From the NCBI RefSeq assembly GCF_031598375.1, contig NZ_CP123872.1, forward strand, positions 2,848,501 to 2,912,500: 64,000 nt of DNA. The letters run 5' to 3'. Of the stretch, positions 1 through 64,000 are shown piece after piece (positions within the stretch are counted from its first letter, which is position 1; each line of letters begins with the position of its first letter). The position numbers were made by a program, and so were the translations under genes. The notes beneath the pieces were generated by a model. The model was not told where the DNA came from, searched no databases, and saw only the letters and a program-made list of their open reading frames with translations. The stretch is from Temperatibacter marinus (lineage in GTDB: Bacteria; Pseudomonadota; Alphaproteobacteria; Sphingomonadales; Kordiimonadaceae).

Positions 1-2
1 CT

Positions 3-2669
3 GTCGCTCTCCTTTCAATTACAGCTGTTGCTATGCCATCTGTTGCTTTTGATGACGGGGATAAGCCAGGGGAAGAAAAACCGAAAAAAGATAAGCCTAA
101 AAAAGAAGATAATAAAAAGAAAGACGATAAAAAGTCTGACAAAAAGGCTGATGGCAAAGACGCCAAAAAAGACGGCAAGGATGCAAAAAAGAAAAAGAAG
201 AAAAAAAAGAAAACGATTAGCGAAGTTACAAAAGACTTCACAGTCAAAGATGGTTTTTTCAAGCTTTATGAAGATCCTAAGACCGGCAAATTAAAAATGG
301 AAATTTCCAAGGATCACCTTGGTAAAGAATTTATTTACAACTCTGTAATTTCTAATGGTGTTGTCGAAGGTGGCCACTTTACAGGTCAGTATCGTGCGAA
401 TGCCGTAATGAAATTTGTTAAAGTTCGCGATACTATTGAATTGCACACTGTCAATACTAGCTTTCATTTTGATAAAGATCAGGCGATTGCACGCGCTGAA
501 AAAGCCAACAGATCTGATGCTCTGAGCAAAATTTTAAAAATCGAAGCTAAGTCTAAAGACAAAAAAGCTTTCCTTGTTGATGCAACTGCCATCTTCAAAG
601 GCGAAGGCCTTGATCCCATTAAACGCCTTGGCGGTCCTCGTCCGCGCCCGGGTCAATTCACTCTTGGTAAAATGAACCCAAAAAAGTCTAAGATTAATTT
701 TGCCAAAAGCTTTAAAGACAATACAGCCGTTAAGGTTGATTATGTATATTCAACACCGCGCCCAACTGGACCAGCCAGTGCTGCTGTCGTCGATTCACGC
801 AATGTAAATGTTAGTGTTCATCACGCTTTCGTAAGAATGCCAGAAGATAATGGTTTTATACCACGAATGGATGATCCACGTATTGGATATTTCCTAGATA
901 GCGTGACTTCTTTAACTGATCGGAGTGCAACACCGTGGCGTGACATGGTTAATCGTTGGCATCTAGAGAAGAAAGATCCTACGCAGGCTGTTTCTGAGGT
1001 GAAAGAGCCAATAACATGGTGGATTGAGAACACCACACCGGTTGAATATCGTGATGTGATTAAAAAGGCTACTCTCGCTTGGAATGAAGCATTTGAATCA
1101 GCTGGCCTTAAAAATGCTATCGCCGTAAAAGTTCAGCCTGATGATGCTGATTGGACAGCAGAAGACATTAACTATAATGTACTTCGTTGGACATCTAGTC
1201 CTCAACCTCCTTTCGGCGGATATGGCCCAAGCTTTACAAACCCGCGTACTGGTCAAATCCTTGGCGCTGATATCATGCTTGAGTATAGCTTCATTACCAA
1301 TCGTGTAAACCAGAGCAAAATCTTTGAAAATGCCTTTATTAAAGAAGATCACGTTGACGAAGAAGCAAATGCATTCATGGCCAAACTTAATGACCATGCC
1401 AAACATTGTAACGCGTCTTATACGCTTCAAATGAACAACCTTGTGGGCCAGGCGCTTGCCGCTGCACAGGGACGCTCACCAGAAGAGTCTAAGAAAATCG
1501 TTGAAGAATCGCTTTATTATCTCATTCTTCATGAGGTTGGCCACACACTTGGTCTAAATCACAATATGAAAGCCACTCAAGCGCGTTCTTTCGCTGAAAA
1601 AGATGACATCAGCAAACAAGGCGATGGTCTTGTAGGTTCTGTTATGGATTACCCAGCGATTAACTTTGCCCCGAAGGGTAAAGATCAGGCCCACTATTAT
1701 ACAGTAAAGCCTGGTCCATATGATCACTGGGCAATTCAATTTGGCTATAGTCCTGACATGGAAGATCCTGCTAAACGTAAAGCTCTGCTTTCACGCTCGA
1801 CAGAACCTAAGCTTGCGTTCGGTAATGACGCCGATGATATGCGAGCTCCAGGTAAAGCTATTGACCCACGTGTAAACATCTACGATATGACAGATGATGC
1901 TGTTGCTTTCGCTAGCGAGCGTTTAGCCAGTGATAAAGCGGCCATGGAGACCCTCAAAGACAAAGTTCTTGGCGATGCTGATAACTATCAGTTCTTAAGA
2001 AACAGCTATGCAATCCTTACGGGTGACATGCTATGGCAAGGACGTGTAGTGTCTCGCTATGTTGGCGGTGTCTATGTAGATCGATCTGAGCCTGGTCAAG
2101 AAGGTGCAGTAGCACCGTACCGCCCAGTTCCTCTTGCGAAGCAGAAAGAAGCGATGAAAGTTCTTAGAGAGCAAATCTTCGCACCAGATGCTTTTGAGGC
2201 CTCTGCAGAGTTGATCTCTCACCTTGCAATTAAGCGCCGTGGTTTTAACCACTTTGCGATCACTGAGGATCCAAAACTGTTAATGCGGACTTATAACATC
2301 CACCGCGATGTCATGAGCCAGCTCTTGCACCCTCGCACCATAACACGTTTGAGTGACACTCAAATGTATGGCAACGAGTATAGTGCTGCAGAAATGATGG
2401 ACGATTTATCAGCTGCCGTCTTCGAAGATGATATCCGTAATACTGTCAATGGTGTTCGTCAGAACCTTCAGTTGGGCTATGTGAATAGCTTGATTGGCAT
2501 GCTGAGCAACCCAGCCTATGACTTTATAGGTCGCTCTTCAGCTCTTTACCAGTTGAAAAGCATCCGGAAAGACATGGATCGGGCACGCACTCGTGATATT
2601 AGCACAAGAGCCCACCGTGATCATATCAAGCTGATCATTGATAAAGCTCTTGAAGTTAATAACGGCTAA
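3..2669 (+). CDS. exported zinc-dependent metalloprotease (DUF5117/DUF5118-type), 5' truncated
   Basis: The reading frame is open to the left edge, and the residues before the first ATG at 33 (VALLSITAVAMPSVAF) look like the end of a signal peptide, so the true start lies outside the window. After the presumed cleavage site comes a very lysine- and aspartate-rich linker of about 60 residues. Numbered from the ATG at 33, the zinc site HEVGHTLGLNH begins at His500 (ligands His500, His504, His510), followed by a Met-turn-like SVMDYP about 50 residues later. This is the metzincin pattern HExxHxxGxxH. The long N-terminal part fits the DUF5117/DUF5118 proteins of Gram-negative bacteria. It is inferred to be a periplasmic or surface peptidase; the substrate is unknown. 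A strong terminator follows at 2692, so the gene appears to end its transcript. Confidence 0.85.
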   Translation, partial: VALLSITAVAMPSVAFDDGDKPGEEKPKKDKPKKEDNKKKDDKKSDKKADGKDAKKDGKDAKKKKKKKKKTISEVTKDFTVKDGFFKLYEDPKTGKLKMEISKDHLGKEFIYNSVISNGVVEGGHFTGQYRANAVMKFVKVRDTIELHTVNTSFHFDKDQAIARAEKANRSDALSKILKIEAKSKDKKAFLVDATAIFKGEGLDPIKRLGGPRPRPGQFTLGKMNPKKSKINFAKSFKDNTAVKVDYVYSTPRPTGPASAAVVDSRNVNVSVHHAFVRMPEDNGFIPRMDDPRIGYFLDSVTSLTDRSATPWRDMVNRWHLEKKDPTQAVSEVKEPITWWIENTTPVEYRDVIKKATLAWNEAFESAGLKNAIAVKVQPDDADWTAEDINYNVLRWTSSPQPPFGGYGPSFTNPRTGQILGADIMLEYSFITNRVNQSKIFENAFIKEDHVDEEANAFMAKLNDHAKHCNASYTLQMNNLVGQALAAAQGRSPEESKKIVEESLYYLILHEVGHTLGLNHNMKATQARSFAEKDDISKQGDGLVGSVMDYPAINFAPKGKDQAHYYTVKPGPYDHWAIQFGYSPDMEDPAKRKALLSRSTEPKLAFGNDADDMRAPGKAIDPRVNIYDMTDDAVAFASERLASDKAAMETLKDKVLGDADNYQFLRNSYAILTGDMLWQGRVVSRYVGGVYVDRSEPGQEGAVAPYRPVPLAKQKEAMKVLREQIFAPDAFEASAELISHLAIKRRGFNHFAITEDPKLLMRTYNIHRDVMSQLLHPRTITRLSDTQMYGNEYSAAEMMDDLSAAVFEDDIRNTVNGVRQNLQLGYVNSLIGMLSNPAYDFIGRSSALYQLKSIRKDMDRARTRDISTRAHRDHIKLIIDKALEVNNG

Positions 2670-2691
2670 TCACGCCCTCTAAAACAACGAA

Positions 2692-2718
2692 AGGCGGGTA
2701 TTTAACCCGCCTTTTTTC
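2692..2718 (+). terminator. Rho-independent terminator after the metalloprotease
   Basis: An 8-bp GC-rich stem (2692-2699 with 2705-2712) and a 5-nt loop are followed by a run of six T. It lies 23 nt after the stop codon at 2669. Confidence 0.85.
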
Positions 2719-2759
2719 ATTCTTAGTACCAGTTAGATAAATATCCCTCATCTGCAATT

Positions 2760-3035
2760 CTATAGGTGCAGCCAATCTTTGCATTTCTGTTTAGCTTCTT
2801 TAATTTCAGTGCCCTTCATTATTTTTGACACATCGTGAAGATCAACTTTCGCGCGTTTAAGCCCGCGTCGTGCCGCTAGATTAAAAAACTTGTAGGCCTC
2901 GATATTATTCTTTTCAACACCCTGCCCGGCAGAGTAAAGTAACCCTAGATCATACAAAGCTGTTTTTTGACCTTGCCTCGCTGCAGAGAGCCTTTCAAAA
3001 ACGAAAGCCTCTAATTCCTTGTCTACACACCCCAT
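2760..3035 (-). CDS. small Sel1-like repeat protein
   Basis: The 91-residue product contains one clear Sel1/TPR-like unit near residues 25-60 (ALYDLGLLYSAGQGV, then AYKFFNLAARRG). No signal peptide is visible, so a cytoplasmic role is likely. A ribosome-binding sequence AAGGGA sits 8 nt before the ATG, which supports this start. Sel1 repeats normally act as protein-interaction scaffolds; a single repeat this short has no assignable function. The gene is convergent with the metalloprotease and divergent from the cyclase gene at 3217. Confidence 0.6.
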   Translation of the reverse strand: MGCVDKELEAFVFERLSAARQGQKTALYDLGLLYSAGQGVEKNNIEAYKFFNLAARRGLKRAKVDLHDVSKIMKGTEIKEAKQKCKDWLHL

Positions 3036-3216
3036 GAATGATCCCTTCCCTCATAGAAAATCACGGTTAAACTTAAGTATACTCAGAACAAGAAATTTAA
3101 CCATAATACCAATTTCTTAAAAAAATATTATCATTTTCCTTGTCTTACTATAAAAATGAATATTACTCTAAGATTGAGTATTGGGAAATATAGGTAGCAG
3201 ACATTAGGGCACCTTT

Positions 3217-4482
3217 ATGAAAGAACGTATTTTATTGGTGGAAGACACCAAGTTTTTTGGCGAATTTATTTGTAGAAATATTACCCAAAAAATGAATTAT
3301 GAAGTTGACTGGGCAAAGTCTATGGAAGAAGCCATGACTTTTATTGCTCAGCATCAATCAAATTATATTATCGCACTTCTAGATCTTGGCCTTCCTGACG
3401 CCCCTAACGGGGAAATTGTGCCATATTGTATAGAAAATAATATCCCGTCCATCGTTTTCACAGGCAGTTATGACACAGACAAGCGCCGTTTGATGCTGTC
3501 ACATGGTATCATTGATTATGTGATGAAGGACAGTGCGATTAGTCTAGACTATGTAGTTAAACTGGTCGATAGACTTACAAGAAATACACATATTACTGCC
3601 CTTATTGCCGGTAGTGATCGTTCTATGCAACGTGCTGTGGCTGACAGTCTAGAATTAATGCAAATGCAGTGTGTTGTTGTGGATTCTGTCGAAGAAGGAA
3701 AAAGATGGGTCGAAAACAAAGAAAATCTTGGGCTTATTGTTTTGATGGATGAAATGAAAGACGGAGATGGTTTTGAGCTTTTAAAGGAGATCCGTCTAAG
3801 CCCAAAAAATAAATATATTCCAGTTTTAACACTACAATCAGAAGTGAATAGAATTGGAAACAGAAATATCAAATACGGGGCCAATGATTACATTGATTTT
3901 CCTTTTCGCCATACGGACTTTTTTACACGGGTCAATACAATCATGCAAATGCAAGATCAACTTAAGCAGCTGGACTATATGGCGCAGCATGATTTCTTAA
4001 CTGGCCTTTACAACAGAAGAGCCTTTTTCGAACGGGCCAAAGGACTGTTCGCTCAGGCAAGAAGAAAACAGATCACCGTTAAAATTGCCGCCTTTGATAT
4101 TGATCACTTTAAATCAGTGAATGATACTTATGGACATGATGTTGGGGATAGAGCCATCAAAGCCCTTTCAGATTGTCTTCTAGAGAATTCGAGGGAAACC
4201 GATTTAATTGCCCGATTTGGCGGTGAAGAATTCTGTGCGCTCTATACCGATATGGATGATGGCTATATGGTTTCCTATTTTGAGGAGTTGCGTAAAAAAG
4301 TTTCTGAACTTGAGCTTGAAATTGAAGGTGAAGAATTCCCTCTTAAATTTACAATCTCAATTGGGGTAAACACTCATTTCATTGAAGACATCAGTGAAAT
4401 GATCAACCATGCAGACAATGCCCTTTATGCATCCAAGGAAAATGGCCGCAATCAAGTCACTTATCATTCAGAAGACCCATAA
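3217..4482 (+). CDS. double-receiver GGDEF diguanylate cyclase (PleD-like)
   Basis: The 421-residue protein has two receiver domains and a C-terminal GGDEF domain. Receiver 1 (about 3-120) keeps the phospho-acceptor Asp56 in LLDLGLP. Receiver 2 (about 125-245) also keeps an Asp (LMDEMKDGDG), but its usual Lys-Pro is replaced (IDFPFR). The cyclase domain (about 255-415) has RFGGEEF, with the inhibitory RxxD site (RETD) exactly five residues upstream, so it should make c-di-GMP and be product-inhibited. It is a separate gene from the pleD at 24111-25493, whose second receiver lacks the Asp. It stands alone between a divergent Sel1 gene and a convergent basic protein. A role in surface or motility switching is inference. 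Confidence 0.85.
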   Translation: MKERILLVEDTKFFGEFICRNITQKMNYEVDWAKSMEEAMTFIAQHQSNYIIALLDLGLPDAPNGEIVPYCIENNIPSIVFTGSYDTDKRRLMLSHGIIDYVMKDSAISLDYVVKLVDRLTRNTHITALIAGSDRSMQRAVADSLELMQMQCVVVDSVEEGKRWVENKENLGLIVLMDEMKDGDGFELLKEIRLSPKNKYIPVLTLQSEVNRIGNRNIKYGANDYIDFPFRHTDFFTRVNTIMQMQDQLKQLDYMAQHDFLTGLYNRRAFFERAKGLFAQARRKQITVKIAAFDIDHFKSVNDTYGHDVGDRAIKALSDCLLENSRETDLIARFGGEEFCALYTDMDDGYMVSYFEELRKKVSELELEIEGEEFPLKFTISIGVNTHFIEDISEMINHADNALYASKENGRNQVTYHSEDP

Positions 4483-4494
4483 GAGAGATTAACC

Positions 4495-4530
4495 AAAAAG
4501 GCCCTTTGAAAGTTTTACGTTTCAAAGGGC
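4495..4530 (-). terminator. terminator between convergent genes, best oriented for the minus strand
   Basis: A perfect 11-bp stem (4501-4511 with 4520-4530) is followed on the minus strand by a T run (4495-4499). It lies downstream of the basic exported protein gene and may also slow transcription of the plus-strand cyclase gene. Confidence 0.7.
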
Positions 4531-4586
4531 AAGGGAATGTGTATTAGCTTTATACTTTTGATTGTTTTTGCACTTTAGACCTCATC

Positions 4587-5651
4587 TTAATCTAAAATCT
4601 CATAAACGATCAGCCCTGCTAATACACCTGCGAGGATTTCTTCAGCAAAATCATCATCATGGTAATGAGCGTGATGATTGTGCGGGGCGACACCGTATGG
4701 GTGATAGTGATACCCATTCTGGATGAAACCATGGTCACAGTGGTGATAGCTGCCTGAAATTGGGTACCCATACCAATAGCTTCCTAAGTGAAAGACAACC
4801 CGCGGTGTATGAATGCGTCTTCCGGCATAATAGTGACTTTTCTTATGCCAATATTTATAGCGCGGAAAGCTTGTATAGTAATGCCTTGGGTGCCCATAAT
4901 GACGGTCATAGTACCGCGACTGCCATCCAATTGAAAACTCATAGGCTCTGCGATCATATCTCCAATCTTTATGGCGTGCTATCCGTCGCTTACGATCCGC
5001 ATGATTCTCAAGACGGTTGCTTTTATTTTTCAACTTCTTTGATTTGCTGTAAGCACGATCTGCACGGTTTTCAAAAACGTCAGCCTTCTCGTTCATTCTC
5101 CGAGCATCCAAAGTCAGAGTTTTAATTCTTCTATTGTAATAGTCTTTTTGAGCTCCCGAGCTATTTTGTCTTAACTGCTTCAGCCTTTTCACTTCACGGC
5201 GCTTGTTTTGAGCCGCCTTATCTAATCTGTTTGCCTGACGATCAAGCTTTTTACTATCTTTGCGAAAATCTCTCGCCCGATCATCGATATGGTCAGCTCT
5301 TTTATCATACTGTTTCGCTTCTTTCCTTAACTCTCTTGGAGATTTTCTGCGGTCAACTCTCTTATCTTTTTTAGAGTCTGCACGGTGAACGACTCTTTTA
5401 TTTGCTTGTCTGGCTGGTCTATTTTCTACACGTGAAGAGCGCTTGTTTTTATTAGCTTTCTTTTTTCTGGCTTTCTTTTCTTTTTTCGCCCTTTTCTCTT
5501 TTTTGGCCTTTCTCTCATCTTTAACGATGATACTCGTGCCTAGGGGCTCAATAGATGTGTGGGGCTCAAAAGCCTGAACAGATACTGCACTTGTCTGGAT
5601 GAAAAGGGCACCGAGGATCAGAGCTGTCGTATTATTATTTATTCTTGTCAT
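4587..5651 (-). CDS. exported Lys/Arg-rich protein with Tyr/His-rich C-terminal domain
   Basis: I do not recognise a family. The ATG at 5651 is preferred over a GTG at 5681 because a strong AGGAGGT lies four bases before it, inside the longer reading. The 354-residue product starts with a signal peptide (MTRINNN, hydrophobic stretch, cleavage near VQA). Residues about 45-215 are extremely basic and rich in Lys, Arg, Asp and Asn, with heptad-like RADRxxxRxxK spacing suggesting long charged helices. Residues about 225-330 are rich in Tyr, His, Arg and Pro (HYHPYG, HNHHAHYHDDD), which could bind metal. The tail EEILAGVLAGLIVYEI is hydrophobic and glycine-spaced. A periplasmic or envelope location is likely; a metal- or polyanion-binding role is speculation. 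Confidence 0.65.
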   Translation of the reverse strand: MTRINNNTTALILGALFIQTSAVSVQAFEPHTSIEPLGTSIIVKDERKAKKEKRAKKEKKARKKKANKNKRSSRVENRPARQANKRVVHRADSKKDKRVDRRKSPRELRKEAKQYDKRADHIDDRARDFRKDSKKLDRQANRLDKAAQNKRREVKRLKQLRQNSSGAQKDYYNRRIKTLTLDARRMNEKADVFENRADRAYSKSKKLKNKSNRLENHADRKRRIARHKDWRYDRRAYEFSIGWQSRYYDRHYGHPRHYYTSFPRYKYWHKKSHYYAGRRIHTPRVVFHLGSYWYGYPISGSYHHCDHGFIQNGYHYHPYGVAPHNHHAHYHDDDFAEEILAGVLAGLIVYEILD

Positions 5652-5761
5652 TTTTACCTCCTTTTCTGAGTATGCCTTCACACTAACTGAAGGGCACTGA
5701 ATAGTTTCTGAATAACCTCATTCAGTCATTGTTCATGTAACTGCCTCAATTTGAACAAAGC

Positions 5762-6817
5762 TTAAAACAACTTCGTGAGCGAAACACTTCCGAAAAAATC
5801 ACCCTTCCTCTGATTAACGAATTCACGGCTTCTAAACACATGCGTATAGGAAAGCCGCCAGCTCTCTGTGAAACCGACAAATCCAATAGAGAACTCTCCG
5901 ACGAACCGTTTTTTATCAATACGGTGGCTCTCACTGAACACGTTACCATCAAGAAAGGCATTTCTTGCGACTGCTCTCCCCTCAATGCCAATGAATGTAT
6001 AAAAATCCATCCCTTTTCCTGAAAAGATATCAGACCCTGGCTGGCTGGGCTGAATTCTGTTGGGACTCATCATTTCCCTCTCCAGTCCTGTGCCGATTCT
6101 GAGAGTACCGCCAACACTCACGTGCGTATAGACAGTGCCTAAGGCCAAAGTGCCGTGGGGCGTGATGTCCATGCCAACGCCGATCTCTCCGGACTTTTTT
6201 GCGAGCAACGGCATATTCACTGCCCGCGTGTATATGACTGTTAGGGCGGGTTCATTGCTCAGTTGATTATCCCACCCCTCAGGTTCCCGTGTATCGATAA
6301 GAGTATGCCAAGTTGTCTGGACTTGTTTAGCGCCAGAAAGCGGGCCAATCACGCCGACATCAAGTTCTAGACTTTCTAAATGGCGTCCTTTCTGGCGGGT
6401 GATATTACTACCAAAGTATAAATATCCCGCATAGGGGCGATCATTGACAAGAAGATGGCTTTTGGTAATGTCGGTGGGGGTATAGATATTCTGACCAAGA
6501 AAAGCCTGATAGGTTACATGCACCTTTCGATTAGAATCATCGTCAGCCTCTCCAATCATATGTAAGTCTTTAAGGAGAGAGTGAAAAGGAAGGTCTGTGC
6601 GATCTCGGATGGTGAGTCCCAATCTAACTCCCTGTGTATAATCCTTGTCCCCATCAAAATCTGAAGCTTCTGAATCGCTTTTTCTAAGTCCAAAGAACTG
6701 ACTAAATACATCGTTCTCAAGCTGAATTGACCATGCACGTTTAGAGTCGTCCGCATAAACTTCAGGGGTAGATAAAACAGTTAGCACACAAACAAAATAG
6801 GCTAATTTTATTTTCAT
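5762..6817 (-). CDS. LpxR-like outer-membrane lipid A deacylase family protein (DUF2219)
   Basis: The 351-residue product has a signal peptide (cleavage near VYA) and ends in Phe, as outer-membrane beta-barrels do. It carries the family pattern: LENDVF near the mature N-terminus, then DKDYTQGVR, then a central WHTLIDTREPEGWDNQL block followed by EPALTVIYTR. In Salmonella LpxR the corresponding Asn-Asp, Thr and His residues form the active site that removes the 3'-acyloxyacyl chain from lipid A, and all appear present here. Lipid A modification is therefore plausible, though many DUF2219 proteins are untested. The upstream neighbour is a divergent small Cys protein. Confidence 0.75.
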   Translation of the reverse strand: MKIKLAYFVCVLTVLSTPEVYADDSKRAWSIQLENDVFSQFFGLRKSDSEASDFDGDKDYTQGVRLGLTIRDRTDLPFHSLLKDLHMIGEADDDSNRKVHVTYQAFLGQNIYTPTDITKSHLLVNDRPYAGYLYFGSNITRQKGRHLESLELDVGVIGPLSGAKQVQTTWHTLIDTREPEGWDNQLSNEPALTVIYTRAVNMPLLAKKSGEIGVGMDITPHGTLALGTVYTHVSVGGTLRIGTGLEREMMSPNRIQPSQPGSDIFSGKGMDFYTFIGIEGRAVARNAFLDGNVFSESHRIDKKRFVGEFSIGFVGFTESWRLSYTHVFRSREFVNQRKGDFFGSVSLTKLF

Positions 6818-6985
6818 AGGTCACCATCATCAGAGTTTTTTAATATTTATCCCTTATAGACATATGCTGAAGCGAGAATAAGGCAGGTCCATTAAAGTTA
6901 TTTAAACTTTTAGGCAAATATAGTCAAAAATCACCTAAAAGTGCTATTAATAGCTTATCACGAGAGAAAATATAGGTTTCGAGTA

Positions 6986-7198
6986 ATGAATGTTTGGAAA
7001 TGTACAAGTAAAACATGTGAGAATGAATATATAGAGTGGAATGAAAAGTCCACAGATGATGATCGGCAATGTCCTGTCTGTTGGGCGTCAGCAGAAAAGC
7101 AGCATACTATTGCTAAACCTCATGACCTTGATAGTGCTACCATGATGATAAAAGTTGTTAATGCGCTTGAGTTCCCCAATAAAAAAGGGAGCTCATAA
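6986..7198 (+). CDS. small Cys-rich (zinc-ribbon-like) protein
   Basis: The frame can start at GTG 6941 or ATG 6986. I chose the ATG because the conserved-looking part (MNVWKCTSKTCENEY) begins there, but the ribosome-binding site is weak for both. The 70-residue product has Cys pairs WKCTSKTC and QCPVCW about 20 residues apart, which looks like a zinc ribbon or rubredoxin-like knuckle. I do not recognise the family. Its stop codon lies in the loop of a terminator hairpin (7184-7209). Confidence 0.5.
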   Translation: MNVWKCTSKTCENEYIEWNEKSTDDDRQCPVCWASAEKQHTIAKPHDLDSATMMIKVVNALEFPNKKGSS

Positions 7199-7209
7199 GG
7201 CTCCCTTTT
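7184..7209. terminator. bidirectional terminator between the small Cys protein and gatB
   Basis: Complementary arms (AAAGGGAGC and GCTCCCTTT) flank a short loop, with an A run before and a T run after. It can therefore terminate the plus-strand small gene and the minus-strand gatCAB operon, whose last stop is at 7233. Confidence 0.8.
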
Positions 7210-7232
7210 AAAATTGTTTTTAGCTCTCACCT

Positions 7233-8699
7233 TTACCCATCTAGTTTAGGCTTTAAGATTTTATTCACAACGCCAGGATTTGCTGATCCGCCTGTTGCCT
7301 TCATCACTTGACCAACAAAGAAGCCAATAAGCTTGGTCTTACCAGCACGATATTGCTCAACCTGTCCAGGGTTTGCAGCGATCAAATCATCGATGACTTT
7401 TTCAAGTTCACCTGTATCAGAAACTTGCTTCAAGCCTTTTTCATCTACAATTTGAGCAGCACCCTTGCCTGTCTCAAACATATCAGCAAAAACTTCCTTT
7501 GCCACACGGCCAGAGATAACATCTTCAGCAACAAGTTTTAGAAGTTCCGCTCCCATCGTAGGAGAGACAGGGCTATTTCCAATTGGTTTACCGGCTTTAT
7601 TCAACGCCCCAAACAAATCCCCTGTTACCCAATTAGAAGCTTTTTTAGCATCTGATCCAGCCCCCATAGCTTCAAGAAGAGCTTCAAAATAGTCAGCATT
7701 TTCTTTTTCTGCCACAAGAACAGACGCGTTATAATCACTCAGACCAAGTTCAGAAACAAAACGATCATGCTTGGCATCTGGTAATTCAGGAAGACTTGCC
7801 CGAGCTGCTTCAACAAAAGCATCATCAAATTCTAGTGGCAGCAAGTCTGGATCCGGGAAGTACCGGTAATCATGAGCATCTTCTTTTGAACGAAGGGAGC
7901 GTGTGATCCCTTTCACTGGATCAAACTGACGTGTTTCCTGATCAATTGAACCACCATCCTCGATAATATCGACCTGACGTCGTGCTTCGACTTCAATAGC
8001 TTGACGAATGAAGCGGACCGAGTTCATGTTTTTAATCTCACAACGCGTGCCCCACTCTTCTCCCGGTCGATTGACAGATACATTCACATCCGCACGCATA
8101 GAGCCTTGCTCCATGTTACCGTCACAGGCATCAATATAACGGAAGATTGTCCGAAGCTTTGTGATATAAGCAGCAGCTTCATCAGGGCTGCGCATGTGAG
8201 GCATAGAGACACACTCCATCAATGCAACACCTGTTCGGTTTAAATCAACATAGGTATATTCTGGATGTTGATCATGCATAGACTTCCCAGCATCTTGCTC
8301 TAGATGTATGCGCTCAATCCCAATGTCCTTTGTCTTTCCATCCCCCAGATCAATCCGAACAACACCCTCACCAACGATGGGGTGGGTAAACTGAGAAATT
8401 TGGTACCCTTGCGGCAGATCTGCATAGAAATAATTCTTTCGATCGAACTTACTATATTTATTGATCTGCGCGCCAATTGCTAGGCCAGCGCGAACTGCTT
8501 GGCGCACACATTCTTCATTTATGGTTGGCAACATGCCAGGCATCGCAGCATCAACAAGTGACACGTTTGAATTAGGTTCTGCACCAAATTCTGTAGAGGC
8601 ACCTGAAAAAAGCTTAGCATTTGAGATGACCTGAGCGTGAACCTCTAGACCAATTACAACTTCAAAATCGCCTGTTGCGCCCTGAATTAAATATGTCAT
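7233..8699 (-). CDS. gatB: Asp-tRNA(Asn)/Glu-tRNA(Gln) amidotransferase subunit B
   Basis: GatB phosphorylates the mischarged tRNA-bound Glu or Asp and passes it to GatA for amidation. The 488-residue length is normal. Family motifs are visible: [12 protein letters not shown] near the start, [18 protein letters not shown] (about 105-122), [14 protein letters not shown] and [13 protein letters not shown]. The C-terminal YqeY-like helical region ends in [13 protein letters not shown]. It is the last gene of gatC-gatA-gatB, four bases after gatA. The enzyme is needed where GlnRS and/or AsnRS is missing, as in most alphaproteobacteria. Confidence 0.98.
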
Positions 8700-8703
8700 T
8701 GTC

Positions 8704-10191
8704 TTATCTCCACCACTCTGAAGGCTGATGCGTGAAGGCAGCAGCCATCTCTAATACATGAGAAACTTTTAACACGGTTTCTTCATCCCATGCTTTTCCA
8801 AGAATTTGAAGCCCAAGCGGCAACCCATCTTTGTCTAGTCCTGCAGGCACAGACGATCCTGGGATACCTGCAAGCGATGCAGGGACTGTAAAGACATCAT
8901 TCAAATACATGGCAAGAGGATCATCAGACTTTGCCCCAAACTCGAAGGCTGCTGAAGGCGCCGTTGGAGTTAGAATGACATCGCATTTTTCAAAGGCCTC
9001 TTTGAAATCCCGACTAATTAGTTGGCGAACTCGCTGCGCTTTCAAATAATAAGCATCATAATAGCCAGCTGAAAGGACATAGGTTCCAATCATAATCCGG
9101 CGCTGCACTTCCTCACCGAAGCCTGCAGCCCTCGTTTCCTCATACATAGGAATAAGGCCATCGCCGTCTACAGTCTCTCTGAGGCCATACCTAACCCCGT
9201 CATAACGGGCAAGATTGGACGATGCTTCTGCTGGGGCAACAATATAATATGTGGGCAATGCATATTTAGTATGCGGCAATGAAATCTCAACGATCTCAGC
9301 ACCCGCTTCTTTCATCCACTGGATGCCCTTATCCCAAATATCAAGAATTTCTTGTGGCGTACCCTCTAGACGATATTCTGCAGGGATCCCTACTTTCAAT
9401 CCTTTAATATCGCCTGTAAGTGCCGCTTCAAAATTAGGCACATCAAGTTTTGCAGACGTGCTGTCTTTAGGATCAAATCCAGAGATGCTCTCTAGCATGA
9501 TAGCGCCGTCGCGTACATCCCTAGTAATAACACCTGCCTGATCCAAAGAGCTCGCAAAAGCAACCATACCAAACCTTGAGCACCTGCCGTACGTAGGCTT
9601 GATACCAAAGGTTCCAGTGAAGGCAGCAGGTTGACGAATTGATCCGCCTGTATCAGAAGCCGTCGCGCCCATGGCCGCAAAACCAGCAACTGCGGACACA
9701 GAACCACCAGAAGATCCGCCAGGTACTGTATCTTTTTCACCCGCAGCCGTCTTGAGGCGCCATGGATTTAATACATTGCCGTAAAAAGATGTCTCATTTG
9801 AAGAGCCCATGGCGAACTCATCCATATTGAGTTTTCCAAGCATTACAGCTCCATCATCCCACAGATTTTGTGTGACTGTACTTTCATATTCAGGCTTAAA
9901 GCCATCGAGAATTTTAGAACAAGCCTGTGTATGCACCCCTTTGGTTGCAAACAAATCTTTAATCCCAACTGGGATGCCTGTCATTCCTTTTTGATTGCCT
10001 GCTTTGATCTGAGCATCCGCAGATTTTGCTTGAGTGCGCGCAATCTCTGATGTGCTCTCGATATAGGCGTTCAGTGGTTTAGAGGCTTCAACTGCAGAAA
10101 TATGAGCTTCTGTTAGTTCGACAGAAGACAACTCACCTTTACCAAGAAGGTCCCGGGCTTCTGCGATTTTTAATTTATTTAAATCAGTCAT
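8704..10191 (-). CDS. gatA: Asp-tRNA(Asn)/Glu-tRNA(Gln) amidotransferase subunit A
   Basis: GatA is the amidase-signature subunit that releases ammonia from glutamine for the transamidation. The Ser-cisSer-Lys triad can be placed at Lys78 ([10 protein letters not shown]), Ser160 (PGGSSGGS) and Ser184 (DTGGSIRQP), with the same spacing as in characterised GatA. The length of 495 residues is typical. It lies 12 bp after gatC and four bases before gatB, so translation of the three subunits is probably coupled. Confidence 0.98.
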
Positions 10192-10203
10192 TGGATCCCT
10201 TCC

Positions 10204-10494
10204 CTACTCAATCACTTTAGGGACTGCAAAAAAACCATATTCAGCTTTTGGTGCATTTTTCAAAACAGATTCTTGCTTATCACCATCCGTGATAACATCT
10301 GTTCGCCATTTCAATTTAGTATCAACGACAGAAGCCATTGGCTCGATACCGTCTGTATCAACCTCTTCGAGTTGTTCTATCCAACCCAAGATATTATTCA
10401 ATTCACCCGCAAGAGCGGCTTGCTTTTCTTCATCAATTTTTATCCGCGATAAACGCGCAATCTTGGCAACCGTTGCCTTGTCGATCTCTGACAT
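10204..10494 (-). CDS. gatC: Asp-tRNA(Asn)/Glu-tRNA(Gln) amidotransferase subunit C
   Basis: GatC is the small belt-like subunit that stabilises the GatA-GatB complex. The 96-residue product shows the family pattern: IDKATVAKIARLSRI at the start, LNNILGWIEQLEEVDTDGIEPM in the middle and a short C-terminal tail. It is the first gene of the gatCAB operon. The roughly 650 bp upstream has no gene, so the operon promoter must lie there; TTGAAT-17-TAATGT, read on the minus strand near 10570-10600, is a possible but unproven promoter. Confidence 0.95.
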   Translation of the reverse strand: MSEIDKATVAKIARLSRIKIDEEKQAALAGELNNILGWIEQLEEVDTDGIEPMASVVDTKLKWRTDVITDGDKQESVLKNAPKAEYGFFAVPKVIE

Positions 10495-10704
10495 GGAAAA
10501 TCCTTACTATTTTATAGGTGAGGAAGGTCATAATGCTGCGGTGCAAACTCACCGCACTCAAGGGCGGACATTAACGGCAAGCGCCGCTGAATTCAAGGGG
10601 TAATTGTCATAAGGGCGCAAACTAATGAAAATGATTTTCGAATTGTTTAATTTTTTTCACTTACCGCCCTATTGCTCTTATTGGGTGTTTTAATTATACC
10701 TATA

Positions 10705-10834
10705 AGTGTCAAGCTAAGAAAGAGACGCTCTGCAATCCTCCCACTTGATTGATTGCCTCCCGCTTCTTAGCAAAGCTGAGGAATGACGTGTAATAACGCA
10801 GTTGCATTGGACCTCAGCGAAGTCTGGTTTTTTT
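10705..10834 (+). ncRNA. candidate structured small RNA
   Basis: A possible promoter TTGCTC-17-TATACC (10672-10700) is followed by two long hairpins. The first pairs 10713-10720 with 10764-10771, and inside it 10732-10737 with 10751-10756. The second pairs 10775-10781 with 10812-10818 and continues inward for four pairs (10782-10785 with 10805-10808). A run of seven T follows at 10828-10834, about ten bases after the second stem. It does not match 6S, SRP, RNase P or tmRNA signatures that I know. The RNA could equally be a leader or chance pairing. Confidence 0.3.
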
Positions 10835-11046
10835 CGCTCATTTTCCAGACGCGTTTAATTTGGCCTAGGGTTTAGGGGCGTTGAGGAGGAGTTCATGTGA
10901 AAGGAGCAAGAGGCTTTTGCTACGTGTAATGACAGCGGTATCCCATACACTACAGTAGTGATCTCTAATCCATCCTATGAATTTAGTCACCTGCCCTACG
11001 GTCAAATTAAACATATTCTATTATTTCCCCTTTATGGGGAATTTTC

Positions 11047-11103
11047 ATTGTAAAAATAATCGATGAGTATTGTAAAAAAAAATGGATGCCTATTGTAAAA
11101 AAA
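11047..11103. repeat. three spaced direct repeats of ATTGTAAAAA
   Basis: The decamer ATTGTAAAAA occurs at 11047, 11069 and 11092, that is every 22-23 bases or about two helical turns. The regular spacing resembles a set of protein-binding sites. The last copy overlaps the T tail of the GNAT terminator. Confidence 0.5.
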
Positions 11104-11121
11104 TAGCGGTATATGGACCGC
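11097..11121 (-). terminator. Rho-independent terminator of the GNAT gene
   Basis: On the minus strand a 5-bp stem (11117-11121 with 11106-11110) around a 6-nt loop is followed by TA and seven T. It lies about 22 nt after the stop of the GNAT gene. Confidence 0.6.
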
Positions 11122-11142
11122 GATTAGCCTGAGACATCAATA

Positions 11143-11742
11143 TTACGATGCTAGATCCGTTTTTAACGCAAGTCTGGCCTTTACATCTGGCCATTCCCTA
11201 TTCAAAATTGAATAGACATACGTATCCCTGTAAGATCCATCAGCTAGCTTCTGGTGCTGGCGAAGTATTCCATCATGCTTTGCCCCTAATCTCATGATCG
11301 CGGTTTGCGATCTTTCATTAGAGTGATGCGTTTTAAACTCAACAGCAATGGCGCCTAACTGTTCAAATGCATGAGAAAGCAGCAGTAACTTACACTGCGA
11401 ATTCACGGCGGTTCTTTGGTATGACTTAGAATACCATGTATAGCCGATTTCAACCCGTTTATTCAGCGAATCTGCATGACAAAAGCGACTACATCCGATG
11501 ATCTGTCCCGTTTCTTGCAGCCCCACAACAAAGGCGAGCGCTTCCCCCTTTTCTTTATCTCTAAGAGCTTTATCAATATAGGCATCAATCGTCTCAGCGC
11601 TAGGCACGGATGTGAACCATAACTTCCAAAGTTCGCCGTCCGAAGCTGCTTCAATCAGAGCTTCACGGTCCCCCCACTCCAACGGCCGTAGATAAATCAT
11701 TCCTGTATTTAACGTTACATCAGTCAGCCATGTTTCATTCAT
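11143..11742 (-). CDS. GNAT family N-acetyltransferase (RimJ/RimL-like)
   Basis: The 199-residue product has the acetyltransferase fold seen in RimJ/RimL-type enzymes: IYLRPLEWGDREAL near the start, AFVVGLQETGQIIGCSRF, VEIGYTWYSKSYQRTAVNSQCKLLL at the acetyl-CoA site, then VEFKTHHSNERSQTAIMRLGAKHDGIL. The usual RxxGxG/A pyrophosphate loop is present only in a modified form. The substrate is unknown; N-terminal protein acetylation or small-molecule acetylation are both possible. ATG 11742 was chosen over an adjacent GTG. It is transcribed alone and divergently from the DUF3089 gene. Confidence 0.8.
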   Translation of the reverse strand: MNETWLTDVTLNTGMIYLRPLEWGDREALIEAASDGELWKLWFTSVPSAETIDAYIDKALRDKEKGEALAFVVGLQETGQIIGCSRFCHADSLNKRVEIGYTWYSKSYQRTAVNSQCKLLLLSHAFEQLGAIAVEFKTHHSNERSQTAIMRLGAKHDGILRQHQKLADGSYRDTYVYSILNREWPDVKARLALKTDLAS

Positions 11743-11928
11743 CACTCAACTCATTCTATTCTAATTTATAAAGCCCACAAGGTAGAAAGTGTATCCATAG
11801 AGGTCTAGAAAGTCTATGGTATGAAAATAGTAAAATTTCATCTGTTGTTGAATTTTAGCTTTACAGGCTAGCGCAATCATCAGTACAACACTGCACAATA
11901 CGCGATCCAAAGGGAAGGGAGAAACCTC

Positions 11929-13104
11929 ATGGGTGAAGAAACTCAAAAATCAAAAATGAAGCCCGCAGGCTGTTTTCTTCTCATTATTGTTGCTGTGCTT
12001 ATTGTTATGTTTGCTGCACGCATCTGGTGGGAACAAGACCCTATGGGTCCCATGCGCCTTGCTTTTGGTATTAAAACCAAGATCAAAGACGAGGCCTCAG
12101 CCCATACCCCTGAGTATCATAAGGATTCAGCATGGTTAGTAAAACCAGCCCTTATTCACCCCACCGCATCATTCAGAGTTGATGGGGCAGAAGGCCGCTC
12201 TCCTGAGGCCTCTGTTGATGTTTTTTATATTCATCCGACCAGTGGCTTTGCAAATGATCGCTGGAATGCCGCCTATGACGATGCAAAAGCGACTGCCCGT
12301 TCTAACAGTTTGGCTATCAAATCCCATCTGACGGCCTTTAACCAAGAAGCCAGATTGTTTGCCCCCAAATACCGCCAAGCTAACTTTGGGGCTTTCTTTG
12401 ATACATCTGGACAAAATCTTCAGGCCTTTATGTTGGCTTATAGTGATGTAGTCAAAGCCTTTGATTATTACATCACCAATCTGAATGAGGGGCGGCCATT
12501 CTTCATCGCAGCCCACAGTCAAGGGTCAATGCATGCCATCCCTCTTCTAATGCAACGCCTGAAAGGTACAGATGCTGGCAAGAGAATGATCGCGGCCTAC
12601 CTTGTGGGCTGGCCTGTCAGCGTTGAGGCGGATATTCCCGCCTTAGGTTTTAATGCCTGTGAACGCGCAGAAGACACAAATTGCATTATAAGCTGGCAAA
12701 CTTTTGGAATGGACGGCAATGCAGATATGTTGACTGCTTATATGAAAAGCACCCCAGGCTTCACTGGAAAACCCCGCGCAGGCACAAGTATGCTATGCAC
12801 AAACCCACTAACTTGGACCGTTGGTGGTACAGCATCCTCAAACGATCATAAGGGCGCCATTGATATGTACGTGGATACAACACCAATACCAGCAGTCTCC
12901 AAAGATCGATTTGGGGCACAGTGCGATAAAAACGGTGCCCTCTTCCTTGATCGACAATTAAAAGGAAATGTTTGGGAGCAATATCAAATGTCTGGCCTCA
13001 ACATGCATGCCTATGATTATAATCTTTTCTACATGAACTTGATTGACAACATCGAACAGCGTAAAAAGGCATGGTTTCTTCGCACTCAAACACAAAGTGA
13101 CTAA
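11929..13104 (+). CDS. DUF3089 alpha/beta-hydrolase-like protein
   Basis: The 391-residue protein has one N-terminal membrane segment (about residues 14-32, LLIIVAVLIVMFAA) with a short cytoplasmic head, so the rest probably faces the periplasm. The nucleophile elbow AAHSQGSMHAIPL (about 195-207) fits GxSxG-type serine hydrolases with the first Gly replaced by His. The DVFYIHPTSGF block is characteristic of DUF3089. The natural substrate is not known. AAGGGAG upstream supports the ATG. The stop is five bases before ruvX, so the two may be cotranscribed. Confidence 0.8.
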   Translation: MGEETQKSKMKPAGCFLLIIVAVLIVMFAARIWWEQDPMGPMRLAFGIKTKIKDEASAHTPEYHKDSAWLVKPALIHPTASFRVDGAEGRSPEASVDVFYIHPTSGFANDRWNAAYDDAKATARSNSLAIKSHLTAFNQEARLFAPKYRQANFGAFFDTSGQNLQAFMLAYSDVVKAFDYYITNLNEGRPFFIAAHSQGSMHAIPLLMQRLKGTDAGKRMIAAYLVGWPVSVEADIPALGFNACERAEDTNCIISWQTFGMDGNADMLTAYMKSTPGFTGKPRAGTSMLCTNPLTWTVGGTASSNDHKGAIDMYVDTTPIPAVSKDRFGAQCDKNGALFLDRQLKGNVWEQYQMSGLNMHAYDYNLFYMNLIDNIEQRKKAWFLRTQTQSD

Positions 13105-13109
13105 TATTT

Positions 13110-13571
13110 ATGGCCGACGTTATTTATCCAATACCAGAGTTTAAATCTGCTGTAGGCGACTATAAGCGCATATTAGGATTGGATATTGGCAGTAAAACCA
13201 TTGGCCTTGCCCTGTCTGACACCATGCAAATGGTAGCGAGCCCAATGGAAACGATCAGACGAACAAAATTTTCAAAGGATGTTGAACGACTCAGTGAAAT
13301 CGTTCAACAAGAAAATGTCGGCGGTTTTATCCTAGGCTGGCCGGTCAACATGGATGGTTCAGAAGGCCCGCGCTGTCAATCAACCATGGCCTTCAGTAAA
13401 AACCTCTTTGATAAGATCCCTCTGCCCCAAGCCCTATGGGACGAACGTCTCTCAACAGCTGCTGTAGAACGTACACTTATCGAAGCAGATCGCAGCCGCG
13501 CTCGCCGTGCAGAACTTGTGGATAAGCTAGCCGCCAGTTATATTCTGCAAGGGGCGCTGCATGCCCTTTAA
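13110..13571 (+). CDS. ruvX: RuvX/YqgF-type Holliday junction resolvase-like protein
   Basis: The 153-residue RNase H-fold protein carries the family motifs: LGLDIGSKTIGLALSD near residue 25 (first catalytic Asp), ILGWPVNMDGSEGPR in the middle, and WDERLSTAAVER with DKLAASYILQ near the end. In characterised members this acts in pre-16S rRNA 5' end maturation and/or resolves Holliday junctions. It is about 15 residues longer at the N-terminus than the core family. It lies between the DUF3089 gene and pyrB. Confidence 0.92.
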   Translation: MADVIYPIPEFKSAVGDYKRILGLDIGSKTIGLALSDTMQMVASPMETIRRTKFSKDVERLSEIVQQENVGGFILGWPVNMDGSEGPRCQSTMAFSKNLFDKIPLPQALWDERLSTAAVERTLIEADRSRARRAELVDKLAASYILQGALHAL

Positions 13572-13643
13572 AAGTAAGGTTACAGGGCGCTGCCCTAAAT
13601 TACTGTTTACAAAGAACAAGTTTCACCATATAAGGCCCCTTTA

Positions 13644-14681
13644 ATGAGCAAAGACATTAAAAATTCTGAGCCGCAATCAGGCGCCTACATGCGCGCGGAA
13701 GTTCCTCCGCCCTCAGGTAGTTATTTTCCGCATTCCCATCTTTTAGGCATCTGGGATCTTGATCCGATCGAGATTAAATATCTTTTAGATCGCGCTGATG
13801 CCTACGCAGATCAAAATAGATCGTCTCAGAAAAAAACTGATAAGCTTGCTGGTCGTACCCAGATAAATCTGTTTTTTGAAAACTCAACGCGGACGCTCAT
13901 GAGCTTTGAAATGGCTGGCAAACGTCTTGGCCTGGATACAATTTCTATGTCCACGAGTAACAGCAGCATCAAAAAGGGAGAAACCCTGCTTGATACTGCG
14001 GCGACATTGAATGCAATGCACCCCGATGCCCTTGTAGTGCGCCATGCAGATAGCGGCGCTGTAAGGCTTCTCTCTAGAGAAATGAATTGCCCAGTCCTCA
14101 ATGCGGGCGATGGGCGTGCCGAGCATCCGACACAAGCTCTTCTGGATGCCCTGACAATCCGAAGACGCAAAGGACATATCCATGGTCTAACAGTCGCCAT
14201 CTCAGGGGATGTGACCCATAGCCGCGTTGCACGGTCAAATATCTATCTTCTCAATGCGATGGGCGCAAAAGTACGTTTGGTCGCGCCGCCAACGTTAATT
14301 CCTACAGACGCAGAAAGTTTAGGCGTTGAAGTCTATCATACCATGGAGGACGGCCTAAAAGGCGCAGATGTGGTCATAATGTTACGCCTCCAACAAGAGC
14401 GTATGCAAGGCGCCTTTCTCCCAAGCCTCAGAGAATATTATAAATATTGGGGTTTGACCCGTGAAAAATTACAAGTCGCCAGTGATGATGTGCTAGTGAT
14501 GCATCCGGGACCTATGAATCGGGGTGTGGAAATCGCTTCGGACATTGCTGATGATCTCGAAAAATCAGCGATCCGAGAGCAAGTGGAAATGGGTGTGGCC
14601 GTTCGTATGGCTTGTTTAGATATACTCATCTCTGGGCGTGAAGACCCCGAAGCCCACCTGTATAAGGGAGAAGGTACATGA
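13644..14681 (+). CDS. pyrB: aspartate carbamoyltransferase catalytic subunit
   Basis: PyrB joins carbamoyl phosphate and aspartate, the first committed step of pyrimidine synthesis. The 345-residue protein has the carbamoyl-phosphate loop [20 protein letters not shown] (about 77-96), the [10 protein letters not shown] and [14 protein letters not shown] blocks (about 140-170), [11 protein letters not shown], and the aspartate-binding LRLQQERM region. The N-terminal 35 residues are an extension relative to E. coli PyrB. Its last four bases overlap the start of the dihydroorotase-like gene (ATGA overlap), consistent with a complex between the two products. Confidence 0.97.
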
Positions 14682-15919
14682 CCCTTACAGCCTATGTGAA
14701 TGCTCGCCTCATCGATCCGAAATCAAAAATGGACATACCAGGAAGTCTCTTGATCAACGGGTCACTTATAGCCGCGCTTGGGGAGAATATTGATATTCCA
14801 GAAAGTGCCGAAATCATTGATTGTAAAGGTAAAGTTCTTTCGCCTGGCTTTATTGATATGCGCGCTTTTAGTGTCGATTGGGAAGCCGCAGCTGCTGGAG
14901 GAATCACAACAGTGATCTTACAGCCTGATCAAACCACACTGATCGACAATGATGCAGCTGTAGAACGGATCAGAGCGCGAGCAAAAGAAAGAGCCACGGT
15001 CAATGTCATCCCCATGGGTACTGCTACGAAAGCCATGGACGGTCAAGAGATTACAGAGATCGGGCAAATGTTAGAGAGCGGCGCTGTGGCTTTTACAGAT
15101 TGTCGCAAACCTGTAGAAGATGCTCAAATTCTTAAAAGACTAATGGAATATGCGAGCTATTATGATGCACTGATTGTTCAGTTTGCAGAAGAGCAGTCCT
15201 TAAAAGCAGATGGGATCGCTCATGACGGCGGGATTGCATCGCGTCTTGGACTGACGGGTATCCCTTCAATTGCGGAACAAATACAAATTGAGCGGGATGC
15301 GCGTCTTGCGGAACATACCAATAGCCGTTTGCATGTTGCTCTTGTTTCCTCACGAGAAGGCGTTGAAGCCGTAAGAGAGGCGAAGGCGCGCGGGGTCAAG
15401 ATCACATGCTCTATAGCCCCACACTATCTTCATTTGAATGAACATGCACTTGAAGGCTATCCTACTTTTGCAAAAGTCAGCCCACCATTTAGAACTGAAG
15501 AAGATCGCCTTGCACTCCTTGCTGCTCTTGCTGATGGGACTGTGGATACAATTGTCTCAGATCATGACCCAAAAAACCCCGATTTAAAGCGCCTGCCCTT
15601 TGGCCAAGCAGCAAGCGGTGTTAGCGGATATGAAACTCTGCTCCCTCTTTCGCTTAAGCCTGTCCAGGAAGGGACAATGTCGCTGTTAGACTTGATTGCT
15701 AAGCTTACAAGTGGCCCTGCATCGCTCTTAAAACTGGATTCTGGCCATCTTTCTATCGGTGCTCAAGCGGATCTGACAATTTTTGATCCAGAGCAGCCTT
15801 GGATTATCAAGCGAAACCAGCTTAAGGCGTCTGCCACCAATACACCGTTTGACACGCTGCCTGTAAACGGTAAAGTGTGGAAAACAATTGTTGCTGGACA
15901 CGAGATCTACTCAGCATAA
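14678..15919 (+). CDS. dihydroorotase-like protein lacking the HxH metal site (PyrX-type)
   Basis: The 413-residue protein has the amidohydrolase shape (N-terminal beta part, [11 protein letters not shown] near residue 50, [51 protein letters not shown]-terminal [10 protein letters not shown]). Where active class I dihydroorotases read GFIDxHxH, this one reads [19 protein letters not shown]: both histidines are gone, and a dozen or so residues of the following loop appear deleted. It is therefore probably a non-catalytic partner that holds PyrB in its dodecamer, as PyrX (pyrC') does in Pseudomonas. A genuine dihydroorotase should exist elsewhere in the genome. It overlaps pyrB by four bases. 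Confidence 0.85.
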
Positions 15920-15930
15920 GGGAAAACTTT

Positions 15931-16524
15931 ATGGCATTCGATTTGGTTATGGGGCTGACAGCCCTCTTTGGGTATCTCTTGGGATCGATACCTTTTGGCC
16001 TCCTTTTGACAAAGGTTGCAGGTCTAGGAGACATTCGTGCCATTGGTTCTGGTAACATTGGTGCAACTAATGTGCTGAGGACTGGAAGAAAAGACCTCGC
16101 TCTCTTAACGCTTCTACTCGATAGCGGTAAAGGCGCCATCGCTGTCCTTGTAACCTTTCTTTATATTCAGCCTGACTATGCAGCCTTAGCTGGTGCCGCT
16201 GCTTTTCTCGGCCATTGCTTCCCGCTTTATCTGAATTTCAAAGGCGGCAAAGGGGTTGCCACTTTCTTTGGAACTTTACTGGCTATTGACCCTCTCGTAG
16301 GGGGAATCGGCATCTTAACTTGGCTGATCTCAGCAGCGCTCTTTAGAATATCATCCCTTGCTGCTCTCATGGCTGCACTTGTGCCGCCTGTCTATTGTGC
16401 TGTTGTTGGGGCACAAGATATTTTGCCCTATATTATTGTTATGACAGTTCTTATTTTTCTAAGACATAGGGAAAACATCAAGCGAATTATCGGGGGCACA
16501 GAACCCAAAATCGGTAAAAAATAA
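15931..16524 (+). CDS. plsY: glycerol-3-phosphate acyltransferase PlsY
   Basis: PlsY transfers the acyl group of acyl-phosphate to glycerol-3-phosphate, the first step of phospholipid synthesis. ATG 15931 was chosen because it removes the overlap with the preceding gene and follows AAGGGAAAA. The 197-residue protein has about five membrane segments and the family motifs GSGNIGATNVLRTGRK (about 37-52), LGHCFPLYLNFKGGKGVATFFG (about 90-111) and an Arg-rich end (RHRENIKRIIGGTE). It follows the pyrB cluster in the same direction with an 11-base gap. Confidence 0.96.
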   Translation: MAFDLVMGLTALFGYLLGSIPFGLLLTKVAGLGDIRAIGSGNIGATNVLRTGRKDLALLTLLLDSGKGAIAVLVTFLYIQPDYAALAGAAAFLGHCFPLYLNFKGGKGVATFFGTLLAIDPLVGGIGILTWLISAALFRISSLAALMAALVPPVYCAVVGAQDILPYIIVMTVLIFLRHRENIKRIIGGTEPKIGKK

Positions 16525-16596
16525 CATTCAAATACATCTTATAATTGACAATTACTACCCAGTAAGGAACAATTGTTTTCTTTAAAGGTACTGAGT

Positions 16597-17718
16597 ATGT
16601 CATCAAAAAAAAACTTCTCTAACGAAGAGAAACTAGCCCGTCATCAGCTCATCAGAACACCCTCTGTAGGCCCTATTACATTTAAACACTTACTGGCAAC
16701 TTATGGTACTGCTCTTCAGGCTTTGCTCCATCTCCCAGATCTTGCCGCAAAGGGAAGAAGAAAAACACCGCTTAGAGTGGCTAAGGCAGAACCAATCATA
16801 AAAGAACTCAGGGCCTTAAAGGCATTGAACGGCATGTGCCTTCACCTGGGAGAAGCATCTTACCCAAATTTGCTTAGTCATATTGATGATGCTCCACCTA
16901 TTCTCTACCTACGTGGTCATCGTCATTTACTTGATGCTCCTTCTCTCGGGATTGTTGGCGCAAGAAATGCCAGTGCGACAAGTTTGAGGTTGACCCAGGC
17001 CATAGCTACTGAAATGTCCGAGGCTGGATATGTGATTACAAGTGGGATGGCCCGAGGCATTGATAGTATGGCTCACAAGGCCAGCATAAAAGGAGGTACC
17101 ATTGCATGCATCGCCGGCGGGCTAGATATCATCTACCCCAAAGAAAATGCAGCTCTGTATGAAGAAATATCTAAATCGGGTCTCTTAGTGACAGAAATTC
17201 CTTTAGGCATCAGCCCTCAAGCCAGGCATTTCCCCAGAAGGAACAGAATTATCTCAGGTCTTTCTCTAGGCGTTCTTGTGATTGAAGCAGCCCAAAAATC
17301 TGGTTCATTAATTACGGCCAAATGCGCATTAGAGCAAAATCGTGAAGTATTTTCAGTCCCGGGGTCTCCTGCAGATCCAAGAGCACGCGGTACAAATCAA
17401 CTCATCAAAGACGGCGCAGTTCTCGTTCAATCTTCCGTAGATATCCTTAATGAAATCAAAGGATTAAATGATTTTTCTTTACACGAATCTGAGCAAGGCA
17501 TGCCCCCATTTGAAGCCCTAGAGACAGATATTTCCATCTCTGATCAGGACAGAAGAAACATCTCAGCCCTGCTCTCTCCAAGTCCTATTTCGATAGATGA
17601 GATTATTCGTATTTCAGGCTACCCAGCAAGTCTTGTTTTGGCGATCATTTTGGAATTAGAATTAGCAAATCGGGCAATCCGATATCCAGGCAATCAGGTC
17701 TCTTCCCTCGCTAACTAA
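16597..17718 (+). CDS. dprA: DNA-processing protein DprA
   Basis: DprA loads RecA on incoming single-stranded DNA during transformation. The 373-residue product shows the Rossmann core: GIVGARNASATS (about 117-128), VITSGMARGIDSMAHKASI (about 143-161), CIAGGLDIIYPKEN, RHFPRRNRIISGLS and VFSVPGSPADPRARGTNQLI. A DprA-specific winged-helix domain follows (about 305-370, SPSPISIDEIIRISGYPASLV). Both ATG 16597 (AAAGGT upstream) and an in-frame TTG at 16573 (AAGGA upstream) are possible starts. It sits between plsY and topA, a common order in alphaproteobacteria. Confidence 0.95.
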   Translation: MSSKKNFSNEEKLARHQLIRTPSVGPITFKHLLATYGTALQALLHLPDLAAKGRRKTPLRVAKAEPIIKELRALKALNGMCLHLGEASYPNLLSHIDDAPPILYLRGHRHLLDAPSLGIVGARNASATSLRLTQAIATEMSEAGYVITSGMARGIDSMAHKASIKGGTIACIAGGLDIIYPKENAALYEEISKSGLLVTEIPLGISPQARHFPRRNRIISGLSLGVLVIEAAQKSGSLITAKCALEQNREVFSVPGSPADPRARGTNQLIKDGAVLVQSSVDILNEIKGLNDFSLHESEQGMPPFEALETDISISDQDRRNISALLSPSPISIDEIIRISGYPASLVLAIILELELANRAIRYPGNQVSSLAN

Positions 17719-17856
17719 GCCCCCTTCTTCATGAATTATTCTCAGTAAATTGCATAAATCCATTGATTTTAGCCTCGTTAAAGACTAGGTGAAAAAGAAG
17801 AAGGACATAATTCGTCCATATATAAAGACAGTATTTTTAGAAACGGACCGTATTTT

Positions 17857-20475
17857 ATGAAAGTCGTTATCGTTGAATCACCTGCCAAAGCTAAAACAAT
17901 TAATAAGTATCTTGGCAGTGATTATAAAGTTTTAGCATCCTATGGCCACGTGAGAGATCTACCGGCTAAAGATGGATCTGTGAAGCCTGATGAAGACTTT
18001 GAAATGGACTGGTCCGTAGACCGTGACAGCAATAAACGCATGACAGAGATTGCATCCGCTGTTAAGTCAGCTGACACTCTCTATCTTGCAACTGACCCTG
18101 ACCGCGAAGGGGAAGCCATTAGTTGGCATGTGTTAGAAATCCTGCAAAAAAAGCGAGCCTTAAAAGATACTGCCATTCACCGTGTGGTGTTTAATGAGAT
18201 TACAAAATCAGCCATCATTGCTGCGATTGCGTCTCCGCGTGAACTTGACACAAAAATGGTAGATGCCTATCTGGCCCGCCGCGCTCTTGATTATCTCGTG
18301 GGTTTTACCCTCTCGCCTGTTTTGTGGCGGAAGTTGCCTGGGGCTCGCTCTGCGGGACGGGTTCAGTCTGTAGCCCTGCGTCTCGTTGCCAATCGTGAAA
18401 CAGAAATTGAGCGTTTTGTACCTCAAGAATATTGGTCAGTAGAAGCAAATGTAACGAACAAAGATCAGAAAGCTTTCACCACTCGCCTCGTTTCTATCAA
18501 TGGCAAAAAGCTGCAAAAGATGAGCATAGAAACGGGAAAAGAAGCTCAAGACGCCGTTGCTCTTGTTAAGAAAACTCCGATTACTGTCACTGCTCTTGAG
18601 AAAAAACCGACGAAACGCCATCCGCAACCCCCCTTTACAACATCTACGTTACAGCAGGAAGCTGCTCGGAAACTAGGGTTCCCAGCAAATAAAACAATGC
18701 GTGTCGCACAAAGCCTTTATGAGGGTAAAAATATCGGCGGTGAGGTAACAGGTCTTATCACCTATATGCGTACAGACGGGGTGACAATAGCTGGCGAAGC
18801 TTTGAATGCAACACGCTATTTAATCGAAAGCAGGTATGGGGATCGGTATCTTCCTGAGAAACCAAAATTCTATAAGTCAAAAGCAAAGAATGCTCAGGAA
18901 GCACACGAGGCAATCCGCCCTACAGATCCAAGTCGCCGGCCAATAGATGTCGCCTCTGCCTTGGATCAAGACGAGAAAAAACTTTACGAGTTGATTTGGC
19001 GCAGAACTATTGCTTCTCAAATGGCCAGTGCCCAGCTTGAACGCACAACGATTACTGCCTTCAATGAAGATCAAACCGCTGAGCTAAGAGCGACAGGCAG
19101 TGTCATTACATTTGATGGGTTCCTTTCTGTCTATCAGGAAGGAAAAGATGATGAGAAAGATGAAGGCGAAGCGCGCTTACCTGCCGTAACCGAAGGGGAA
19201 GAATTATTGCTGGACCAAGTCAATCCAAAGCAACATTTCACAGACCCAGCGCCACGTTTCACTGAGGCATCCCTAGTGAAACAGCTTGAAGAGCTTGGTA
19301 TCGGCCGGCCCTCAACGTATGCGTCAATTCTTACGGTGCTGCGAGAGCGCAACTATGTAAGAATGGATAAGAATAGATTTATTCCTGAAGATAAAGGTCG
19401 TCTTGTCATCGCCTTTCTTGAAGTCTTCTTTGAACGATACGTTCAATATGATTTCACTGCAAATCTTGAGAATGAGCTGGATGACATCTCTGCTGGTTCT
19501 CTAGAATGGAAGAAAGTATTGAGAACATTCTGGACAGACTTTAAACCAAAAACAGAAGAAGTTATCAGTGAAAAGACCTCTGAAATCATTGATGCTCTGG
19601 ACGCTTACCTTGAGCCGATGGTTTTTGGGACAGATGTAGAAATTATTGCGGAAAAACGCAAATGCCCAAGTTGTGATGATGGACGCCTTGGTCTTAAGAC
19701 AAGTCGATATGGTGCTTTTGTAGGATGCTCGAATTATCCAGAGTGTAGCTATACAAAACCATTTGGCCGGATCGATGCAGACAATGACAATGAAAATGCT
19801 GCAGATGGCCCTCAATCACTTGGGATGCACCCTGAATCCGGCGAAGAAATTTCTGTTAAAGTGGGCCGTTTCGGACCTTACCTTGAAATGGCAAGTGCTG
19901 AAAAAGGTGTTAAACCACCCCGAGCCAGCATTCCAAAAGACATGAAGCCTGAAGATGTTTCTCTTGAAATGGCTGTCCTTCTATTGAGTTTACCTCGCAC
20001 AGTTGGCCTGCACCCAGAAAGTGGCAAACCAATCACGTCTGCCATAGGACGATACGGGCCTTATGTCGCTCATGAACGTACCTTTGCCAGTCTTCAATCC
20101 TCTGATGAGGTCTTCAGCGTAGGACTTAACCGTGCTGTTTCTCTCATCGCTGACGCACAGAAGAAGAAAGCGGGCGGCAAAGTCACATTAAAAGAGTTAG
20201 GAGATCATCCTAAAGAAGAAGGGCCTGTATATGTCTATGACGGGCGCTATGGTCCTTATGTTAATCATGGCAAGATCAATGCAACCTTACCAAAAGGGAC
20301 AGATCCTGAATCAGTGACAATGGAGCAAGCTGTTGAATGGCTTGAAGCCAAAGCAGCAAAAGGCGGTAAAAAGAAAGCAGCCCCTAAGAAGAAAAAGGCA
20401 GCGAAGAAAAAAGCCGTAAAGAAGAAAACAACTGCGAAAAAGAAGGCGCCGACTAAAAAGAAGGCTGCGAGTTAA
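17857..20475 (+). CDS. topA: DNA topoisomerase I
   Basis: The 872-residue type IA topoisomerase relaxes negative supercoils. It has the Toprim domain (KVVIVESPAKAKTI at 2-15, ATDPDREGEAISWH near 80), the catalytic Tyr303 in LITYMRTDG, SAQEAHEAIRP-like NAQEAHEAIRP and GIGRPSTYAS. A C4 zinc motif (CPSCDDG and GCSNYPEC) lies near residue 605. It is followed by three repeated zinc-ribbon-like units, each containing GRYGPYV or GRFGPYL. The last about 35 residues are almost all Lys and Ala, a DNA-binding tail common in alphaproteobacterial TopA. A terminator follows at 20493. Confidence 0.98.
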   Translation: MKVVIVESPAKAKTINKYLGSDYKVLASYGHVRDLPAKDGSVKPDEDFEMDWSVDRDSNKRMTEIASAVKSADTLYLATDPDREGEAISWHVLEILQKKRALKDTAIHRVVFNEITKSAIIAAIASPRELDTKMVDAYLARRALDYLVGFTLSPVLWRKLPGARSAGRVQSVALRLVANRETEIERFVPQEYWSVEANVTNKDQKAFTTRLVSINGKKLQKMSIETGKEAQDAVALVKKTPITVTALEKKPTKRHPQPPFTTSTLQQEAARKLGFPANKTMRVAQSLYEGKNIGGEVTGLITYMRTDGVTIAGEALNATRYLIESRYGDRYLPEKPKFYKSKAKNAQEAHEAIRPTDPSRRPIDVASALDQDEKKLYELIWRRTIASQMASAQLERTTITAFNEDQTAELRATGSVITFDGFLSVYQEGKDDEKDEGEARLPAVTEGEELLLDQVNPKQHFTDPAPRFTEASLVKQLEELGIGRPSTYASILTVLRERNYVRMDKNRFIPEDKGRLVIAFLEVFFERYVQYDFTANLENELDDISAGSLEWKKVLRTFWTDFKPKTEEVISEKTSEIIDALDAYLEPMVFGTDVEIIAEKRKCPSCDDGRLGLKTSRYGAFVGCSNYPECSYTKPFGRIDADNDNENAADGPQSLGMHPESGEEISVKVGRFGPYLEMASAEKGVKPPRASIPKDMKPEDVSLEMAVLLLSLPRTVGLHPESGKPITSAIGRYGPYVAHERTFASLQSSDEVFSVGLNRAVSLIADAQKKKAGGKVTLKELGDHPKEEGPVYVYDGRYGPYVNHGKINATLPKGTDPESVTMEQAVEWLEAKAAKGGKKKAAPKKKKAAKKKAVKKKTTAKKKAPTKKKAAS

Positions 20476-20492
20476 TCAAAAGCATAGTATGA

Positions 20493-20525
20493 TGAAAGGG
20501 CGCCGAGGAGCGTCCTTCATTTTTT
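20493..20525 (+). terminator. terminator after topA, directly before rnr
   Basis: An 8-pair stem (20496-20503 with 20510-20517, one G-T pair) is followed by six T. It ends 14 bases before the rnr start, so rnr must rely on read-through or on a promoter overlapping the end of topA. Confidence 0.65.
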
Positions 20526-20538
20526 CAAGGAATTATTT

Positions 20539-22857
20539 GTGGCAAAGTCTGATCAATATTCGTCAATTCCCGATGCAAAAGCCGTTCTAGATTATATTAA
20601 ATCGCAACCTGGCAAAGTGACAAAGCGAGAAATCTCTCGTGCCTTTGGGATTAAAGGACAAGATAAAATTTTGCTAAAACGTCTGATCAGAGAAATGATT
20701 GAAGACGGCATGATTACACAAAATACCCATAAAGCTCTGGTCCCTGCAGGGCAATTACCCGCTGTGCAAGTTGCTGAATATGCAGGAACAGACAAAGACG
20801 GCGACCCTCTCTTAAAGCTCGTCAGCGAAGAAGGCGATCGACGAAGTCCTCTTATTTATCTCATTCCAGAACGTGGTAAGCAGCGCAAAGAACAAGCCAT
20901 GGGTCCGGGAGATAAGGCCTTAGTGCGGCTGAACTTGGTCAGCGAAGAGCCGCTCACCTACCGAGCCAGAGTCATAAAGAAAATATCGAGCGCGCCTACA
21001 ACCATGCTAGGAATCTTCAAAGGGAATGAGAAAGGCGGCCGTCTTCATCCTAGCGACAAGAAAGAACGCAACGAAGTTGTTATCCAAGCCGAGCATGTGA
21101 ACAAAGCAAAAGACGGTGAACTTGTCCTGATTGAAGTCTTGCCTCGATCTCGGCGCAGCCATGGTCTAAAGCAAGGACGTGTTCGAGAAGTTATTGGCGA
21201 TGTCAGTCATGCCAAATCAATCAGCCTAATTGCAATACATACTCATGAGATTCCCAATGAATTTCCACGTGAAGTTCTTAAAGAAGCAAATTCAGCTCTG
21301 CCTGTAGACTTGGGTAAACGCACAGATTTAAGAGACATTCCTCTGATTACCATCGACCCTGCGGATGCTCGGGATCACGATGATGCCATCTGGGCAGAAC
21401 AAGACCCTGCTGCTGAGAACCCAGGCGGATGGCACTGTATCGTCGCTATTGCGGATGTAGCACATTATTTGAAACCGGACGGCCTGATCGATAGAGAAGC
21501 TCAAAAGAGAGGCAACAGCTGTTATTTTCCTGATCGTGTTGTCTCAATGATTCCAGAGAGTCTATCAGCTGGCTTATGCTCGCTTATGCCATATCAAGAC
21601 CGAGCGACCATGGCGCTTCACATGTGGTTTGATAAAGATGGCAAAAAAATAAACCATAAATTTGTTCGCGGGCTAATGCGTTCAGCAGCTAACATCACTT
21701 ATAAACAAGCTCAGGAGGCCATAGACGGCAATCCTAATGATATGACTGCTCCACTCTTAGAGAAAGTCTTAAAGCCACTCTACGGAGCTTATGCGGCCCT
21801 AACTAAAGCTCGTGAAAAGCGAGAACCTCTTCATCTAGACCTACCAGAGCGACAAATAGAGTTGGATAAGTTTGGTAATGTCGCTGGTATTACCACACGA
21901 GAAAGATTAGACGCGCACAAATTAGTTGAAGAATTTATGGTTTCTGCCAACGTGTGTGCTGCAGAGGAACTTGAAAAATATGCTCTGCCTTGCATGTACC
22001 GCGTTCACGAAGAACCGAGTATGGAAAAAATGGAAGCCCTCAGAGACTATCTAAGCTCTCTAGAATTAAACCTTACTAAAGGGGCTGTTCTTAAACCACG
22101 ATTATTCAACGGTGTTATGAGGCAAGTTAAAGACACGGCTCACGAAACAATGGTAAATCAAGTCGTCCTCCGTAGTCAGACGCAAGCCTATTATAGCCCA
22201 GAAAATATGGGACATTTTGGATTGGCCCTAGAGAGATATGGTCACTTCACATCTCCGATCCGTCGCTATGCTGATCTTCTTGTACATCGGGCTCTTATCA
22301 AAGCCTTAAATCTTGGCAAAGATGGCTTGACCGATCGTGAAATGGCGCAAATGGAAGCCCTTGGGGAACATATCAGCAGCACTGAGCGACGTGCGATGAC
22401 TGCAGAACGGGACAGTACCGATCGATATCTTGCTTCCTATCTGTCAAAGCAAATTGATCAAGATTTCATTGGCCGGATTAGCGGGGTCACTCGCTTTGGC
22501 CTCTTCGTAACGCTTGAACCCACGGGAGGGGATGGCCTTATTCCTATCTCAGACTTAGGCGGGGACTATTATATCCATGATGAAAAGATACATGCGCTGG
22601 TTGGCGAACGTACGGGACATCGTTTCTCATTGGGAGATAAGTTAACCGTTAAACTGACGGAGGCGAACCAGTTTACAGGAGGCCTCAGACTTGAGTTATC
22701 TGGTGATAGCAAACCCAAAGAGATGTCTTCTCGTCAACGGGACAGAGCCAAACGGAGCGGACGACGCAGTGATATGAGAAATAGAAGCCGCGCAGGAAAA
22801 ACGCGCAGCTTCAACACAGATAATTCTGGCAGCCGAGGTAGAAAGAAAAAGCGCTAA
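20539..22857 (+). CDS. rnr: ribonuclease R
   Basis: RNase R is a processive 3'-5' exoribonuclease that degrades structured RNA. The start is GTG, with AAGGA seven bases before it. The 772-residue protein has an N-terminal winged-helix region (about 8-70), cold-shock-like OB domains, the RNB catalytic domain with TIDPADARDHDDAIW (metal-binding aspartates, about 273-287), HFTSPIRRYADLLVHRAL, and an S1 domain (about 648-735, IGRISGVTRFGLFVTLE). The C-terminal 40 residues are Arg/Lys/Ser-rich. Its stop is two bases from the stop of the convergent HPt/receiver gene. Confidence 0.96.
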   Translation: MAKSDQYSSIPDAKAVLDYIKSQPGKVTKREISRAFGIKGQDKILLKRLIREMIEDGMITQNTHKALVPAGQLPAVQVAEYAGTDKDGDPLLKLVSEEGDRRSPLIYLIPERGKQRKEQAMGPGDKALVRLNLVSEEPLTYRARVIKKISSAPTTMLGIFKGNEKGGRLHPSDKKERNEVVIQAEHVNKAKDGELVLIEVLPRSRRSHGLKQGRVREVIGDVSHAKSISLIAIHTHEIPNEFPREVLKEANSALPVDLGKRTDLRDIPLITIDPADARDHDDAIWAEQDPAAENPGGWHCIVAIADVAHYLKPDGLIDREAQKRGNSCYFPDRVVSMIPESLSAGLCSLMPYQDRATMALHMWFDKDGKKINHKFVRGLMRSAANITYKQAQEAIDGNPNDMTAPLLEKVLKPLYGAYAALTKAREKREPLHLDLPERQIELDKFGNVAGITTRERLDAHKLVEEFMVSANVCAAEELEKYALPCMYRVHEEPSMEKMEALRDYLSSLELNLTKGAVLKPRLFNGVMRQVKDTAHETMVNQVVLRSQTQAYYSPENMGHFGLALERYGHFTSPIRRYADLLVHRALIKALNLGKDGLTDREMAQMEALGEHISSTERRAMTAERDSTDRYLASYLSKQIDQDFIGRISGVTRFGLFVTLEPTGGDGLIPISDLGGDYYIHDEKIHALVGERTGHRFSLGDKLTVKLTEANQFTGGLRLELSGDSKPKEMSSRQRDRAKRSGRRSDMRNRSRAGKTRSFNTDNSGSRGRKKKR

Positions 22858-22859
22858 GG

Positions 22860-23618
22860 CTATAATATTCCTAATTCCATAAAGACATCTGCCACATCAT
22901 TACCAAAGTCCGACCCCTTCCGGATGACAGGGACATTCTTTGGCAAATCGTCTGTGCGCATATCCTTATTGTCTGTTGCGATCAAGGCCACAGGCGTTGC
23001 TCGTGTGGTCGGCATTGCTTTTAAGGCACAGGCGAGGTCTATACCTGTTAATTCTGGCATCACTCTTGAGGTAATGACACAATCAGGCTTCATTTGAGGA
23101 ATCAATACAAGAGCATCAAGTGTGCTTGCAACATTCACAATACGATACCCACATTCTAAGAGTTCCCGTGTTACAATTTTAGTTGCAATTCCTGGCTCCA
23201 TGACAAGCATCACTTCAATGTTAGAGACTGTGATAGAAGCTTCATCGAATCCGCCCTTAGCAGGCAGTTTTCGCATGACTTCGGCGACATCAAATGTGCG
23301 ATCATTTATGAAAGCTTCTAAAGCTTCAGCAATGCGATCACTAAAGGCTTGGATTGAAGAGAGGTCCTCAACAGAGATTTCTTTCATATCGAAGGTGAAG
23401 TCTTCAAATCGGTGAGAAAGAACAAGGATTGCCTTCATATCAAAACTTGCGGCTACGGCTTTGATACTATGAGATTCTAATCGAACCTTTGATAATGATT
23501 CGGTGCCTGTATACACTCCTGAACGTCTTTTAATGATAATATCATTTAAACTGCCGAGCTTATCCTCAATGGTATCTATCGCCTCGTTACGAAGTTCAAG
23601 AAGAATGTCGTCAACCAT
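22860..23618 (-). CDS. HPt domain fused to a degenerate receiver domain
   Basis: ATG 23618 is preferred to a TTG at 23624 because AAGGG lies six bases before it. The 252-residue protein has an N-terminal helical domain with an HPt-like signature, ESHSIKAVAASFDM, placing the phosphorylatable His at residue 50, and LSHRFEDF on the next helix. The C-terminal 120 residues keep the fold of a response-regulator receiver (VITSRVMPELTGIDL, then PVIRKGSDFG) but the phospho-acceptor Asp is Ser184, and only one of the two N-terminal acidic residues remains. The Lys (234) is kept. A phosphotransfer or sequestering adaptor for a local kinase is a reasonable guess. I do not know a named family. Confidence 0.65.
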   Translation of the reverse strand: MVDDILLELRNEAIDTIEDKLGSLNDIIIKRRSGVYTGTESLSKVRLESHSIKAVAASFDMKAILVLSHRFEDFTFDMKEISVEDLSSIQAFSDRIAEALEAFINDRTFDVAEVMRKLPAKGGFDEASITVSNIEVMLVMEPGIATKIVTRELLECGYRIVNVASTLDALVLIPQMKPDCVITSRVMPELTGIDLACALKAMPTTRATPVALIATDNKDMRTDDLPKNVPVIRKGSDFGNDVADVFMELGIL

Positions 23619-23744
23619 GACCAACCCTTTGCAAAAAGTAATAATTTTTGAATTTCAATGCTTTGTTATCTATCCTTATACAGTTAAAAAAATATTGATA
23701 ACAATGAAAAAAGAAAATTTATTTGCAGAATACGAACTGAATGC

Positions 23745-23772
23745 TTGACTTTATGGAATTCCCCTGTATTTA
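23745..23772 (+). promoter_or_regulatory. sigma-70-type promoter of rpmG
   Basis: TTGACT (23745-23750) and TATTTA (23767-23772) are 16 bases apart, about 60 bases before the rpmG start. Read by eye. Confidence 0.5.
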
Positions 23773-23833
23773 TGCCCGACGAAGTTGGTCACATGAGGGT
23801 GACCGCAGTTAGATATTTCTTGGAGTTGGAACT

Positions 23834-24001
23834 ATGGCAAAGCCGACCAGCATCAAAATCCGTTTAGTAAGCACTGAGGGTACTGGTTACTTTTATGTAA
23901 CAAAAAAGAATCCTCGCACAATGACGGAGAAAATGGTCAAGCGTAAGTATGACCCTGTTGCACGCAAACACGTTGAATTTAAAGAAGCTAAAATTAAGTA
24001 A
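23834..24001 (+). CDS. rpmG: 50S ribosomal protein L33
   Basis: The 55-residue product begins [20 protein letters not shown], continues with [14 protein letters not shown], and ends with a basic tail ([20 protein letters not shown]). This is the L33 sequence pattern of the cysteine-free form (no zinc-binding Cys pairs), which is typical of proteobacteria. It has its own promoter and a strong terminator, so it is a monocistronic ribosomal gene between two signalling genes. Confidence 0.96.
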
Positions 24002-24024
24002 TTTTTTTAGTTTTTTAAAGTCAC

Positions 24025-24062
24025 AAAAAAACCTGGATACCTTTCGGTTTCCAGGTTTTTTA
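24025..24062 (+). terminator. Rho-independent terminator of rpmG
   Basis: Stem AACCTGGA with TCCAGGTT around a short loop, preceded by A and followed by a long T run. It lies 24 bases after the rpmG stop. Confidence 0.85.
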
Positions 24063-24110
24063 TTATTTTGTCTCTTAAGAGTTCAAAGGACGACTCGCCC
24101 GCCTGACTTT

Positions 24111-25493
24111 TTATTCTCTTCCGGCGACAACGACTCTATTTCGGCCAGCATTTTTAGCCTCGTAAAGCGCCTTATCGGCCACATCAATCAAGAGAGATGT
24201 ATCAAGGTCCGGTGTTGTTTCCATTGTTGCGACCCCAATGGAGACACGGATCGGTATAGCCCCTTCGGGTGCACTGCATACGAAATTTGTCTCCTCGACC
24301 TCCTGCCGTAATCTTTCCCCTACCATTTCACCCCACTCGCTGGTGGTATCGGGCATCATTACAACGAATTCCTCACCGCCGTATCGGGCGGCTAAATCTA
24401 CACCACGGATGTTCTGGGCTATTCTGTTGGCGAATTCTGCCAGAACCTCATCCCCAACCGCATGACCATAGGTATCATTCACTTTCTTAAAGTGGTCGAT
24501 ATCCATAATTAAGATTGTCAGAGGCTTTCCAAGACTTTTAGGCGATTTAATATGTGTATCTAAATGGCTAGTAAGATAATGTCGGTTAAAGAGGCTAGTT
24601 ACAGCATCAGTGGTCGCCATTTGCATGCTGATGAGGAAATTTTCATTGAGCTTGTCTGCATATCTCTTACGCCGCAGCTGAGTCTTCACCCGAGCAATAA
24701 ACTCCATTCGATCAACAGGACGGACAACATAGTCATTCACCCCAATATCTAATGCCTTGACCAAGGCGGGTGAATTGGGATCATCGACCATCACGAGAAG
24801 CGGCAACCGCCTAGTTTCATCAAACGTCCTCAGTTTAGAACAGATGCGAAGGCCATCGCACTCCCGCATGGTTAAAGAGATAATCAGCAAATCAAAGCTT
24901 TTCTCTCTGATCCGATCTGGCACGTCGTCATCCCCAAACATTTGGGTTACTTCACCATACCCATCAAGTGCCTTTGAAATACGGCTCATAACCCGCTCTT
25001 GCTCATCAACAATGAGAATACGGCCCTTTAATTTTTCATCATCAAATAAATCTCTAGCTTCTGTTGCGTCTAAGCCAAAGCTGCCGCCTGTAATCTCGCG
25101 CTTTCTCAGCTCATCCATCGTCATCTTCATCCGAACGAGGGATTTAACACGGGCAAAAAGTGCTATATCCTGAAGCGGTTTGGTCAGGAAATCATCTGCA
25201 CCAGCCTCTAATCCTTTCACACGATCAGAAGGTTGATCAAGCGCGGTCACCATGACCACAGGAATGTGCATGGTGTTGGGATCTGATTTAATTTTCTTAC
25301 AGACTTCAAAACCATCCATGCCAGGCATCATTACATCTAAAAGAACGATATCAGGGTGTTCCCGACCAATGATTTCTAAGGCTTCCATACCTGAGTATGC
25401 TGTCAGGACGTCAAAATACTCACTGGCTAGCTTAGCTTCTAGCAGTTTAACGTTCGGTGCTACATCATCGACAACTAAAACCCGCGCAGTCAT
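24111..25493 (-). CDS. pleD: diguanylate cyclase response regulator PleD
   Basis: The 460-residue protein is a classic PleD. Receiver 1 has VLVVDDVAPN and phospho-acceptor Asp53 (VLLDVMMPGMDG). Receiver 2 (about 155-275) lacks the Asp (IISLTMRECDG), as in Caulobacter PleD, where it serves as a dimerisation adaptor. The GGDEF domain (about 295-455) has ARYGGEEF with the RxxD inhibitory site (RGVD) five residues before it. Phosphorylation by DivJ/PleC-type kinases is expected to drive dimerisation and c-di-GMP synthesis for the swarmer-to-stalked type transition. divK lies 53 bases upstream in the same direction, so the two are probably one operon. Confidence 0.96.
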   Translation of the reverse strand: MTARVLVVDDVAPNVKLLEAKLASEYFDVLTAYSGMEALEIIGREHPDIVLLDVMMPGMDGFEVCKKIKSDPNTMHIPVVMVTALDQPSDRVKGLEAGADDFLTKPLQDIALFARVKSLVRMKMTMDELRKREITGGSFGLDATEARDLFDDEKLKGRILIVDEQERVMSRISKALDGYGEVTQMFGDDDVPDRIREKSFDLLIISLTMRECDGLRICSKLRTFDETRRLPLLVMVDDPNSPALVKALDIGVNDYVVRPVDRMEFIARVKTQLRRKRYADKLNENFLISMQMATTDAVTSLFNRHYLTSHLDTHIKSPKSLGKPLTILIMDIDHFKKVNDTYGHAVGDEVLAEFANRIAQNIRGVDLAARYGGEEFVVMMPDTTSEWGEMVGERLRQEVEETNFVCSAPEGAIPIRVSIGVATMETTPDLDTSLLIDVADKALYEAKNAGRNRVVVAGRE

Positions 25494-25546
25494 ATCAGAC
25501 CCTCATACCCCAAAAAACAAGACTCTAGGAGGTTTATTATTATTTA

Positions 25547-25915
25547 TTATGCATATGCAAATTTTTTGACGGTTTCAAGGAAATGACCAACTGAAATGGG
25601 TTTTGCGATATAAGCCTCACATCCCCCTTGACGAATTTTTTCTTCATCACCCTTCATGGCAAAGGCTGTCACTGCAATCACTGGAATTTGTCGCAGGTCT
25701 TCATCTTCCTTCAGCCACTTGGTTACCTCTAAGCCAGAAACCTCAGGTAGTTGTATATCCATCAAAATTAAATCAGGCTCATGTTCTCGAGCAAGGTCAA
25801 GCGCTGACATGCCATCGCGAGTTTGAATAGTTTCATAATCATGCGCTTCTAGCAGATCACAGAACAGCTTCATATTGAGATCATTATCCTCAACAATCAA
25901 TATTCGTTTTGCCAT
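25547..25915 (-). CDS. divK: single-domain response regulator DivK
   Basis: The 122-residue protein is a lone receiver domain: [16 protein letters not shown], phospho-acceptor Asp53 ([13 protein letters not shown]), [13 protein letters not shown], and [11 protein letters not shown] with the conserved Lys. In Caulobacter and relatives, phosphorylated DivK binds DivL and PleC/DivJ to lower CtrA activity and control cell-cycle polarity. It is first in the divK-pleD pair and divergent from DUF3572, an arrangement kept in many alphaproteobacteria. Confidence 0.96.
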
Positions 25916-26101
25916 ATCTGTTTTATTCCCGTCAGTACTTGATAGAGTAGTATTTCTACAAATTACAAAATAATCTTAGTCTTAATATGTGTCAAAAAAC
26001 AAGAGTTTATTGAATAAGTATAATCTTTTTTTGCCAAAATACGGCGTATTCTATAGAATCAAATTGAGAATGAACAGACACACAGCAAAGAATCTACTCC
26101 C

Positions 26102-26383
26102 ATGCATCCAGATGAAACCTATACCCTCGCACTGACAGCCCTGTCCTATATCTTTGAAAATGAACACTTAGGCAGTCGTTTTCTAAATATGTCTGGATTT
26201 GATGAAATGACATTAAAGGCAAGAGCATCTGACAGCGAAGACACCGCTTTTCAATTGGGCATACTTGATTATTTCATGGGATTTGAGCCAGACTTAGTTG
26301 CCCTTTGCGAGCATAAAAACATCAGGCCCGAGCATGTGGTCAAAGCTTGGATTGCCCTTGGGGGCGATCCTCAAATGCTCTAG
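26102..26383 (+). CDS. DUF3572 family protein
   Basis: The 93-residue protein has the alphaproteobacterial DUF3572 pattern: a helical start (ETYTLALTALSYIFEN), LGSRFLNMSGFD, LGILDYFMGFEPDLVALCE and VVKAWIALGGD near the end. No function is known. It is divergent from divK and nine bases ahead of dinB, the same neighbourhood as in other alphaproteobacteria. Confidence 0.85.
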   Translation: MHPDETYTLALTALSYIFENEHLGSRFLNMSGFDEMTLKARASDSEDTAFQLGILDYFMGFEPDLVALCEHKNIRPEHVVKAWIALGGDPQML

Positions 26384-26392
26384 AGAGGGCCT

Positions 26393-27676
26393 ATGACACC
26401 TTCCCCTTCCACACTCCCTAACTCAACGCTTTGTAGAGATTGTTTCACACTCTTCTCTGCTCAATCTGAGCGATGTACTGAATGCTCAAGCCGGCGTACA
26501 ATCAGTCACCCTGAACTACAGGAATTATCCATTGCACATGTGGACTGCGATGCCTTTTTTGCTGCTGTAGAAAAGCGAGACAATCCAGACCTAAAGGATA
26601 AACCTGTCATAATTGGAGGCGGAGACCGCGGGGTGGTATCAACTGCCTGCTATATTGCGCGCATGAACGGTGTGCGCTCTGCTATGCCTATGTTTAAGGC
26701 CAGAAAACTTTGCCCAGATGCCGTTATCATTCATGGAAACATGCATAAATATAAAGAAGCAAGCTTACAAATCACAAGACTTTTCAACGAGTTGACGCCT
26801 TCTGTTGAGCCCCTTTCCATAGATGAAGCCTTTCTTGATTTAACCGGCACCAGCCTTGTTCATCAAGGAGATAGCGGCTCTATCGTTCTCGCAAAATTGG
26901 CAAAGAAAATTGAACAACAAGTTGGTATCTCTATCTCTATTGGATTGTCTTATAATAAATTTTTGGCCAAAGTTGCTTCAGATATGGACAAACCACGTGG
27001 TTTTACAATCATTGGTCACAGCGATGCGAAACAAAGACTGGCAGAGCTCCCCATCAACCGAATTCCCGGGATCGGAAAAGTCACTGAGAACTCTCTAGAG
27101 AAAAAGGGCCTAACCATGATAAGCCAGTTACAAACCATGAGTGAACGTGACTTGGCCGGAAAGTTTGGCGAAACAGGCCTCAGGCTATACAGATTATCAC
27201 GGGGGATCGATAACAGAATCGTCAAAAAGGAACGCAAAACAAAAAGTGTGTCTGGCGAAACCACCTTTAGAAAAGACATATGGGAATATACAGAACTGGA
27301 AACTCTCTTGTGGAAACAATGTGAGCGGGTTTCAAAAGATCTCAAAAAGAAAAACCTTGCTGCCACAACCGTTACCCTAAAGTTAAAAACATCACATCAC
27401 AAGACACTTTCCAGGTCTCACACTCTTGACGGCGCCACACAGATGGCTACCATTCTATTTGAAAAATCAAGACACATGTTAAAGCCCCTTTGTGACGGCA
27501 CTTACTACCGCCTCATCGGTGTTGGCGGGAGCAACCTGACCTCAGCAGATTTTGCCGATCAACCAGATCTTATTGAACCAAAACGCAACAAATTAACCGA
27601 CGCTGAAAAGGCGATTGATCAATTAAGAGATCGATTTGGCGATAAAATGATATCAAAGGGTCGATCTTTTAAATAA
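26393..27676 (+). CDS. dinB: DNA polymerase IV with N-terminal cysteine knuckle
   Basis: DinB is a Y-family translesion polymerase. The 427-residue product has AHVDCDAFFAAVE (first metal Asp, about 48-60), YKEASLQITRLF, SIDEAFLDLTG (catalytic Asp-Glu), ISIGLSYNKFLAKVASDMDKPRG, and the helix-hairpin-helix IPGIGKVTENSLEKKGL. Before the catalytic domain there is an extra segment of about 45 residues with two Cys pairs, CRDC and CTEC, likely a small zinc knuckle that occurs in alphaproteobacterial DinB. A C-terminal little-finger domain follows, but no clear beta-clamp motif was seen at the end. Likely cotranscribed with DUF3572. Confidence 0.93.
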   Translation: MTPSPSTLPNSTLCRDCFTLFSAQSERCTECSSRRTISHPELQELSIAHVDCDAFFAAVEKRDNPDLKDKPVIIGGGDRGVVSTACYIARMNGVRSAMPMFKARKLCPDAVIIHGNMHKYKEASLQITRLFNELTPSVEPLSIDEAFLDLTGTSLVHQGDSGSIVLAKLAKKIEQQVGISISIGLSYNKFLAKVASDMDKPRGFTIIGHSDAKQRLAELPINRIPGIGKVTENSLEKKGLTMISQLQTMSERDLAGKFGETGLRLYRLSRGIDNRIVKKERKTKSVSGETTFRKDIWEYTELETLLWKQCERVSKDLKKKNLAATTVTLKLKTSHHKTLSRSHTLDGATQMATILFEKSRHMLKPLCDGTYYRLIGVGGSNLTSADFADQPDLIEPKRNKLTDAEKAIDQLRDRFGDKMISKGRSFK

Positions 27677-27803
27677 TTAAAACAATATCTTATTTTGATT
27701 ATTTCATTTAATATATGAACATCCTTCTTCGCTTAAAATTTCCAAAAAACATGGCATATACATTGCATAGTATTTTACATAGTAAATTGTGTAGGAGATA
27801 AAA

Positions 27804-28523
27804 ATGAACGAAGCTTTGTTTTTAGAAGAAGATCAGAAAGTTGCTATTAATCCCTATGTAAGTGGGCTTGCTAGCCAGCTTATGAAAACGGCAGCTCGTG
27901 CAGAAATGAAGTTTGACAGCACAGGTTGGCAACTGATTTCAGAAGTTCTTAGTTATGCCGCAGCTGCTGAGCAACGCATGTCAGAACAACGCGATAGAAT
28001 TTCATATCTTGAAAATCTCTCTATTACCGATGAATTGACGGGCATCACTAATCGCAGAGGGTTGCGTCGTTTTTTAGGTACCACTCTCGCCAGCGTTAAT
28101 CGCCATAAAGAAGCCGGTGTCCTTGGCTTCATTGATTTAGATGGTTTTAAACAAATCAATGACACTTATGGTCATTTGGCAGGAGATACAATTCTTCGCC
28201 ATGTTTCTCATATTCTAAAAAATGCCATTCGACCGACTGATGAAGTTTCCAGAATTTCAGGTGATGAATTTGCCATTGTCCTCACACGCTGTACTTCTGA
28301 GGAGGGCGTAGAGAGACTCACACAAATTCAAACATTGATTAATTCTTCAACCATAAACTTTGGTGGCATAGATATTCCAATTGAATGCAGCATAGGCCAT
28401 CATCCTTTTGCGCAAGGAACTGATCCAAGCAAATTGATCGAACAAGCAGATCTTTCTATGTATAAGAATAAAAGCGCTAGAAAAGCTGAGAAGCAGGCCA
28501 AAGCTCTGGAGCAGGCAATTTAA
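27804..28523 (+). CDS. GGDEF-domain diguanylate cyclase (SGDEF variant)
   Basis: The 239-residue protein has a helical N-terminus of about 70 residues with no recognised sensor domain, then a GGDEF domain (about 75-230). The signature reads SRISGDEFAIVL, with Ser in place of the first Gly, a change seen in some active cyclases. RPTD, five residues upstream, is an intact RxxD inhibitory site. FIDLDGFKQINDTYGHLAGD supplies the metal-binding Asp. No membrane segment or receiver is present, so it is likely a cytosolic cyclase, perhaps regulated by a partner binding the N-terminus. TAGGAGA upstream supports the start. Confidence 0.85.
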   Translation: MNEALFLEEDQKVAINPYVSGLASQLMKTAARAEMKFDSTGWQLISEVLSYAAAAEQRMSEQRDRISYLENLSITDELTGITNRRGLRRFLGTTLASVNRHKEAGVLGFIDLDGFKQINDTYGHLAGDTILRHVSHILKNAIRPTDEVSRISGDEFAIVLTRCTSEEGVERLTQIQTLINSSTINFGGIDIPIECSIGHHPFAQGTDPSKLIEQADLSMYKNKSARKAEKQAKALEQAI

Positions 28524-28585
28524 TGATTATTGAGATTTCCTGTGTTATTTAGTTGATTTATACAGCGAAATACGCAATAGAAATT

Positions 28586-28627
28586 AAGGGGTTATGAGCA
28601 TCACTGGAGGCTTTTACCCCTTTTTTT
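28586..28627 (+). terminator. terminator upstream of the RidA gene
   Basis: A 7-bp stem (28586-28592 with 28616-28622) encloses a 23-nt loop and is followed by T at 28621-28627. It lies between the GGDEF gene and the RidA gene. Confidence 0.55.
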
Positions 28628-28652
28628 AATTAGACTTTGTAGGATCAAATCA

Positions 28653-29117
28653 ATGACTGTGAAAGAGCGTTTAGAAAAACTAGGCATCACGTTACCGGCA
28701 GCGGCAGCCCCTGTGGCGAACTATGTCCCTTATGTGATTAGCGGCAACCTTATCTCTATTTCTGGTCAAATTCCTATGGGACCAACGGGCTTAGAATTCA
28801 AAGGGCAAGTTGGAAATTCCGTATCACCGGAAGAGGCCCTGAGTGCTGCAAGACTTTGCGGCATCAATATCATCGCACAATTAGATGCGGCACTAGACGG
28901 AGACCTTGACCGTGTAGTACGTATCGTGAAACTAGGTGGCTTTGTAAACTGTGTCAGTGAATTTGCTGGACAACCTCAAATTATTAATGCTGCCTCAGAC
29001 TTGATGGTTGATGTTTTTGGTGACAAGGGACGACACTCACGGTCAGCTGTGGGGACAAATGCCCTCCCCCTTAATGTCCCAGTGGAAATCGACGCACTGG
29101 TAGAAATCACTGCATAA
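28653..29117 (+). CDS. RidA (YjgF) family protein
   Basis: RidA-type proteins hydrolyse reactive 2-aminoacrylate or related enamine/imine intermediates. The 154-residue product is of the longer COG0251-like kind: VISGNLISISGQIPMG, NSVSPEEALSAARLCGINIIAQLDAAL, VVRIVKLGGFVNC, and HSRSAVGTNALPLNVPVEIDALVEI at the end. The conserved Arg and Glu of the active site appear present (GRHSRSAVG, VEID), but activity is not proven. GDPD follows 15 bases later in the same direction. Confidence 0.85.
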   Translation: MTVKERLEKLGITLPAAAAPVANYVPYVISGNLISISGQIPMGPTGLEFKGQVGNSVSPEEALSAARLCGINIIAQLDAALDGDLDRVVRIVKLGGFVNCVSEFAGQPQIINAASDLMVDVFGDKGRHSRSAVGTNALPLNVPVEIDALVEITA

Positions 29118-29132
29118 GAAAGATAATTAACG

Positions 29133-29885
29133 ATGCCAATGGATTATAGCTGGATTATAAAGACTGATATTGCACATCGCGGGCTTTATAAGAGTGGTAC
29201 AAAGTATGAAGAGAATAGCCTTGCTGCTATAGAACGTGCCGTTGAAAAAGGTTATGCCATTGAAATTGATGTCAGAATGACTGCAGAAGGGGCAATTGTG
29301 GTTTTTCATGATGCCCGTTTAGAGCGCCTTACAGATGGTAGAGGCTATGTCTCTGAATTCACATATGCAGAATTAGAAAAATACACAGTCGGACAAACTG
29401 GGCTAAAAATTCCTCTCTTGACTGATGTACTAGATTTAGTGAATGAACGTGTTCCCCTCATCATAGAAGCCAAATGCCCTCTCTCTATGGACCCTTTTCA
29501 ACTTTGTGCCGGCATCAGATTCGCTCTGGAAGGCTATATTGGTAAAATAGCCGTTATGTCTTTCAATCCTAAAGTTGCCCTGTGGTTTAGGGATAATTTT
29601 CCAGACTATGCCCGAGGCCTCGTTATTGATTTCCAGGGATTAAGCAAGTTTCATCGAAGACTCTTAACGTCCTATTCTCTTCGCCGGACCAATCCACATT
29701 TTCTTGCACTCGACATTAACAGCCTCCCCTCTAAATTTGCAGAAAAATGGCGCTCATCTGATAAACCACTTCTGACTTGGACCGTGAAAAGTAAAGGACA
29801 AGAAACAGTCGCGAGAGAAAATGCAGATGCATTGATCTTTGAAGCGCCTGCAGTTGCTGGTACTCTTGATGATGGAACCCCATAA
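29133..29885 (+). CDS. glycerophosphodiester phosphodiesterase
   Basis: The 250-residue protein belongs to the GDPD family, which splits glycerophosphodiesters from phospholipid turnover into glycerol-3-phosphate and an alcohol. The metal and catalytic residues can be seen: IAHRGLYK (about 12-19), YEENSLAAIERAVEKGYAIEIDVRMTA (Glu and Asp ligands), VVFHDARLERLTDG, IEAKCP and the C-terminal LLTWTVK. There is no signal peptide, so it should be cytoplasmic. It overlaps the next gene by 17 bases. Confidence 0.88.
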   Translation: MPMDYSWIIKTDIAHRGLYKSGTKYEENSLAAIERAVEKGYAIEIDVRMTAEGAIVVFHDARLERLTDGRGYVSEFTYAELEKYTVGQTGLKIPLLTDVLDLVNERVPLIIEAKCPLSMDPFQLCAGIRFALEGYIGKIAVMSFNPKVALWFRDNFPDYARGLVIDFQGLSKFHRRLLTSYSLRRTNPHFLALDINSLPSKFAEKWRSSDKPLLTWTVKSKGQETVARENADALIFEAPAVAGTLDDGTP

Positions 29886-31038
29886 ACTTACGATTGAAGT
29901 CGTTGATTCTATATCTGCAATCAATGAGAGTGACTGGCAGTCTTGTACAGACGGTTATCCTTTCTCTAACTATCATTTTCTGTCGGCACTAGAAGAGAGT
30001 GGTTCGGTCGGCCGCGCAGATACAGGGTGGATTCCGCAACATTTTATCGTCAAAGACAGCAATGAAGCCGTTCTCGGTTTTATGCCTGCCTATCTTAAAC
30101 TTCACTCTCAAGGGGAATATGTTTTTGACCATGGGTGGGCTGAGGCCTATGAACGCGCTGGCGGGCGCTACTATCCTAAACTTCAGTGTTCTATTCCGTT
30201 CACCCCAGCGACAGGCCCAAGATTACTTGCGCGACAGTCCTTGAGTGACACGGACACTCAACTTGTCAAAAATGCTCTTCTAGAAGGGGCTAGATCTTAT
30301 TGCTTGCAACAACAGCTTTCTAGTTTCCATTGTACTTTCATGACAGATGGCGAGTCACATATAGCCCTGAAACAAGGGTATCTTTTGCGACATGATCAAC
30401 AATTTCATTGGTATAACGATGAATATAAAGATTTTACTGACTTCTTGCTCAGTCTTTCTTCAAGAAAACGTAAGCAAATCAAAAAAGAGCGCCGGATTAG
30501 TCAGCATAAAGATCTGGTTATCAAACAACTTACAGGCCACGAAATGACAGAGGACTACTGGGATGTTTTCTTTCAGTGTTACTGTGACACGGGTGCAAGG
30601 AAATGGGGGCAGCCCTATTTAACTCGGGACTTTTTTGAGCTCATTGGCAATAAAATGCCTGAAAAAATTATGGTTGTTTATGTCGAAACAACAACAGGCT
30701 CTCCCGTTGCTTCTGCCTTAAATTTCATTGGTAAAGAGGCCATTTATGGCCGCCACTGGGGCGAATTAATTCATTATGACTGTCTTCATTTTGAAGCCTG
30801 TTATTACCAAGCCATCGATTATGCTATAAAAAATAAAATTGGCCGGGTTGAGGCAGGAGCTCAAGGCCCCCACAAGGTTGCAAGAGGATACCGCCCCACT
30901 AAAACCACGTCGGCGCATTATCTATCCGATCCAGGTTTCCACAAAGCAGTCCATGCCTTTCTGGAATCAGAACATCAACATGTCGATCATGAGATTGAAT
31001 ATCTATCTGATCATCTTCCTTTTAAAAAATCAGAGTGA
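29869..31038 (+). CDS. FemAB/GNAT-like protein (COG3146, DUF482)
   Basis: The 389-residue product is of the peptidogalycan-biosynthesis annotated COG3146 family, with two acetyltransferase-like folds. Visible markers are SNYHFLSALEESG near the start, FDHGWAEAYERAGGRYYPKLQCSIPFTPATGPRLL blocks (about 95-130), SRKRKQIKKERR (about 200-211), and a C-terminal HWGELIHYDCLHFEACYYQAI with EAGAQGPHKVARGYRP. Substrate unknown; aminoacyl or acyl transfer is inferred from the fold. The start overlaps the GDPD stop, so the two genes are translationally coupled; ATG 29872 is an equal alternative. Confidence 0.8.
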   Translation: MMEPHKLTIEVVDSISAINESDWQSCTDGYPFSNYHFLSALEESGSVGRADTGWIPQHFIVKDSNEAVLGFMPAYLKLHSQGEYVFDHGWAEAYERAGGRYYPKLQCSIPFTPATGPRLLARQSLSDTDTQLVKNALLEGARSYCLQQQLSSFHCTFMTDGESHIALKQGYLLRHDQQFHWYNDEYKDFTDFLLSLSSRKRKQIKKERRISQHKDLVIKQLTGHEMTEDYWDVFFQCYCDTGARKWGQPYLTRDFFELIGNKMPEKIMVVYVETTTGSPVASALNFIGKEAIYGRHWGELIHYDCLHFEACYYQAIDYAIKNKIGRVEAGAQGPHKVARGYRPTKTTSAHYLSDPGFHKAVHAFLESEHQHVDHEIEYLSDHLPFKKSE

Positions 31039-31043
31039 AGGCT

Positions 31044-32564
31044 TTAATCCGTATAAGGGTCCCTCGAGAGATAGATTTCAATGCCAGCTTCCAAAGCTTG
31101 GCGTTTCCACTTTTCATCTTCAATGTTTTCAAGCACAACCCACACAGATTTGCTCTGCCAAACTTTTACCAATTGTGTGATTAAGTCTTTTCCATCAAAA
31201 TGGCTGATCAGTTTTTTAAGCAAAGAAGCAGGCATCTCAATCACCCCCTCTTTTAAGAGAGGCGCTAATTCCTCATCCGTAACCGCATCACCAAAACGGT
31301 CCGTCCATAATAGGATCCCTTTTTTACGAATCCTTTTAATTGTCTGCCAATGAGGGCCTCCCCGTTTAATAGGTGGCACTCCCATAATACGCAGCCCAAT
31401 TTGGGAAGGCATAATTAAATATTTTTCCAGCAGATCATTTAAGCGCTCATGAAAATCAGGTACCAACAAGCAAGATCGGCAAAGATCATAAAATATTTTA
31501 TCCTGAGATGAATCCTTTTGAACAGCAAGTTGTCTAAGGACTTCTTCAATCTGCTTCAAGTCATGTTCAAGAGCTAAATCAGCATGATCCACAAGATTTA
31601 TAAGTTCATCAGGTCGACGGAAATGGCCGTCTATATCTACTTTCCCCTCTAGAAGAAATGCAAATTTCTGTCCAGCCACTGCATAAGAGGCCTGACGCTT
31701 TCCTATTCTGTAGCCATAGGCATTAAGTGCGGCTTTAATTAAATTAACATGATGTTCAATACCCGACACCACTTCAGTGATTGACCGTGCGTCCGCCATA
31801 TCATCAATATGCCCAGAAAACGCAAATGTAGCCTGCGATAGCGCCTTTTGCATTTGATCTGCAGGCAAGGTAGGATCATCGATCGCCACAGTTCGTGACT
31901 TTACACCTAATTCTTCAAGAGATAAGCCCAGGCTTTTCGCGGCATTTTCAACTTCCTCATGAAAAAGCTCTTCATGAAAATCCCCTCCCGTCAGCAAGCT
32001 ATAGGTGGCCTCATCAACTTGACCAATTCGTCCGCCAATCGCTTGATTTTTAAGTTCTTCTTCAACCGTATCTCTGACCTTCTCGCGTTGATCTGGCGAA
32101 AGCCCTGCCCCTTCTCTCAATCCTGAGACCTGAATCATAGCCATATCTAAGTCCCCTTCATAAGGGCTCTCTAAAACAGCCTGTACAAAGTCAAAAAAGG
32201 CGTAAATCTCTTGAGCTGGAATATGCTCAGCACTAGGTGTGGGCTGACCTGATCCTTTAGCGACTTTAAAAAACTCGAAAAGCCATGATCCGTCATCATT
32301 GCTTGTAATCTGCATATCAAAATTAATATAGCCACCAGCATGATAGCGAAGAGGTACTTTTGGGAAGACAACATGGTCCAATTTACGCTCTGCAGCTAAG
32401 AGCTTTTGCAGTCGACTGTGAGCGTCAGGGGGAAATAAAAATTCAACGGGCTGCCTGAAAAGGTCATACTCTTCCCAACCCAAAATCTTAGAGAGCCTTC
32501 CATCTGAAGGGTCCAGTAAATGCGTTTCAGTAACGCTGATTGAAAATTCACTGCTATGAGGCAT
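31044..32564 (-). CDS. PAS-GGDEF-EAL protein with all catalytic motifs degraded
   Basis: The 506-residue protein has the shape of a PAS (about 1-120), GGDEF (about 130-270) and EAL (about 300-506) protein, but the signatures are lost. The GGDEF position reads GRIGQVDEATYSLL; the EAL position is near FAFLLEGKVDIDG; the DDFG motif reads TDRFGDA; and the final glutamate-containing VExVE helix is reduced to VVLENIEDEKWK. Helix spacing and the RRPDELINLVDHADL and FHERLNDLLEKYL blocks still support the fold. It should neither make nor cleave c-di-GMP; a binding or scaffolding role is inferred. Its stop is five bases from that of the convergent COG3146 gene. The start ATG 32564 has no strong ribosome-binding site. 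Confidence 0.6.
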   Translation of the reverse strand: MPHSSEFSISVTETHLLDPSDGRLSKILGWEEYDLFRQPVEFLFPPDAHSRLQKLLAAERKLDHVVFPKVPLRYHAGGYINFDMQITSNDDGSWLFEFFKVAKGSGQPTPSAEHIPAQEIYAFFDFVQAVLESPYEGDLDMAMIQVSGLREGAGLSPDQREKVRDTVEEELKNQAIGGRIGQVDEATYSLLTGGDFHEELFHEEVENAAKSLGLSLEELGVKSRTVAIDDPTLPADQMQKALSQATFAFSGHIDDMADARSITEVVSGIEHHVNLIKAALNAYGYRIGKRQASYAVAGQKFAFLLEGKVDIDGHFRRPDELINLVDHADLALEHDLKQIEEVLRQLAVQKDSSQDKIFYDLCRSCLLVPDFHERLNDLLEKYLIMPSQIGLRIMGVPPIKRGGPHWQTIKRIRKKGILLWTDRFGDAVTDEELAPLLKEGVIEMPASLLKKLISHFDGKDLITQLVKVWQSKSVWVVLENIEDEKWKRQALEAGIEIYLSRDPYTD

Positions 32565-32669
32565 AAATCCATACTTTTTAATTGAGCCATAAGAAAGGTA
32601 AATCTATTCCTCTCCTAGGTCAAATATAGGTTTTTAATTTAAATTTTAGAGAACTATATTATCTGCCCT

Positions 32670-33563
32670 CTAGTCTTCAAATCGCCTAATCAAACTGCTT
32701 GTATCCTGACGATTTCCGCCTAAGGCCTGAACGTCGGCGTAAAAACTATCAACCAGGGTCGTCACAGGAAGGTCTAGGCCTAAACGCTTTGCTTCCTCTA
32801 GAACGATGGCAAGGTCTTTCCGCATCCAGTCTACCGCGAAACCAAAGTCAAATTCACCATCAATCATAGTATTGGCTCTATTTTCCATCTGCCAACTGCC
32901 AGCAGCGCCTTTCGAGATCACTTCGACAACAGCCTTTGCATCTAAACCCGCTTTTTGTGCCAAATGTAGGCCTTCTGACAGGCCTTGAACCACGCCTGCA
33001 ATACAAACTTGATTAACCATTTTCGCAGTCTGACCCGCGCCCGCAGGGCCAATCCGTTTAATCATGCGACCATAGGCCTTCATTACAGAAGATACCTGAT
33101 TAAAGGCATCAATCTCTCCACCACACATAACCGTGAGGATCCCGTTAACGGCACCAGCTTCACCTCCTGATACTGGCGCATCGATAAAACCTAGACCTTT
33201 CCCCTGCGCTTCTTTTTCTAATGTGCGCGCTGCATCTGCTGATACTGTTGTGTGATCTACAAAAACGGCCCCTTTTTCCATGGCCCCAAATGCACCATCC
33301 TCAGCCATGCAAACATGAAGAATATCTTTATCGGCGCCAACGCATGCAAAAACAATATCCTGCCCTCTTGCAGCCTCAGCAGGCGTTATTGCCCCTGTAA
33401 GAGAGACCCCCTTCTCTTCGGCGATAGCTTGATACTCTTCAAGCCACTTCTTAACTTTTGTTGGCGTTCTATTATATACAGTGACATCATGCCCTGAAGC
33501 TACAAGATGACCTGCCATCGGGTATCCCATCACACCGAGTCCTAAAAATGCTACTTTAGCCAT
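32670..33563 (-). CDS. 3-hydroxyisobutyrate dehydrogenase family oxidoreductase
   Basis: The 297-residue protein is a beta-hydroxyacid dehydrogenase. The dinucleotide fold starts KVAFLGLGVMGYPMAGHL; the substrate motif is FIDAPVSGGEAGAVNG (about 127-141), and the catalytic Lys is Lys181 (GQTAKMVNQ). It should use NAD or NADP to oxidise 3-hydroxyisobutyrate or to reduce tartronate semialdehyde; the sequence alone does not decide which. The gene stands alone between two oppositely read neighbours. Confidence 0.88.
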   Translation of the reverse strand: MAKVAFLGLGVMGYPMAGHLVASGHDVTVYNRTPTKVKKWLEEYQAIAEEKGVSLTGAITPAEAARGQDIVFACVGADKDILHVCMAEDGAFGAMEKGAVFVDHTTVSADAARTLEKEAQGKGLGFIDAPVSGGEAGAVNGILTVMCGGEIDAFNQVSSVMKAYGRMIKRIGPAGAGQTAKMVNQVCIAGVVQGLSEGLHLAQKAGLDAKAVVEVISKGAAGSWQMENRANTMIDGEFDFGFAVDWMRKDLAIVLEEAKRLGLDLPVTTLVDSFYADVQALGGNRQDTSSLIRRFED

Positions 33564-33688
33564 CAGCCTATCCTTCCCTTCAACATTTTACTGCTTCTTA
33601 GTATCTACTCTTGCTCTAAATAAGACTAATGTCTAGGTTACACAAATTATAAATATGTAAAAATACTTCATTTCGGGAGTTTATATTC

Positions 33689-36127
33689 ATGCGCAAAAGT
33701 TTAAAATGGGTGATCGGTCTTGTCTTAGTTTTTGGCCTCACTGCAATCACCTCAATCCTCATCCTTCGATCGAGCCTTCCAACTCTTTCTGGACAAGTCC
33801 ATGTTACTGGTATTTCAGGTAGTGTGACTATTGCAAGAGATGAGAACGGTGTGCCGCATATCAGCGCAGCTGAATGGAAAGATCTTTATTTTGGTGTTGG
33901 CTATGTTCATGCGCAGGATCGACTTTGGCAGTTAGAAATGAACCGACGAATTGGTTCTGGCCGTCTGGCTGAAGCTGTTGGGGAAGCTGGACTTCGGACT
34001 GACCGATACTTTAGAACTCTTGGCTTTAGAGATCGGGCAGAAAAAGCCTATGCCAATATGTCTTTAGAAGAAAAAGCGACGCTACAAGCCTATGCAGATG
34101 GCATTAATGCTTACCTCACAACCCGAACGGGGGTTTTGCCTCCTGAATTTTTGATCCTTGGTGTAGATCCTGAACCTTGGACCCCCGTCGACTCCCTAGT
34201 ATGGGGGAAAATGATGTGGCTCTCACTTTCTACCAATTACCGCCGTGAATTAGCACGTGCCCAATTGATGACCAAACTTTCACCTGAGCAAGTCGCGCAT
34301 CTATATCCTACCTATCCGGGTGAATTTGAACATCCTCTTCCCGATATGAAAGACTACCTGAAGGACCTCCCTCTTGACGCTCTTGCCTCAGCTGTAGGAG
34401 AAGAAAAGCCAAATGGATTTGGATCTAACAATTGGGTCATTAGTGGAGATTTAACAAAATCTGGCAAACCACTGCTAGCGAACGATCCACATTTAGGGCT
34501 TACAACTCCGTCGATCTGGTATCTTGTTCGACTGCATCATTTAAATGAAAATAAAAATATTGTCGGTGTAAGCTTTCCTGGAAACCCTGGCGTCGTCCTA
34601 GGTAGAAATGATCAGATCGCTTGGGGATTTACCAACACTGCCACTGATGTTCAGGACCTCTTTATTGAAAAACTGATGGAGGATCAGAATTATTATCTGA
34701 CCCCAGACGGGCCAAAACGCTTTATTGAGCGACAAGAAATAATAAAAGTGAAAGACGGTGACGACGTCAGACTAACGGTGCGAGAAACGCGCCATGGCCC
34801 TGTTTTAACAGATTTGTTAGATCGGGAACGCTCGATCACTCCAGAGGGGCACGTACTGGCTTTACAGTGGACGGCACTCGGCGATAAAGATTCACAAGTT
34901 GAAGCCCTCGCTGGTATGATGAAGGCAGAAACATTTGAGCAGGTAAAAGAAAGTGCCAAACTCTATATGGGACCTCAGCAAAACATGGTTTACGCTGACA
35001 CAGAAGGAAATATTGGGTATTATTCCCCCTCCACGATCCCTGTAAGACATGAAGATAATCATATCAATGGCCGCCTTCCCTCACCAGGATGGCTCGCCGT
35101 CTATGACTGGCAAGGCTATTTACCACTTAGCGAAGTTCCTGAGCGCTATAATGTTGAGAGCGGTATTATAGCGACAGCCAATGAAAAAATCGTTGAACAT
35201 GATTATCCTCATTATCTCACCCGCGACTGGTCAATGCCTTATAGAGGCAATCGTATTCGCAACGAACTGTCGCAAAGAAAAGATCATGATATTGAAACCA
35301 TGAAGGCTTTGCATTTGGATACAGTTTCAGATGTTTCAAAAGACTTATCTCCACTCTTTCCCGCAAAAAATGATCGCTATCCACAGCTTTTAAAAGCCCT
35401 CAAAGACTGGAATGGGGATTTCGATAAGGAAAGAGCAGAGCCTCTCATATTTGATCACTGGATGCGCTTATATTCTAAAGCGCTAATGGCCGATGAGTTA
35501 GGTGAGGAGTTATATAATAAAACCCTCAGAAAAAGGCCTTACTTCCTGAAAAATGTCTGGGCCGCTGAGGCAAGAACCCCTGCCCATCCGCAAGACCCTT
35601 ACTATGCATTGCCGCCCATTGACGACGAAAGTCTCGCAAAGTGGTGCGATAACGTCCAAACCACGGATCAAAGGGAAACATGTGCCCAGCTGAGCGAAAA
35701 AGCCTTTGATGATGCTATGGACGGCTTGATAAAGGCTCACGGCGAGGATTGGAATTCATGGCGCTGGGGGGATGCCCATATTCTCACTCAGACTCATCGC
35801 CCCTTCGGTGAAGTCAAGGCAATCGCAGAGTATTTCCAATTAACGTCAGAACAAGCAGGCAGCACATTCACAATTAATGTTGCTGGAAACAGTTGGAGAG
35901 AGAAAAGCCTTAACAAAAGCAGCTTTGGTGCGAGCTATCGCGGTATATTTGACCTCGCCAACATGGACGACAGCCTCTTCATTACCACAACTGGCCAATC
36001 TGGGAACCCTCTCTCAAAGCATTTTGGGGATATGCTTCCCTTATGGTCAGCCGGGAATTATATTAAAATACCTACGGCTCAAGTTATCCCTATAGGATCG
36101 GATGTTTTAGTCCTCAAAAAAGAATAG
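33689..36127 (+). CDS. penicillin acylase family N-terminal-nucleophile hydrolase
   Basis: The 812-residue precursor has an N-terminal hydrophobic segment (about 7-25) that could be a signal or anchor. The alpha-chain block has VTIARDENGVPHISA and YVHAQDRLWQLEMNRR. The nucleophile of the beta chain is Ser246 in FGSNNWVISG, so cleavage before Ser246 would activate it. LLANDPHLGL and NPGVVLGRNDQIAWGFTN lie in the beta chain. Families of this type cleave N-acyl bonds in beta-lactams, acyl-homoserine lactones or aculeacins; the substrate here is unknown. A periplasmic location is likely. Confidence 0.88.
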   Translation: MRKSLKWVIGLVLVFGLTAITSILILRSSLPTLSGQVHVTGISGSVTIARDENGVPHISAAEWKDLYFGVGYVHAQDRLWQLEMNRRIGSGRLAEAVGEAGLRTDRYFRTLGFRDRAEKAYANMSLEEKATLQAYADGINAYLTTRTGVLPPEFLILGVDPEPWTPVDSLVWGKMMWLSLSTNYRRELARAQLMTKLSPEQVAHLYPTYPGEFEHPLPDMKDYLKDLPLDALASAVGEEKPNGFGSNNWVISGDLTKSGKPLLANDPHLGLTTPSIWYLVRLHHLNENKNIVGVSFPGNPGVVLGRNDQIAWGFTNTATDVQDLFIEKLMEDQNYYLTPDGPKRFIERQEIIKVKDGDDVRLTVRETRHGPVLTDLLDRERSITPEGHVLALQWTALGDKDSQVEALAGMMKAETFEQVKESAKLYMGPQQNMVYADTEGNIGYYSPSTIPVRHEDNHINGRLPSPGWLAVYDWQGYLPLSEVPERYNVESGIIATANEKIVEHDYPHYLTRDWSMPYRGNRIRNELSQRKDHDIETMKALHLDTVSDVSKDLSPLFPAKNDRYPQLLKALKDWNGDFDKERAEPLIFDHWMRLYSKALMADELGEELYNKTLRKRPYFLKNVWAAEARTPAHPQDPYYALPPIDDESLAKWCDNVQTTDQRETCAQLSEKAFDDAMDGLIKAHGEDWNSWRWGDAHILTQTHRPFGEVKAIAEYFQLTSEQAGSTFTINVAGNSWREKSLNKSSFGASYRGIFDLANMDDSLFITTTGQSGNPLSKHFGDMLPLWSAGNYIKIPTAQVIPIGSDVLVLKKE

Positions 36128-36266
36128 CCTTAAGCTTGAAAGATAAACCATAGAAATAGCTTCTCGTTATTGAGAGGCTATTTTCACACTTACAGCTTGA
36201 GCATATGGAGAAATATGTTTAAGCTACAACAACTTGCGTAAAAATGGTCCATGCAGGAGGCAAATC

Positions 36267-37187
36267 GTGGCTGATGAAAATATACGCCCGATAATTAAAA
36301 AAGTTAAAAAAGTTGTAGGCGGTGGTGCTCATGGGGGTGCGTGGAAGGTTGCCTATGCTGACTTTGTAACAGCAATGATGGCCTTTTTCATGCTGCTATG
36401 GCTTTTGAATGTTGCACCACCAGAAACTCTTTCTGGCCTGGCAGATTATTTCACGCCCACGACAGCTGTCTCTTCTTCAAATTCTGGCGGTAATGACCCA
36501 CTCAATGCTGGGAAAAATGTTGTCAAAGGCAGTAACGCCGTGATTGATGTTCAATTAAAACCACAAAAAAAGAATGAAGAAGAAGAGCGAAAATCAAGTG
36601 AGGGCGGCAACGAAAAGTCGGAACCCACCCCTGAGGAAATTCGCGATCTAGAAATTCAAGACCTTATCCGCCAACAAGAAGCTGAAAATGAAGATTATGA
36701 AGATTTAATTGAAAAAATTAATATCTCTATTCAACAATCACAAACGCTGAATGAATTTTCTGAACATATTCAAATGGAAATCACGGAAGATGGCTTAAAA
36801 ATCCAATTGATCGATAGAGACAGACGTCCCATGTTTCGTCGAGGGACGGATGAAATGTACAGCTTTGCTCAGAATTTACTGCGTGAAATTGGTGCATCGG
36901 TTCAAAACTTAAGTAATCGTGTTACCATTGAAGGGCATACGGACAATACCTCTCGCGAGAGCCGCCAAGGATATGACAATTGGGATTTGTCCGCCGATCG
37001 TGCGAACAGAGCTAGACGGGTTCTTTTTTCTGCGGGTGTGACTTCTGATCGCTTTTTTGCCGTCCTTGGTAAAGCTTCTACAGCGCCTTTATACCCAAGA
37101 AATCCAGAACGCAATGAGAACCGTCGTATCGCCATTCTCTTGATGCGTGAAACGGACTCTGTTCCTCGCGGATATGAGATTGACTAA
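36267..37187 (+). CDS. motB: flagellar motor stator protein MotB
   Basis: The start is GTG 36267 with GGAGG six bases before it, not the TTG at 36234. The 306-residue product has the MotB membrane helix AYADFVTAMMAFFMLLWLLNV with the proton-channel Asp32, and a C-terminal OmpA-like peptidoglycan-binding domain (VTIEGHTDNTSRESRQGYDNWDLSADRANRARRVL in blocks, about 215-290). A long Glu/Lys/Ser-rich linker joins them. MotB anchors the stator ring around the rotor. No motA is adjacent in the window, so MotA must be encoded elsewhere. Confidence 0.92.
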   Translation: MADENIRPIIKKVKKVVGGGAHGGAWKVAYADFVTAMMAFFMLLWLLNVAPPETLSGLADYFTPTTAVSSSNSGGNDPLNAGKNVVKGSNAVIDVQLKPQKKNEEEERKSSEGGNEKSEPTPEEIRDLEIQDLIRQQEAENEDYEDLIEKINISIQQSQTLNEFSEHIQMEITEDGLKIQLIDRDRRPMFRRGTDEMYSFAQNLLREIGASVQNLSNRVTIEGHTDNTSRESRQGYDNWDLSADRANRARRVLFSAGVTSDRFFAVLGKASTAPLYPRNPERNENRRIAILLMRETDSVPRGYEID

Positions 37188-37262
37188 TTTTATGCCAGTC
37201 GTATAGTATTTTCTTAAACGGGAATAATGGGATAATAAGTCTCTCTTTGACTAGGGTGTTTT

Positions 37263-39104
37263 ATGGAAATAATTGAGCCTACAATTCAGATGTGGCTGAC
37301 CTTTGGGGTCGTAATAGGTGCTATCGTTGCCTATTCAGTTGATAGAATTCCTCTCGAAATCTCATCAATTGCTGCGGTTTCGGCCCTCTTGCTTTTGTTT
37401 CACCTTGCACCGGTACAGGACGCTTCAGGGACAACACTTGTGGGGACACGCGACCTTTTAAAAGGCTTTGCAGATCCTGCTTTAATGACCATCTTATGTT
37501 TGCTAGTTACGGGGCAAGCTCTTGTTCAGACTGGCGCTTTAAATGGCCTGGCTCAAAAATTACTGGGTTGGGGGCAGAAAAACCCATCTGGAATAATCAT
37601 TATTTGCCTGATTGCAGTGATGGTCGTCTCAGCTGTAATGAATAATACTCCTGTGGTGGTGATCTTCATTCCAATCCTTACAGTTATCACGGATAAACTT
37701 GGGCGGAGCAGCAGCAGTGTGATGATGCCCCTGTCTTTTGTTGCTATTCTCGGAGGTAACTTAACTGTCATTGGCTCAAGCACAAACTTACTAGCTTCCG
37801 GTGCTTATGAACTTTCTGGTGGTGAGAAAATAGGTTTCTTTGATTTTACAATACCAGGGTCCGTCATGGCTGTGGTCGGCATAACCTATATCCTGTTTAT
37901 AATGCCAAGAATTTTAAAACCTCGGAGCAATTTGGCCAGTCGTATACAGGATCGAAGTGGCAAGCAATTTTTATTTCAAATCGACATAACTGCAGGAAGC
38001 AAACTTGAGGGACAATCTTCTGTTGCAGGATTATTCCCAGGTCTAAAAGACGTTACCATAAGAATGATCACTCAAAACGGAGAGAAATTACTGCCTCCCT
38101 ATGATGATATTACCTTGCATACTGGAGATCAGGTTATGGTTGCTGCAACACGCAGCGTGATGCAAAACCTCATGAATAACGACCCCGAACTTATTTCCCA
38201 TGTTGAGGAAGAAGGGATGAAGGGGGATGATGAGAATGGTAAAAATGCAGAAATCATCGCTGAGGTCGTCGTTGCTCCAGCCTCGCGCCTCGACGGACGA
38301 ACGCTCTCCATGGCAAACTTTCGCGGAGAAACAAGCTGCGCTGTCATGGGTTTACAACGTCGAAGTCGCATGATCCGTGATCACCTTTTTAACCAGCGTT
38401 TAGAAGCTGGTGATGTGCTGTTGGTGATGGGGACACGGTCTAATATCGAGAGTTTACGCCATAACATTGATGTCATCCTCATGGACTGGTCAAAAACAGA
38501 TCTCCCAATAGCGAACAGGGCTATTCACGCACAGATAATTTTTGGTGTTATGGTCGCACTTGCTGCGACTGGCCTCCTACCAATCGCAGTCTCAGCAATG
38601 CTTGGAGCACTTTTGATGATCATCACCGGTTGCTTGAATGTGCGACAGGCTAGCCGTGCGATTGATAGACGAGTGTTTACCATTGTTGGTGCTGCCCTCG
38701 CCCTTGGCACAGCCATGCAAGGAACAGGCGGTGCTGAGTATCTAGCAACAAGCGTGGTAAATGCCATGATCGAAGCACCAGTTTGGGTTTTGCTCTCAGG
38801 GTTTTTCATGCTGGTAGCACTTCTGACCAATGTTTTGTCTAACAATGCGACAGCGGTCCTCTTTACCCCTATTGCAGTCTCAATTGCTACAAAGTTAAAT
38901 ATGGACCCAATGCCCTTTTTACTGGCTGTTATCTTTGGGGCCAACTGTAGCTTTGCAACACCCATGTCCTATCAGACGAACTTACTTGTGATGGCGCCCG
39001 GTCATTATCGCTTTACTGACTTCTTAAAAGCAGGAACCCCTTTAATTTTCATAATGTGGATAACTTTCACTTTTTTAATACCTTGGTATTATAATCTTTA
39101 TTAA
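37263..39104 (+). CDS. SLC13-family permease with two TrkA-C domains
   Basis: The 613-residue protein has membrane segments in two halves (about 5-205 and 420-610) and a central soluble region (about 205-400) with two TrkA-C/RCK-C-like domains (KLEGQSSVAGLFPGLKDV and ASRLDGRTLSMANFRGE). Conserved blocks include MNNTPVVVIFIP, LGGNLTVIGSSTNLL and its pseudo-repeat NVLSNNATAVLFTPIAV with NCSFATPMSYQTNLLVM. This matches divalent-anion:Na+ symporter-like proteins of the SLC13/ArsB superfamily (sulfate, citrate or dicarboxylates). The substrate is not determined by the sequence. Confidence 0.88.
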   Translation: MEIIEPTIQMWLTFGVVIGAIVAYSVDRIPLEISSIAAVSALLLLFHLAPVQDASGTTLVGTRDLLKGFADPALMTILCLLVTGQALVQTGALNGLAQKLLGWGQKNPSGIIIICLIAVMVVSAVMNNTPVVVIFIPILTVITDKLGRSSSSVMMPLSFVAILGGNLTVIGSSTNLLASGAYELSGGEKIGFFDFTIPGSVMAVVGITYILFIMPRILKPRSNLASRIQDRSGKQFLFQIDITAGSKLEGQSSVAGLFPGLKDVTIRMITQNGEKLLPPYDDITLHTGDQVMVAATRSVMQNLMNNDPELISHVEEEGMKGDDENGKNAEIIAEVVVAPASRLDGRTLSMANFRGETSCAVMGLQRRSRMIRDHLFNQRLEAGDVLLVMGTRSNIESLRHNIDVILMDWSKTDLPIANRAIHAQIIFGVMVALAATGLLPIAVSAMLGALLMIITGCLNVRQASRAIDRRVFTIVGAALALGTAMQGTGGAEYLATSVVNAMIEAPVWVLLSGFFMLVALLTNVLSNNATAVLFTPIAVSIATKLNMDPMPFLLAVIFGANCSFATPMSYQTNLLVMAPGHYRFTDFLKAGTPLIFIMWITFTFLIPWYYNLY

Positions 39105-39156
39105 TGGTATGAAAATAGCATAAACTTCTGAAACGACTCATAATGAAAGTGACTGA

Positions 39157-39870
39157 ATGACTGACCAGGGCCTACAATTTCCACGCTTTTATGTGACGGC
39201 CCCGTCTGCTTGTCCTTATATCGATGGGAAAATAGAACGTAAGGTCTTTACAGAACTTGCAGGTCCCGATGCCCATAATGTCAATGAAGCCCTTAGCAGA
39301 ATCGGTTTCAGACGCAGTCAATCTGTTGCTTATCGTCCTGCCTGTGAAAATTGTGCCGCCTGCATCTCCGTCCGTGTTGTTTCAGAAGAATTTTGCCCTT
39401 CTACTTCTCAGAAGCGAATTCTAAAAAATAATCGAGATATCAAGTCCGCAGTCGTGCCTGCTGAAATTACAGATGAGCATTATGCCCTTCTGAAAGTTTA
39501 TCTTGAAGCCAGACACCAGGATGGCAGCATGGCAGATATGACATATGATGACTTTCAAGAGATGGTTGAAAGCTCGACCGTCGATACCTTCCTCATAGAA
39601 TATAGAGAAACGTTAACAGGGGCCTTAATTGGGCTTGCCCTTACGGATGAACATAGTGATGGCCTGTCGATGGTCTATAGTCTGTTCGATCCAAAACACG
39701 ACAAGCGTAGCATGGGCAGTTATATGATCCTTGATCACATTACCAGAGCCCAAAAGGCTGTGCGTCCATATATCTACCTTGGCTATTGGATCGAAGACAG
39801 TCGGAAAATGTCCTATAAGGAAAAATTCCAGCCTTTAGAAAAGCTAGGTCCAGACGGTTGGTATCGTTAA
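39157..39870 (+). CDS. bpt: aspartate/glutamate leucyltransferase (Bpt)
   Basis: The 237-residue protein transfers Leu from Leu-tRNA to N-terminal Asp or Glu, marking proteins for ClpAP through the N-end rule. It has the ATE-type pattern: FYVTAPSACPYIDGKIERKVFTEL, then RIGFRRSQSVAYRPACENCAACISVRV with the conserved Cys cluster, then YSLFDPKHDKRSMGSYMILDHI and YLGYWIEDSRKMSYKEKFQPLE at the end. The length is normal for the bacterial Bpt group. It is convergent with recG (13 bases between stops). Confidence 0.93.
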   Translation: MTDQGLQFPRFYVTAPSACPYIDGKIERKVFTELAGPDAHNVNEALSRIGFRRSQSVAYRPACENCAACISVRVVSEEFCPSTSQKRILKNNRDIKSAVVPAEITDEHYALLKVYLEARHQDGSMADMTYDDFQEMVESSTVDTFLIEYRETLTGALIGLALTDEHSDGLSMVYSLFDPKHDKRSMGSYMILDHITRAQKAVRPYIYLGYWIEDSRKMSYKEKFQPLEKLGPDGWYR

Positions 39871-39882
39871 CAATTCCTTATA

Positions 39883-41979
39883 TTAGCCTCCGCGCAGGAG
39901 CCTGACACCTTCGTCTTTTTCAAATAAATAAAGCAATTCTCTTAGAGCTTTTCCTCGGGGTGTTTCGAGACCTGCATCTTTATTCATAATCATCCGAGCA
40001 TCATCACGGGCAAGTTCAATCAGATGTTTATGCTCTTCAAGGTCTACGAAATGATACTCTGGCATGCCACTTTGACGGGTTCCAAGGATCTCTCCAGCCC
40101 CTCTCAGTTTTAAATCTTCTTCCGCAATCACAAAGCCATCTTCTGTATCACGCATCACTTGTAAGCGGGATTTCGCAACTGCCCCAATATCCCGAGCGCG
40201 GAGAAGCATACATGTAGATTGTTTCTCCCCTCTTCCAACTCGTCCACGAAGTTGATGCAGTTGAGCCAGACCAAATCTTTCTGCATGCTCAATAACCATA
40301 ATAGTAGCATTAGGAACATTCACGCCGACTTCAATGACTGTCGTTGAAACGAGCAGGCGAATGTCTCCTTCAGAGAATTGCAGCATAACACTGTCCTTCT
40401 CTGCTGCTTTCATCTTGCCATGAACGAGGCCTACTTTAGCTCCAAAAACTTTTTTAAGGCCCTCATAGCGATCTTCTGCTGCTGCAAGATCTAAGACTTC
40501 ACTCTCTTGAACTAGTGGGCAGACCCAGTATATTTGTTGCCCCTGTTCAAGTGCTCTGCGAAGGCCACTGACAAGCTCACCCAAGCGATCGTGAGAAACC
40601 ACTTTTGTTTGGATTGGTTTTCGACCCGGAGGCTTCTCTTGAATTAGGGACACATCCATATCCCCATAAGCCGTCATCGTCAGAGTTCGAGGTATAGGCG
40701 TTGCTGTCATAACGAGAAGGTCAGCACCTTCAACCGTTTTATGCGCGAGGGCCATCCGTTGCTGTACGCCAAACCTATGCTGCTCATCTATGACTGCAAG
40801 ACCCAAGTTGGCAAAGGTGACATCTTCTTGGATAATGGCGTGAGTTCCTATGAGGATGTCAATTTCGCCGTTCTCTAAGCGGCTTAAAAGATCCGCACGT
40901 TTTTTACCTTTGTTTCGCCCTGTCAGAAGGTCGATCTTTAGGCCAACTTTATCTGCCAGGTCCGTCATAAATTCCATATGCTGACGTGCTAAAATTTCAG
41001 TCGGGGCTAATATTGCGCCTTGCATCCCCGCTTCTACAGCTGTTGCCATAGCAAGAAGTGCTACAATTGTCTTGCCGCTTCCTACGTCCCCTTGAACAAG
41101 GCGCAGCATAGCTTCTTTCTTACCCATGTCGGCTATAATATCATCAAAGGATTTCTGCTGATCGCCAGTTAAATTGAAAGGCAAGTGATGTAAAATTTCT
41201 TTCGTGATCGCCCCTGTTCCTACGATAGGCCGGCCACTTGATTTTCGAGCTCTATCTCTCACCAAAGCGAGAGCGAGCTGTCCTGCGAGCAGCTCATCAT
41301 AAGCTAATCGCTGTCTATATAGACTGTTCGTAGCAATATCGGATCCTTGTGACGGGGAATGAACCTGCAGTAGACTTTCTTTAAAAGTCCCCCAGGTTTC
41401 ACGTTTCATAATCCCTGGATCATGCCATTCATTTACTTCTGGCACATTTTTAAGAGCTGAGAAGAGAGCTTTTCGTAATGCTCTGATCCCAAGCCCCGAT
41501 GTTAAGGGGTAGATAGTCTCGAGCGCAGGCATTTCATCAGCTTGATCTATCGGCAGCATGTAATCCGGATGGGTAATTTGTATTTCTCCGCGGAAATGCT
41601 CTACTTTTCCAGAGATCAACCGCATCTCCCCTATCGGCAGTTGTTTTTCAATCCAACTCCTATGCGGATTAAAAAAAGCACATGTCAAATTTCCTGTGCT
41701 GTCTTCGCAAAGCACCTTGTAAGGGCTTTTCCGATTATGGGACGGGATATGCTTTAGGACTTCAACTTCTAAGGTAGCAACCTGTCCGTCCTGAGCATCC
41801 ACCACGTGCGGGCGATACCGTCGATCAATGACGCTCACGGGCATATGAAAAACCACATCCACAAGTCTTGCAGAATCTTGACGACCAAATAGTCGTAAAA
41901 AATGAGCTTTGTTGCGCGGCCCAATACCGGCAAGGGTTTCAATATCCTTAAAATATCCATTCAAAGAGGCTGGTCTCAT
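39883..41979 (-). CDS. recG: ATP-dependent DNA helicase RecG
   Basis: RecG reverses stalled forks and processes branched DNA. The start ATG 41979 (MRPASLNGYFKDIETLAGIG) is chosen because the longer GTG start at 42006 would fall inside a terminator hairpin. The 698-residue product has the N-terminal wedge/OB domain, Walker A GDVGSGKTIVALLA, DEQH box (LAVIDEQHRFG), MTATPIPRTL, and VSTTVIEVGVNVPNAT with QLRGRVGRG in the C-terminal half. It lies next to sdhE-mfd, as is common in alphaproteobacteria. A very short ORF (MDTGK, from 41993) ends overlapping the recG ATG. Confidence 0.95.
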   Translation of the reverse strand: MRPASLNGYFKDIETLAGIGPRNKAHFLRLFGRQDSARLVDVVFHMPVSVIDRRYRPHVVDAQDGQVATLEVEVLKHIPSHNRKSPYKVLCEDSTGNLTCAFFNPHRSWIEKQLPIGEMRLISGKVEHFRGEIQITHPDYMLPIDQADEMPALETIYPLTSGLGIRALRKALFSALKNVPEVNEWHDPGIMKRETWGTFKESLLQVHSPSQGSDIATNSLYRQRLAYDELLAGQLALALVRDRARKSSGRPIVGTGAITKEILHHLPFNLTGDQQKSFDDIIADMGKKEAMLRLVQGDVGSGKTIVALLAMATAVEAGMQGAILAPTEILARQHMEFMTDLADKVGLKIDLLTGRNKGKKRADLLSRLENGEIDILIGTHAIIQEDVTFANLGLAVIDEQHRFGVQQRMALAHKTVEGADLLVMTATPIPRTLTMTAYGDMDVSLIQEKPPGRKPIQTKVVSHDRLGELVSGLRRALEQGQQIYWVCPLVQESEVLDLAAAEDRYEGLKKVFGAKVGLVHGKMKAAEKDSVMLQFSEGDIRLLVSTTVIEVGVNVPNATIMVIEHAERFGLAQLHQLRGRVGRGEKQSTCMLLRARDIGAVAKSRLQVMRDTEDGFVIAEEDLKLRGAGEILGTRQSGMPEYHFVDLEEHKHLIELARDDARMIMNKDAGLETPRGKALRELLYLFEKDEGVRLLRGG

Positions 41980-41993
41980 TTGCCCGTATCCAT

Positions 41994-42026
41994 AAAAAAA
42001 CTGCACAATCCAAAAGGATTATGCAG
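41994..42026 (-). terminator. strong Rho-independent terminator directly before recG
   Basis: On the minus strand, CTGCATAATCC pairs with GGATTGTGCAG around a TTTT loop (42001-42026, one mismatched pair), followed by seven T (41994-42000). It lies between the SPFH gene stop and the recG ATG at 41979, leaving 15 bases for any recG promoter or leader. Confidence 0.8.
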
Positions 42027-42048
42027 CGCTTCTTTAGACTAGTCCAGC

Positions 42049-42924
42049 TTACTCTTTTGGCTCAGGCAATTTTAAAATTGGAAGAGCCGCTTTTTCACTC
42101 ATAACCGTCGTCGGCAATTTACCATCCCAATTCTGAGCTTGGGTTAAAGCAATAATCAAAGGGTTATTTCTCAGAGATTTAGCTTTTGCCTCAATGGCTT
42201 TCGCCTCTGCAAGACCCTTTATCTCTGTAGCCTTTGCTTCGGCTTCAGCAACTTTAATAATCGCTTGTGCTTGCGCATCTGCTGTATTTACCTCTCGCAT
42301 CGCCTCCAATTTCTGACGATCTAGTTTAAACTTTTCAGCATCTGCTAAATTTTTCTCAGTCTGTTTCGTTTCAATAGACTGAAGATATTTGGCTGGAAGA
42401 ACAATATTCTCAATTTGAATATTATCGACACTGACAGGAAAGCCCTTCATTTCTTCCATCAACTCAGATTCAATACCCATAATGGCTGTGGCTCTGTCTT
42501 GGATGAGTTTCTCTGCCGTGAATTTGGGTATAATCGTCTTAACCGCAGCTCTGAAGCGTGGGTCCAAAATTCTTTGCTCAAATTGGTTGAGTCCTCCATA
42601 TTTTCTAAAAAGATCAATGGCAGCTGCTTTATCAACTGTCCAGTTCACAGATGCATGAACTGTCACAGGCATTTGTTCGCTCGTAGAAGATGGCATCTTT
42701 TCTTGATTTTTACGAGTACGAACTTCAATTTCCTCTATCACATCAATGAAAGGGGCTTTGAAATGTAACCCTGGATTTTCTTGGTATTTTGCTTCGGAAA
42801 ATCTCTTCACAATCCCAACATGACCTTCTTCAACTGTATAAAAACTAGAAATAGCTGCTGAAAGCCCCAAAATTGCGAGAACTGGAACTGTTATATATTT
42901 CGTTTTAAATTTTTTTGTTGTCAA
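42049..42924 (-). CDS. SPFH (prohibitin/HflC-like) membrane protein
   Basis: The 291-residue protein has an N-terminal membrane anchor (about 10-28, VPVLAILGLSAAI) and an SPFH domain (VEEGHVGIVKRFSEAKYQENPGLHFKAPF in blocks, about 30-60; RFRAAVKTII; ENIVLPAKYLQSIETKQ). An Ala/Glu/Lys-rich coiled coil follows (about 185-255). The pattern fits prohibitin/HflC-type proteins that form membrane rings around proteases such as FtsH or organise lipid domains. The exact group is not certain. It sits between recG and the divergent sdhE. The ribosome-binding site AGGAGG precedes the ATG. Confidence 0.8.
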   Translation of the reverse strand: MTTKKFKTKYITVPVLAILGLSAAISSFYTVEEGHVGIVKRFSEAKYQENPGLHFKAPFIDVIEEIEVRTRKNQEKMPSSTSEQMPVTVHASVNWTVDKAAAIDLFRKYGGLNQFEQRILDPRFRAAVKTIIPKFTAEKLIQDRATAIMGIESELMEEMKGFPVSVDNIQIENIVLPAKYLQSIETKQTEKNLADAEKFKLDRQKLEAMREVNTADAQAQAIIKVAEAEAKATEIKGLAEAKAIEAKAKSLRNNPLIIALTQAQNWDGKLPTTVMSEKAALPILKLPEPKE

Positions 42925-43072
42925 AATTTCCTCCTGTCGTTGTTATTATAAACTCTATATGGGTATTGATGAGTAGAATTACAACGTTGGTTTAGTAAGA
43001 ATTCAGATAAATCCTATTGATATAAGGGAAAAAAACCTCTATTTGACAGTCATACACTGATAGGAAATCACT

Positions 43073-43381
43073 ATGACAGAGCTTGATCTGACCTATAATC
43101 CTCATAAAGAAATTAGCCTTGATGACCGCCGTCGTCGGCTCTTATTTCGTGCATGGCATCGTGGAATTAAAGAATTAGACCTAATTTTTGGAAATTTTGT
43201 TGATGCGAATGTGAAAGATTTTTCTGAAGAGGATTGTATTTGGTTTGAAAGTCTTTTCGAAGAGCAGGATCACTCTATTTTATCGTGGGTGACTGATGGC
43301 ATCGATGTGCCGGAAAAATTTCAAGGGGATATGATGCGACGCATCCAGAAACTTGATTTCATGACCCTTAAAGCCAAATAG
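43073..43381 (+). CDS. sdhE: succinate dehydrogenase assembly factor SdhE
   Basis: SdhE attaches FAD to the SdhA flavoprotein subunit. The 102-residue protein has DDRRRRLLFRAWHRGIKELDLIFGNF in pieces (the RGxxE motif as HRGIKELD), then FSEEDCIWFESLFEEQDHSILSWVTDG and a basic end. The length is normal for the group. mfd starts 18 bases after its stop, in the same direction, so the two are likely cotranscribed. Confidence 0.93.
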   Translation: MTELDLTYNPHKEISLDDRRRRLLFRAWHRGIKELDLIFGNFVDANVKDFSEEDCIWFESLFEEQDHSILSWVTDGIDVPEKFQGDMMRRIQKLDFMTLKAK

Positions 43382-43398
43382 AGAATTATTTTAAAATT

Positions 43399-46300
43399 AT
43401 GTCTTTGACCCAATTATATCTTGAGGATCGCTTTTCATACACCTTGGCTGGTGTAGCTCCTGGATATGATAGTTTGTTGTTGGGTCAATTTGCTCATGAA
43501 AAATATACGAAAGACAAGGGATTACATCTTCATTTATGTGCCGATGATAATCATCTTTGGGAACTAAAAGAGACTCTTTCTTTTTTTGCACCAGAAGTAA
43601 AAATTTTAGTCTTTCCTGCATGGGACTGTCTGCCCTATGACAGAGTTAGTCCTCATAACGATGTCTCCGCACAGCGTTTAAAATGCCTTTCAGATCTTGC
43701 GCTATATAAGCTGACCAGCCCGACGATTGTTCTTGCAACTGTCAATGCAGCCAGTCAACGAGTACCTGCCGCTGACTTCATCAAAAATTCTAGTTTGGTG
43801 ATTGAGCTTGGCTCTGAACTTTCTATGAATCACGTTGCTAATTTTTTGTCCTATCATGGTTACAATCGAAGCAGTCAGGTTGCTGAAGCTGGTGAATTCG
43901 CTGTGCGCGGGGGATTGATTGACCTCTATCCCTCTGGCTATTCACAACCCATTCGTATTGACTTCTTCGGGGATGAGATTGATAGCATTCGCACCTTTGA
44001 CCCTCTTGATCAACGAACAACAGGAAAAGTTAAACGCCTCAGACTCACCCCTGTTGGAGAATATGCTCTTGACGAAGAGAGCATCAAAAGATTTAGACGC
44101 AACTATGTGAATAGCTTTGGACCTTCTAAGAATGATGCCCTCTATGAAAGCATCTCTGAAGGTATTAAACATAAAGGGGCCGAACACTGGCTGCCTCTGT
44201 TTCATGATAACCTTGAAACACTTTTTGATTATATCGGCGATGCGACCCTTAGCCTCGCTGCACAAGTGGATGAAGTGGCATCAGAACGTTTCGATGCAAT
44301 TCAAGATTATTATCAGGCTCGCGTTGAAGCAAAAGAGATCGCCGCAAAAGATAAGAAAAGTAATCTACCCCTTTACCATCCCATACAACCACAAGCTCTC
44401 TACATCCAAAACGAGGAATGGGAAGAGTGCTTAGAGAGGTTTAGTCCACTCCGCCTCTCAGTCTTTAAAGAGCCAGAAAGCCCGAGCGTAAGAGCCATAG
44501 ATGTCGTTAAAGGCCGTGATTTTGCTGCTGAAAGAAATTCTAAGGACATTAATGTTTATGACGCGCTTAAAGAGCATGTCGACACGCTTATTGAATTAAA
44601 AAAACGTGTTGTTTTCGCCTGTTATTCAGCTGGCTCTGCGGACCGTATGGAAGGTGTCCTAAGAGATCATGGCATAGGCCCTACAGGTATTGCAGAAACA
44701 TGGGAAGACATTAGAACAAGCAATAAAAAACTTATCGCTCTGGCAGTATTACCCCTGTCAAATGGATTTGAGAGTGAGGATTTGGCTGTCATTACAGAGC
44801 AAGATGTTCTGGGTGATCGCCTGATTAGAAAATCCAAGCGTCAGAAAAAAGCGGATAATTTTTTAACTGAAGCCAGTGGCTTAAGTGCTGGAGACTATGT
44901 GGTCCATAGTCAACACGGGATTGGTCAATTTGATGGATTAGAGACAGTCAAAGTCTCTGGGGCTGCTCACGATTGTCTAAGGCTTGTTTATGCTGGTGGT
45001 GATAAACTTTTTGTTCCAGTTGAAAATATCGAGATGCTATCTCGCTACGGCAGCGAAGAAACATCACCACAACTGGATAAACTCGGCGGTGTAGCCTGGC
45101 AGGCTCGAAAAGCACGGATGACTAAAAAAGTTCGTGAAATGGCCGGTGAGCTCATTAAACTTGCCGCTGAACGTGAGCTTCGCCAAGGCGAATCCATTAG
45201 CCCGACCGAAGGCGTATACGAAGAATTCTGCGCTCGATTTCCTTATACAGAAACAGATGATCAATTACGAACAATTGGCGATGTCATTCACGACCTTGGT
45301 TCTGGTCGTCCTATGGATCGTCTCGTATGCGGCGATGTGGGTTTTGGTAAGACAGAAGTTGCTTTAAGGGCCGCATTTGTTGCTGCAATGTCAGGTCTTC
45401 AAGTGGCAATAGTTGCCCCGACAACGCTTTTAGCACGTCAACATTACATGACGTTCACTGAGAGGTTTAAGGGATTGCCAATTCGTATAGGGCAACTTTC
45501 TCGCCTTGTGAAAGGTAAAGAAGCCACCAGAGTGAAGGACGAACTTCGTAAGGGACAATTGGATATTATCATTGGCACCCATGCTTTGCTCGGTTCAGGC
45601 ATAGATTTCCCAAACCTAGGCCTTCTGATCATTGATGAAGAACAACATTTCGGTGTTGCGCATAAAGAAAAGCTTAAGAAACTGAAATCGAATGTTCATG
45701 TCTTGACACTTACAGCGACGCCTATTCCGCGGACCTTACAAATGGCAATGACCGGAATTAGAGATCTTTCAATCATTGCTACACCGCCAGTTGATCGTTT
45801 GGCTGTACGGACCTTTGTTATGCCTTTTGATCCAGTCGTCGTTCGGGAAGCCTTTCTGAGAGAGCATTACAGAGGCGGACAAAGTTTCTATGTATGCCCG
45901 CGCGTTGCCGATCTTGATGAAGCTGCTGAATTCCTCAAAGAATTCGTACCAGAGGTGAAATATGTGGTCGCCCACGGACAGATGCCACCCGGTCAAATTG
46001 AAGATGTCATGACTGCCTTTTATGAAGGGCAATATGATGTCTTACTCTCAACAACCATCATTGAATCAGGCATTGATATTGCGAGTGCAAATACAATGGT
46101 TGTTCACAGAGCCGATATGTTCGGCCTCGCACAGCTCTATCAAATTCGGGGGCGTGTAGGCCGCTCTAAAATAAGAGCTTATGCCTATTTGACAACGCCT
46201 GCTAACCGCCGCCTCACGGACACCGCAGAACGCCGTCTGCATGTTCTTCAACAATTGGATACATTAGGGGCTGGATTTAACTTGGCTTCACATGATTTAG

Positions 46301-46914
46301 ATATTCGCGGTGCAGGAAACCTGCTCGGTGATCAACAATCTGGTCAGATACGAGAAGTCGGTGTTGAATTATATCAAAAAATGCTTGAAGAAGCTGTCTC
46401 TGAGGTAAAAGCTGGTAGCAGTGACTGGGAAGAAGAGCTTGGGGAATGGTCGCCAACAATTAATCTGGGCGCGACTGTCATGATCCCAGAGCATTATGTG
46501 CCTGATTTAACACAGCGAATGTCTCTCTATCGCCGCCTGGCTGATCTTGATACACGAGAAGATGTGGATGCATTTTGTGCTGAGATGATTGACAGATTTG
46601 GAAAATTACCCAGTGAAGTTAAACAATTAGCGGCCATCATGATCATTAAGGGATATTGTAAATCCGCAGGTATCGCTAAACTAGAAGCTGGACCCAAAGG
46701 TTTTGTCATTACATTTAGAAATAACAAATACGCGAATCCTGCTGGGCTTGTAGATTTTATCAGCAGTATGGGCAAATCTGCAAAAATTAGAGCAGATCAT
46801 TCTCTGGCTCTCTTCACGAAACTTGATAAAATTAGCCAGCGACTACAAACAGTGGCTAAATATACGAAAAAATTAGCGACTCTGGCGACACAAGGACATG
46901 AAAAACCGCATTAG
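43399..46914 (+). CDS. mfd: transcription-repair coupling factor Mfd
   Basis: Mfd is the translocase that displaces stalled RNA polymerase and recruits UvrA. The 1171-residue protein has the N-terminal UvrB-like domains (LVFPAWDCLPYDRVSPHND; GEFAVRGGLIDLYPSGY), the RNA polymerase interaction domain (LSAGDYVVHSQHGIGQFDGL, about 495-514), helicase motifs (CGDVGFGKTEVALRAAF; LLIIDEEQHFGV; TLTATPIPRTLQMA), STTIIESGIDIASANTM, QLYQIRGRVGRS, and the C-terminal TRCF domain. The length and order are normal. Confidence 0.97.
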   Translation: MSLTQLYLEDRFSYTLAGVAPGYDSLLLGQFAHEKYTKDKGLHLHLCADDNHLWELKETLSFFAPEVKILVFPAWDCLPYDRVSPHNDVSAQRLKCLSDLALYKLTSPTIVLATVNAASQRVPAADFIKNSSLVIELGSELSMNHVANFLSYHGYNRSSQVAEAGEFAVRGGLIDLYPSGYSQPIRIDFFGDEIDSIRTFDPLDQRTTGKVKRLRLTPVGEYALDEESIKRFRRNYVNSFGPSKNDALYESISEGIKHKGAEHWLPLFHDNLETLFDYIGDATLSLAAQVDEVASERFDAIQDYYQARVEAKEIAAKDKKSNLPLYHPIQPQALYIQNEEWEECLERFSPLRLSVFKEPESPSVRAIDVVKGRDFAAERNSKDINVYDALKEHVDTLIELKKRVVFACYSAGSADRMEGVLRDHGIGPTGIAETWEDIRTSNKKLIALAVLPLSNGFESEDLAVITEQDVLGDRLIRKSKRQKKADNFLTEASGLSAGDYVVHSQHGIGQFDGLETVKVSGAAHDCLRLVYAGGDKLFVPVENIEMLSRYGSEETSPQLDKLGGVAWQARKARMTKKVREMAGELIKLAAERELRQGESISPTEGVYEEFCARFPYTETDDQLRTIGDVIHDLGSGRPMDRLVCGDVGFGKTEVALRAAFVAAMSGLQVAIVAPTTLLARQHYMTFTERFKGLPIRIGQLSRLVKGKEATRVKDELRKGQLDIIIGTHALLGSGIDFPNLGLLIIDEEQHFGVAHKEKLKKLKSNVHVLTLTATPIPRTLQMAMTGIRDLSIIATPPVDRLAVRTFVMPFDPVVVREAFLREHYRGGQSFYVCPRVADLDEAAEFLKEFVPEVKYVVAHGQMPPGQIEDVMTAFYEGQYDVLLSTTIIESGIDIASANTMVVHRADMFGLAQLYQIRGRVGRSKIRAYAYLTTPANRRLTDTAERRLHVLQQLDTLGAGFNLASHDLDIRGAGNLLGDQQSGQIREVGVELYQKMLEEAVSEVKAGSSDWEEELGEWSPTINLGATVMIPEHYVPDLTQRMSLYRRLADLDTREDVDAFCAEMIDRFGKLPSEVKQLAAIMIIKGYCKSAGIAKLEAGPKGFVITFRNNKYANPAGLVDFISSMGKSAKIRADHSLALFTKLDKISQRLQTVAKYTKKLATLATQGHEKPH

Positions 46915-46942
46915 ATTGCGGTAAACACCCCCTAGCCTGCTC

Positions 46943-48526
46943 CTAGCCTGCGGCACGGGCGCGTGCAGGTGTCAAATTCGGGGAAGGCTTTCCGTAATAA
47001 TATCCTTGGCCGTAGTTCACACCGATCTTGGTGAGCAAATCAGCATGTTCTTTAGTTTCCACCCATTCTGCAACAGTTTCTACACCGATCTGTTGACACA
47101 GTGTCGCCATTGACATCAAGAAGGCCCGTGTGGTCTTGTCCTTCACTGCATCTCTGACATATTCGCCGTCAATCTTAACGCCGTCCACGACCAATTGCTT
47201 AAGGTATTGGAAGCCAGATGCCCCCGCCCCAAAATCATCAAGATAGACACGGAAACCAAGGGCGCGAATTTTTTCAAGAACCTTGTTCAAACCCTCTAGG
47301 TCAGTGATTTTTGCAGATTCAGTGACTTCAAGAGACAAGTTACGGGCAAGAGAAGGTGCATTTTTTAATTCTTCGACCAAATTATCTAGGAAAGCTGCAT
47401 TGGATAGAGATTTGCCTGATAAGTTAACGGCAATCTTAGGTGCTGAGGCCATTCCCATCTTTGGTTTTATGAGGCCAATAGCTCGTTTTAAAATCGCATG
47501 GTCAAAATCCATAATCAATCCCACATCTTCTGCGAAACAAATCATCTCAAATTGATTGACATTAACCCCCTTGAGATCAAACCGACACAAGGCTTCGAAA
47601 TGATGTGTTGTGCCACTCTGTAGGGAAACAATTGGCTGATAAACAAAATTAAAGTCACCAGCATTCAGCATATCTCTGAATTTTGTTACTTTTGTTGTCG
47701 TTTCCTGAATTAAGTCTGATCCTTCAGATTTAAATGTCTGCATATCAAAATTTTGATTGTCTTCCGCAAATTGTTGCAAGGAAAATACCAAAGCTTTCAT
47801 GCCGTCTTCATCGCCCTCTTCTGAGATTTTTGAAGCATCGATAGACGCAGAATTTAAATTAACACCTGTGGCTTTGCTCAGATTATCAGAGATTAATTTA
47901 TCAGATTCACCTGACTCGCCCTTTTCATGAACAAGAGCAAATTTACTTTCCGTTAGTTTTGCAGCAGAGTTCCCGCCAACCGAGAAGGATTTTAAGAATT
48001 TTTCGACTTCCTTCTGTTTTCCTGACGTAAGCTCGTTAATGTCGCTTTCTAGAACTGTCACCATTAAATTTTCTTCAGTTCCGGCCGTTTTCTGAAGTAA
48101 TTTATCTAAGCGATTAAAAAATTTATCTTTTCGTTCATTGTCTGTCAGTTCGTCTTCTTCATCTTCATCAAGGCCAAGACGGTAAGGATACGAGAGCGCA
48201 AGATAGGTAATGTCTGCATACATAGGTAAGCGGCCAGCAAACATGGCAAATTCTTTTCTATTATCAGGATCAAGTCCGCAAGAAATCATGATAGGACCAA
48301 TTCGAGATGCTTTATCAAGCCCTGCCATCGTCAAATCAAACATGGACATATCTTGCTCAGACACTAACGCCGAAAGCGGTTTGCCCATCACGACGCTGTC
48401 GTCTTCACTTGCAAGGATACTGATAGCCCCGTCAGCATTCAAGACATTTAATTTTGTATCCACTTCCAGAAGGACATCCCCCACAGTGAAGGCAAATCCT
48501 AAAAATCTATCTGGCACTTTTGACAT
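46943..48526 (-). CDS. PAS-degenerate GGDEF-EAL c-di-GMP phosphodiesterase
   Basis: The 527-residue protein has a PAS-like N-terminus (about 10-110), a GGDEF-like domain whose motif has decayed (AAKLTESKFALVH, about 195-208), and an EAL domain (about 285-520). The EAL domain keeps the metal and catalytic residues: FEALCRF, IAVNLSGKSL, LEVTES, YLDDFGAG, KIDGEY and WVET. It is therefore expected to hydrolyse c-di-GMP to pGpG. The same domain order occurs in the decayed protein at 31044-32564. It faces mfd, 29 bases apart. No membrane segment is visible, so it is probably cytosolic. Confidence 0.85.
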   Translation of the reverse strand: MSKVPDRFLGFAFTVGDVLLEVDTKLNVLNADGAISILASEDDSVVMGKPLSALVSEQDMSMFDLTMAGLDKASRIGPIMISCGLDPDNRKEFAMFAGRLPMYADITYLALSYPYRLGLDEDEEDELTDNERKDKFFNRLDKLLQKTAGTEENLMVTVLESDINELTSGKQKEVEKFLKSFSVGGNSAAKLTESKFALVHEKGESGESDKLISDNLSKATGVNLNSASIDASKISEEGDEDGMKALVFSLQQFAEDNQNFDMQTFKSEGSDLIQETTTKVTKFRDMLNAGDFNFVYQPIVSLQSGTTHHFEALCRFDLKGVNVNQFEMICFAEDVGLIMDFDHAILKRAIGLIKPKMGMASAPKIAVNLSGKSLSNAAFLDNLVEELKNAPSLARNLSLEVTESAKITDLEGLNKVLEKIRALGFRVYLDDFGAGASGFQYLKQLVVDGVKIDGEYVRDAVKDKTTRAFLMSMATLCQQIGVETVAEWVETKEHADLLTKIGVNYGQGYYYGKPSPNLTPARARAAG

Positions 48527-48570
48527 AGTGACCCCTAAGTTCTCTGTCTCATCGTTTTTGTGGGATGATT

Positions 48571-49194
48571 TTATGCCTGAACTGACTGAATTGTTTGTAT
48601 TATTTTATCTGCAGGTTCTGCACCAACGAGAGAAAGCTTTTGATCAAAAATATATACTGGCACACCCGTCACCCCAATTGAACGTGCATAGTCAATTTCT
48701 TTTTTAATCATATCCACATCTTGAGTATTGGCAAATAGTTTTTCAACTATTCCTTCATCCATCCCTGATTTTACAGCAATACTGGTTAACAATTCCTTAT
48801 CACTTACTAATTTACATTGTTCAAAATAAGCCTTCATGATTGCATCTGTGACTTCATCCTGACATCCTGCCCCTTTTGACCATTTTATTAATCTATGGGC
48901 ATCCATACTGTTTCCAATCAGACAGTCACTTTCAAAATCAAAGTGAATGCCTAATTCATGACCGCGAGACGTTAAATGCGAGCGCATTTGTTGTAACTGA
49001 GGACTATTTCCAAATTTACGTCGATAATAGGTTGCCCTGTCTACGCCTTCTGCCGGCGAATCTGGCGAGAGCTGGTAAGGTCTATATGTTACATTAAACT
49101 GCTCTCGGCCTAACGCCTCAAGCGCCTTATCTAATTCCTTTTTGCCCAGGTAACACCAAGGACATACCACATCGATAATCACGTCAATATTCAT
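48571..49194 (-). CDS. DsbA-family (FrnE-like) thiol oxidoreductase
   Basis: The 207-residue protein has a thioredoxin fold with CxxC as DVVCPWCYLGKKEL (Cys11, Cys14) at the very start, and RPYQLSPDSPAEGVDRATYYRRKFG soon after. GVTGVPVYIFDQKLSLVGA supplies the cis-Pro loop. There is no signal peptide, as usual for the FrnE/2-hydroxychromene-isomerase-like group, so it is cytoplasmic. The substrate is unknown. It is transcribed in the same direction as the EAL gene and divergent from the mini-protein at 49275. Confidence 0.85.
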   Translation of the reverse strand: MNIDVIIDVVCPWCYLGKKELDKALEALGREQFNVTYRPYQLSPDSPAEGVDRATYYRRKFGNSPQLQQMRSHLTSRGHELGIHFDFESDCLIGNSMDAHRLIKWSKGAGCQDEVTDAIMKAYFEQCKLVSDKELLTSIAVKSGMDEGIVEKLFANTQDVDMIKKEIDYARSIGVTGVPVYIFDQKLSLVGAEPADKIIQTIQSVQA

Positions 49195-49274
49195 AGATTA
49201 ATCTCTAAAATTTTAATTGTCTTTTGCTTTACCACTACCGTAGCCTTATGATTCTGATTAGGAAAGAATATAGT

Positions 49275-49499
49275 ATGATCAAAACAGTTACACAATCCCT
49301 CACAGGCCTTATGCAAGCTGAGAAAAAGGCGGCAGAGGCGAGCTCCAAGATCGTTACAATTAACGACCCTGAAAGTGATGCTTCACTGAGCCAAAGTATC
49401 ATAGACCTCAAAACTGCCGAAACAGAAGTCAAAGCCAATGCTATCGTCTTAAGAACATCCAGCGATATGCTGGGTGAATTAATTGACGAACTCGCTTAA
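49275..49499 (+). CDS. 74-residue flagellar rod-tail-like mini-protein
   Basis: ATG 49275 is chosen over ATG-like starts upstream because the helical protein begins there (MIKTVTQSLTGLMQAEKKAAEASSKIV in two pieces). Residues about 36-72 (SLSQSIIDLKTAETEVKANAI, then VLRTSSDMLGELIDEL) closely resemble the C-terminal helix of FlgC/FlgG-type rod and hook proteins, which ends xNxxxxxTxDEMLGxLLDL. The N-terminal SLTGLMQAEKKAAE resembles the Flg_bb_rod helix. It therefore looks like a rod protein with only its two ends left. The known full-length proteins are over 100 residues. The gene overlaps the longest possible moaA reading by 17 bases; the chosen moaA start is at 49534. Confidence 0.55.
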   Translation: MIKTVTQSLTGLMQAEKKAAEASSKIVTINDPESDASLSQSIIDLKTAETEVKANAIVLRTSSDMLGELIDELA

Positions 49500-49533
49500 A
49501 ATAACTTGTAATCACCTGTATGCCGTCTATCTT

Positions 49534-50571
49534 ATGGCTATGCCAGATACTTTTAGCCTTGAATCAATAACGAAAGAACCACTCATCGACAGCCTTGGGC
49601 GACAGATATCCTATTTGCGTCTGTCCGTCACTGATCGGTGTGATTTTAGATGCCAATATTGTATGGCTGAAAAAATGACCTTTCTGCCTAAGAAAGATGT
49701 TCTCTCTCTTGAAGAACTTTATCTTATTGCCAAAACCTTTATGGCCTGTGGTATTGACAAAATCCGACTGACTGGCGGTGAGCCCTTAGTGAGACGAGAT
49801 ATTCAAACATTAATTTCTTTGTTAGGGAATCATGTTTCAAAAGGTGATCTAAAAGAGCTAACAATGACAACAAATGGCAGTCAGTTAGGCCAGTATGCGT
49901 CCATGTTAGCTCAAAGCAATGTCAAGAGATTGAATGTCTCACTCGATAGCCTAAATCCAGATAAATTCAAGCATATCACAAGGCGCGGCAGTCTAAAAAA
50001 TGTTCTAAAAGGCATAGACACCGCTGTTGCACAAGATATTCATATTAAAATCAACATGGTCATCATGGGGCAAGAAAATATGGATGATCTCTTGCCTATG
50101 GTTGATTATTGCACTCAAAATAAATTTGATTTGACCCTGATCGAAGCCATGCCGTTAGAAGCTGGTGGTATTGATCGAGCTGCCAATTTTATGCCTTTGT
50201 CTGCCTGTGTTGACCTTATCCAGCAGCAGTATGCGCTTTTGCCTTCTACACATTCCACTGCAGGCCCTGCCCGCTATATGACGATCGATGGGAGCCAGTC
50301 TCGTTTAGGGCTTATCACACCCCTAACACAAAATTTTTGCCAGGGATGCAACAGGATAAGATTAACCTGTACTGGTAAACTTTATCCATGCCTTGGGCAT
50401 GATACGCATCTCGATTTTAGAGAGTTGATCCGCAGCGGGGCCAAGGAAGTCGAACTTGTACAACAGTTACGAGCCATTATTGCCCAAAAACCCGCCGCTC
50501 ATGATTTCGAAATTTCCTCCTCAAAAACAAAATCTGCTACGACAAGGTCCATGAATACAACTGGGGGCTAA
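49534..50571 (+). CDS. moaA: GTP 3',8-cyclase MoaA
   Basis: MoaA is the radical SAM enzyme that begins molybdopterin synthesis from GTP. ATG 49534 is chosen; ATG 49540 or a TTG further up are alternatives. The 345-residue product has the SAM cluster CDFRCQYC (with SVTDRCDFRC), the GGEPLVRRDI block, NVSLDSLNP, the second cluster CQGCNRIRLTCTGKLYPC and the conserved C-terminal Gly-Gly (MNTTGG). No other moa gene is adjacent; it lies between the flagellar-like mini-protein and nadK. Confidence 0.95.
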   Translation: MAMPDTFSLESITKEPLIDSLGRQISYLRLSVTDRCDFRCQYCMAEKMTFLPKKDVLSLEELYLIAKTFMACGIDKIRLTGGEPLVRRDIQTLISLLGNHVSKGDLKELTMTTNGSQLGQYASMLAQSNVKRLNVSLDSLNPDKFKHITRRGSLKNVLKGIDTAVAQDIHIKINMVIMGQENMDDLLPMVDYCTQNKFDLTLIEAMPLEAGGIDRAANFMPLSACVDLIQQQYALLPSTHSTAGPARYMTIDGSQSRLGLITPLTQNFCQGCNRIRLTCTGKLYPCLGHDTHLDFRELIRSGAKEVELVQQLRAIIAQKPAAHDFEISSSKTKSATTRSMNTTGG

Positions 50572-50641
50572 TTTCTAGAATAAAAAAGAGTAGTTTGATT
50601 TGATTTTCAGGCTATACTGCCTGAAATTTATGAGGCCCTAT

Positions 50642-51400
50642 ATGAAGATAGCTATTTTACATAGTGATACAAAATTGGCAGAAGAGTCTGCAGAAATTCT
50701 ATGCGAGAAATATAATGTTGTTTCTCCAGAGGATGCTGATGTCATCGTTGCTCTTGGCGGGGATGGATTTATGCTTCAATGCTTACATAAAAATCTTTTC
50801 TCTAACAAACCAATCTTTGGCCTTAACAGAGGCACTGTTGGATTCTTAATGAATGACTACGGTGAAAATAACCTCATGGAACGCCTTGAAAAGGCAGATA
50901 AATTTGAACTACATCCACTGAGAATGGTGGCAACAGATGTGCAGGGGCAGGTCCACAGTTATCTGGCCATTAATGAAGTCTCTTTGCTAAGAGAAACGCG
51001 CCAAGCAGCCTCAATGCAAATTATTATTGATGGCAAGCCACGACTTACAAAAATGGTCGGCGATGGCCTTATTGTCTCCACGCCGGCGGGCAGTACAGCC
51101 TATAATCTTTCTGCTCATGGTCCTATCTTGCCTATTGGCTCTAATATGCTTTCAGTGACCCCAATTAGCTGTTTTCGACCGAGACGATGGCGCGGGGCTC
51201 TTATCAGTGAAGATAGTGATATTGAACTCATTATTCGTGATGGGCGAAAAAGGCCTGTTTCAGCAACTGCTGATATGCATGAAGTTCGTGATGTGAAGAA
51301 TGTTCGAATTACCGAAGCAAAGGATGTGACGGTTCATCTACTGTTTGATCCTCACCACAATCTTGATGAACGTATTTTCCTTGAACAATTTGCTGATTAA
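50642..51400 (+). CDS. nadK: NAD kinase
   Basis: NadK phosphorylates NAD to NADP. ATG 50642 is used; an upstream in-frame start at 50600 would pass through a hairpin (50605-50626). The 252-residue protein has the GGDG motif (VALGGDGFMLQCL, about 36-48), NRGTVGFLMN, and VGDGLIVSTPAGSTAYNLSAHGPILP in two pieces. The length is near that of alphaproteobacterial NadK. The gene ends at a strong bidirectional terminator. Confidence 0.95.
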   Translation: MKIAILHSDTKLAEESAEILCEKYNVVSPEDADVIVALGGDGFMLQCLHKNLFSNKPIFGLNRGTVGFLMNDYGENNLMERLEKADKFELHPLRMVATDVQGQVHSYLAINEVSLLRETRQAASMQIIIDGKPRLTKMVGDGLIVSTPAGSTAYNLSAHGPILPIGSNMLSVTPISCFRPRRWRGALISEDSDIELIIRDGRKRPVSATADMHEVRDVKNVRITEAKDVTVHLLFDPHHNLDERIFLEQFAD

Positions 51401-51431
51401 AAAAAGCCTCAGGATCCTCCTGAGGCTTTCT
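51401..51431. terminator. bidirectional terminator between nadK and the PAS kinase
   Basis: An 11-bp stem (51404-51414 with 51418-51428) with A before and T after serves nadK on the plus strand and the PAS histidine kinase on the minus strand. Confidence 0.85.
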
Positions 51432-51453
51432 CATTCATCATACGTCAAATCAT

Positions 51454-53175
51454 TTAGATGAAATCAATATCATCATCATCATAATCACTAGCAAGCGGGA
51501 GTAAGACCGTAAAGCGTGAGCCCTTGCCCTCTTCACTCGATAATTTAATCTTCCCGCTCATTGCCTCAGCTAGGCCACGACAAATATGCAAACCCATCCC
51601 AATTCCATTTTGGCGTCTTGCATAAAGATCATCGGTAACTTGTTGAAATTTATCAAAAATTCTTTCTTGATCATGGACAGAAATCCCAATTCCAGAGTCC
51701 CAAACCGTGATAGCAAGATGCTCACAAGCCGCAGGATCAACATTGATACCTATACGGCCACCGTCGCCTGTAAATTTCACAGCATTGTTGAGTAGATTGA
51801 TCATAATTTGGAGAACACGTTTTTCATCCGCCAAGATATGAAGGTCTGGATCAATGCCTTGAATTTCAAATTCAATAGACTTTTCTCTAGCTTGACCGGC
51901 AACAAAATTACTGGCTCTTGACACAACACTATGCACAGAGACAGCTGTAGTGGACAGACTGAGGGCACCGCTTTCCAACAAAGTCACATCCATAATATCT
52001 GTAATAAGAGACTGAAGATGAACACCCGCAGAATGGATGTCTTCCGCATAACTACGATACTCATCATTCAGAGTGCCAAATTTTTGACCAATGAAGGATT
52101 CAGCAAAACCAATAATTGCATTCAAAGGTGTTTTGAGCTCATGACTCATGGTTGCGAGGAAATCATTTTTCGTTTTCAACGCATCCTTGGCCGCTTTTGT
52201 GGTCACATCTAAAGCAATATTATTTCTAGTCAGATCAGCGAGAGTGTCCTCAAGACGCTGTTTTTCTAGTTTGACTTTTTCCGCTTGCTCGTATCGCTCG
52301 GTGACGTCCTTACCGACACCACGGTATCCTTGGAATTCACCAGACTGGCGATCAAAAACAGGAACACCTGACATGTGGAAACATTGTTCCAATCCATTAT
52401 AATCTTTAATGATGAAAAGCTGGTCACGGAATGGCTTTTTCATTGCGATTGCTTCAAGACCTTCATCACTGCCTTCCATGTTGGCTTTAAATTCTCCAAA
52501 TTGCTCTAATTTTGATCCTATAAACATCATAGCAGGCTGCCCGACGACAGCTGTAAATCGATTTGAAAGCGTCTTTACTTTCATCTCTTCACTAAGCTCC
52601 CACATCCAATCAGATCCTGCGCGTGCAAAGTCTTGATAGCGGGCATGAATATTCTTTGAATCCTCAACAGCTTTCGTCAGATTTGTAATGTCTTCATATG
52701 TTCCAGCAATGGCGATAATATCACCACGTGCATTACAAACTGGCATGTGACGTCCTTGGAAAACAAACTGCTTCCCTCGGATCGTCAAGGTTTCTTCTGC
52801 TTTAACAGTCGACTGGCTTGCAAGCACATCTTGAATAATTGGCTGCATGGTCGGTGCCGGCATCTTATTCATTATTTGCAAGGGACCCGGACTAAGACTA
52901 ACGTCGCCCATGACATCGGCTAACTCTTGGAACTTTTCATTCACATGCAAAAGCATGCCGTCCACAGAGGTCACATAAACTGGCAAGCTGTTGTCGACAA
53001 TTAAATGATCAAGAAAGCCAGATACTTGCGTATTCGCAGGCACTGCATGGACAGCAGCCTTGCGAATGGAAGCACCAAAAGCAGAATCTTGTTCTTGTTG
53101 ATCTGATAATCCTGCCTGATTTTGCAATTCTGCAAACCTTAACAGTTGACCTTTTGCTTTATTAATATCTGACAT
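51454..53175 (-). CDS. PAS-domain sensor histidine kinase
   Basis: The 573-residue protein has two PAS-like domains (about 60-170 and 178-295), a HisKA domain with the phosphorylated His345 (ATMSHELKTPLNAIIGFAESF in pieces), and a HATPase domain with the N box (INLLNNAVKF), DSGIGISVHDQERIFDKF and GMGLHICRGLAEAMSG. There is no membrane segment, so it is a soluble kinase sensing an internal signal or a bound ligand. No response regulator is adjacent; DivK, PleD or the HPt/pseudo-receiver are possible partners by analogy with PleC/DivJ-type kinases, but nothing here proves it. DUF2336 follows upstream on the same strand, 61 bases away. Confidence 0.88.
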   Translation of the reverse strand: MSDINKAKGQLLRFAELQNQAGLSDQQEQDSAFGASIRKAAVHAVPANTQVSGFLDHLIVDNSLPVYVTSVDGMLLHVNEKFQELADVMGDVSLSPGPLQIMNKMPAPTMQPIIQDVLASQSTVKAEETLTIRGKQFVFQGRHMPVCNARGDIIAIAGTYEDITNLTKAVEDSKNIHARYQDFARAGSDWMWELSEEMKVKTLSNRFTAVVGQPAMMFIGSKLEQFGEFKANMEGSDEGLEAIAMKKPFRDQLFIIKDYNGLEQCFHMSGVPVFDRQSGEFQGYRGVGKDVTERYEQAEKVKLEKQRLEDTLADLTRNNIALDVTTKAAKDALKTKNDFLATMSHELKTPLNAIIGFAESFIGQKFGTLNDEYRSYAEDIHSAGVHLQSLITDIMDVTLLESGALSLSTTAVSVHSVVSRASNFVAGQAREKSIEFEIQGIDPDLHILADEKRVLQIMINLLNNAVKFTGDGGRIGINVDPAACEHLAITVWDSGIGISVHDQERIFDKFQQVTDDLYARRQNGIGMGLHICRGLAEAMSGKIKLSSEEGKGSRFTVLLPLASDYDDDDIDFI

Positions 53176-53236
53176 AAAAACCCTCCCCAGGGTAACACGG
53201 CACTACGTGTTTATGCATTTCTATTCCAACCCAATA

Positions 53237-54358
53237 CTAACTAACTTTATCTAATTCCTCGATCGCTTGCTGATAAGAGCTCTCCCGTTGCCAGACCTGC
53301 AAAGCACCCTTTGCACTCTGGACAGAAATTCGATCAAATAAATCCAATACTTCTTTAATGACCCCCGGAGACTTAGCCCGCGATCCACCTTCTCGTGCTT
53401 GCACAATCACAAGATACATACTTGTGAACTGAGCCCGATCAAGATCAATGGCCCTGCACAAAACAGCAAAGCTTTCGCCCCCTTTATCAGAGAAAACCCG
53501 CCATGCTGTTTGAAAATCAATTGATCCTAACTGAGCAAGTCCAGCAACAAAAACAGCAACACGTTGCTGCTTAAACGCAGAAATAAGAAATTGAGAGGTT
53601 AACTCTCCATTTTCATGCATCCGCCGAACAAGTCGCTGAGCTTTCACATAGGCATTAGTTTCTTCTTCAACATCAGACATCACTGTAAGCGTTGCACGCT
53701 TCATACTTTCTTCAAGCACAATAGGGTCGACATCAAAATCACTGATAATTTTTTTTCTTAGAGCTGCCGAAACCCACCAGTACATTTTATAGGCTAGATC
53801 TCCAGGCAGATCAGATCTTTGAACAAGAGGTTCTTGAAAGCGATCAACACGGCGCGATTCAATAACTAGATATTCCATGGCGCGTTTCGATAGTTGAGCA
53901 TCGTGGTTATTCAACAAACTTTCCACAACATCTTCGTCACCATATTCAACGAGTGCATCTGTCAACTGCTCGGAGAGCTCCTCACGCATCGTGATTGAGA
54001 GACGGTGTTCATCAGTGCGCATGCGCACAATCTCAATAAGATCCGGATCTTTCAGCAGATCACTGCTCTCTAGAAGAGGCCGGGCTATCTCAATCTCGTC
54101 GTTTGCCAAGAGGTTAACAATTTCTGGCAAGTCAACCTGCCCGCGCAGCAAGGATTCAGAAAGCTCCTTACGCACATCTTTCTCCACTTGAGAAATCAAT
54201 TTCGCGAGAATATCCGACATCAGTGCGCGCTCGTGATCAGTCAACCGACCATCATCCGATAGGAACATATCAGTGATATTCTCAAAGAGACGCGTTCTGG
54301 CCGCAACAGATTTACTCTGCGCCAATGTCAGCATTTCCATAATGCGATCACTTGCCAT
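53237..54358 (-). CDS. DUF2336 family protein
   Basis: ATG 54358 is used rather than an upstream GTG. The 373-residue all-helical protein matches the alphaproteobacterial DUF2336 pattern: RTRLFENITDMFLSDDGRLTDHERALMSDILAKLI in pieces near the start, HEAT-like repeats through the middle (ANDEIEIARPLLESSDLL, MRTDEHRLSITMREELSEQL, LLNNHDAQLSKRAMEYLV), and a C-terminal VFDL-like helical part. Its biochemical role is not known. It lies directly upstream of the PAS kinase on the same strand, which hints at a shared signalling function. Confidence 0.82.
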   Translation of the reverse strand: MASDRIMEMLTLAQSKSVAARTRLFENITDMFLSDDGRLTDHERALMSDILAKLISQVEKDVRKELSESLLRGQVDLPEIVNLLANDEIEIARPLLESSDLLKDPDLIEIVRMRTDEHRLSITMREELSEQLTDALVEYGDEDVVESLLNNHDAQLSKRAMEYLVIESRRVDRFQEPLVQRSDLPGDLAYKMYWWVSAALRKKIISDFDVDPIVLEESMKRATLTVMSDVEEETNAYVKAQRLVRRMHENGELTSQFLISAFKQQRVAVFVAGLAQLGSIDFQTAWRVFSDKGGESFAVLCRAIDLDRAQFTSMYLVIVQAREGGSRAKSPGVIKEVLDLFDRISVQSAKGALQVWQRESSYQQAIEELDKVS

Positions 54359-54367
54359 TTTCAGCAC

Positions 54368-54758
54368 CCACTATGGCTCAAAAGGAACCACTTTCCAATC
54401 GTTTTAACGACTCACGAGTCGTTTTTCACACACAAATTCCACATCGAAAGTGAAATTTATACCATTACCCACTGGAATCATACGGATTCCAGCCTAAGAA
54501 TCAAGTAATTAGTGTATTTAGTTAAAAATTTATTAAAACAACACTACATATCGAATCAAAAACGAATCTAGAGTCAACATGTTGATTTCCACTCTTATAG
54601 TGCCCTTCCTAAACTCCAATAAAAAAGGGCTGATGTCATCGACACCAGCCCCAAGTCTCTGCATAACGCGCTACCCTATGCAGAGGAAATCAAATAAATT
54701 ACAAGGGAGGGAAACCTGTTTCAAAGAAACATAACTTATTTGACTGTATCTCTATTGA
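54368..54758. other. 390-bp stretch between the DUF2336 and porin genes
   Basis: No gene is visible here. It holds an inverted repeat CTGGAATC/GATTCCAG with a 5-nt spacer (54472-54492), of operator size, upstream of the DUF2336 gene, and the porin terminator at 54621-54651. The rest is AT-rich. Confidence 0.55.
54621..54651 (-). terminator. terminator of the glnK-amtB-porin transcript
   Basis: On the minus strand GGGCTG pairs with CAGCCC (with TGTC/GACA inside), followed by six T. It lies about 110 bases after the porin stop. Confidence 0.7.
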
Positions 54759-55457
54759 TTAGAAAGAAGCGCTGAGGGAAATTACCGCTGTCTCTTTACC
54801 AATTGTATTATTCATATTTGTGTCAATGTAAGTAACACCGAGACCAACAGTATCCGAGAGGGCATAAGAAAAGCCTAGAGACCAATCTAGCTTTGCGTCC
54901 CCATTAAATTTACCAAAAGCACCCTCTTCAACACCTAAATGACCTGAAAGAGAAATGACATCTGTAAGGCTGTATTCAAGATCTGTATAAACATAGAGGT
55001 TAGTTTGATTCCCTAGGTTATCCTGGTCGTAGGCATAAGCTGCTCCCACTGTCCACCCAACATCGTTAAAAGATCCACCAACAGACCCATAAGCCTCTAA
55101 ATAGTGCGTATCATCAGATCCTGGGTAAGTATAGGCAAGGATACCAACATCATAGCTTAAGCCATTCGATTCAAAACCATAGCCAGCATAGATATCCATT
55201 TCCATCTCTGACCCACCAAATGTCTCAATACTAGATGCCCAAGTTCCAACATAAAAGCCAGAAGCCCAGTTCACATCAAAACCACCCTGAACAGCAAAAT
55301 CTTTATTGGATAAACTGACACCGCGGAAGCGATAGTCAGTTACTAGAGCCGTATTCGCAGACCATGCAGCATCTTCAGCTGAAACTGACGGAAGCGCAAC
55401 GGTCGAAAGAGCAAGAACTGAAACTGATGACAAAACAACTTTTTTCATGATAGACAT
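54759..55457 (-). CDS. TorF-family putative outer-membrane porin
   Basis: The 232-residue protein has a signal peptide (cleavage near SVSA) and then a beta-strand-rich barrel: SANTALVTDYRFRGVSLSNKDFAVQGGFDV, GFYVGTWASSIETFG, MDIYAGYGFE, and a terminal Phe (ISLSASF). Short alternating-hydrophobic strands and the final aromatic residue fit an outer-membrane barrel of the TIGR02001/TorF type. AGGAGA six bases before the ATG supports the start. It lies 83 bases after amtB on the same strand, suggesting use in nitrogen limitation, although the terminator only comes after it. Confidence 0.8.
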   Translation of the reverse strand: MSIMKKVVLSSVSVLALSTVALPSVSAEDAAWSANTALVTDYRFRGVSLSNKDFAVQGGFDVNWASGFYVGTWASSIETFGGSEMEMDIYAGYGFESNGLSYDVGILAYTYPGSDDTHYLEAYGSVGGSFNDVGWTVGAAYAYDQDNLGNQTNLYVYTDLEYSLTDVISLSGHLGVEEGAFGKFNGDAKLDWSLGFSYALSDTVGLGVTYIDTNMNNTIGKETAVISLSASF

Positions 55458-55540
55458 AATCCATCTCCTAATAATTTTTTATATTTTTGCGGGAGAGAGG
55501 GGCGCCGATCCTGCAAGAGCAAGCGCCCCTCACTATTAAT

Positions 55541-56887
55541 TTAGCTAACTAGCTTTTGTGAACCACGACCAAATTCTGGGTAAGCTTCAAGTCCAAGCTC
55601 AGACAGATCTGATCCAACAAACTCTTCTTCTTCGCTAAGGCGAATTCCAATGGTGTATTTCAGCGCTAGCCATACAATTGCACTTGTAATCGAAACGAAA
55701 GCACCAACCGAGATAATACCGATAAATTGACCAAAGAAAGAGGCCCCTTCATTTGTAAAGGCAACAGCAAGTGTTCCCCAAATTCCAGCCGCAAGGTGTA
55801 CTGAAATCGCACCAACAACATCATCAATCTTGAATTTATCCAAGAGCCCTACTGCAAAAATCGCAATGACTGATCCCACAGCCCCGAACAGAATAGCTTG
55901 GAAGACTGACGGCATTAGAGGCTCGGCTGTAATAGAAACAAGACCTGCGAGTGCCCCGTTAAGAACCATTGTTAAATCTGCTTTACCGAAACGTACCAGT
56001 GTCACAACATAAGCAGTGACAGCGCCTGCAGCAGCGGCCATATTTGTATTCACAAAGATATTTGAAACAGCAACAGCATCAGCAGCAGAACCAAGAGCAA
56101 GCTGAGAAGCACCATTAAAACCAAACCAACCAAACCACAGGATGAATGTGCCAAGCGTCGCAAGAGGCAGATTAGAACCAGGCATTGGTCTTGGCTTGCC
56201 GTCCGGACCAAAACGACCCTGACGCGCACCAAGAATGATGGCCCCTACAAGAGCAGCCCAGCCGCCAGTAGAGTGAACAGTAGTTGAACCAGCAAAATCT
56301 AAGAATTCGCCACCAAACATGTCGATAAACTCTTGGGCATGCAACCAACCTGCACCCCAGTTCCATGCACCTTGAATAGGATAGATGAAGAGCGCAAGAA
56401 CAGCTGTAAAGATGAAAAATGGCAGGAGTTTAATGCGCTCTGCAACCGTTCCAGATACGATCGAAGCCGTTGTCGCAACAAAAACCATTTGGAAGAAGAA
56501 GTCAGAGCCCATAGCGTATCCAGCTTCAAAATTTGCACCTTCTTCTGCAAGAGCCGCAGTATCATCGCCACTCCAAACGGTAAAGCTTCCAAGAAAACCA
56601 CCGTCGACACCGCTATACATCAATTGATAGCCAACAACAAAGAAACAGATACTCGCAATAGAATAAAGAACAATATTCTTCAGGCAAATATCAGCCACAT
56701 TTTTCGACCGAACTAGACCAGCCTCAAGCATGGAGAAGCCTGCGGCCATAAACATCACTAAAAAACCACCAATCAAAAAGAGGAGCGAGTTAAAGATAAA
56801 AGCAGATTCAGCATCTACCGCCATAGCTGGAAGCGACATCGATGTCGCTGCGAGTGCAATAAGGCTTATTTTTTTCAAATTAGTCAT
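55541..56887 (-). CDS. amtB: ammonium transporter AmtB
   Basis: The 448-residue protein starts with a signal-peptide-like segment (cleavage near AMA), common in Amt proteins, and has about 11 membrane helices. Conserved blocks include GFSMLEAGLVRSKNVADICLKN in pieces, QMVFVATTASIVSGTVAERI, WNWGAGWL, DFAGSTTVHSTGGWAAL (with the twin-His region) and FILWFGWFGFNGAS. It conducts ammonium or ammonia and is shut by non-uridylylated GlnK. glnK precedes it by 16 bases on the same strand; one transcript from the sigma-54 promoter is expected. Confidence 0.96.
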   Translation of the reverse strand: MTNLKKISLIALAATSMSLPAMAVDAESAFIFNSLLFLIGGFLVMFMAAGFSMLEAGLVRSKNVADICLKNIVLYSIASICFFVVGYQLMYSGVDGGFLGSFTVWSGDDTAALAEEGANFEAGYAMGSDFFFQMVFVATTASIVSGTVAERIKLLPFFIFTAVLALFIYPIQGAWNWGAGWLHAQEFIDMFGGEFLDFAGSTTVHSTGGWAALVGAIILGARQGRFGPDGKPRPMPGSNLPLATLGTFILWFGWFGFNGASQLALGSAADAVAVSNIFVNTNMAAAAGAVTAYVVTLVRFGKADLTMVLNGALAGLVSITAEPLMPSVFQAILFGAVGSVIAIFAVGLLDKFKIDDVVGAISVHLAAGIWGTLAVAFTNEGASFFGQFIGIISVGAFVSITSAIVWLALKYTIGIRLSEEEEFVGSDLSELGLEAYPEFGRGSQKLVS

Positions 56888-56903
56888 TTATTTTTCCCTT
56901 TAC

Positions 56904-57242
56904 TTATAGCGCTTCATTGCCGCTTTCACCGGTGCGGATGCGAACAGCCTCACCCATGTCCAGCACGAATATTTTTCCGTCACCGATTGCGCCTGTTTTT
57001 GCCGTTTCTGAGATAATCTCAACAACATTCGAGGCAGCCTCATCGTCGACGGCAATTTCAATCTTAATCTTAGGAACGAAATTGACTGTATACTCTGCAC
57101 CCCTGTAAATTTCCGACTGACCCTTCTGGCGCCCAAATCCCTGCACCTCAGATACTGTCATGCCTGCCACATTTGCCTCCTGAAGCGCTTCCTGCACCCC
57201 TGCTAAACAATGCGGCTTAATAATTGCGATAATATATTTCAT
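56904..57242 (-). CDS. glnK: nitrogen regulatory protein P-II (GlnK)
   Basis: The 112-residue P-II protein has MKYIIAIIKPHCLAGVQEAL, the T-loop with the uridylylation Tyr51 (YRGAEYTV), VEIISETAKTGAIGDGKIFV and a normal C-terminus. P-II senses 2-oxoglutarate and ATP/ADP, and GlnD modifies Tyr51. Linkage to amtB points to GlnK rather than GlnB. The sigma-54 promoter at 57299 indicates NtrC control under nitrogen limitation. Confidence 0.95.
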   Translation of the reverse strand: MKYIIAIIKPHCLAGVQEALQEANVAGMTVSEVQGFGRQKGQSEIYRGAEYTVNFVPKIKIEIAVDDEAASNVVEIISETAKTGAIGDGKIFVLDMGEAVRIRTGESGNEAL

Positions 57243-57298
57243 TCAATAAGCTCCCTGATTTTCTAGATCATTTTTTTTGGTTATCCTTCGTTATAGTC

Positions 57299-57313
57299 GC
57301 AATGCATGTGCCA
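57299..57313 (-). promoter_or_regulatory. sigma-54 promoter of glnK-amtB
   Basis: On the minus strand the -24/-12 elements read TGGCAC-ATGCA-TTGC, with GG and GC ten bases apart, which matches the consensus exactly. It is 57 bases before the glnK start. Confidence 0.85.
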
Positions 57314-57446
57314 GTTTTCTCATCCTTAGTAGAATTTTAATAACTAACTGATTTTAATATAAAAAATATAAAAACCCTAGGTGCGTACCCTGATATATTA
57401 GTGCCAAAATTTTAGACTTTGCCTAATTTTTAATCATTTTTTACCT

Positions 57447-57481
57447 TCTATAATATGCCTATTATTTAGGCATATTATAGA
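57447..57481. promoter_or_regulatory. long perfect inverted repeat between glnK and the lactate dehydrogenase gene
   Basis: Arms of 14 bases (57447-57460 and 57468-57481) are perfectly complementary, with a 7-base spacer. It has no T tail on either side and lies about 80 bases before the ATG at 57560. It could be an operator for the dehydrogenase gene or an intrinsic RNA hairpin. Confidence 0.5.
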
Positions 57482-57559
57482 TAAGGGTTGGCGCCAGAAG
57501 AGAAGTGATTATACTCTCATAGCTAGGCAATAGAGTTGACTATCTTCTGGAGAGAGACA

Positions 57560-58705
57560 ATGGGGAAAAATTTCTACAATATCGAGCAACTGCGCAAACA
57601 GGCACGCAAGAATCTGCCAGATCCCATGTTTCACTATATGGAAGGTGGGGCTGATGATGAGGTGAGCCTTGAGAGAAATTGCAAAGCCTTTGACCGCTAT
57701 CAAATCACACCGAAAAGCTTAAGGGATATTTCTAATCTCTCCACAGAGACTGAAGTCCTTGGACACAAAAGCCCCCTCCCCCTCATACTAGCCCCCACGG
57801 GCATGAACAGGTTGTTTCATCATCACAAAGAATATGCGGTTGCCAAAGCAGCTGAGAAACAAAACCTAATCTACAGCCTATCAACTGTAGCCACCACATC
57901 CATAGAGGCAATAAGCAATACCATTTCAAGCCCTAAAATGATGCAGGTCTATATACATAAAGACAGGGAATTAACGCGAACGCTTGTTGAAAGAACAAAG
58001 AAGGCTGGATACAGCGCCCTATGCCTAACTGTTGATACAGTCGTTGCTGGCAATAGAGAAAGAGATTTTGAAACCGGCATGGGCCTGCCTCCCAAATTTA
58101 CCCTAAAATCCATCGCCAGCTTTCTCCTTCATTCCTACTGGCTTCGCCACGCCTTTATCAACAAGGGCTTCACCCTATCAAATCTCACTGATTACATTAA
58201 TAAGGATGAAATGTCCGGCATGAGCCCCGCGGAATATATCAATAATCAATTTGACCGCACTTTAAGCTGGAAAGACCTTGAATGGCTCAGAAATCACTGG
58301 GACGGGAAATTAGTCATTAAAGGCGTTCAGAATGCCCATGACGCCAAAACCGCCGAAACGATTGGCGCAGATGCCATTATGATTTCCAATCACGGTGGCA
58401 GACAATTGGACGGAAGCCCTGCCCCTATTGACAGCCTAAAACCAATCAAGGAAGCCATCAACGGCCAAACTCAACTCATCGTTGATGGCGGCATCCGCAG
58501 AGGATCGGACATTTTTAAAGCAATTGCCCTAGGCGCAGACGCCGTCTCCATAGGCCGCCCCTATTTATACGGCCTTGCCGCACTCGGAGAAGAAGGCGTC
58601 ATCAGTGCCATCTCTATACTCAAAGAAGAATTTGAACGGACGATGATGCTCAGTGGATGCTCCTCCCTTGCCGATATTAAAGAAGATATGATTACTCCCT
58701 ATTAA
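57560..58705 (+). CDS. lldD: FMN-dependent L-lactate dehydrogenase-like enzyme
   Basis: The 381-residue protein is an FMN 2-hydroxy-acid dehydrogenase or oxidase. ATG 57560 is used because GGAGAGAG precedes it. Motifs: FHYMEGGADDEVSLERN (about 24-40), LILAPTGMNRLFHH, LCLTVDTVVAGNRERDF, LVIKGVQNAHDAK, ISNHGGRQLDGSPAPID with the catalytic His and Arg, LIVDGGIRRGSDIFKAIALGAD and SIGRPYLYGLAALGE. Lactate is the likeliest substrate; mandelate or glycolate are alternatives. Transcribed away from glnK. Confidence 0.82.
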   Translation: MGKNFYNIEQLRKQARKNLPDPMFHYMEGGADDEVSLERNCKAFDRYQITPKSLRDISNLSTETEVLGHKSPLPLILAPTGMNRLFHHHKEYAVAKAAEKQNLIYSLSTVATTSIEAISNTISSPKMMQVYIHKDRELTRTLVERTKKAGYSALCLTVDTVVAGNRERDFETGMGLPPKFTLKSIASFLLHSYWLRHAFINKGFTLSNLTDYINKDEMSGMSPAEYINNQFDRTLSWKDLEWLRNHWDGKLVIKGVQNAHDAKTAETIGADAIMISNHGGRQLDGSPAPIDSLKPIKEAINGQTQLIVDGGIRRGSDIFKAIALGADAVSIGRPYLYGLAALGEEGVISAISILKEEFERTMMLSGCSSLADIKEDMITPY

Positions 58706-58903
58706 CTCCGACCACTCCACATTTTCAGCCAGGCACTCCTTTCTAGCGCAGCGATCCGCGCCTGAGCACTCTTGCCAGTCAGTAGCAAGCCAGGGAAGAG
58801 AGCAAGGGAAGGTCGATTGCGCATGGGCAAAATCCTCCAATAACCGCCATACGCCTGAGCAATTCTGTCCTAGAATTAGGCAACATTCTCCCGAACACTT
58901 AGA

Positions 58904-58918
58904 TTAAACTGGCTTTAA
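58904..58918 (+). promoter_or_regulatory. CtrA-like binding site (TTAA-N7-TTAA)
   Basis: TTAA at 58904-58907 and TTAA at 58915-58918 are separated by seven bases, the consensus spacing of CtrA sites, and lie about 50 bases before the -24 element of flagellin 1. Such a pattern can arise by chance once or more in a window this AT-rich, so it is a candidate only. Confidence 0.35.
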
Positions 58919-58967
58919 TTTTACTCAATAATCTCGCTTTATCCATTGTTATCAGTAGCTTACAGTT

Positions 58968-58982
58968 TGGCATCTTACTTGC
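58968..58982 (+). promoter_or_regulatory. sigma-54 promoter of flagellin 1
   Basis: TGGCAT-CTTAC-TTGC, with GG and GC ten bases apart, 56 bases before the ATG at 59038. Confidence 0.8.
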
Positions 58983-58991
58983 AATTAGTGT

Positions 58992-59007
58992 ACCGAGCAA
59001 AAGGCTC
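58992..59007 (+). promoter_or_regulatory. flagellin 1 leader hairpin at the predicted 5' end
   Basis: Right after the expected transcription start, GAGC pairs with GCTC around an A-rich loop, in the same place as the first hairpin of the flagellin 2 leader (both begin ACCGAG). Confidence 0.45.
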
Positions 59008-59037
59008 CTCGTAATTCCTAGAAAGGGAGATTGAACT

Positions 59038-59865
59038 ATGGCGTTTTCAATAAACACCAATAAAGGTGCGTTGTTTGCACTTCAGCAACTGAATGCAACA
59101 AATGCAAAATTGGAATCAACACAAACACAAGTGAACACAGGTAAAAAAGTGGCCTCATCTAAAGACAACGCAGCAGTATTTGCTATTGCTCAGAAGCTTC
59201 GCTCTGACATATCAGGCTTGAATGCTGCAAAATCGTCATTAGATCGGGCTTTGTCAACAATTGATGTAGCCATCGCTGCAGGAGAAGCTGTTTCTGATCT
59301 TTTAGTTGAGATGAAAGAAAAAGCCGTTTCTGCGAAAGATGTTGGTCTAGATAGCACAAGTAGAGCATCACTCAATGATGACTTTACGCAGCTACGTGAT
59401 CAAATTTCATCTATTGTTGATAACGCTGAATTCAATGGCATCAATGCCGTTAAATCAGGTGGAGAAGATATTGTCGCTATTACAAATGATACTGGCGCCA
59501 ATACAATCACTATCGCAGCGCAAAACTTATCTTTAGGATCTAGTGTTGTAAACATCTCGTCATCAGATACGATCTCCACATCTACTAGCGCAACAACGAC
59601 AGTTACAAAACTTGAGTCTGCGATTACGGACGTGAACTCCTCACTCTCAAAATTGGGTGCAGGATCAAAACGTCTTGATCTGCAAAAAGCTTTTGTTGGC
59701 AAACTGTCAGATGCGATTGAAGTGGGTATCGGTAATTTGGTAGATGCTGATATGGCGAAAACAAGCGCTATGCTCCAGTCGTTGCAGGTTAAGCAGCAGC
59801 TTGGGTTACAGGCTCTTGGCATTGCCAACTCGGCACCACAGGCGATTACGACCCTGTTCCAGTAA
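59038..59865 (+). CDS. flagellin (first of two)
   Basis: The 275-residue protein is a short flagellin with the two conserved ends that form the filament core: MAFSINTNKGALFALQQLN and KDNAAVFAIAQKLRSDI at the N-terminus; LVDADMAKTSAMLQSLQVKQQLGLQALGIAN near the C-terminus. The central variable region is short (about residues 150-190, Ser/Thr-rich). It is about four-fifths identical to the next gene product by eye over the conserved ends, so the two are recent paralogs. Export is by the flagellar type III path without a cleaved signal. GGGAGATT before the ATG supports the start. A UUCG-loop terminator follows. Confidence 0.95.
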   Translation: MAFSINTNKGALFALQQLNATNAKLESTQTQVNTGKKVASSKDNAAVFAIAQKLRSDISGLNAAKSSLDRALSTIDVAIAAGEAVSDLLVEMKEKAVSAKDVGLDSTSRASLNDDFTQLRDQISSIVDNAEFNGINAVKSGGEDIVAITNDTGANTITIAAQNLSLGSSVVNISSSDTISTSTSATTTVTKLESAITDVNSSLSKLGAGSKRLDLQKAFVGKLSDAIEVGIGNLVDADMAKTSAMLQSLQVKQQLGLQALGIANSAPQAITTLFQ

Positions 59866-59884
59866 CCTTTATCCAACCAATATC

Positions 59885-59909
59885 AGGCGGGTTTCGACCC
59901 GCCTTTTTT
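59885..59909 (+). terminator. UUCG-loop terminator of flagellin 1
   Basis: An 8-bp stem (59885-59892 with 59897-59904), TTCG loop and T run. Its stem is the same GC-rich sequence as in the terminator at 2692. Confidence 0.85.
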
Positions 59910-60073
59910 ATTGCTCCCCACTAGGCAATATATGCCCCTGCCAGAAAAATAGGTAATTTTTACCCACTCAAACCCTTGATAGGCTAGGCATTATTTACCC
60001 CTTCTCATTATTCATACTAGAGAGGGTTCAAATTTTATTTATAAATATCAGTATGTTAGATAACACATAAAAG

Positions 60074-60082
60074 TTATCCACA
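60074..60082 (+). promoter_or_regulatory. perfect DnaA-box sequence before the flagellin 2 promoter
   Basis: TTATCCACA, the strict DnaA 9-mer, ends five bases before the -24 element of the flagellin 2 promoter. About one such 9-mer is expected by chance in a window of this size, so its function is unproven. Confidence 0.35.
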
Positions 60083-60086
60083 GCAA

Positions 60087-60101
60087 TGGCACACTAATTG
60101 C
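60087..60101 (+). promoter_or_regulatory. sigma-54 promoter of flagellin 2
   Basis: TGGCAC-ACTAA-TTGC, with GG and GC ten bases apart, an exact consensus, 73 bases before the ATG at 60174. Confidence 0.85.
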
Positions 60102-60113
60102 AAAGTTACAACC

Positions 60114-60166
60114 GAGACAAAAAGTCTCAAGAGGCAAAATGCCTTGTAAATAACTCCAAAAAGGAG
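60114..60166 (+). promoter_or_regulatory. three tandem A-loop hairpins in the flagellin 2 leader
   Basis: GAGAC/GTCTC (60114-60128), AGGC/GCCT (60132-60144) and CTCC/GGAG (60154-60166) each close a five-base A-rich loop. The 3' arm of the last includes the ribosome-binding GGAG, so it could mask translation initiation. The first starts at the expected 5' end of the sigma-54 transcript. Confidence 0.6.
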
Positions 60167-60173
60167 AGCTAAA

Positions 60174-61001
60174 ATGGCTTTTTCGGTAAATACAAACGCA
60201 GGTGCGTTCTTAGCCCTGCAAAATTTGAACAAAACTAGTAGTGGCCTTGAAACCACTCAATCTCGCATTAACACTGGTGAAAAAGTATCCAGTTCAAAAG
60301 ACAATGCTGCTGTCTTCGCTATCGCTCAGAAATTGCGTAGTGATGTTGCTGGCCTTGGCGCTGTACAAGGGTCACTTGACCGTGCTCTTTCTACAGTAGA
60401 CGTTGCGATTGCTGCTGGTGAAGCAGTGTCCGACCTACTGATTGAAATGAAAGAGAAAGCTGTATCTGCGAAAGACACTGGCCTGGACAGTACAAGCCGT
60501 GCATCTTTGAACGATGACTTCACTCAGCTTCGTGATCAGATTACATCGATTGTCAGTAACGCTGAATTTAACGGTACAAACGCCGTGAAAAACAGCGGTG
60601 ACTCGATCGTTGCGATTACAGATGACACAGGGTCATCTGCTATTACAATTGCTGCAGAGGATTTCTCTCTTGCCGGCTCTAAAGTAAATATCGCTGCAAC
60701 TGACACAATTTCTACTCAGACAAAAGCGTCTTCAGCTGTAACCAAGCTTGAATCTTCTATTACAGATGTGAACACAGCCCTTTCTAAATTGGGTGCGGGT
60801 TCAAACCGTCTGTCTCTACAGAAAGATTTCACAACCAAGCTTTCTGATGCGATCGAAGTTGGTATCGGTAACTTAGTAGATGCCGATCTCGCTAAAGAAT
60901 CAGCGAACTTGCAGGCATTGCAGGTGAAGCAGCAGTTGGGCCTACAGGCTCTATCTATTGCGAATCAGGCTCCTTCTACAGTACTTGGTCTATTCCGATA
61001 A
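60174..61001 (+). CDS. flagellin (second of two)
   Basis: The 275-residue product has the same architecture as its upstream paralog: MAFSVNTNAGAFLALQNLN, KDNAAVFAIAQKLRSDV, GLDSTSRASLNDDFTQLRDQI and LQVKQQLGLQALSIANQAP. Differences cluster in the central segment and at the ends. Own sigma-54 promoter and own terminator, so the two flagellins can be expressed at different levels. AAGGAGA before the ATG supports the start. Which one is the major filament protein is not shown by the sequence. Confidence 0.95.
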   Translation: MAFSVNTNAGAFLALQNLNKTSSGLETTQSRINTGEKVSSSKDNAAVFAIAQKLRSDVAGLGAVQGSLDRALSTVDVAIAAGEAVSDLLIEMKEKAVSAKDTGLDSTSRASLNDDFTQLRDQITSIVSNAEFNGTNAVKNSGDSIVAITDDTGSSAITIAAEDFSLAGSKVNIAATDTISTQTKASSAVTKLESSITDVNTALSKLGAGSNRLSLQKDFTTKLSDAIEVGIGNLVDADLAKESANLQALQVKQQLGLQALSIANQAPSTVLGLFR

Positions 61002-61010
61002 AATTAACGA

Positions 61011-61043
61011 CTGGAGGAGAGTTTCTATTCTCCTCCGGTTTTT
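61011..61043 (+). terminator. terminator of flagellin 2
   Basis: GGAGGAGA (61013-61020) pairs with TCTCCTCC (61029-61036), extended by two more pairs, followed by five T. Confidence 0.8.
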
Positions 61044-61113
61044 AACACTTTGGGGTTTACCAGAAGAAGGAATATAGGTAGTTTATAAGAGTTCCGAGAG
61101 AAAAGGTGGAACA

Positions 61114-61512
61114 ATGACACAACAAGTTAATGCGACAGGTAACGGGCAGATCATACCGCTCCGAACCTTAGACAAATCAGAACAGGTTAAACCTGATAAA
61201 TCAACGTCAGCAGCTGATGTTGGAAAAGCAATCGCACAGAGCGAAGCTGTTCCAAGTTCTGGCGGCGCTGATACTGTTGCAAAAGAACCGTTAGATAGAG
61301 CTGCTGAACTTATTGAGCAGATCATCCCTGAAAATGAACTTGGGAACACACGGTTACGGATCAACATAGATGACAATACAGGTGACTTTATCTATCAAAC
61401 TTTAGACAATGATACGGGCGAAGTGATTAAACAATTTCCGCCTGAAACCATTTCTGAAATGCTGGCTAAATACCGAGAGGTTGAAGGCTTAGCAGTGGAT
61501 AGCCTTGCTTAG
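61114..61512 (+). CDS. flaG: FlaG family protein
   Basis: The 132-residue protein has a disordered Lys/Ser/Ala-rich N-terminal half and the FlaG domain at the C-terminus: TRLRINIDDNTGDFIYQTLDNDTGEVIKQFPPETI in pieces, then EMLAKYREVEGLAVDSLA. FlaG influences filament length in several bacteria. It follows the flagellin pair in the same direction, 112 bases after the flagellin 2 stop and beyond a terminator, so it may have its own promoter, which I could not identify. Confidence 0.88.
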   Translation: MTQQVNATGNGQIIPLRTLDKSEQVKPDKSTSAADVGKAIAQSEAVPSSGGADTVAKEPLDRAAELIEQIIPENELGNTRLRINIDDNTGDFIYQTLDNDTGEVIKQFPPETISEMLAKYREVEGLAVDSLA

Positions 61513-61720
61513 CTGCTTCTGATAGCGACTACTATAATTTATTATATCCCTCAGGATCTTATGATTCCCGAGTTGGATTTTTTGTGCTTTTTTTCTAGCT
61601 CGATAGATTTTACATAATTTTTCTTGCCCTCGGCTTCACATAAAATCACTTATAGTTTTTCTGGATTTTTAGATCAAAGTCACCTACCTATGAGGGAAAC
61701 AATATTTATAGGATTAAGTG

Positions 61721-62566
61721 ATGAAATTCCAAGGTACTGAGAACTATGTAGCAACCGATGACCTCAAAGTTGCTGTCAATGCGGCGGCCACTCTTCGTCG
61801 ACCTCTTCTAATCAAGGGGGAACCTGGCACCGGCAAAACTGTCTTAGCAAATGAAGTTGCTCAGTCCTTTGGCACAAACCTAATCGAGTGGCATATCAAG
61901 TCGACAACCAAAGCTCAGCAAGGTTTGTATGAATATGATGCGGTTTCTCGTCTAAGGGATAGCCAATTGGGGGATGAAAAAGTTAAAGATATCAGTAACT
62001 ACATCAAGAAAGGAAAACTCTGGGAGGCCTTTGAAGCGGATGAAGCCCCTATTCTTTTAATTGATGAAATTGACAAAGCAGACATTGAATTCCCAAATGA
62101 TTTATTACAAGAATTAGATAGAATGGAATTCCATGTTTACGAAACTGGTGAGACCATTACCGCAAAACATAGGCCGATCATTATCATAACATCGAACAAT
62201 GAAAAAGAATTGCCCGATGCCTTCCTTCGCCGTTGTTTCTTTCACTATATTAAATTCCCAGATGCTGACACAATGCGTGACATCGTAGATGTTCATTACC
62301 CAGACATACAAAATTTACTCGTGAGAGAGGCTCTGAGTATTTTTTACGATATGCGCGAAGTGCCTGGCATGAAGAAAAAACCATCAACGTCTGAATTGTT
62401 GGATTGGCTCAAACTTCTGATGGCTGAAGAGCTGCCCCTAGAGGTTCTGAAAAGTAAAGACCCGAACACATTGATCCCTCCCTTGCATGGAGCATTGTTG
62501 AAAAATGAGCAAGACATTCATCTCTTTGAACGTCTTGCCTTTATGAACCGTCGCAAAAACGCTTAA
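61721..62566 (+). CDS. MoxR-type AAA+ ATPase
   Basis: The 281-residue protein is a MoxR/CoxD-like ATPase: LIKGEPGTGKTVLANEVAQ (Walker A, about 32-50), PILLIDEIDKADIEF (Walker B), sensor 1 IIITSNNEKELPDAFLRRC (with the Arg finger). A GTG precedes ATG 61721 by three bases; AGGATTAAG supports either. It acts as a chaperone or metal-insertion motor with a VWA partner. The VWA gene follows 15 bases later. Confidence 0.92.
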   Translation: MKFQGTENYVATDDLKVAVNAAATLRRPLLIKGEPGTGKTVLANEVAQSFGTNLIEWHIKSTTKAQQGLYEYDAVSRLRDSQLGDEKVKDISNYIKKGKLWEAFEADEAPILLIDEIDKADIEFPNDLLQELDRMEFHVYETGETITAKHRPIIIITSNNEKELPDAFLRRCFFHYIKFPDADTMRDIVDVHYPDIQNLLVREALSIFYDMREVPGMKKKPSTSELLDWLKLLMAEELPLEVLKSKDPNTLIPPLHGALLKNEQDIHLFERLAFMNRRKNA

Positions 62567-62581
62567 GGGTAAGGTTCCTCC

Positions 62582-63754
62582 ATGTTCATCAATTTCTTTT
62601 ACGAATTAAGAGATAATGGTATCTCTGTCACGATCAAAGAGTATTTGCTCTTGATGGAAGCCCTGAAGGCGGGGTGTGCCTCCTATCAGATTGATGATTT
62701 TTATTATCTTGCTCGCTCTGTTTTTGTGAAAGATGAAACAAAATTAGACAGATTTGATAAGGTTTTTGGCAAAGTTTTTGATGGCATAGAATTTATCGCA
62801 GACGATGCCACTGAAATTCCTGAAGAATGGCTGAGAAAGATGGCAGAGCTCTATCTGTCTGAAGAAGAAATGGCGGCGATCGAAAGTCAGGGTGGCTTTG
62901 AAGAATTAATGAAAAAATTACAAGAGCGCCTCGACGAACAAAAAGAACGCCATCAGGGTGGTAATAAATGGATCGGCACTGCAGGGACCAGCCCCTTTGG
63001 GGCTCATGGCTATAATCCCGAAGGCGTGCGCATTGGTCAAGAAAAAGGCCGGCACGGTAAAGCCATTAAGGTTTGGGACAAGCGAGAGTTTAAAAATCTT
63101 GATGATACAATTGAACTGGGCACTCGCAATATCAAAGTCGCTCTAAGAAAACTTCGTCAATTTGCCCGCGAGGGTGAAGCGTCAGAACTCGACTTAGACG
63201 ACACAATCAAATCTACTGCCCATAAAGGCTATTTAGACATTAAAATGGTTCCAGAACGCCATAATGCCGTTAAGGTATTGATTTTCTTTGATATCGGCGG
63301 TTCTATGGACCCTCACATTAAGCTCTGTGAGGAATTATTTTCTGCTGCTAGATCTGAGTTTAAACATCTAGAATTTTTCTACTTTCATAACTGCCTTTAT
63401 GAAAATGTTTGGAAGGACAATGTGCGTCGTAATAGTGAGCGATTGAATACGATGGACATACTGCATACCTATCCTCATGACTATAAAGTTATTTTTGTTG
63501 GGGATGCATCAATGAGTCCTTATGAAATAGTCTATCCGGGCGGTTCGGTGGAACATTGGAACGAAGAAGCGGGGGAAGTATGGCTTAAAAGGGTCTTAAA
63601 TATTTATTCCCGTGCCATCTGGCTCAATCCGATCCCAGAACAGCATTGGACTTACGGCCAATCCATCCAAATGATGAAAGAATTGATGGAAGATCGGATG
63701 TTTCCCCTGACTGTTTCTGGCATAGATAGTGCCGTTAAAGAATTAAGGCGCTAG
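62582..63754 (+). CDS. CoxE-like VWA-domain protein
   Basis: The 390-residue protein has an N-terminal helical half (FFYELRDNGISVTIKEYLLLMEAL, YYLARSVFVKDETKLDRFDKVFGKVF), a linker rich in Lys/Arg, and a VWA domain with the metal site VLIFFDIGGSMDPHI (about 233-247) and LEFFYFHNCLYENVW. The metal motif reads DxGGS, not the usual DxSxS, a change seen in CoxE-type proteins. With the MoxR ATPase before it, the pair resembles CoxD/CoxE, which mature the active site of CO dehydrogenase in other bacteria, but no cox genes are visible here, so the client is unknown. Confidence 0.88.
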   Translation: MFINFFYELRDNGISVTIKEYLLLMEALKAGCASYQIDDFYYLARSVFVKDETKLDRFDKVFGKVFDGIEFIADDATEIPEEWLRKMAELYLSEEEMAAIESQGGFEELMKKLQERLDEQKERHQGGNKWIGTAGTSPFGAHGYNPEGVRIGQEKGRHGKAIKVWDKREFKNLDDTIELGTRNIKVALRKLRQFAREGEASELDLDDTIKSTAHKGYLDIKMVPERHNAVKVLIFFDIGGSMDPHIKLCEELFSAARSEFKHLEFFYFHNCLYENVWKDNVRRNSERLNTMDILHTYPHDYKVIFVGDASMSPYEIVYPGGSVEHWNEEAGEVWLKRVLNIYSRAIWLNPIPEQHWTYGQSIQMMKELMEDRMFPLTVSGIDSAVKELRR

Positions 63755-63757
63755 ACA

Positions 63758-64000
63758 TTATCCCTCAAAGGAATAGCCTAATTTCATCAAAGCCATTCTT
63801 AAGGGGCCAGGAATGAGGTTTCCAATTTCATGAACCATTTCCGTGTCGAAGTATTTTTTATACTGATTGATTGTTCCATCCCTATAAAATGGGCCCATTT
63901 GATCTTCGCTCACTTTGAATAGACCATTTTCTTCCTCTGATTGCTTGGCTTTATCGATAGATATTGCCTCAGCTACAGCTTCAAAATTGATTTCCTCCCG
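63758..64000 (-). CDS. C-terminal part of a minus-strand gene cut by the window edge
   Basis: An open minus-strand frame runs from the right edge to TAA at 63758-63760, giving 80 residues (REEINFEAVAEAISIDKA ... MALMKLGYSFEG). The end PFYRDGTINQYKKYF resembles the C-terminal tail of sulfotransferase-domain proteins (RxGxxxxYKxYF). This is a weak match. The stop lies three bases from the convergent CoxE-like gene stop. The start is outside the window. Confidence 0.55.
   Translation of the reverse strand, partial: REEINFEAVAEAISIDKAKQSEEENGLFKVSEDQMGPFYRDGTINQYKKYFDTEMVHEIGNLIPGPLRMALMKLGYSFEG

Follow-up and report, generated by a model that had tools for sequence, protein, structure and literature searches.

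What can an EAL barrel do without its messenger? The question is raised by a gene of Temperatibacter marinus at 31044..32564 on the minus strand of the window, by which we mean the whole 64-kb stretch of DNA analysed, taken from a host genome (G000) of 3.18 Mb in a single contig. Judged from its ORF, from full-length orthologs and from an AF2 model, the gene starts at ATG and codes for a protein of 506 aa plus stop in which a PAS-like region is followed by degenerate GGDEF and EAL domains (PAS-dGGDEF-dEAL). A first-pass annotation, made from the letters, had noted this frame; its 506 codons are indeed uninterrupted, but they belong to the minus strand; read on the plus strand, the interval contains 26 stops. 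A gene for a NAD-binding dehydrogenase, likewise on the minus strand, lies 105 bases ahead of it, and its end abuts a FemAB-like gene of the opposite strand. Promoter- and terminator-like sites for the gene are no more frequent than expected by chance. The protein comes near no cut-off in NCBIfam, and by eye it lacks a transmembrane segment and looks soluble. A library search for literature joining 'Kordiimonas' with 'EAL domain' found no paper. The locus offers a clean natural case, as throughout an orthologous family the active site has gone beyond erosion and carries fixed, charge-reversed residues instead; many of these genomes also hold paralogs with intact motifs, which serve as controls.

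Three domains are predicted along the chain and, like the gene, read from the minus strand. At the N-terminus, a PAS-like domain (about residues 6–101, 32262..32549) is drawn from the secondary structure of the model and a full-length structural match to PA0861, the degenerate GGDEF domain (about residues 121–250, 31815..32204) from the AF2 model, structural matches and profile matches to paralogs spanning the region, and the degenerate EAL domain (about residues 262–506, 31047..31781) from Pfam and from comparison with solved EAL domains (VIA-align, Z 18–21, rmsd 3.1–4.1). Pfam EAL covers residues 314–496 at 44.9 bits against a cut-off of 31.3, which places the protein in the EAL-domain superfamily, and at E up to 1 it matches all 17 members of the family described below. 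Pfam PAS and GGDEF give no match to the protein at E up to 1, and no single Pfam PAS model matches more than 2/17 family members, this copy never among them. The AF2 model, built from 17 sequences, has a mean pLDDT of 80 and a pTM of 0.69. Its top Foldseek match is the PAS-GGDEF-EAL protein PA0861 (5xgb, E 3.3e-20, 538 columns, 11% identity), and VIA-align to PA0861 5xge pairs residues 3–505 at Z 20.6 with an rmsd of 9.6 over 446 aligned residues, which means that the domain arrangement differs from that of PA0861 or is poorly modelled. The first-pass annotation had traced three c-di-GMP domains and proposed a structure search as the check; GGDEF/EAL similarity was found with PA0861 first, and this near full-length match supports a three-domain PAS-GGDEF-EAL fold, the PAS part least directly.

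The former catalytic residues were mapped through 12 alignments to paralogs with intact EAL motifs and are given in RocR numbering, with presumed roles in the EAL site for K316, E355 and Q372. The roles of most other residues (metal, substrate) follow PMC7911125. The former metal ligand E265 has become R392 (31389..31391) in 12/12 alignments, with R in 17/17 family members. D295 is retained as D422 and D296 is replaced by R423, each in 12/12 alignments and 17/17 members, so that the former DDFG reads DRFG (D422-R423, 31296..31301), exactly as first annotated. K316 has become E443 (31236..31238; 12/12 alignments, E in 17/17), and the substrate-binding Q161 has become R290 (31695..31697; 11/12 alignments, R in 17/17). 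N233 corresponds to D360 in this copy (12/12 alignments), and the family has E in 14/17, D in 2/17 and G in 1/17 at this position. The mapping of E175 and R179 is ambiguous, the 12 alignments splitting 7, 4 and 1 between LxExK at 304–308, AxLxE at 302–306 and a gap; the most likely site of the lost ExLxR is therefore L304-K308 (LLEGK, 31641..31655), where L304 and K308 are invariant in 17/17. The family reads LxQxK or AxLxQ here, with E for Q in 2/17 including this copy. The ExLxR motif is absent from the alignment of all 17 members, and no member has E at the E175 position in those alignments that place the site.

The AExxE loop is where the copy in the window departs from its relatives. The claim that the VExVE glutamates are gone does not hold for this copy, which reads VLENIE and has both E479 and E482 (ENIE, 31119..31130), and applies to most of its orthologs: at E352, A, V or C stands in 16/17 and E solely in this copy (1/17), and E355 is E in 4/17. 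Q372 falls in a gap, or on V or L, for most family rows. Canonical letters are thus kept at three positions in this copy (D422, E479, E482) and at one across the family, and none of the 17 sequences has the full set of residues of an active EAL phosphodiesterase (E175, N233, E265, D295, D296, K316, E352). The GGDEF-equivalent position reads DEATY (residues 184–188, 32001..32015) and, across the 17 sequences, D-[ED]-A-[STA]-Y with D, A and Y invariant, which is not the GG(D/E)EF of an active diguanylate cyclase. The annotated loss of GGDEF ('GQVDEA') is thereby borne out, and alignment of the GGDEF and EAL positions supports the claim that both catalytic motifs have been lost. From these residues we infer that the protein neither makes nor hydrolyses c-di-GMP. 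By the same alignments, the clade has lost the two-metal EAL site, where invariant replacements have inverted the charges (E to R, D to R, K to E). R392, R423 and E443, which no member lacks, may form salt bridges that replace the metals, or a new anion site.

An ortholog search of 98 genomes, the host included, gave a match at E 1e-3 in 24. Full-length orthologs (E 1e-83 or better, 33–42% identity) are present in 16 of the 97 other genomes, all of the same order, and the rest are weak partial EAL matches. An order-wide profile scan of 396 genomes returned the same 17 genomes, 14 of the 29 in the host's own family, two in a second family (f7) and one in a third (f2), and in class-wide (385) and phylum-wide (398) samples matches were confined to one and three own-family genomes, respectively; few candidates per genome were scored in these three scans. 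By these results the orthologous family is known here from one order and is patchy within it. The first-pass annotation had argued that the loss, if shared by close relatives, would mark a distinct signalling family; the ortholog search and motif-site check found it common to 17/17, which by that reasoning makes the family a distinct one. The opposite outcome, orthologs that keep the motifs while this copy decays, was not seen, as no ortholog keeps the EAL site (17/17). Degenerate EAL proteins are a known kind, and the orthologs of 31044-32564 are a new family of that kind: a known type of event, the loss of catalysis by an EAL domain, has here had a consistent outcome, a charge inversion fixed across an order-restricted family.

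Several signs suggest that this family is under selection. In the 17-sequence alignment 66 of 506 columns are invariant, and among the HMM-mapped former active-site columns 4/7 are (hypergeometric p 0.007). Without the retained D422 this becomes 3/6 and p weakens to 0.03; with less certain columns added it becomes 6/10 with p 0.0005, a value that is partly circular because the mapping of L304 and K308 was helped by the conservation of those residues. Among the 14 most similar of 136 ortholog pairs, the one unsaturated species pair (L016/L017) has dN 0.006 and dS 0.107, a ratio of 0.057; together with L008/L010 (0.061 at dS 1.4) and L005/L007 (0.028 at dS 3.0, which is saturated) it makes up the three most similar pairs of all. 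The copy in the window is in none of these three pairs and has no close relative in the set. A TAG inside L016/L017 reflects a match overrunning the true stop, and the frames are open. The annotated idea that selection still acts thus finds signs in the family, in the fixed replacements and in a dN/dS from a pair that excludes this copy. The helical blocks cited for it fared unequally: RRPDELINLVDHADL is well conserved, and FHERLNDLLEKYL is near-invariant only at F and one L.

The host genome has 11 EAL and 12 GGDEF domain matches. Five of these 23 lie inside the window, which makes up 2% of the genome (GGDEF at 3982-4455, 24135-24617 and 28023-28484, EAL at 31077-31625 and 46985-47683), and a further GGDEF match ends less than 1 kb before its start, so that the window is a local concentration of c-di-GMP genes. 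A tandem pair of similar flagellin genes lies near its end (59038-61001; G000:C1:2907550, 2908686), and the genome encodes one PilZ protein, from which nothing specific follows. The second EAL gene of the window, at 46943..48526 on the minus strand, codes for a dGGDEF-EAL paralog of 527 aa that served as comparator; a residue check found its EAL active site intact, and in several genomes orthologs of this paralog are located close to the degenerate gene. This protein, L047 (G000:C1:680869) and L048 (G000:C1:450663) resemble the query in having about 530 aa, a C-terminal EAL domain and no GGDEF motif, and differ from it in keeping ExLxR, DDFG, KID and the AE/GExxE glutamates, a set that the 31044-32564 clade lacks; in all, three EAL proteins of the host (L046, L047 and L048) come near the query in length and keep the EAL motifs but have no GGDEF motif. 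L047 also scores as Pfam GGDEF (24.6 bits, cut-off 23.8), which the query does not. Among the best 30 paralogs of the 46943-48526 type, 30/30 keep Q161, E175, R179 and the ExLxR motif, N233, E265, D295, D296, K316, E352 and Q372, 29/30 keep E355, and 0/30 have a GGDEF motif at the aligned position. Loss of the cyclase motif, first reported as if peculiar to this protein, is thus no special trait; as it extends to the broader paralog group, loss of the EAL site is what marks the 31044-32564 family.

The family profile matches L047 best (2.2e-17) and other host EAL proteins at 3.3e-9 or weaker, and a profile–profile match to the 46943 clade spans 398 columns at query positions 8–437. The sequence of L043 is cut at the locus edge, and the EAL protein L049 was left out of the residue and profile comparisons since the longest frame at that locus is a different gene. 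In a tree of 31 rows, comprising the family, 12 of the 30 paralog rows and two other paralogs, the 17 members form one clade with support 100/100 and a very long stem; the branch of this copy (0.68) equals that of the G004 ortholog (0.68) and is not exceptional. The two other paralogs are placed unsurely because of long branches, and the stem is too long to give a timing, an exact sister or a sure parent group. These profile matches relate the protein over most of its length to PAS-dGGDEF-EAL phosphodiesterase-like proteins of the lineage that also lack the cyclase motif, and descent from soluble phosphodiesterases of this kind is the best reading of the comparison. Two further host proteins have altered EAL domains. 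L053 (G000:C1:1576815-1577366) is a second strongly degenerate one, with a 427-aa frame and 34.9 bits to EAL; it matches none of the canonical GGDEF/EAL motif patterns tried and is not clearly related to the family. In L051 (G000:C1:132614-133297) ExLxR and DDFG are altered and a membrane segment is seen by eye at the N-terminus, a layout reminiscent of TipF.

With moderate confidence, we hypothesize that 31044-32564 encodes a conserved PAS-regulated pseudoenzyme that has no c-di-GMP turnover, is probably independent of c-di-GMP altogether and acts by binding a putative partner, either a protein or a new ligand. The PAS-like N-terminal domain would sense a cue, which would be relayed through the dGGDEF/EAL hinge and alter the surface of the EAL domain, and the altered surface would bind or release a candidate partner protein. 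Salt bridges between the inverted charges could take over from the metals in holding the barrel. As for the partner, the linked paralog 46943-48526 is a candidate, though not an obligate one. Loss of ExLxR favours c-di-GMP independence, and c-di-GMP is probably not bound at the usual EAL site. Against this hypothesis stand the conserved basic residues, as c-di-GMP could bind in another pose despite the absence of ExLxR, and the E479/E482 pair kept by this copy; no conserved gene neighbour among the nine stretches compared points to a partner. If the hypothesis is true, a c-di-GMP-independent branch is added to a signalling superfamily.

Other explanations have to be weighed against partner binding. 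Simple decay, in which the motifs were lost because the gene no longer matters, would agree with the altered canonical motifs and with the patchy occurrence of the gene in 14/29 own-family genomes; given the same replacements fixed in 17/17 open frames, the 66 invariant columns and a dN/dS of about 0.06 in one pair, a pseudogene is judged extremely unlikely. The constraint on the former active site could also be read as function of a new sort, the EAL barrel having been rebuilt into an inverted-charge site (R290, R392 and R423 against E443) that would accept another ligand in place of c-di-GMP, such as a different nucleotide, a metabolite or a nucleic acid. Arginines fixed at formerly acidic or polar sites, a glutamate at the former lysine in 17/17 and an invariance of former active-site columns above that of the protein as a whole would suit such a receptor for an anion; the same residues could, however, be purely structural salt bridges, and the neighbourhood gives no clue to a ligand in nine stretches. 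We regard this reading as quite unlikely; if true, a receptor family with a new ligand would have grown from a c-di-GMP phosphodiesterase. In a further alternative, the protein is a regulatory subunit whose EAL domain pairs with a linked phosphodiesterase of the 46943-48526 type and tunes its activity. EAL domains commonly dimerise, and in 8 of the 11 genomes where the degenerate gene is accompanied by a clear paralog of this type (E below 1e-118) the two lie within about 65 kb, 14 kb apart in the host and adjacent on the same strand in G007. Yet they are 1.4 Mb apart in G020 and on different contigs in G024 and G025, only weaker paralog matches accompany the degenerate gene in G004, G028 and G042, and it occurs without a paralog match at E 1e-30 in G005, G034 and G040; in many genomes, e.g. 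G012–G018, the paralog is present and the degenerate gene has no ortholog. The linkage may also be leftover ancestry, an old tandem duplication being a possible source, and the genomes do not count as independent cases. The data do not support an obligate partnership, and we consider the regulatory subunit very unlikely.

Gene neighbourhoods were compared at a threshold of 30% identity over 60% of the longer protein. In nine stretches from eight genomes, eight with an ortholog and one with a paralog, no window gene recurs besides the two EAL genes; an operon clue to a partner was rejected accordingly, these two being all that the ortholog stretches share with the window. Among 13 named loci there is one further weak match to a window gene (L034, 26% over 270 aa), and other neighbours recur in subsets only, e.g. 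a Complex I 51K/molybdopterin oxidoreductase pair in G022 and G027. Elsewhere the 46943-type paralog is often found near genes for a PhoD-like phosphatase, an HlyD/ABC/FtsX-type exporter and a TetR protein (L107, L096, G009, G020, G022, G027), an arrangement that is absent from the 64-kb window; as neighbours of the paralog, these genes were set aside as a clue to 31044-32564.

The remaining alternative is an inactive receptor of the FimX or LapD type, which would still bind c-di-GMP in the EAL pocket and relay the signal. The domain order is similar: FimX (REC-PAS-dGGDEF-dEAL) has the order of the query after REC, with both domains degenerate and an EAL fold that aligns at Z 20.1 (3hv8), and LapD, also a degenerate GGDEF-EAL protein, scores highest in VIA-align (6pwk_A, Z 21.5, rmsd 10.2 over 364). 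R290, K308, R392 and R423, all basic and conserved, could contact phosphates. LapD is, however, a membrane protein controlling LapG, and no transmembrane segment is seen by eye in the query. According to PMC10333796, degenerate EAL receptors such as FimX and LapD bind c-di-GMP through ExLxR, both being listed with the motif and FimX as binding c-di-GMP, whereas the query family has LxQxK or AxLxQ instead and lacks ExLxR in 17/17. The type IVa pilus protein PilM has no match in the host at E 1e-5. Weak PilM matches occur in 10 of 41 genomes, both with the degenerate gene (G002, G005, G008, G009) and without it (G012, G014, G015, G019, G023, G036), and a FimX-like pilus role was rejected. Flagellin is present in 41/41 genomes, which makes flagellar co-occurrence uninformative. 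Taken together, a c-di-GMP receptor of this type appears doubtful.

Partner binding can also be set beside other known systems. CsrD resembles the query as a GGDEF-EAL protein without catalysis, and 1/17 family members matches the CsrD model weakly (1.1e-4). CsrA has no match in the host at E 0.01, in a search that was positive in 3/14 control genomes, so that the Csr pathway served by CsrD appears to be absent, and a CsrD-like role was rejected for want of CsrA. The lack of both CsrA and PilM matches in the host is evidence against its having copies of the CsrD or FimX pathway. PA0861 (RbdA), a PAS-GGDEF-EAL protein, is the first Foldseek match along the whole chain, at about 11% identity; by their titles its structures were solved with GTP and c-di-GMP, and neither site keeps its motifs in the query. 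A parallel to the proposed way of working, protein contact, is given by EAL proteins that have left c-di-GMP behind: as reported in PMC10333796, YdiV and STM1697 show neither hydrolysis nor binding of c-di-GMP and target transcription factors, and PMC3989770 reports the same for the anti-repressor YcgF. YdiV and STM1697 are EAL-only and YcgF is a BLUF-EAL protein, whereas 31044-32564 adds PAS-like and dGGDEF regions. Its motif losses agree with the c-di-GMP-independent EAL type and, by sequence, the protein falls on the YdiV/YcgF side.
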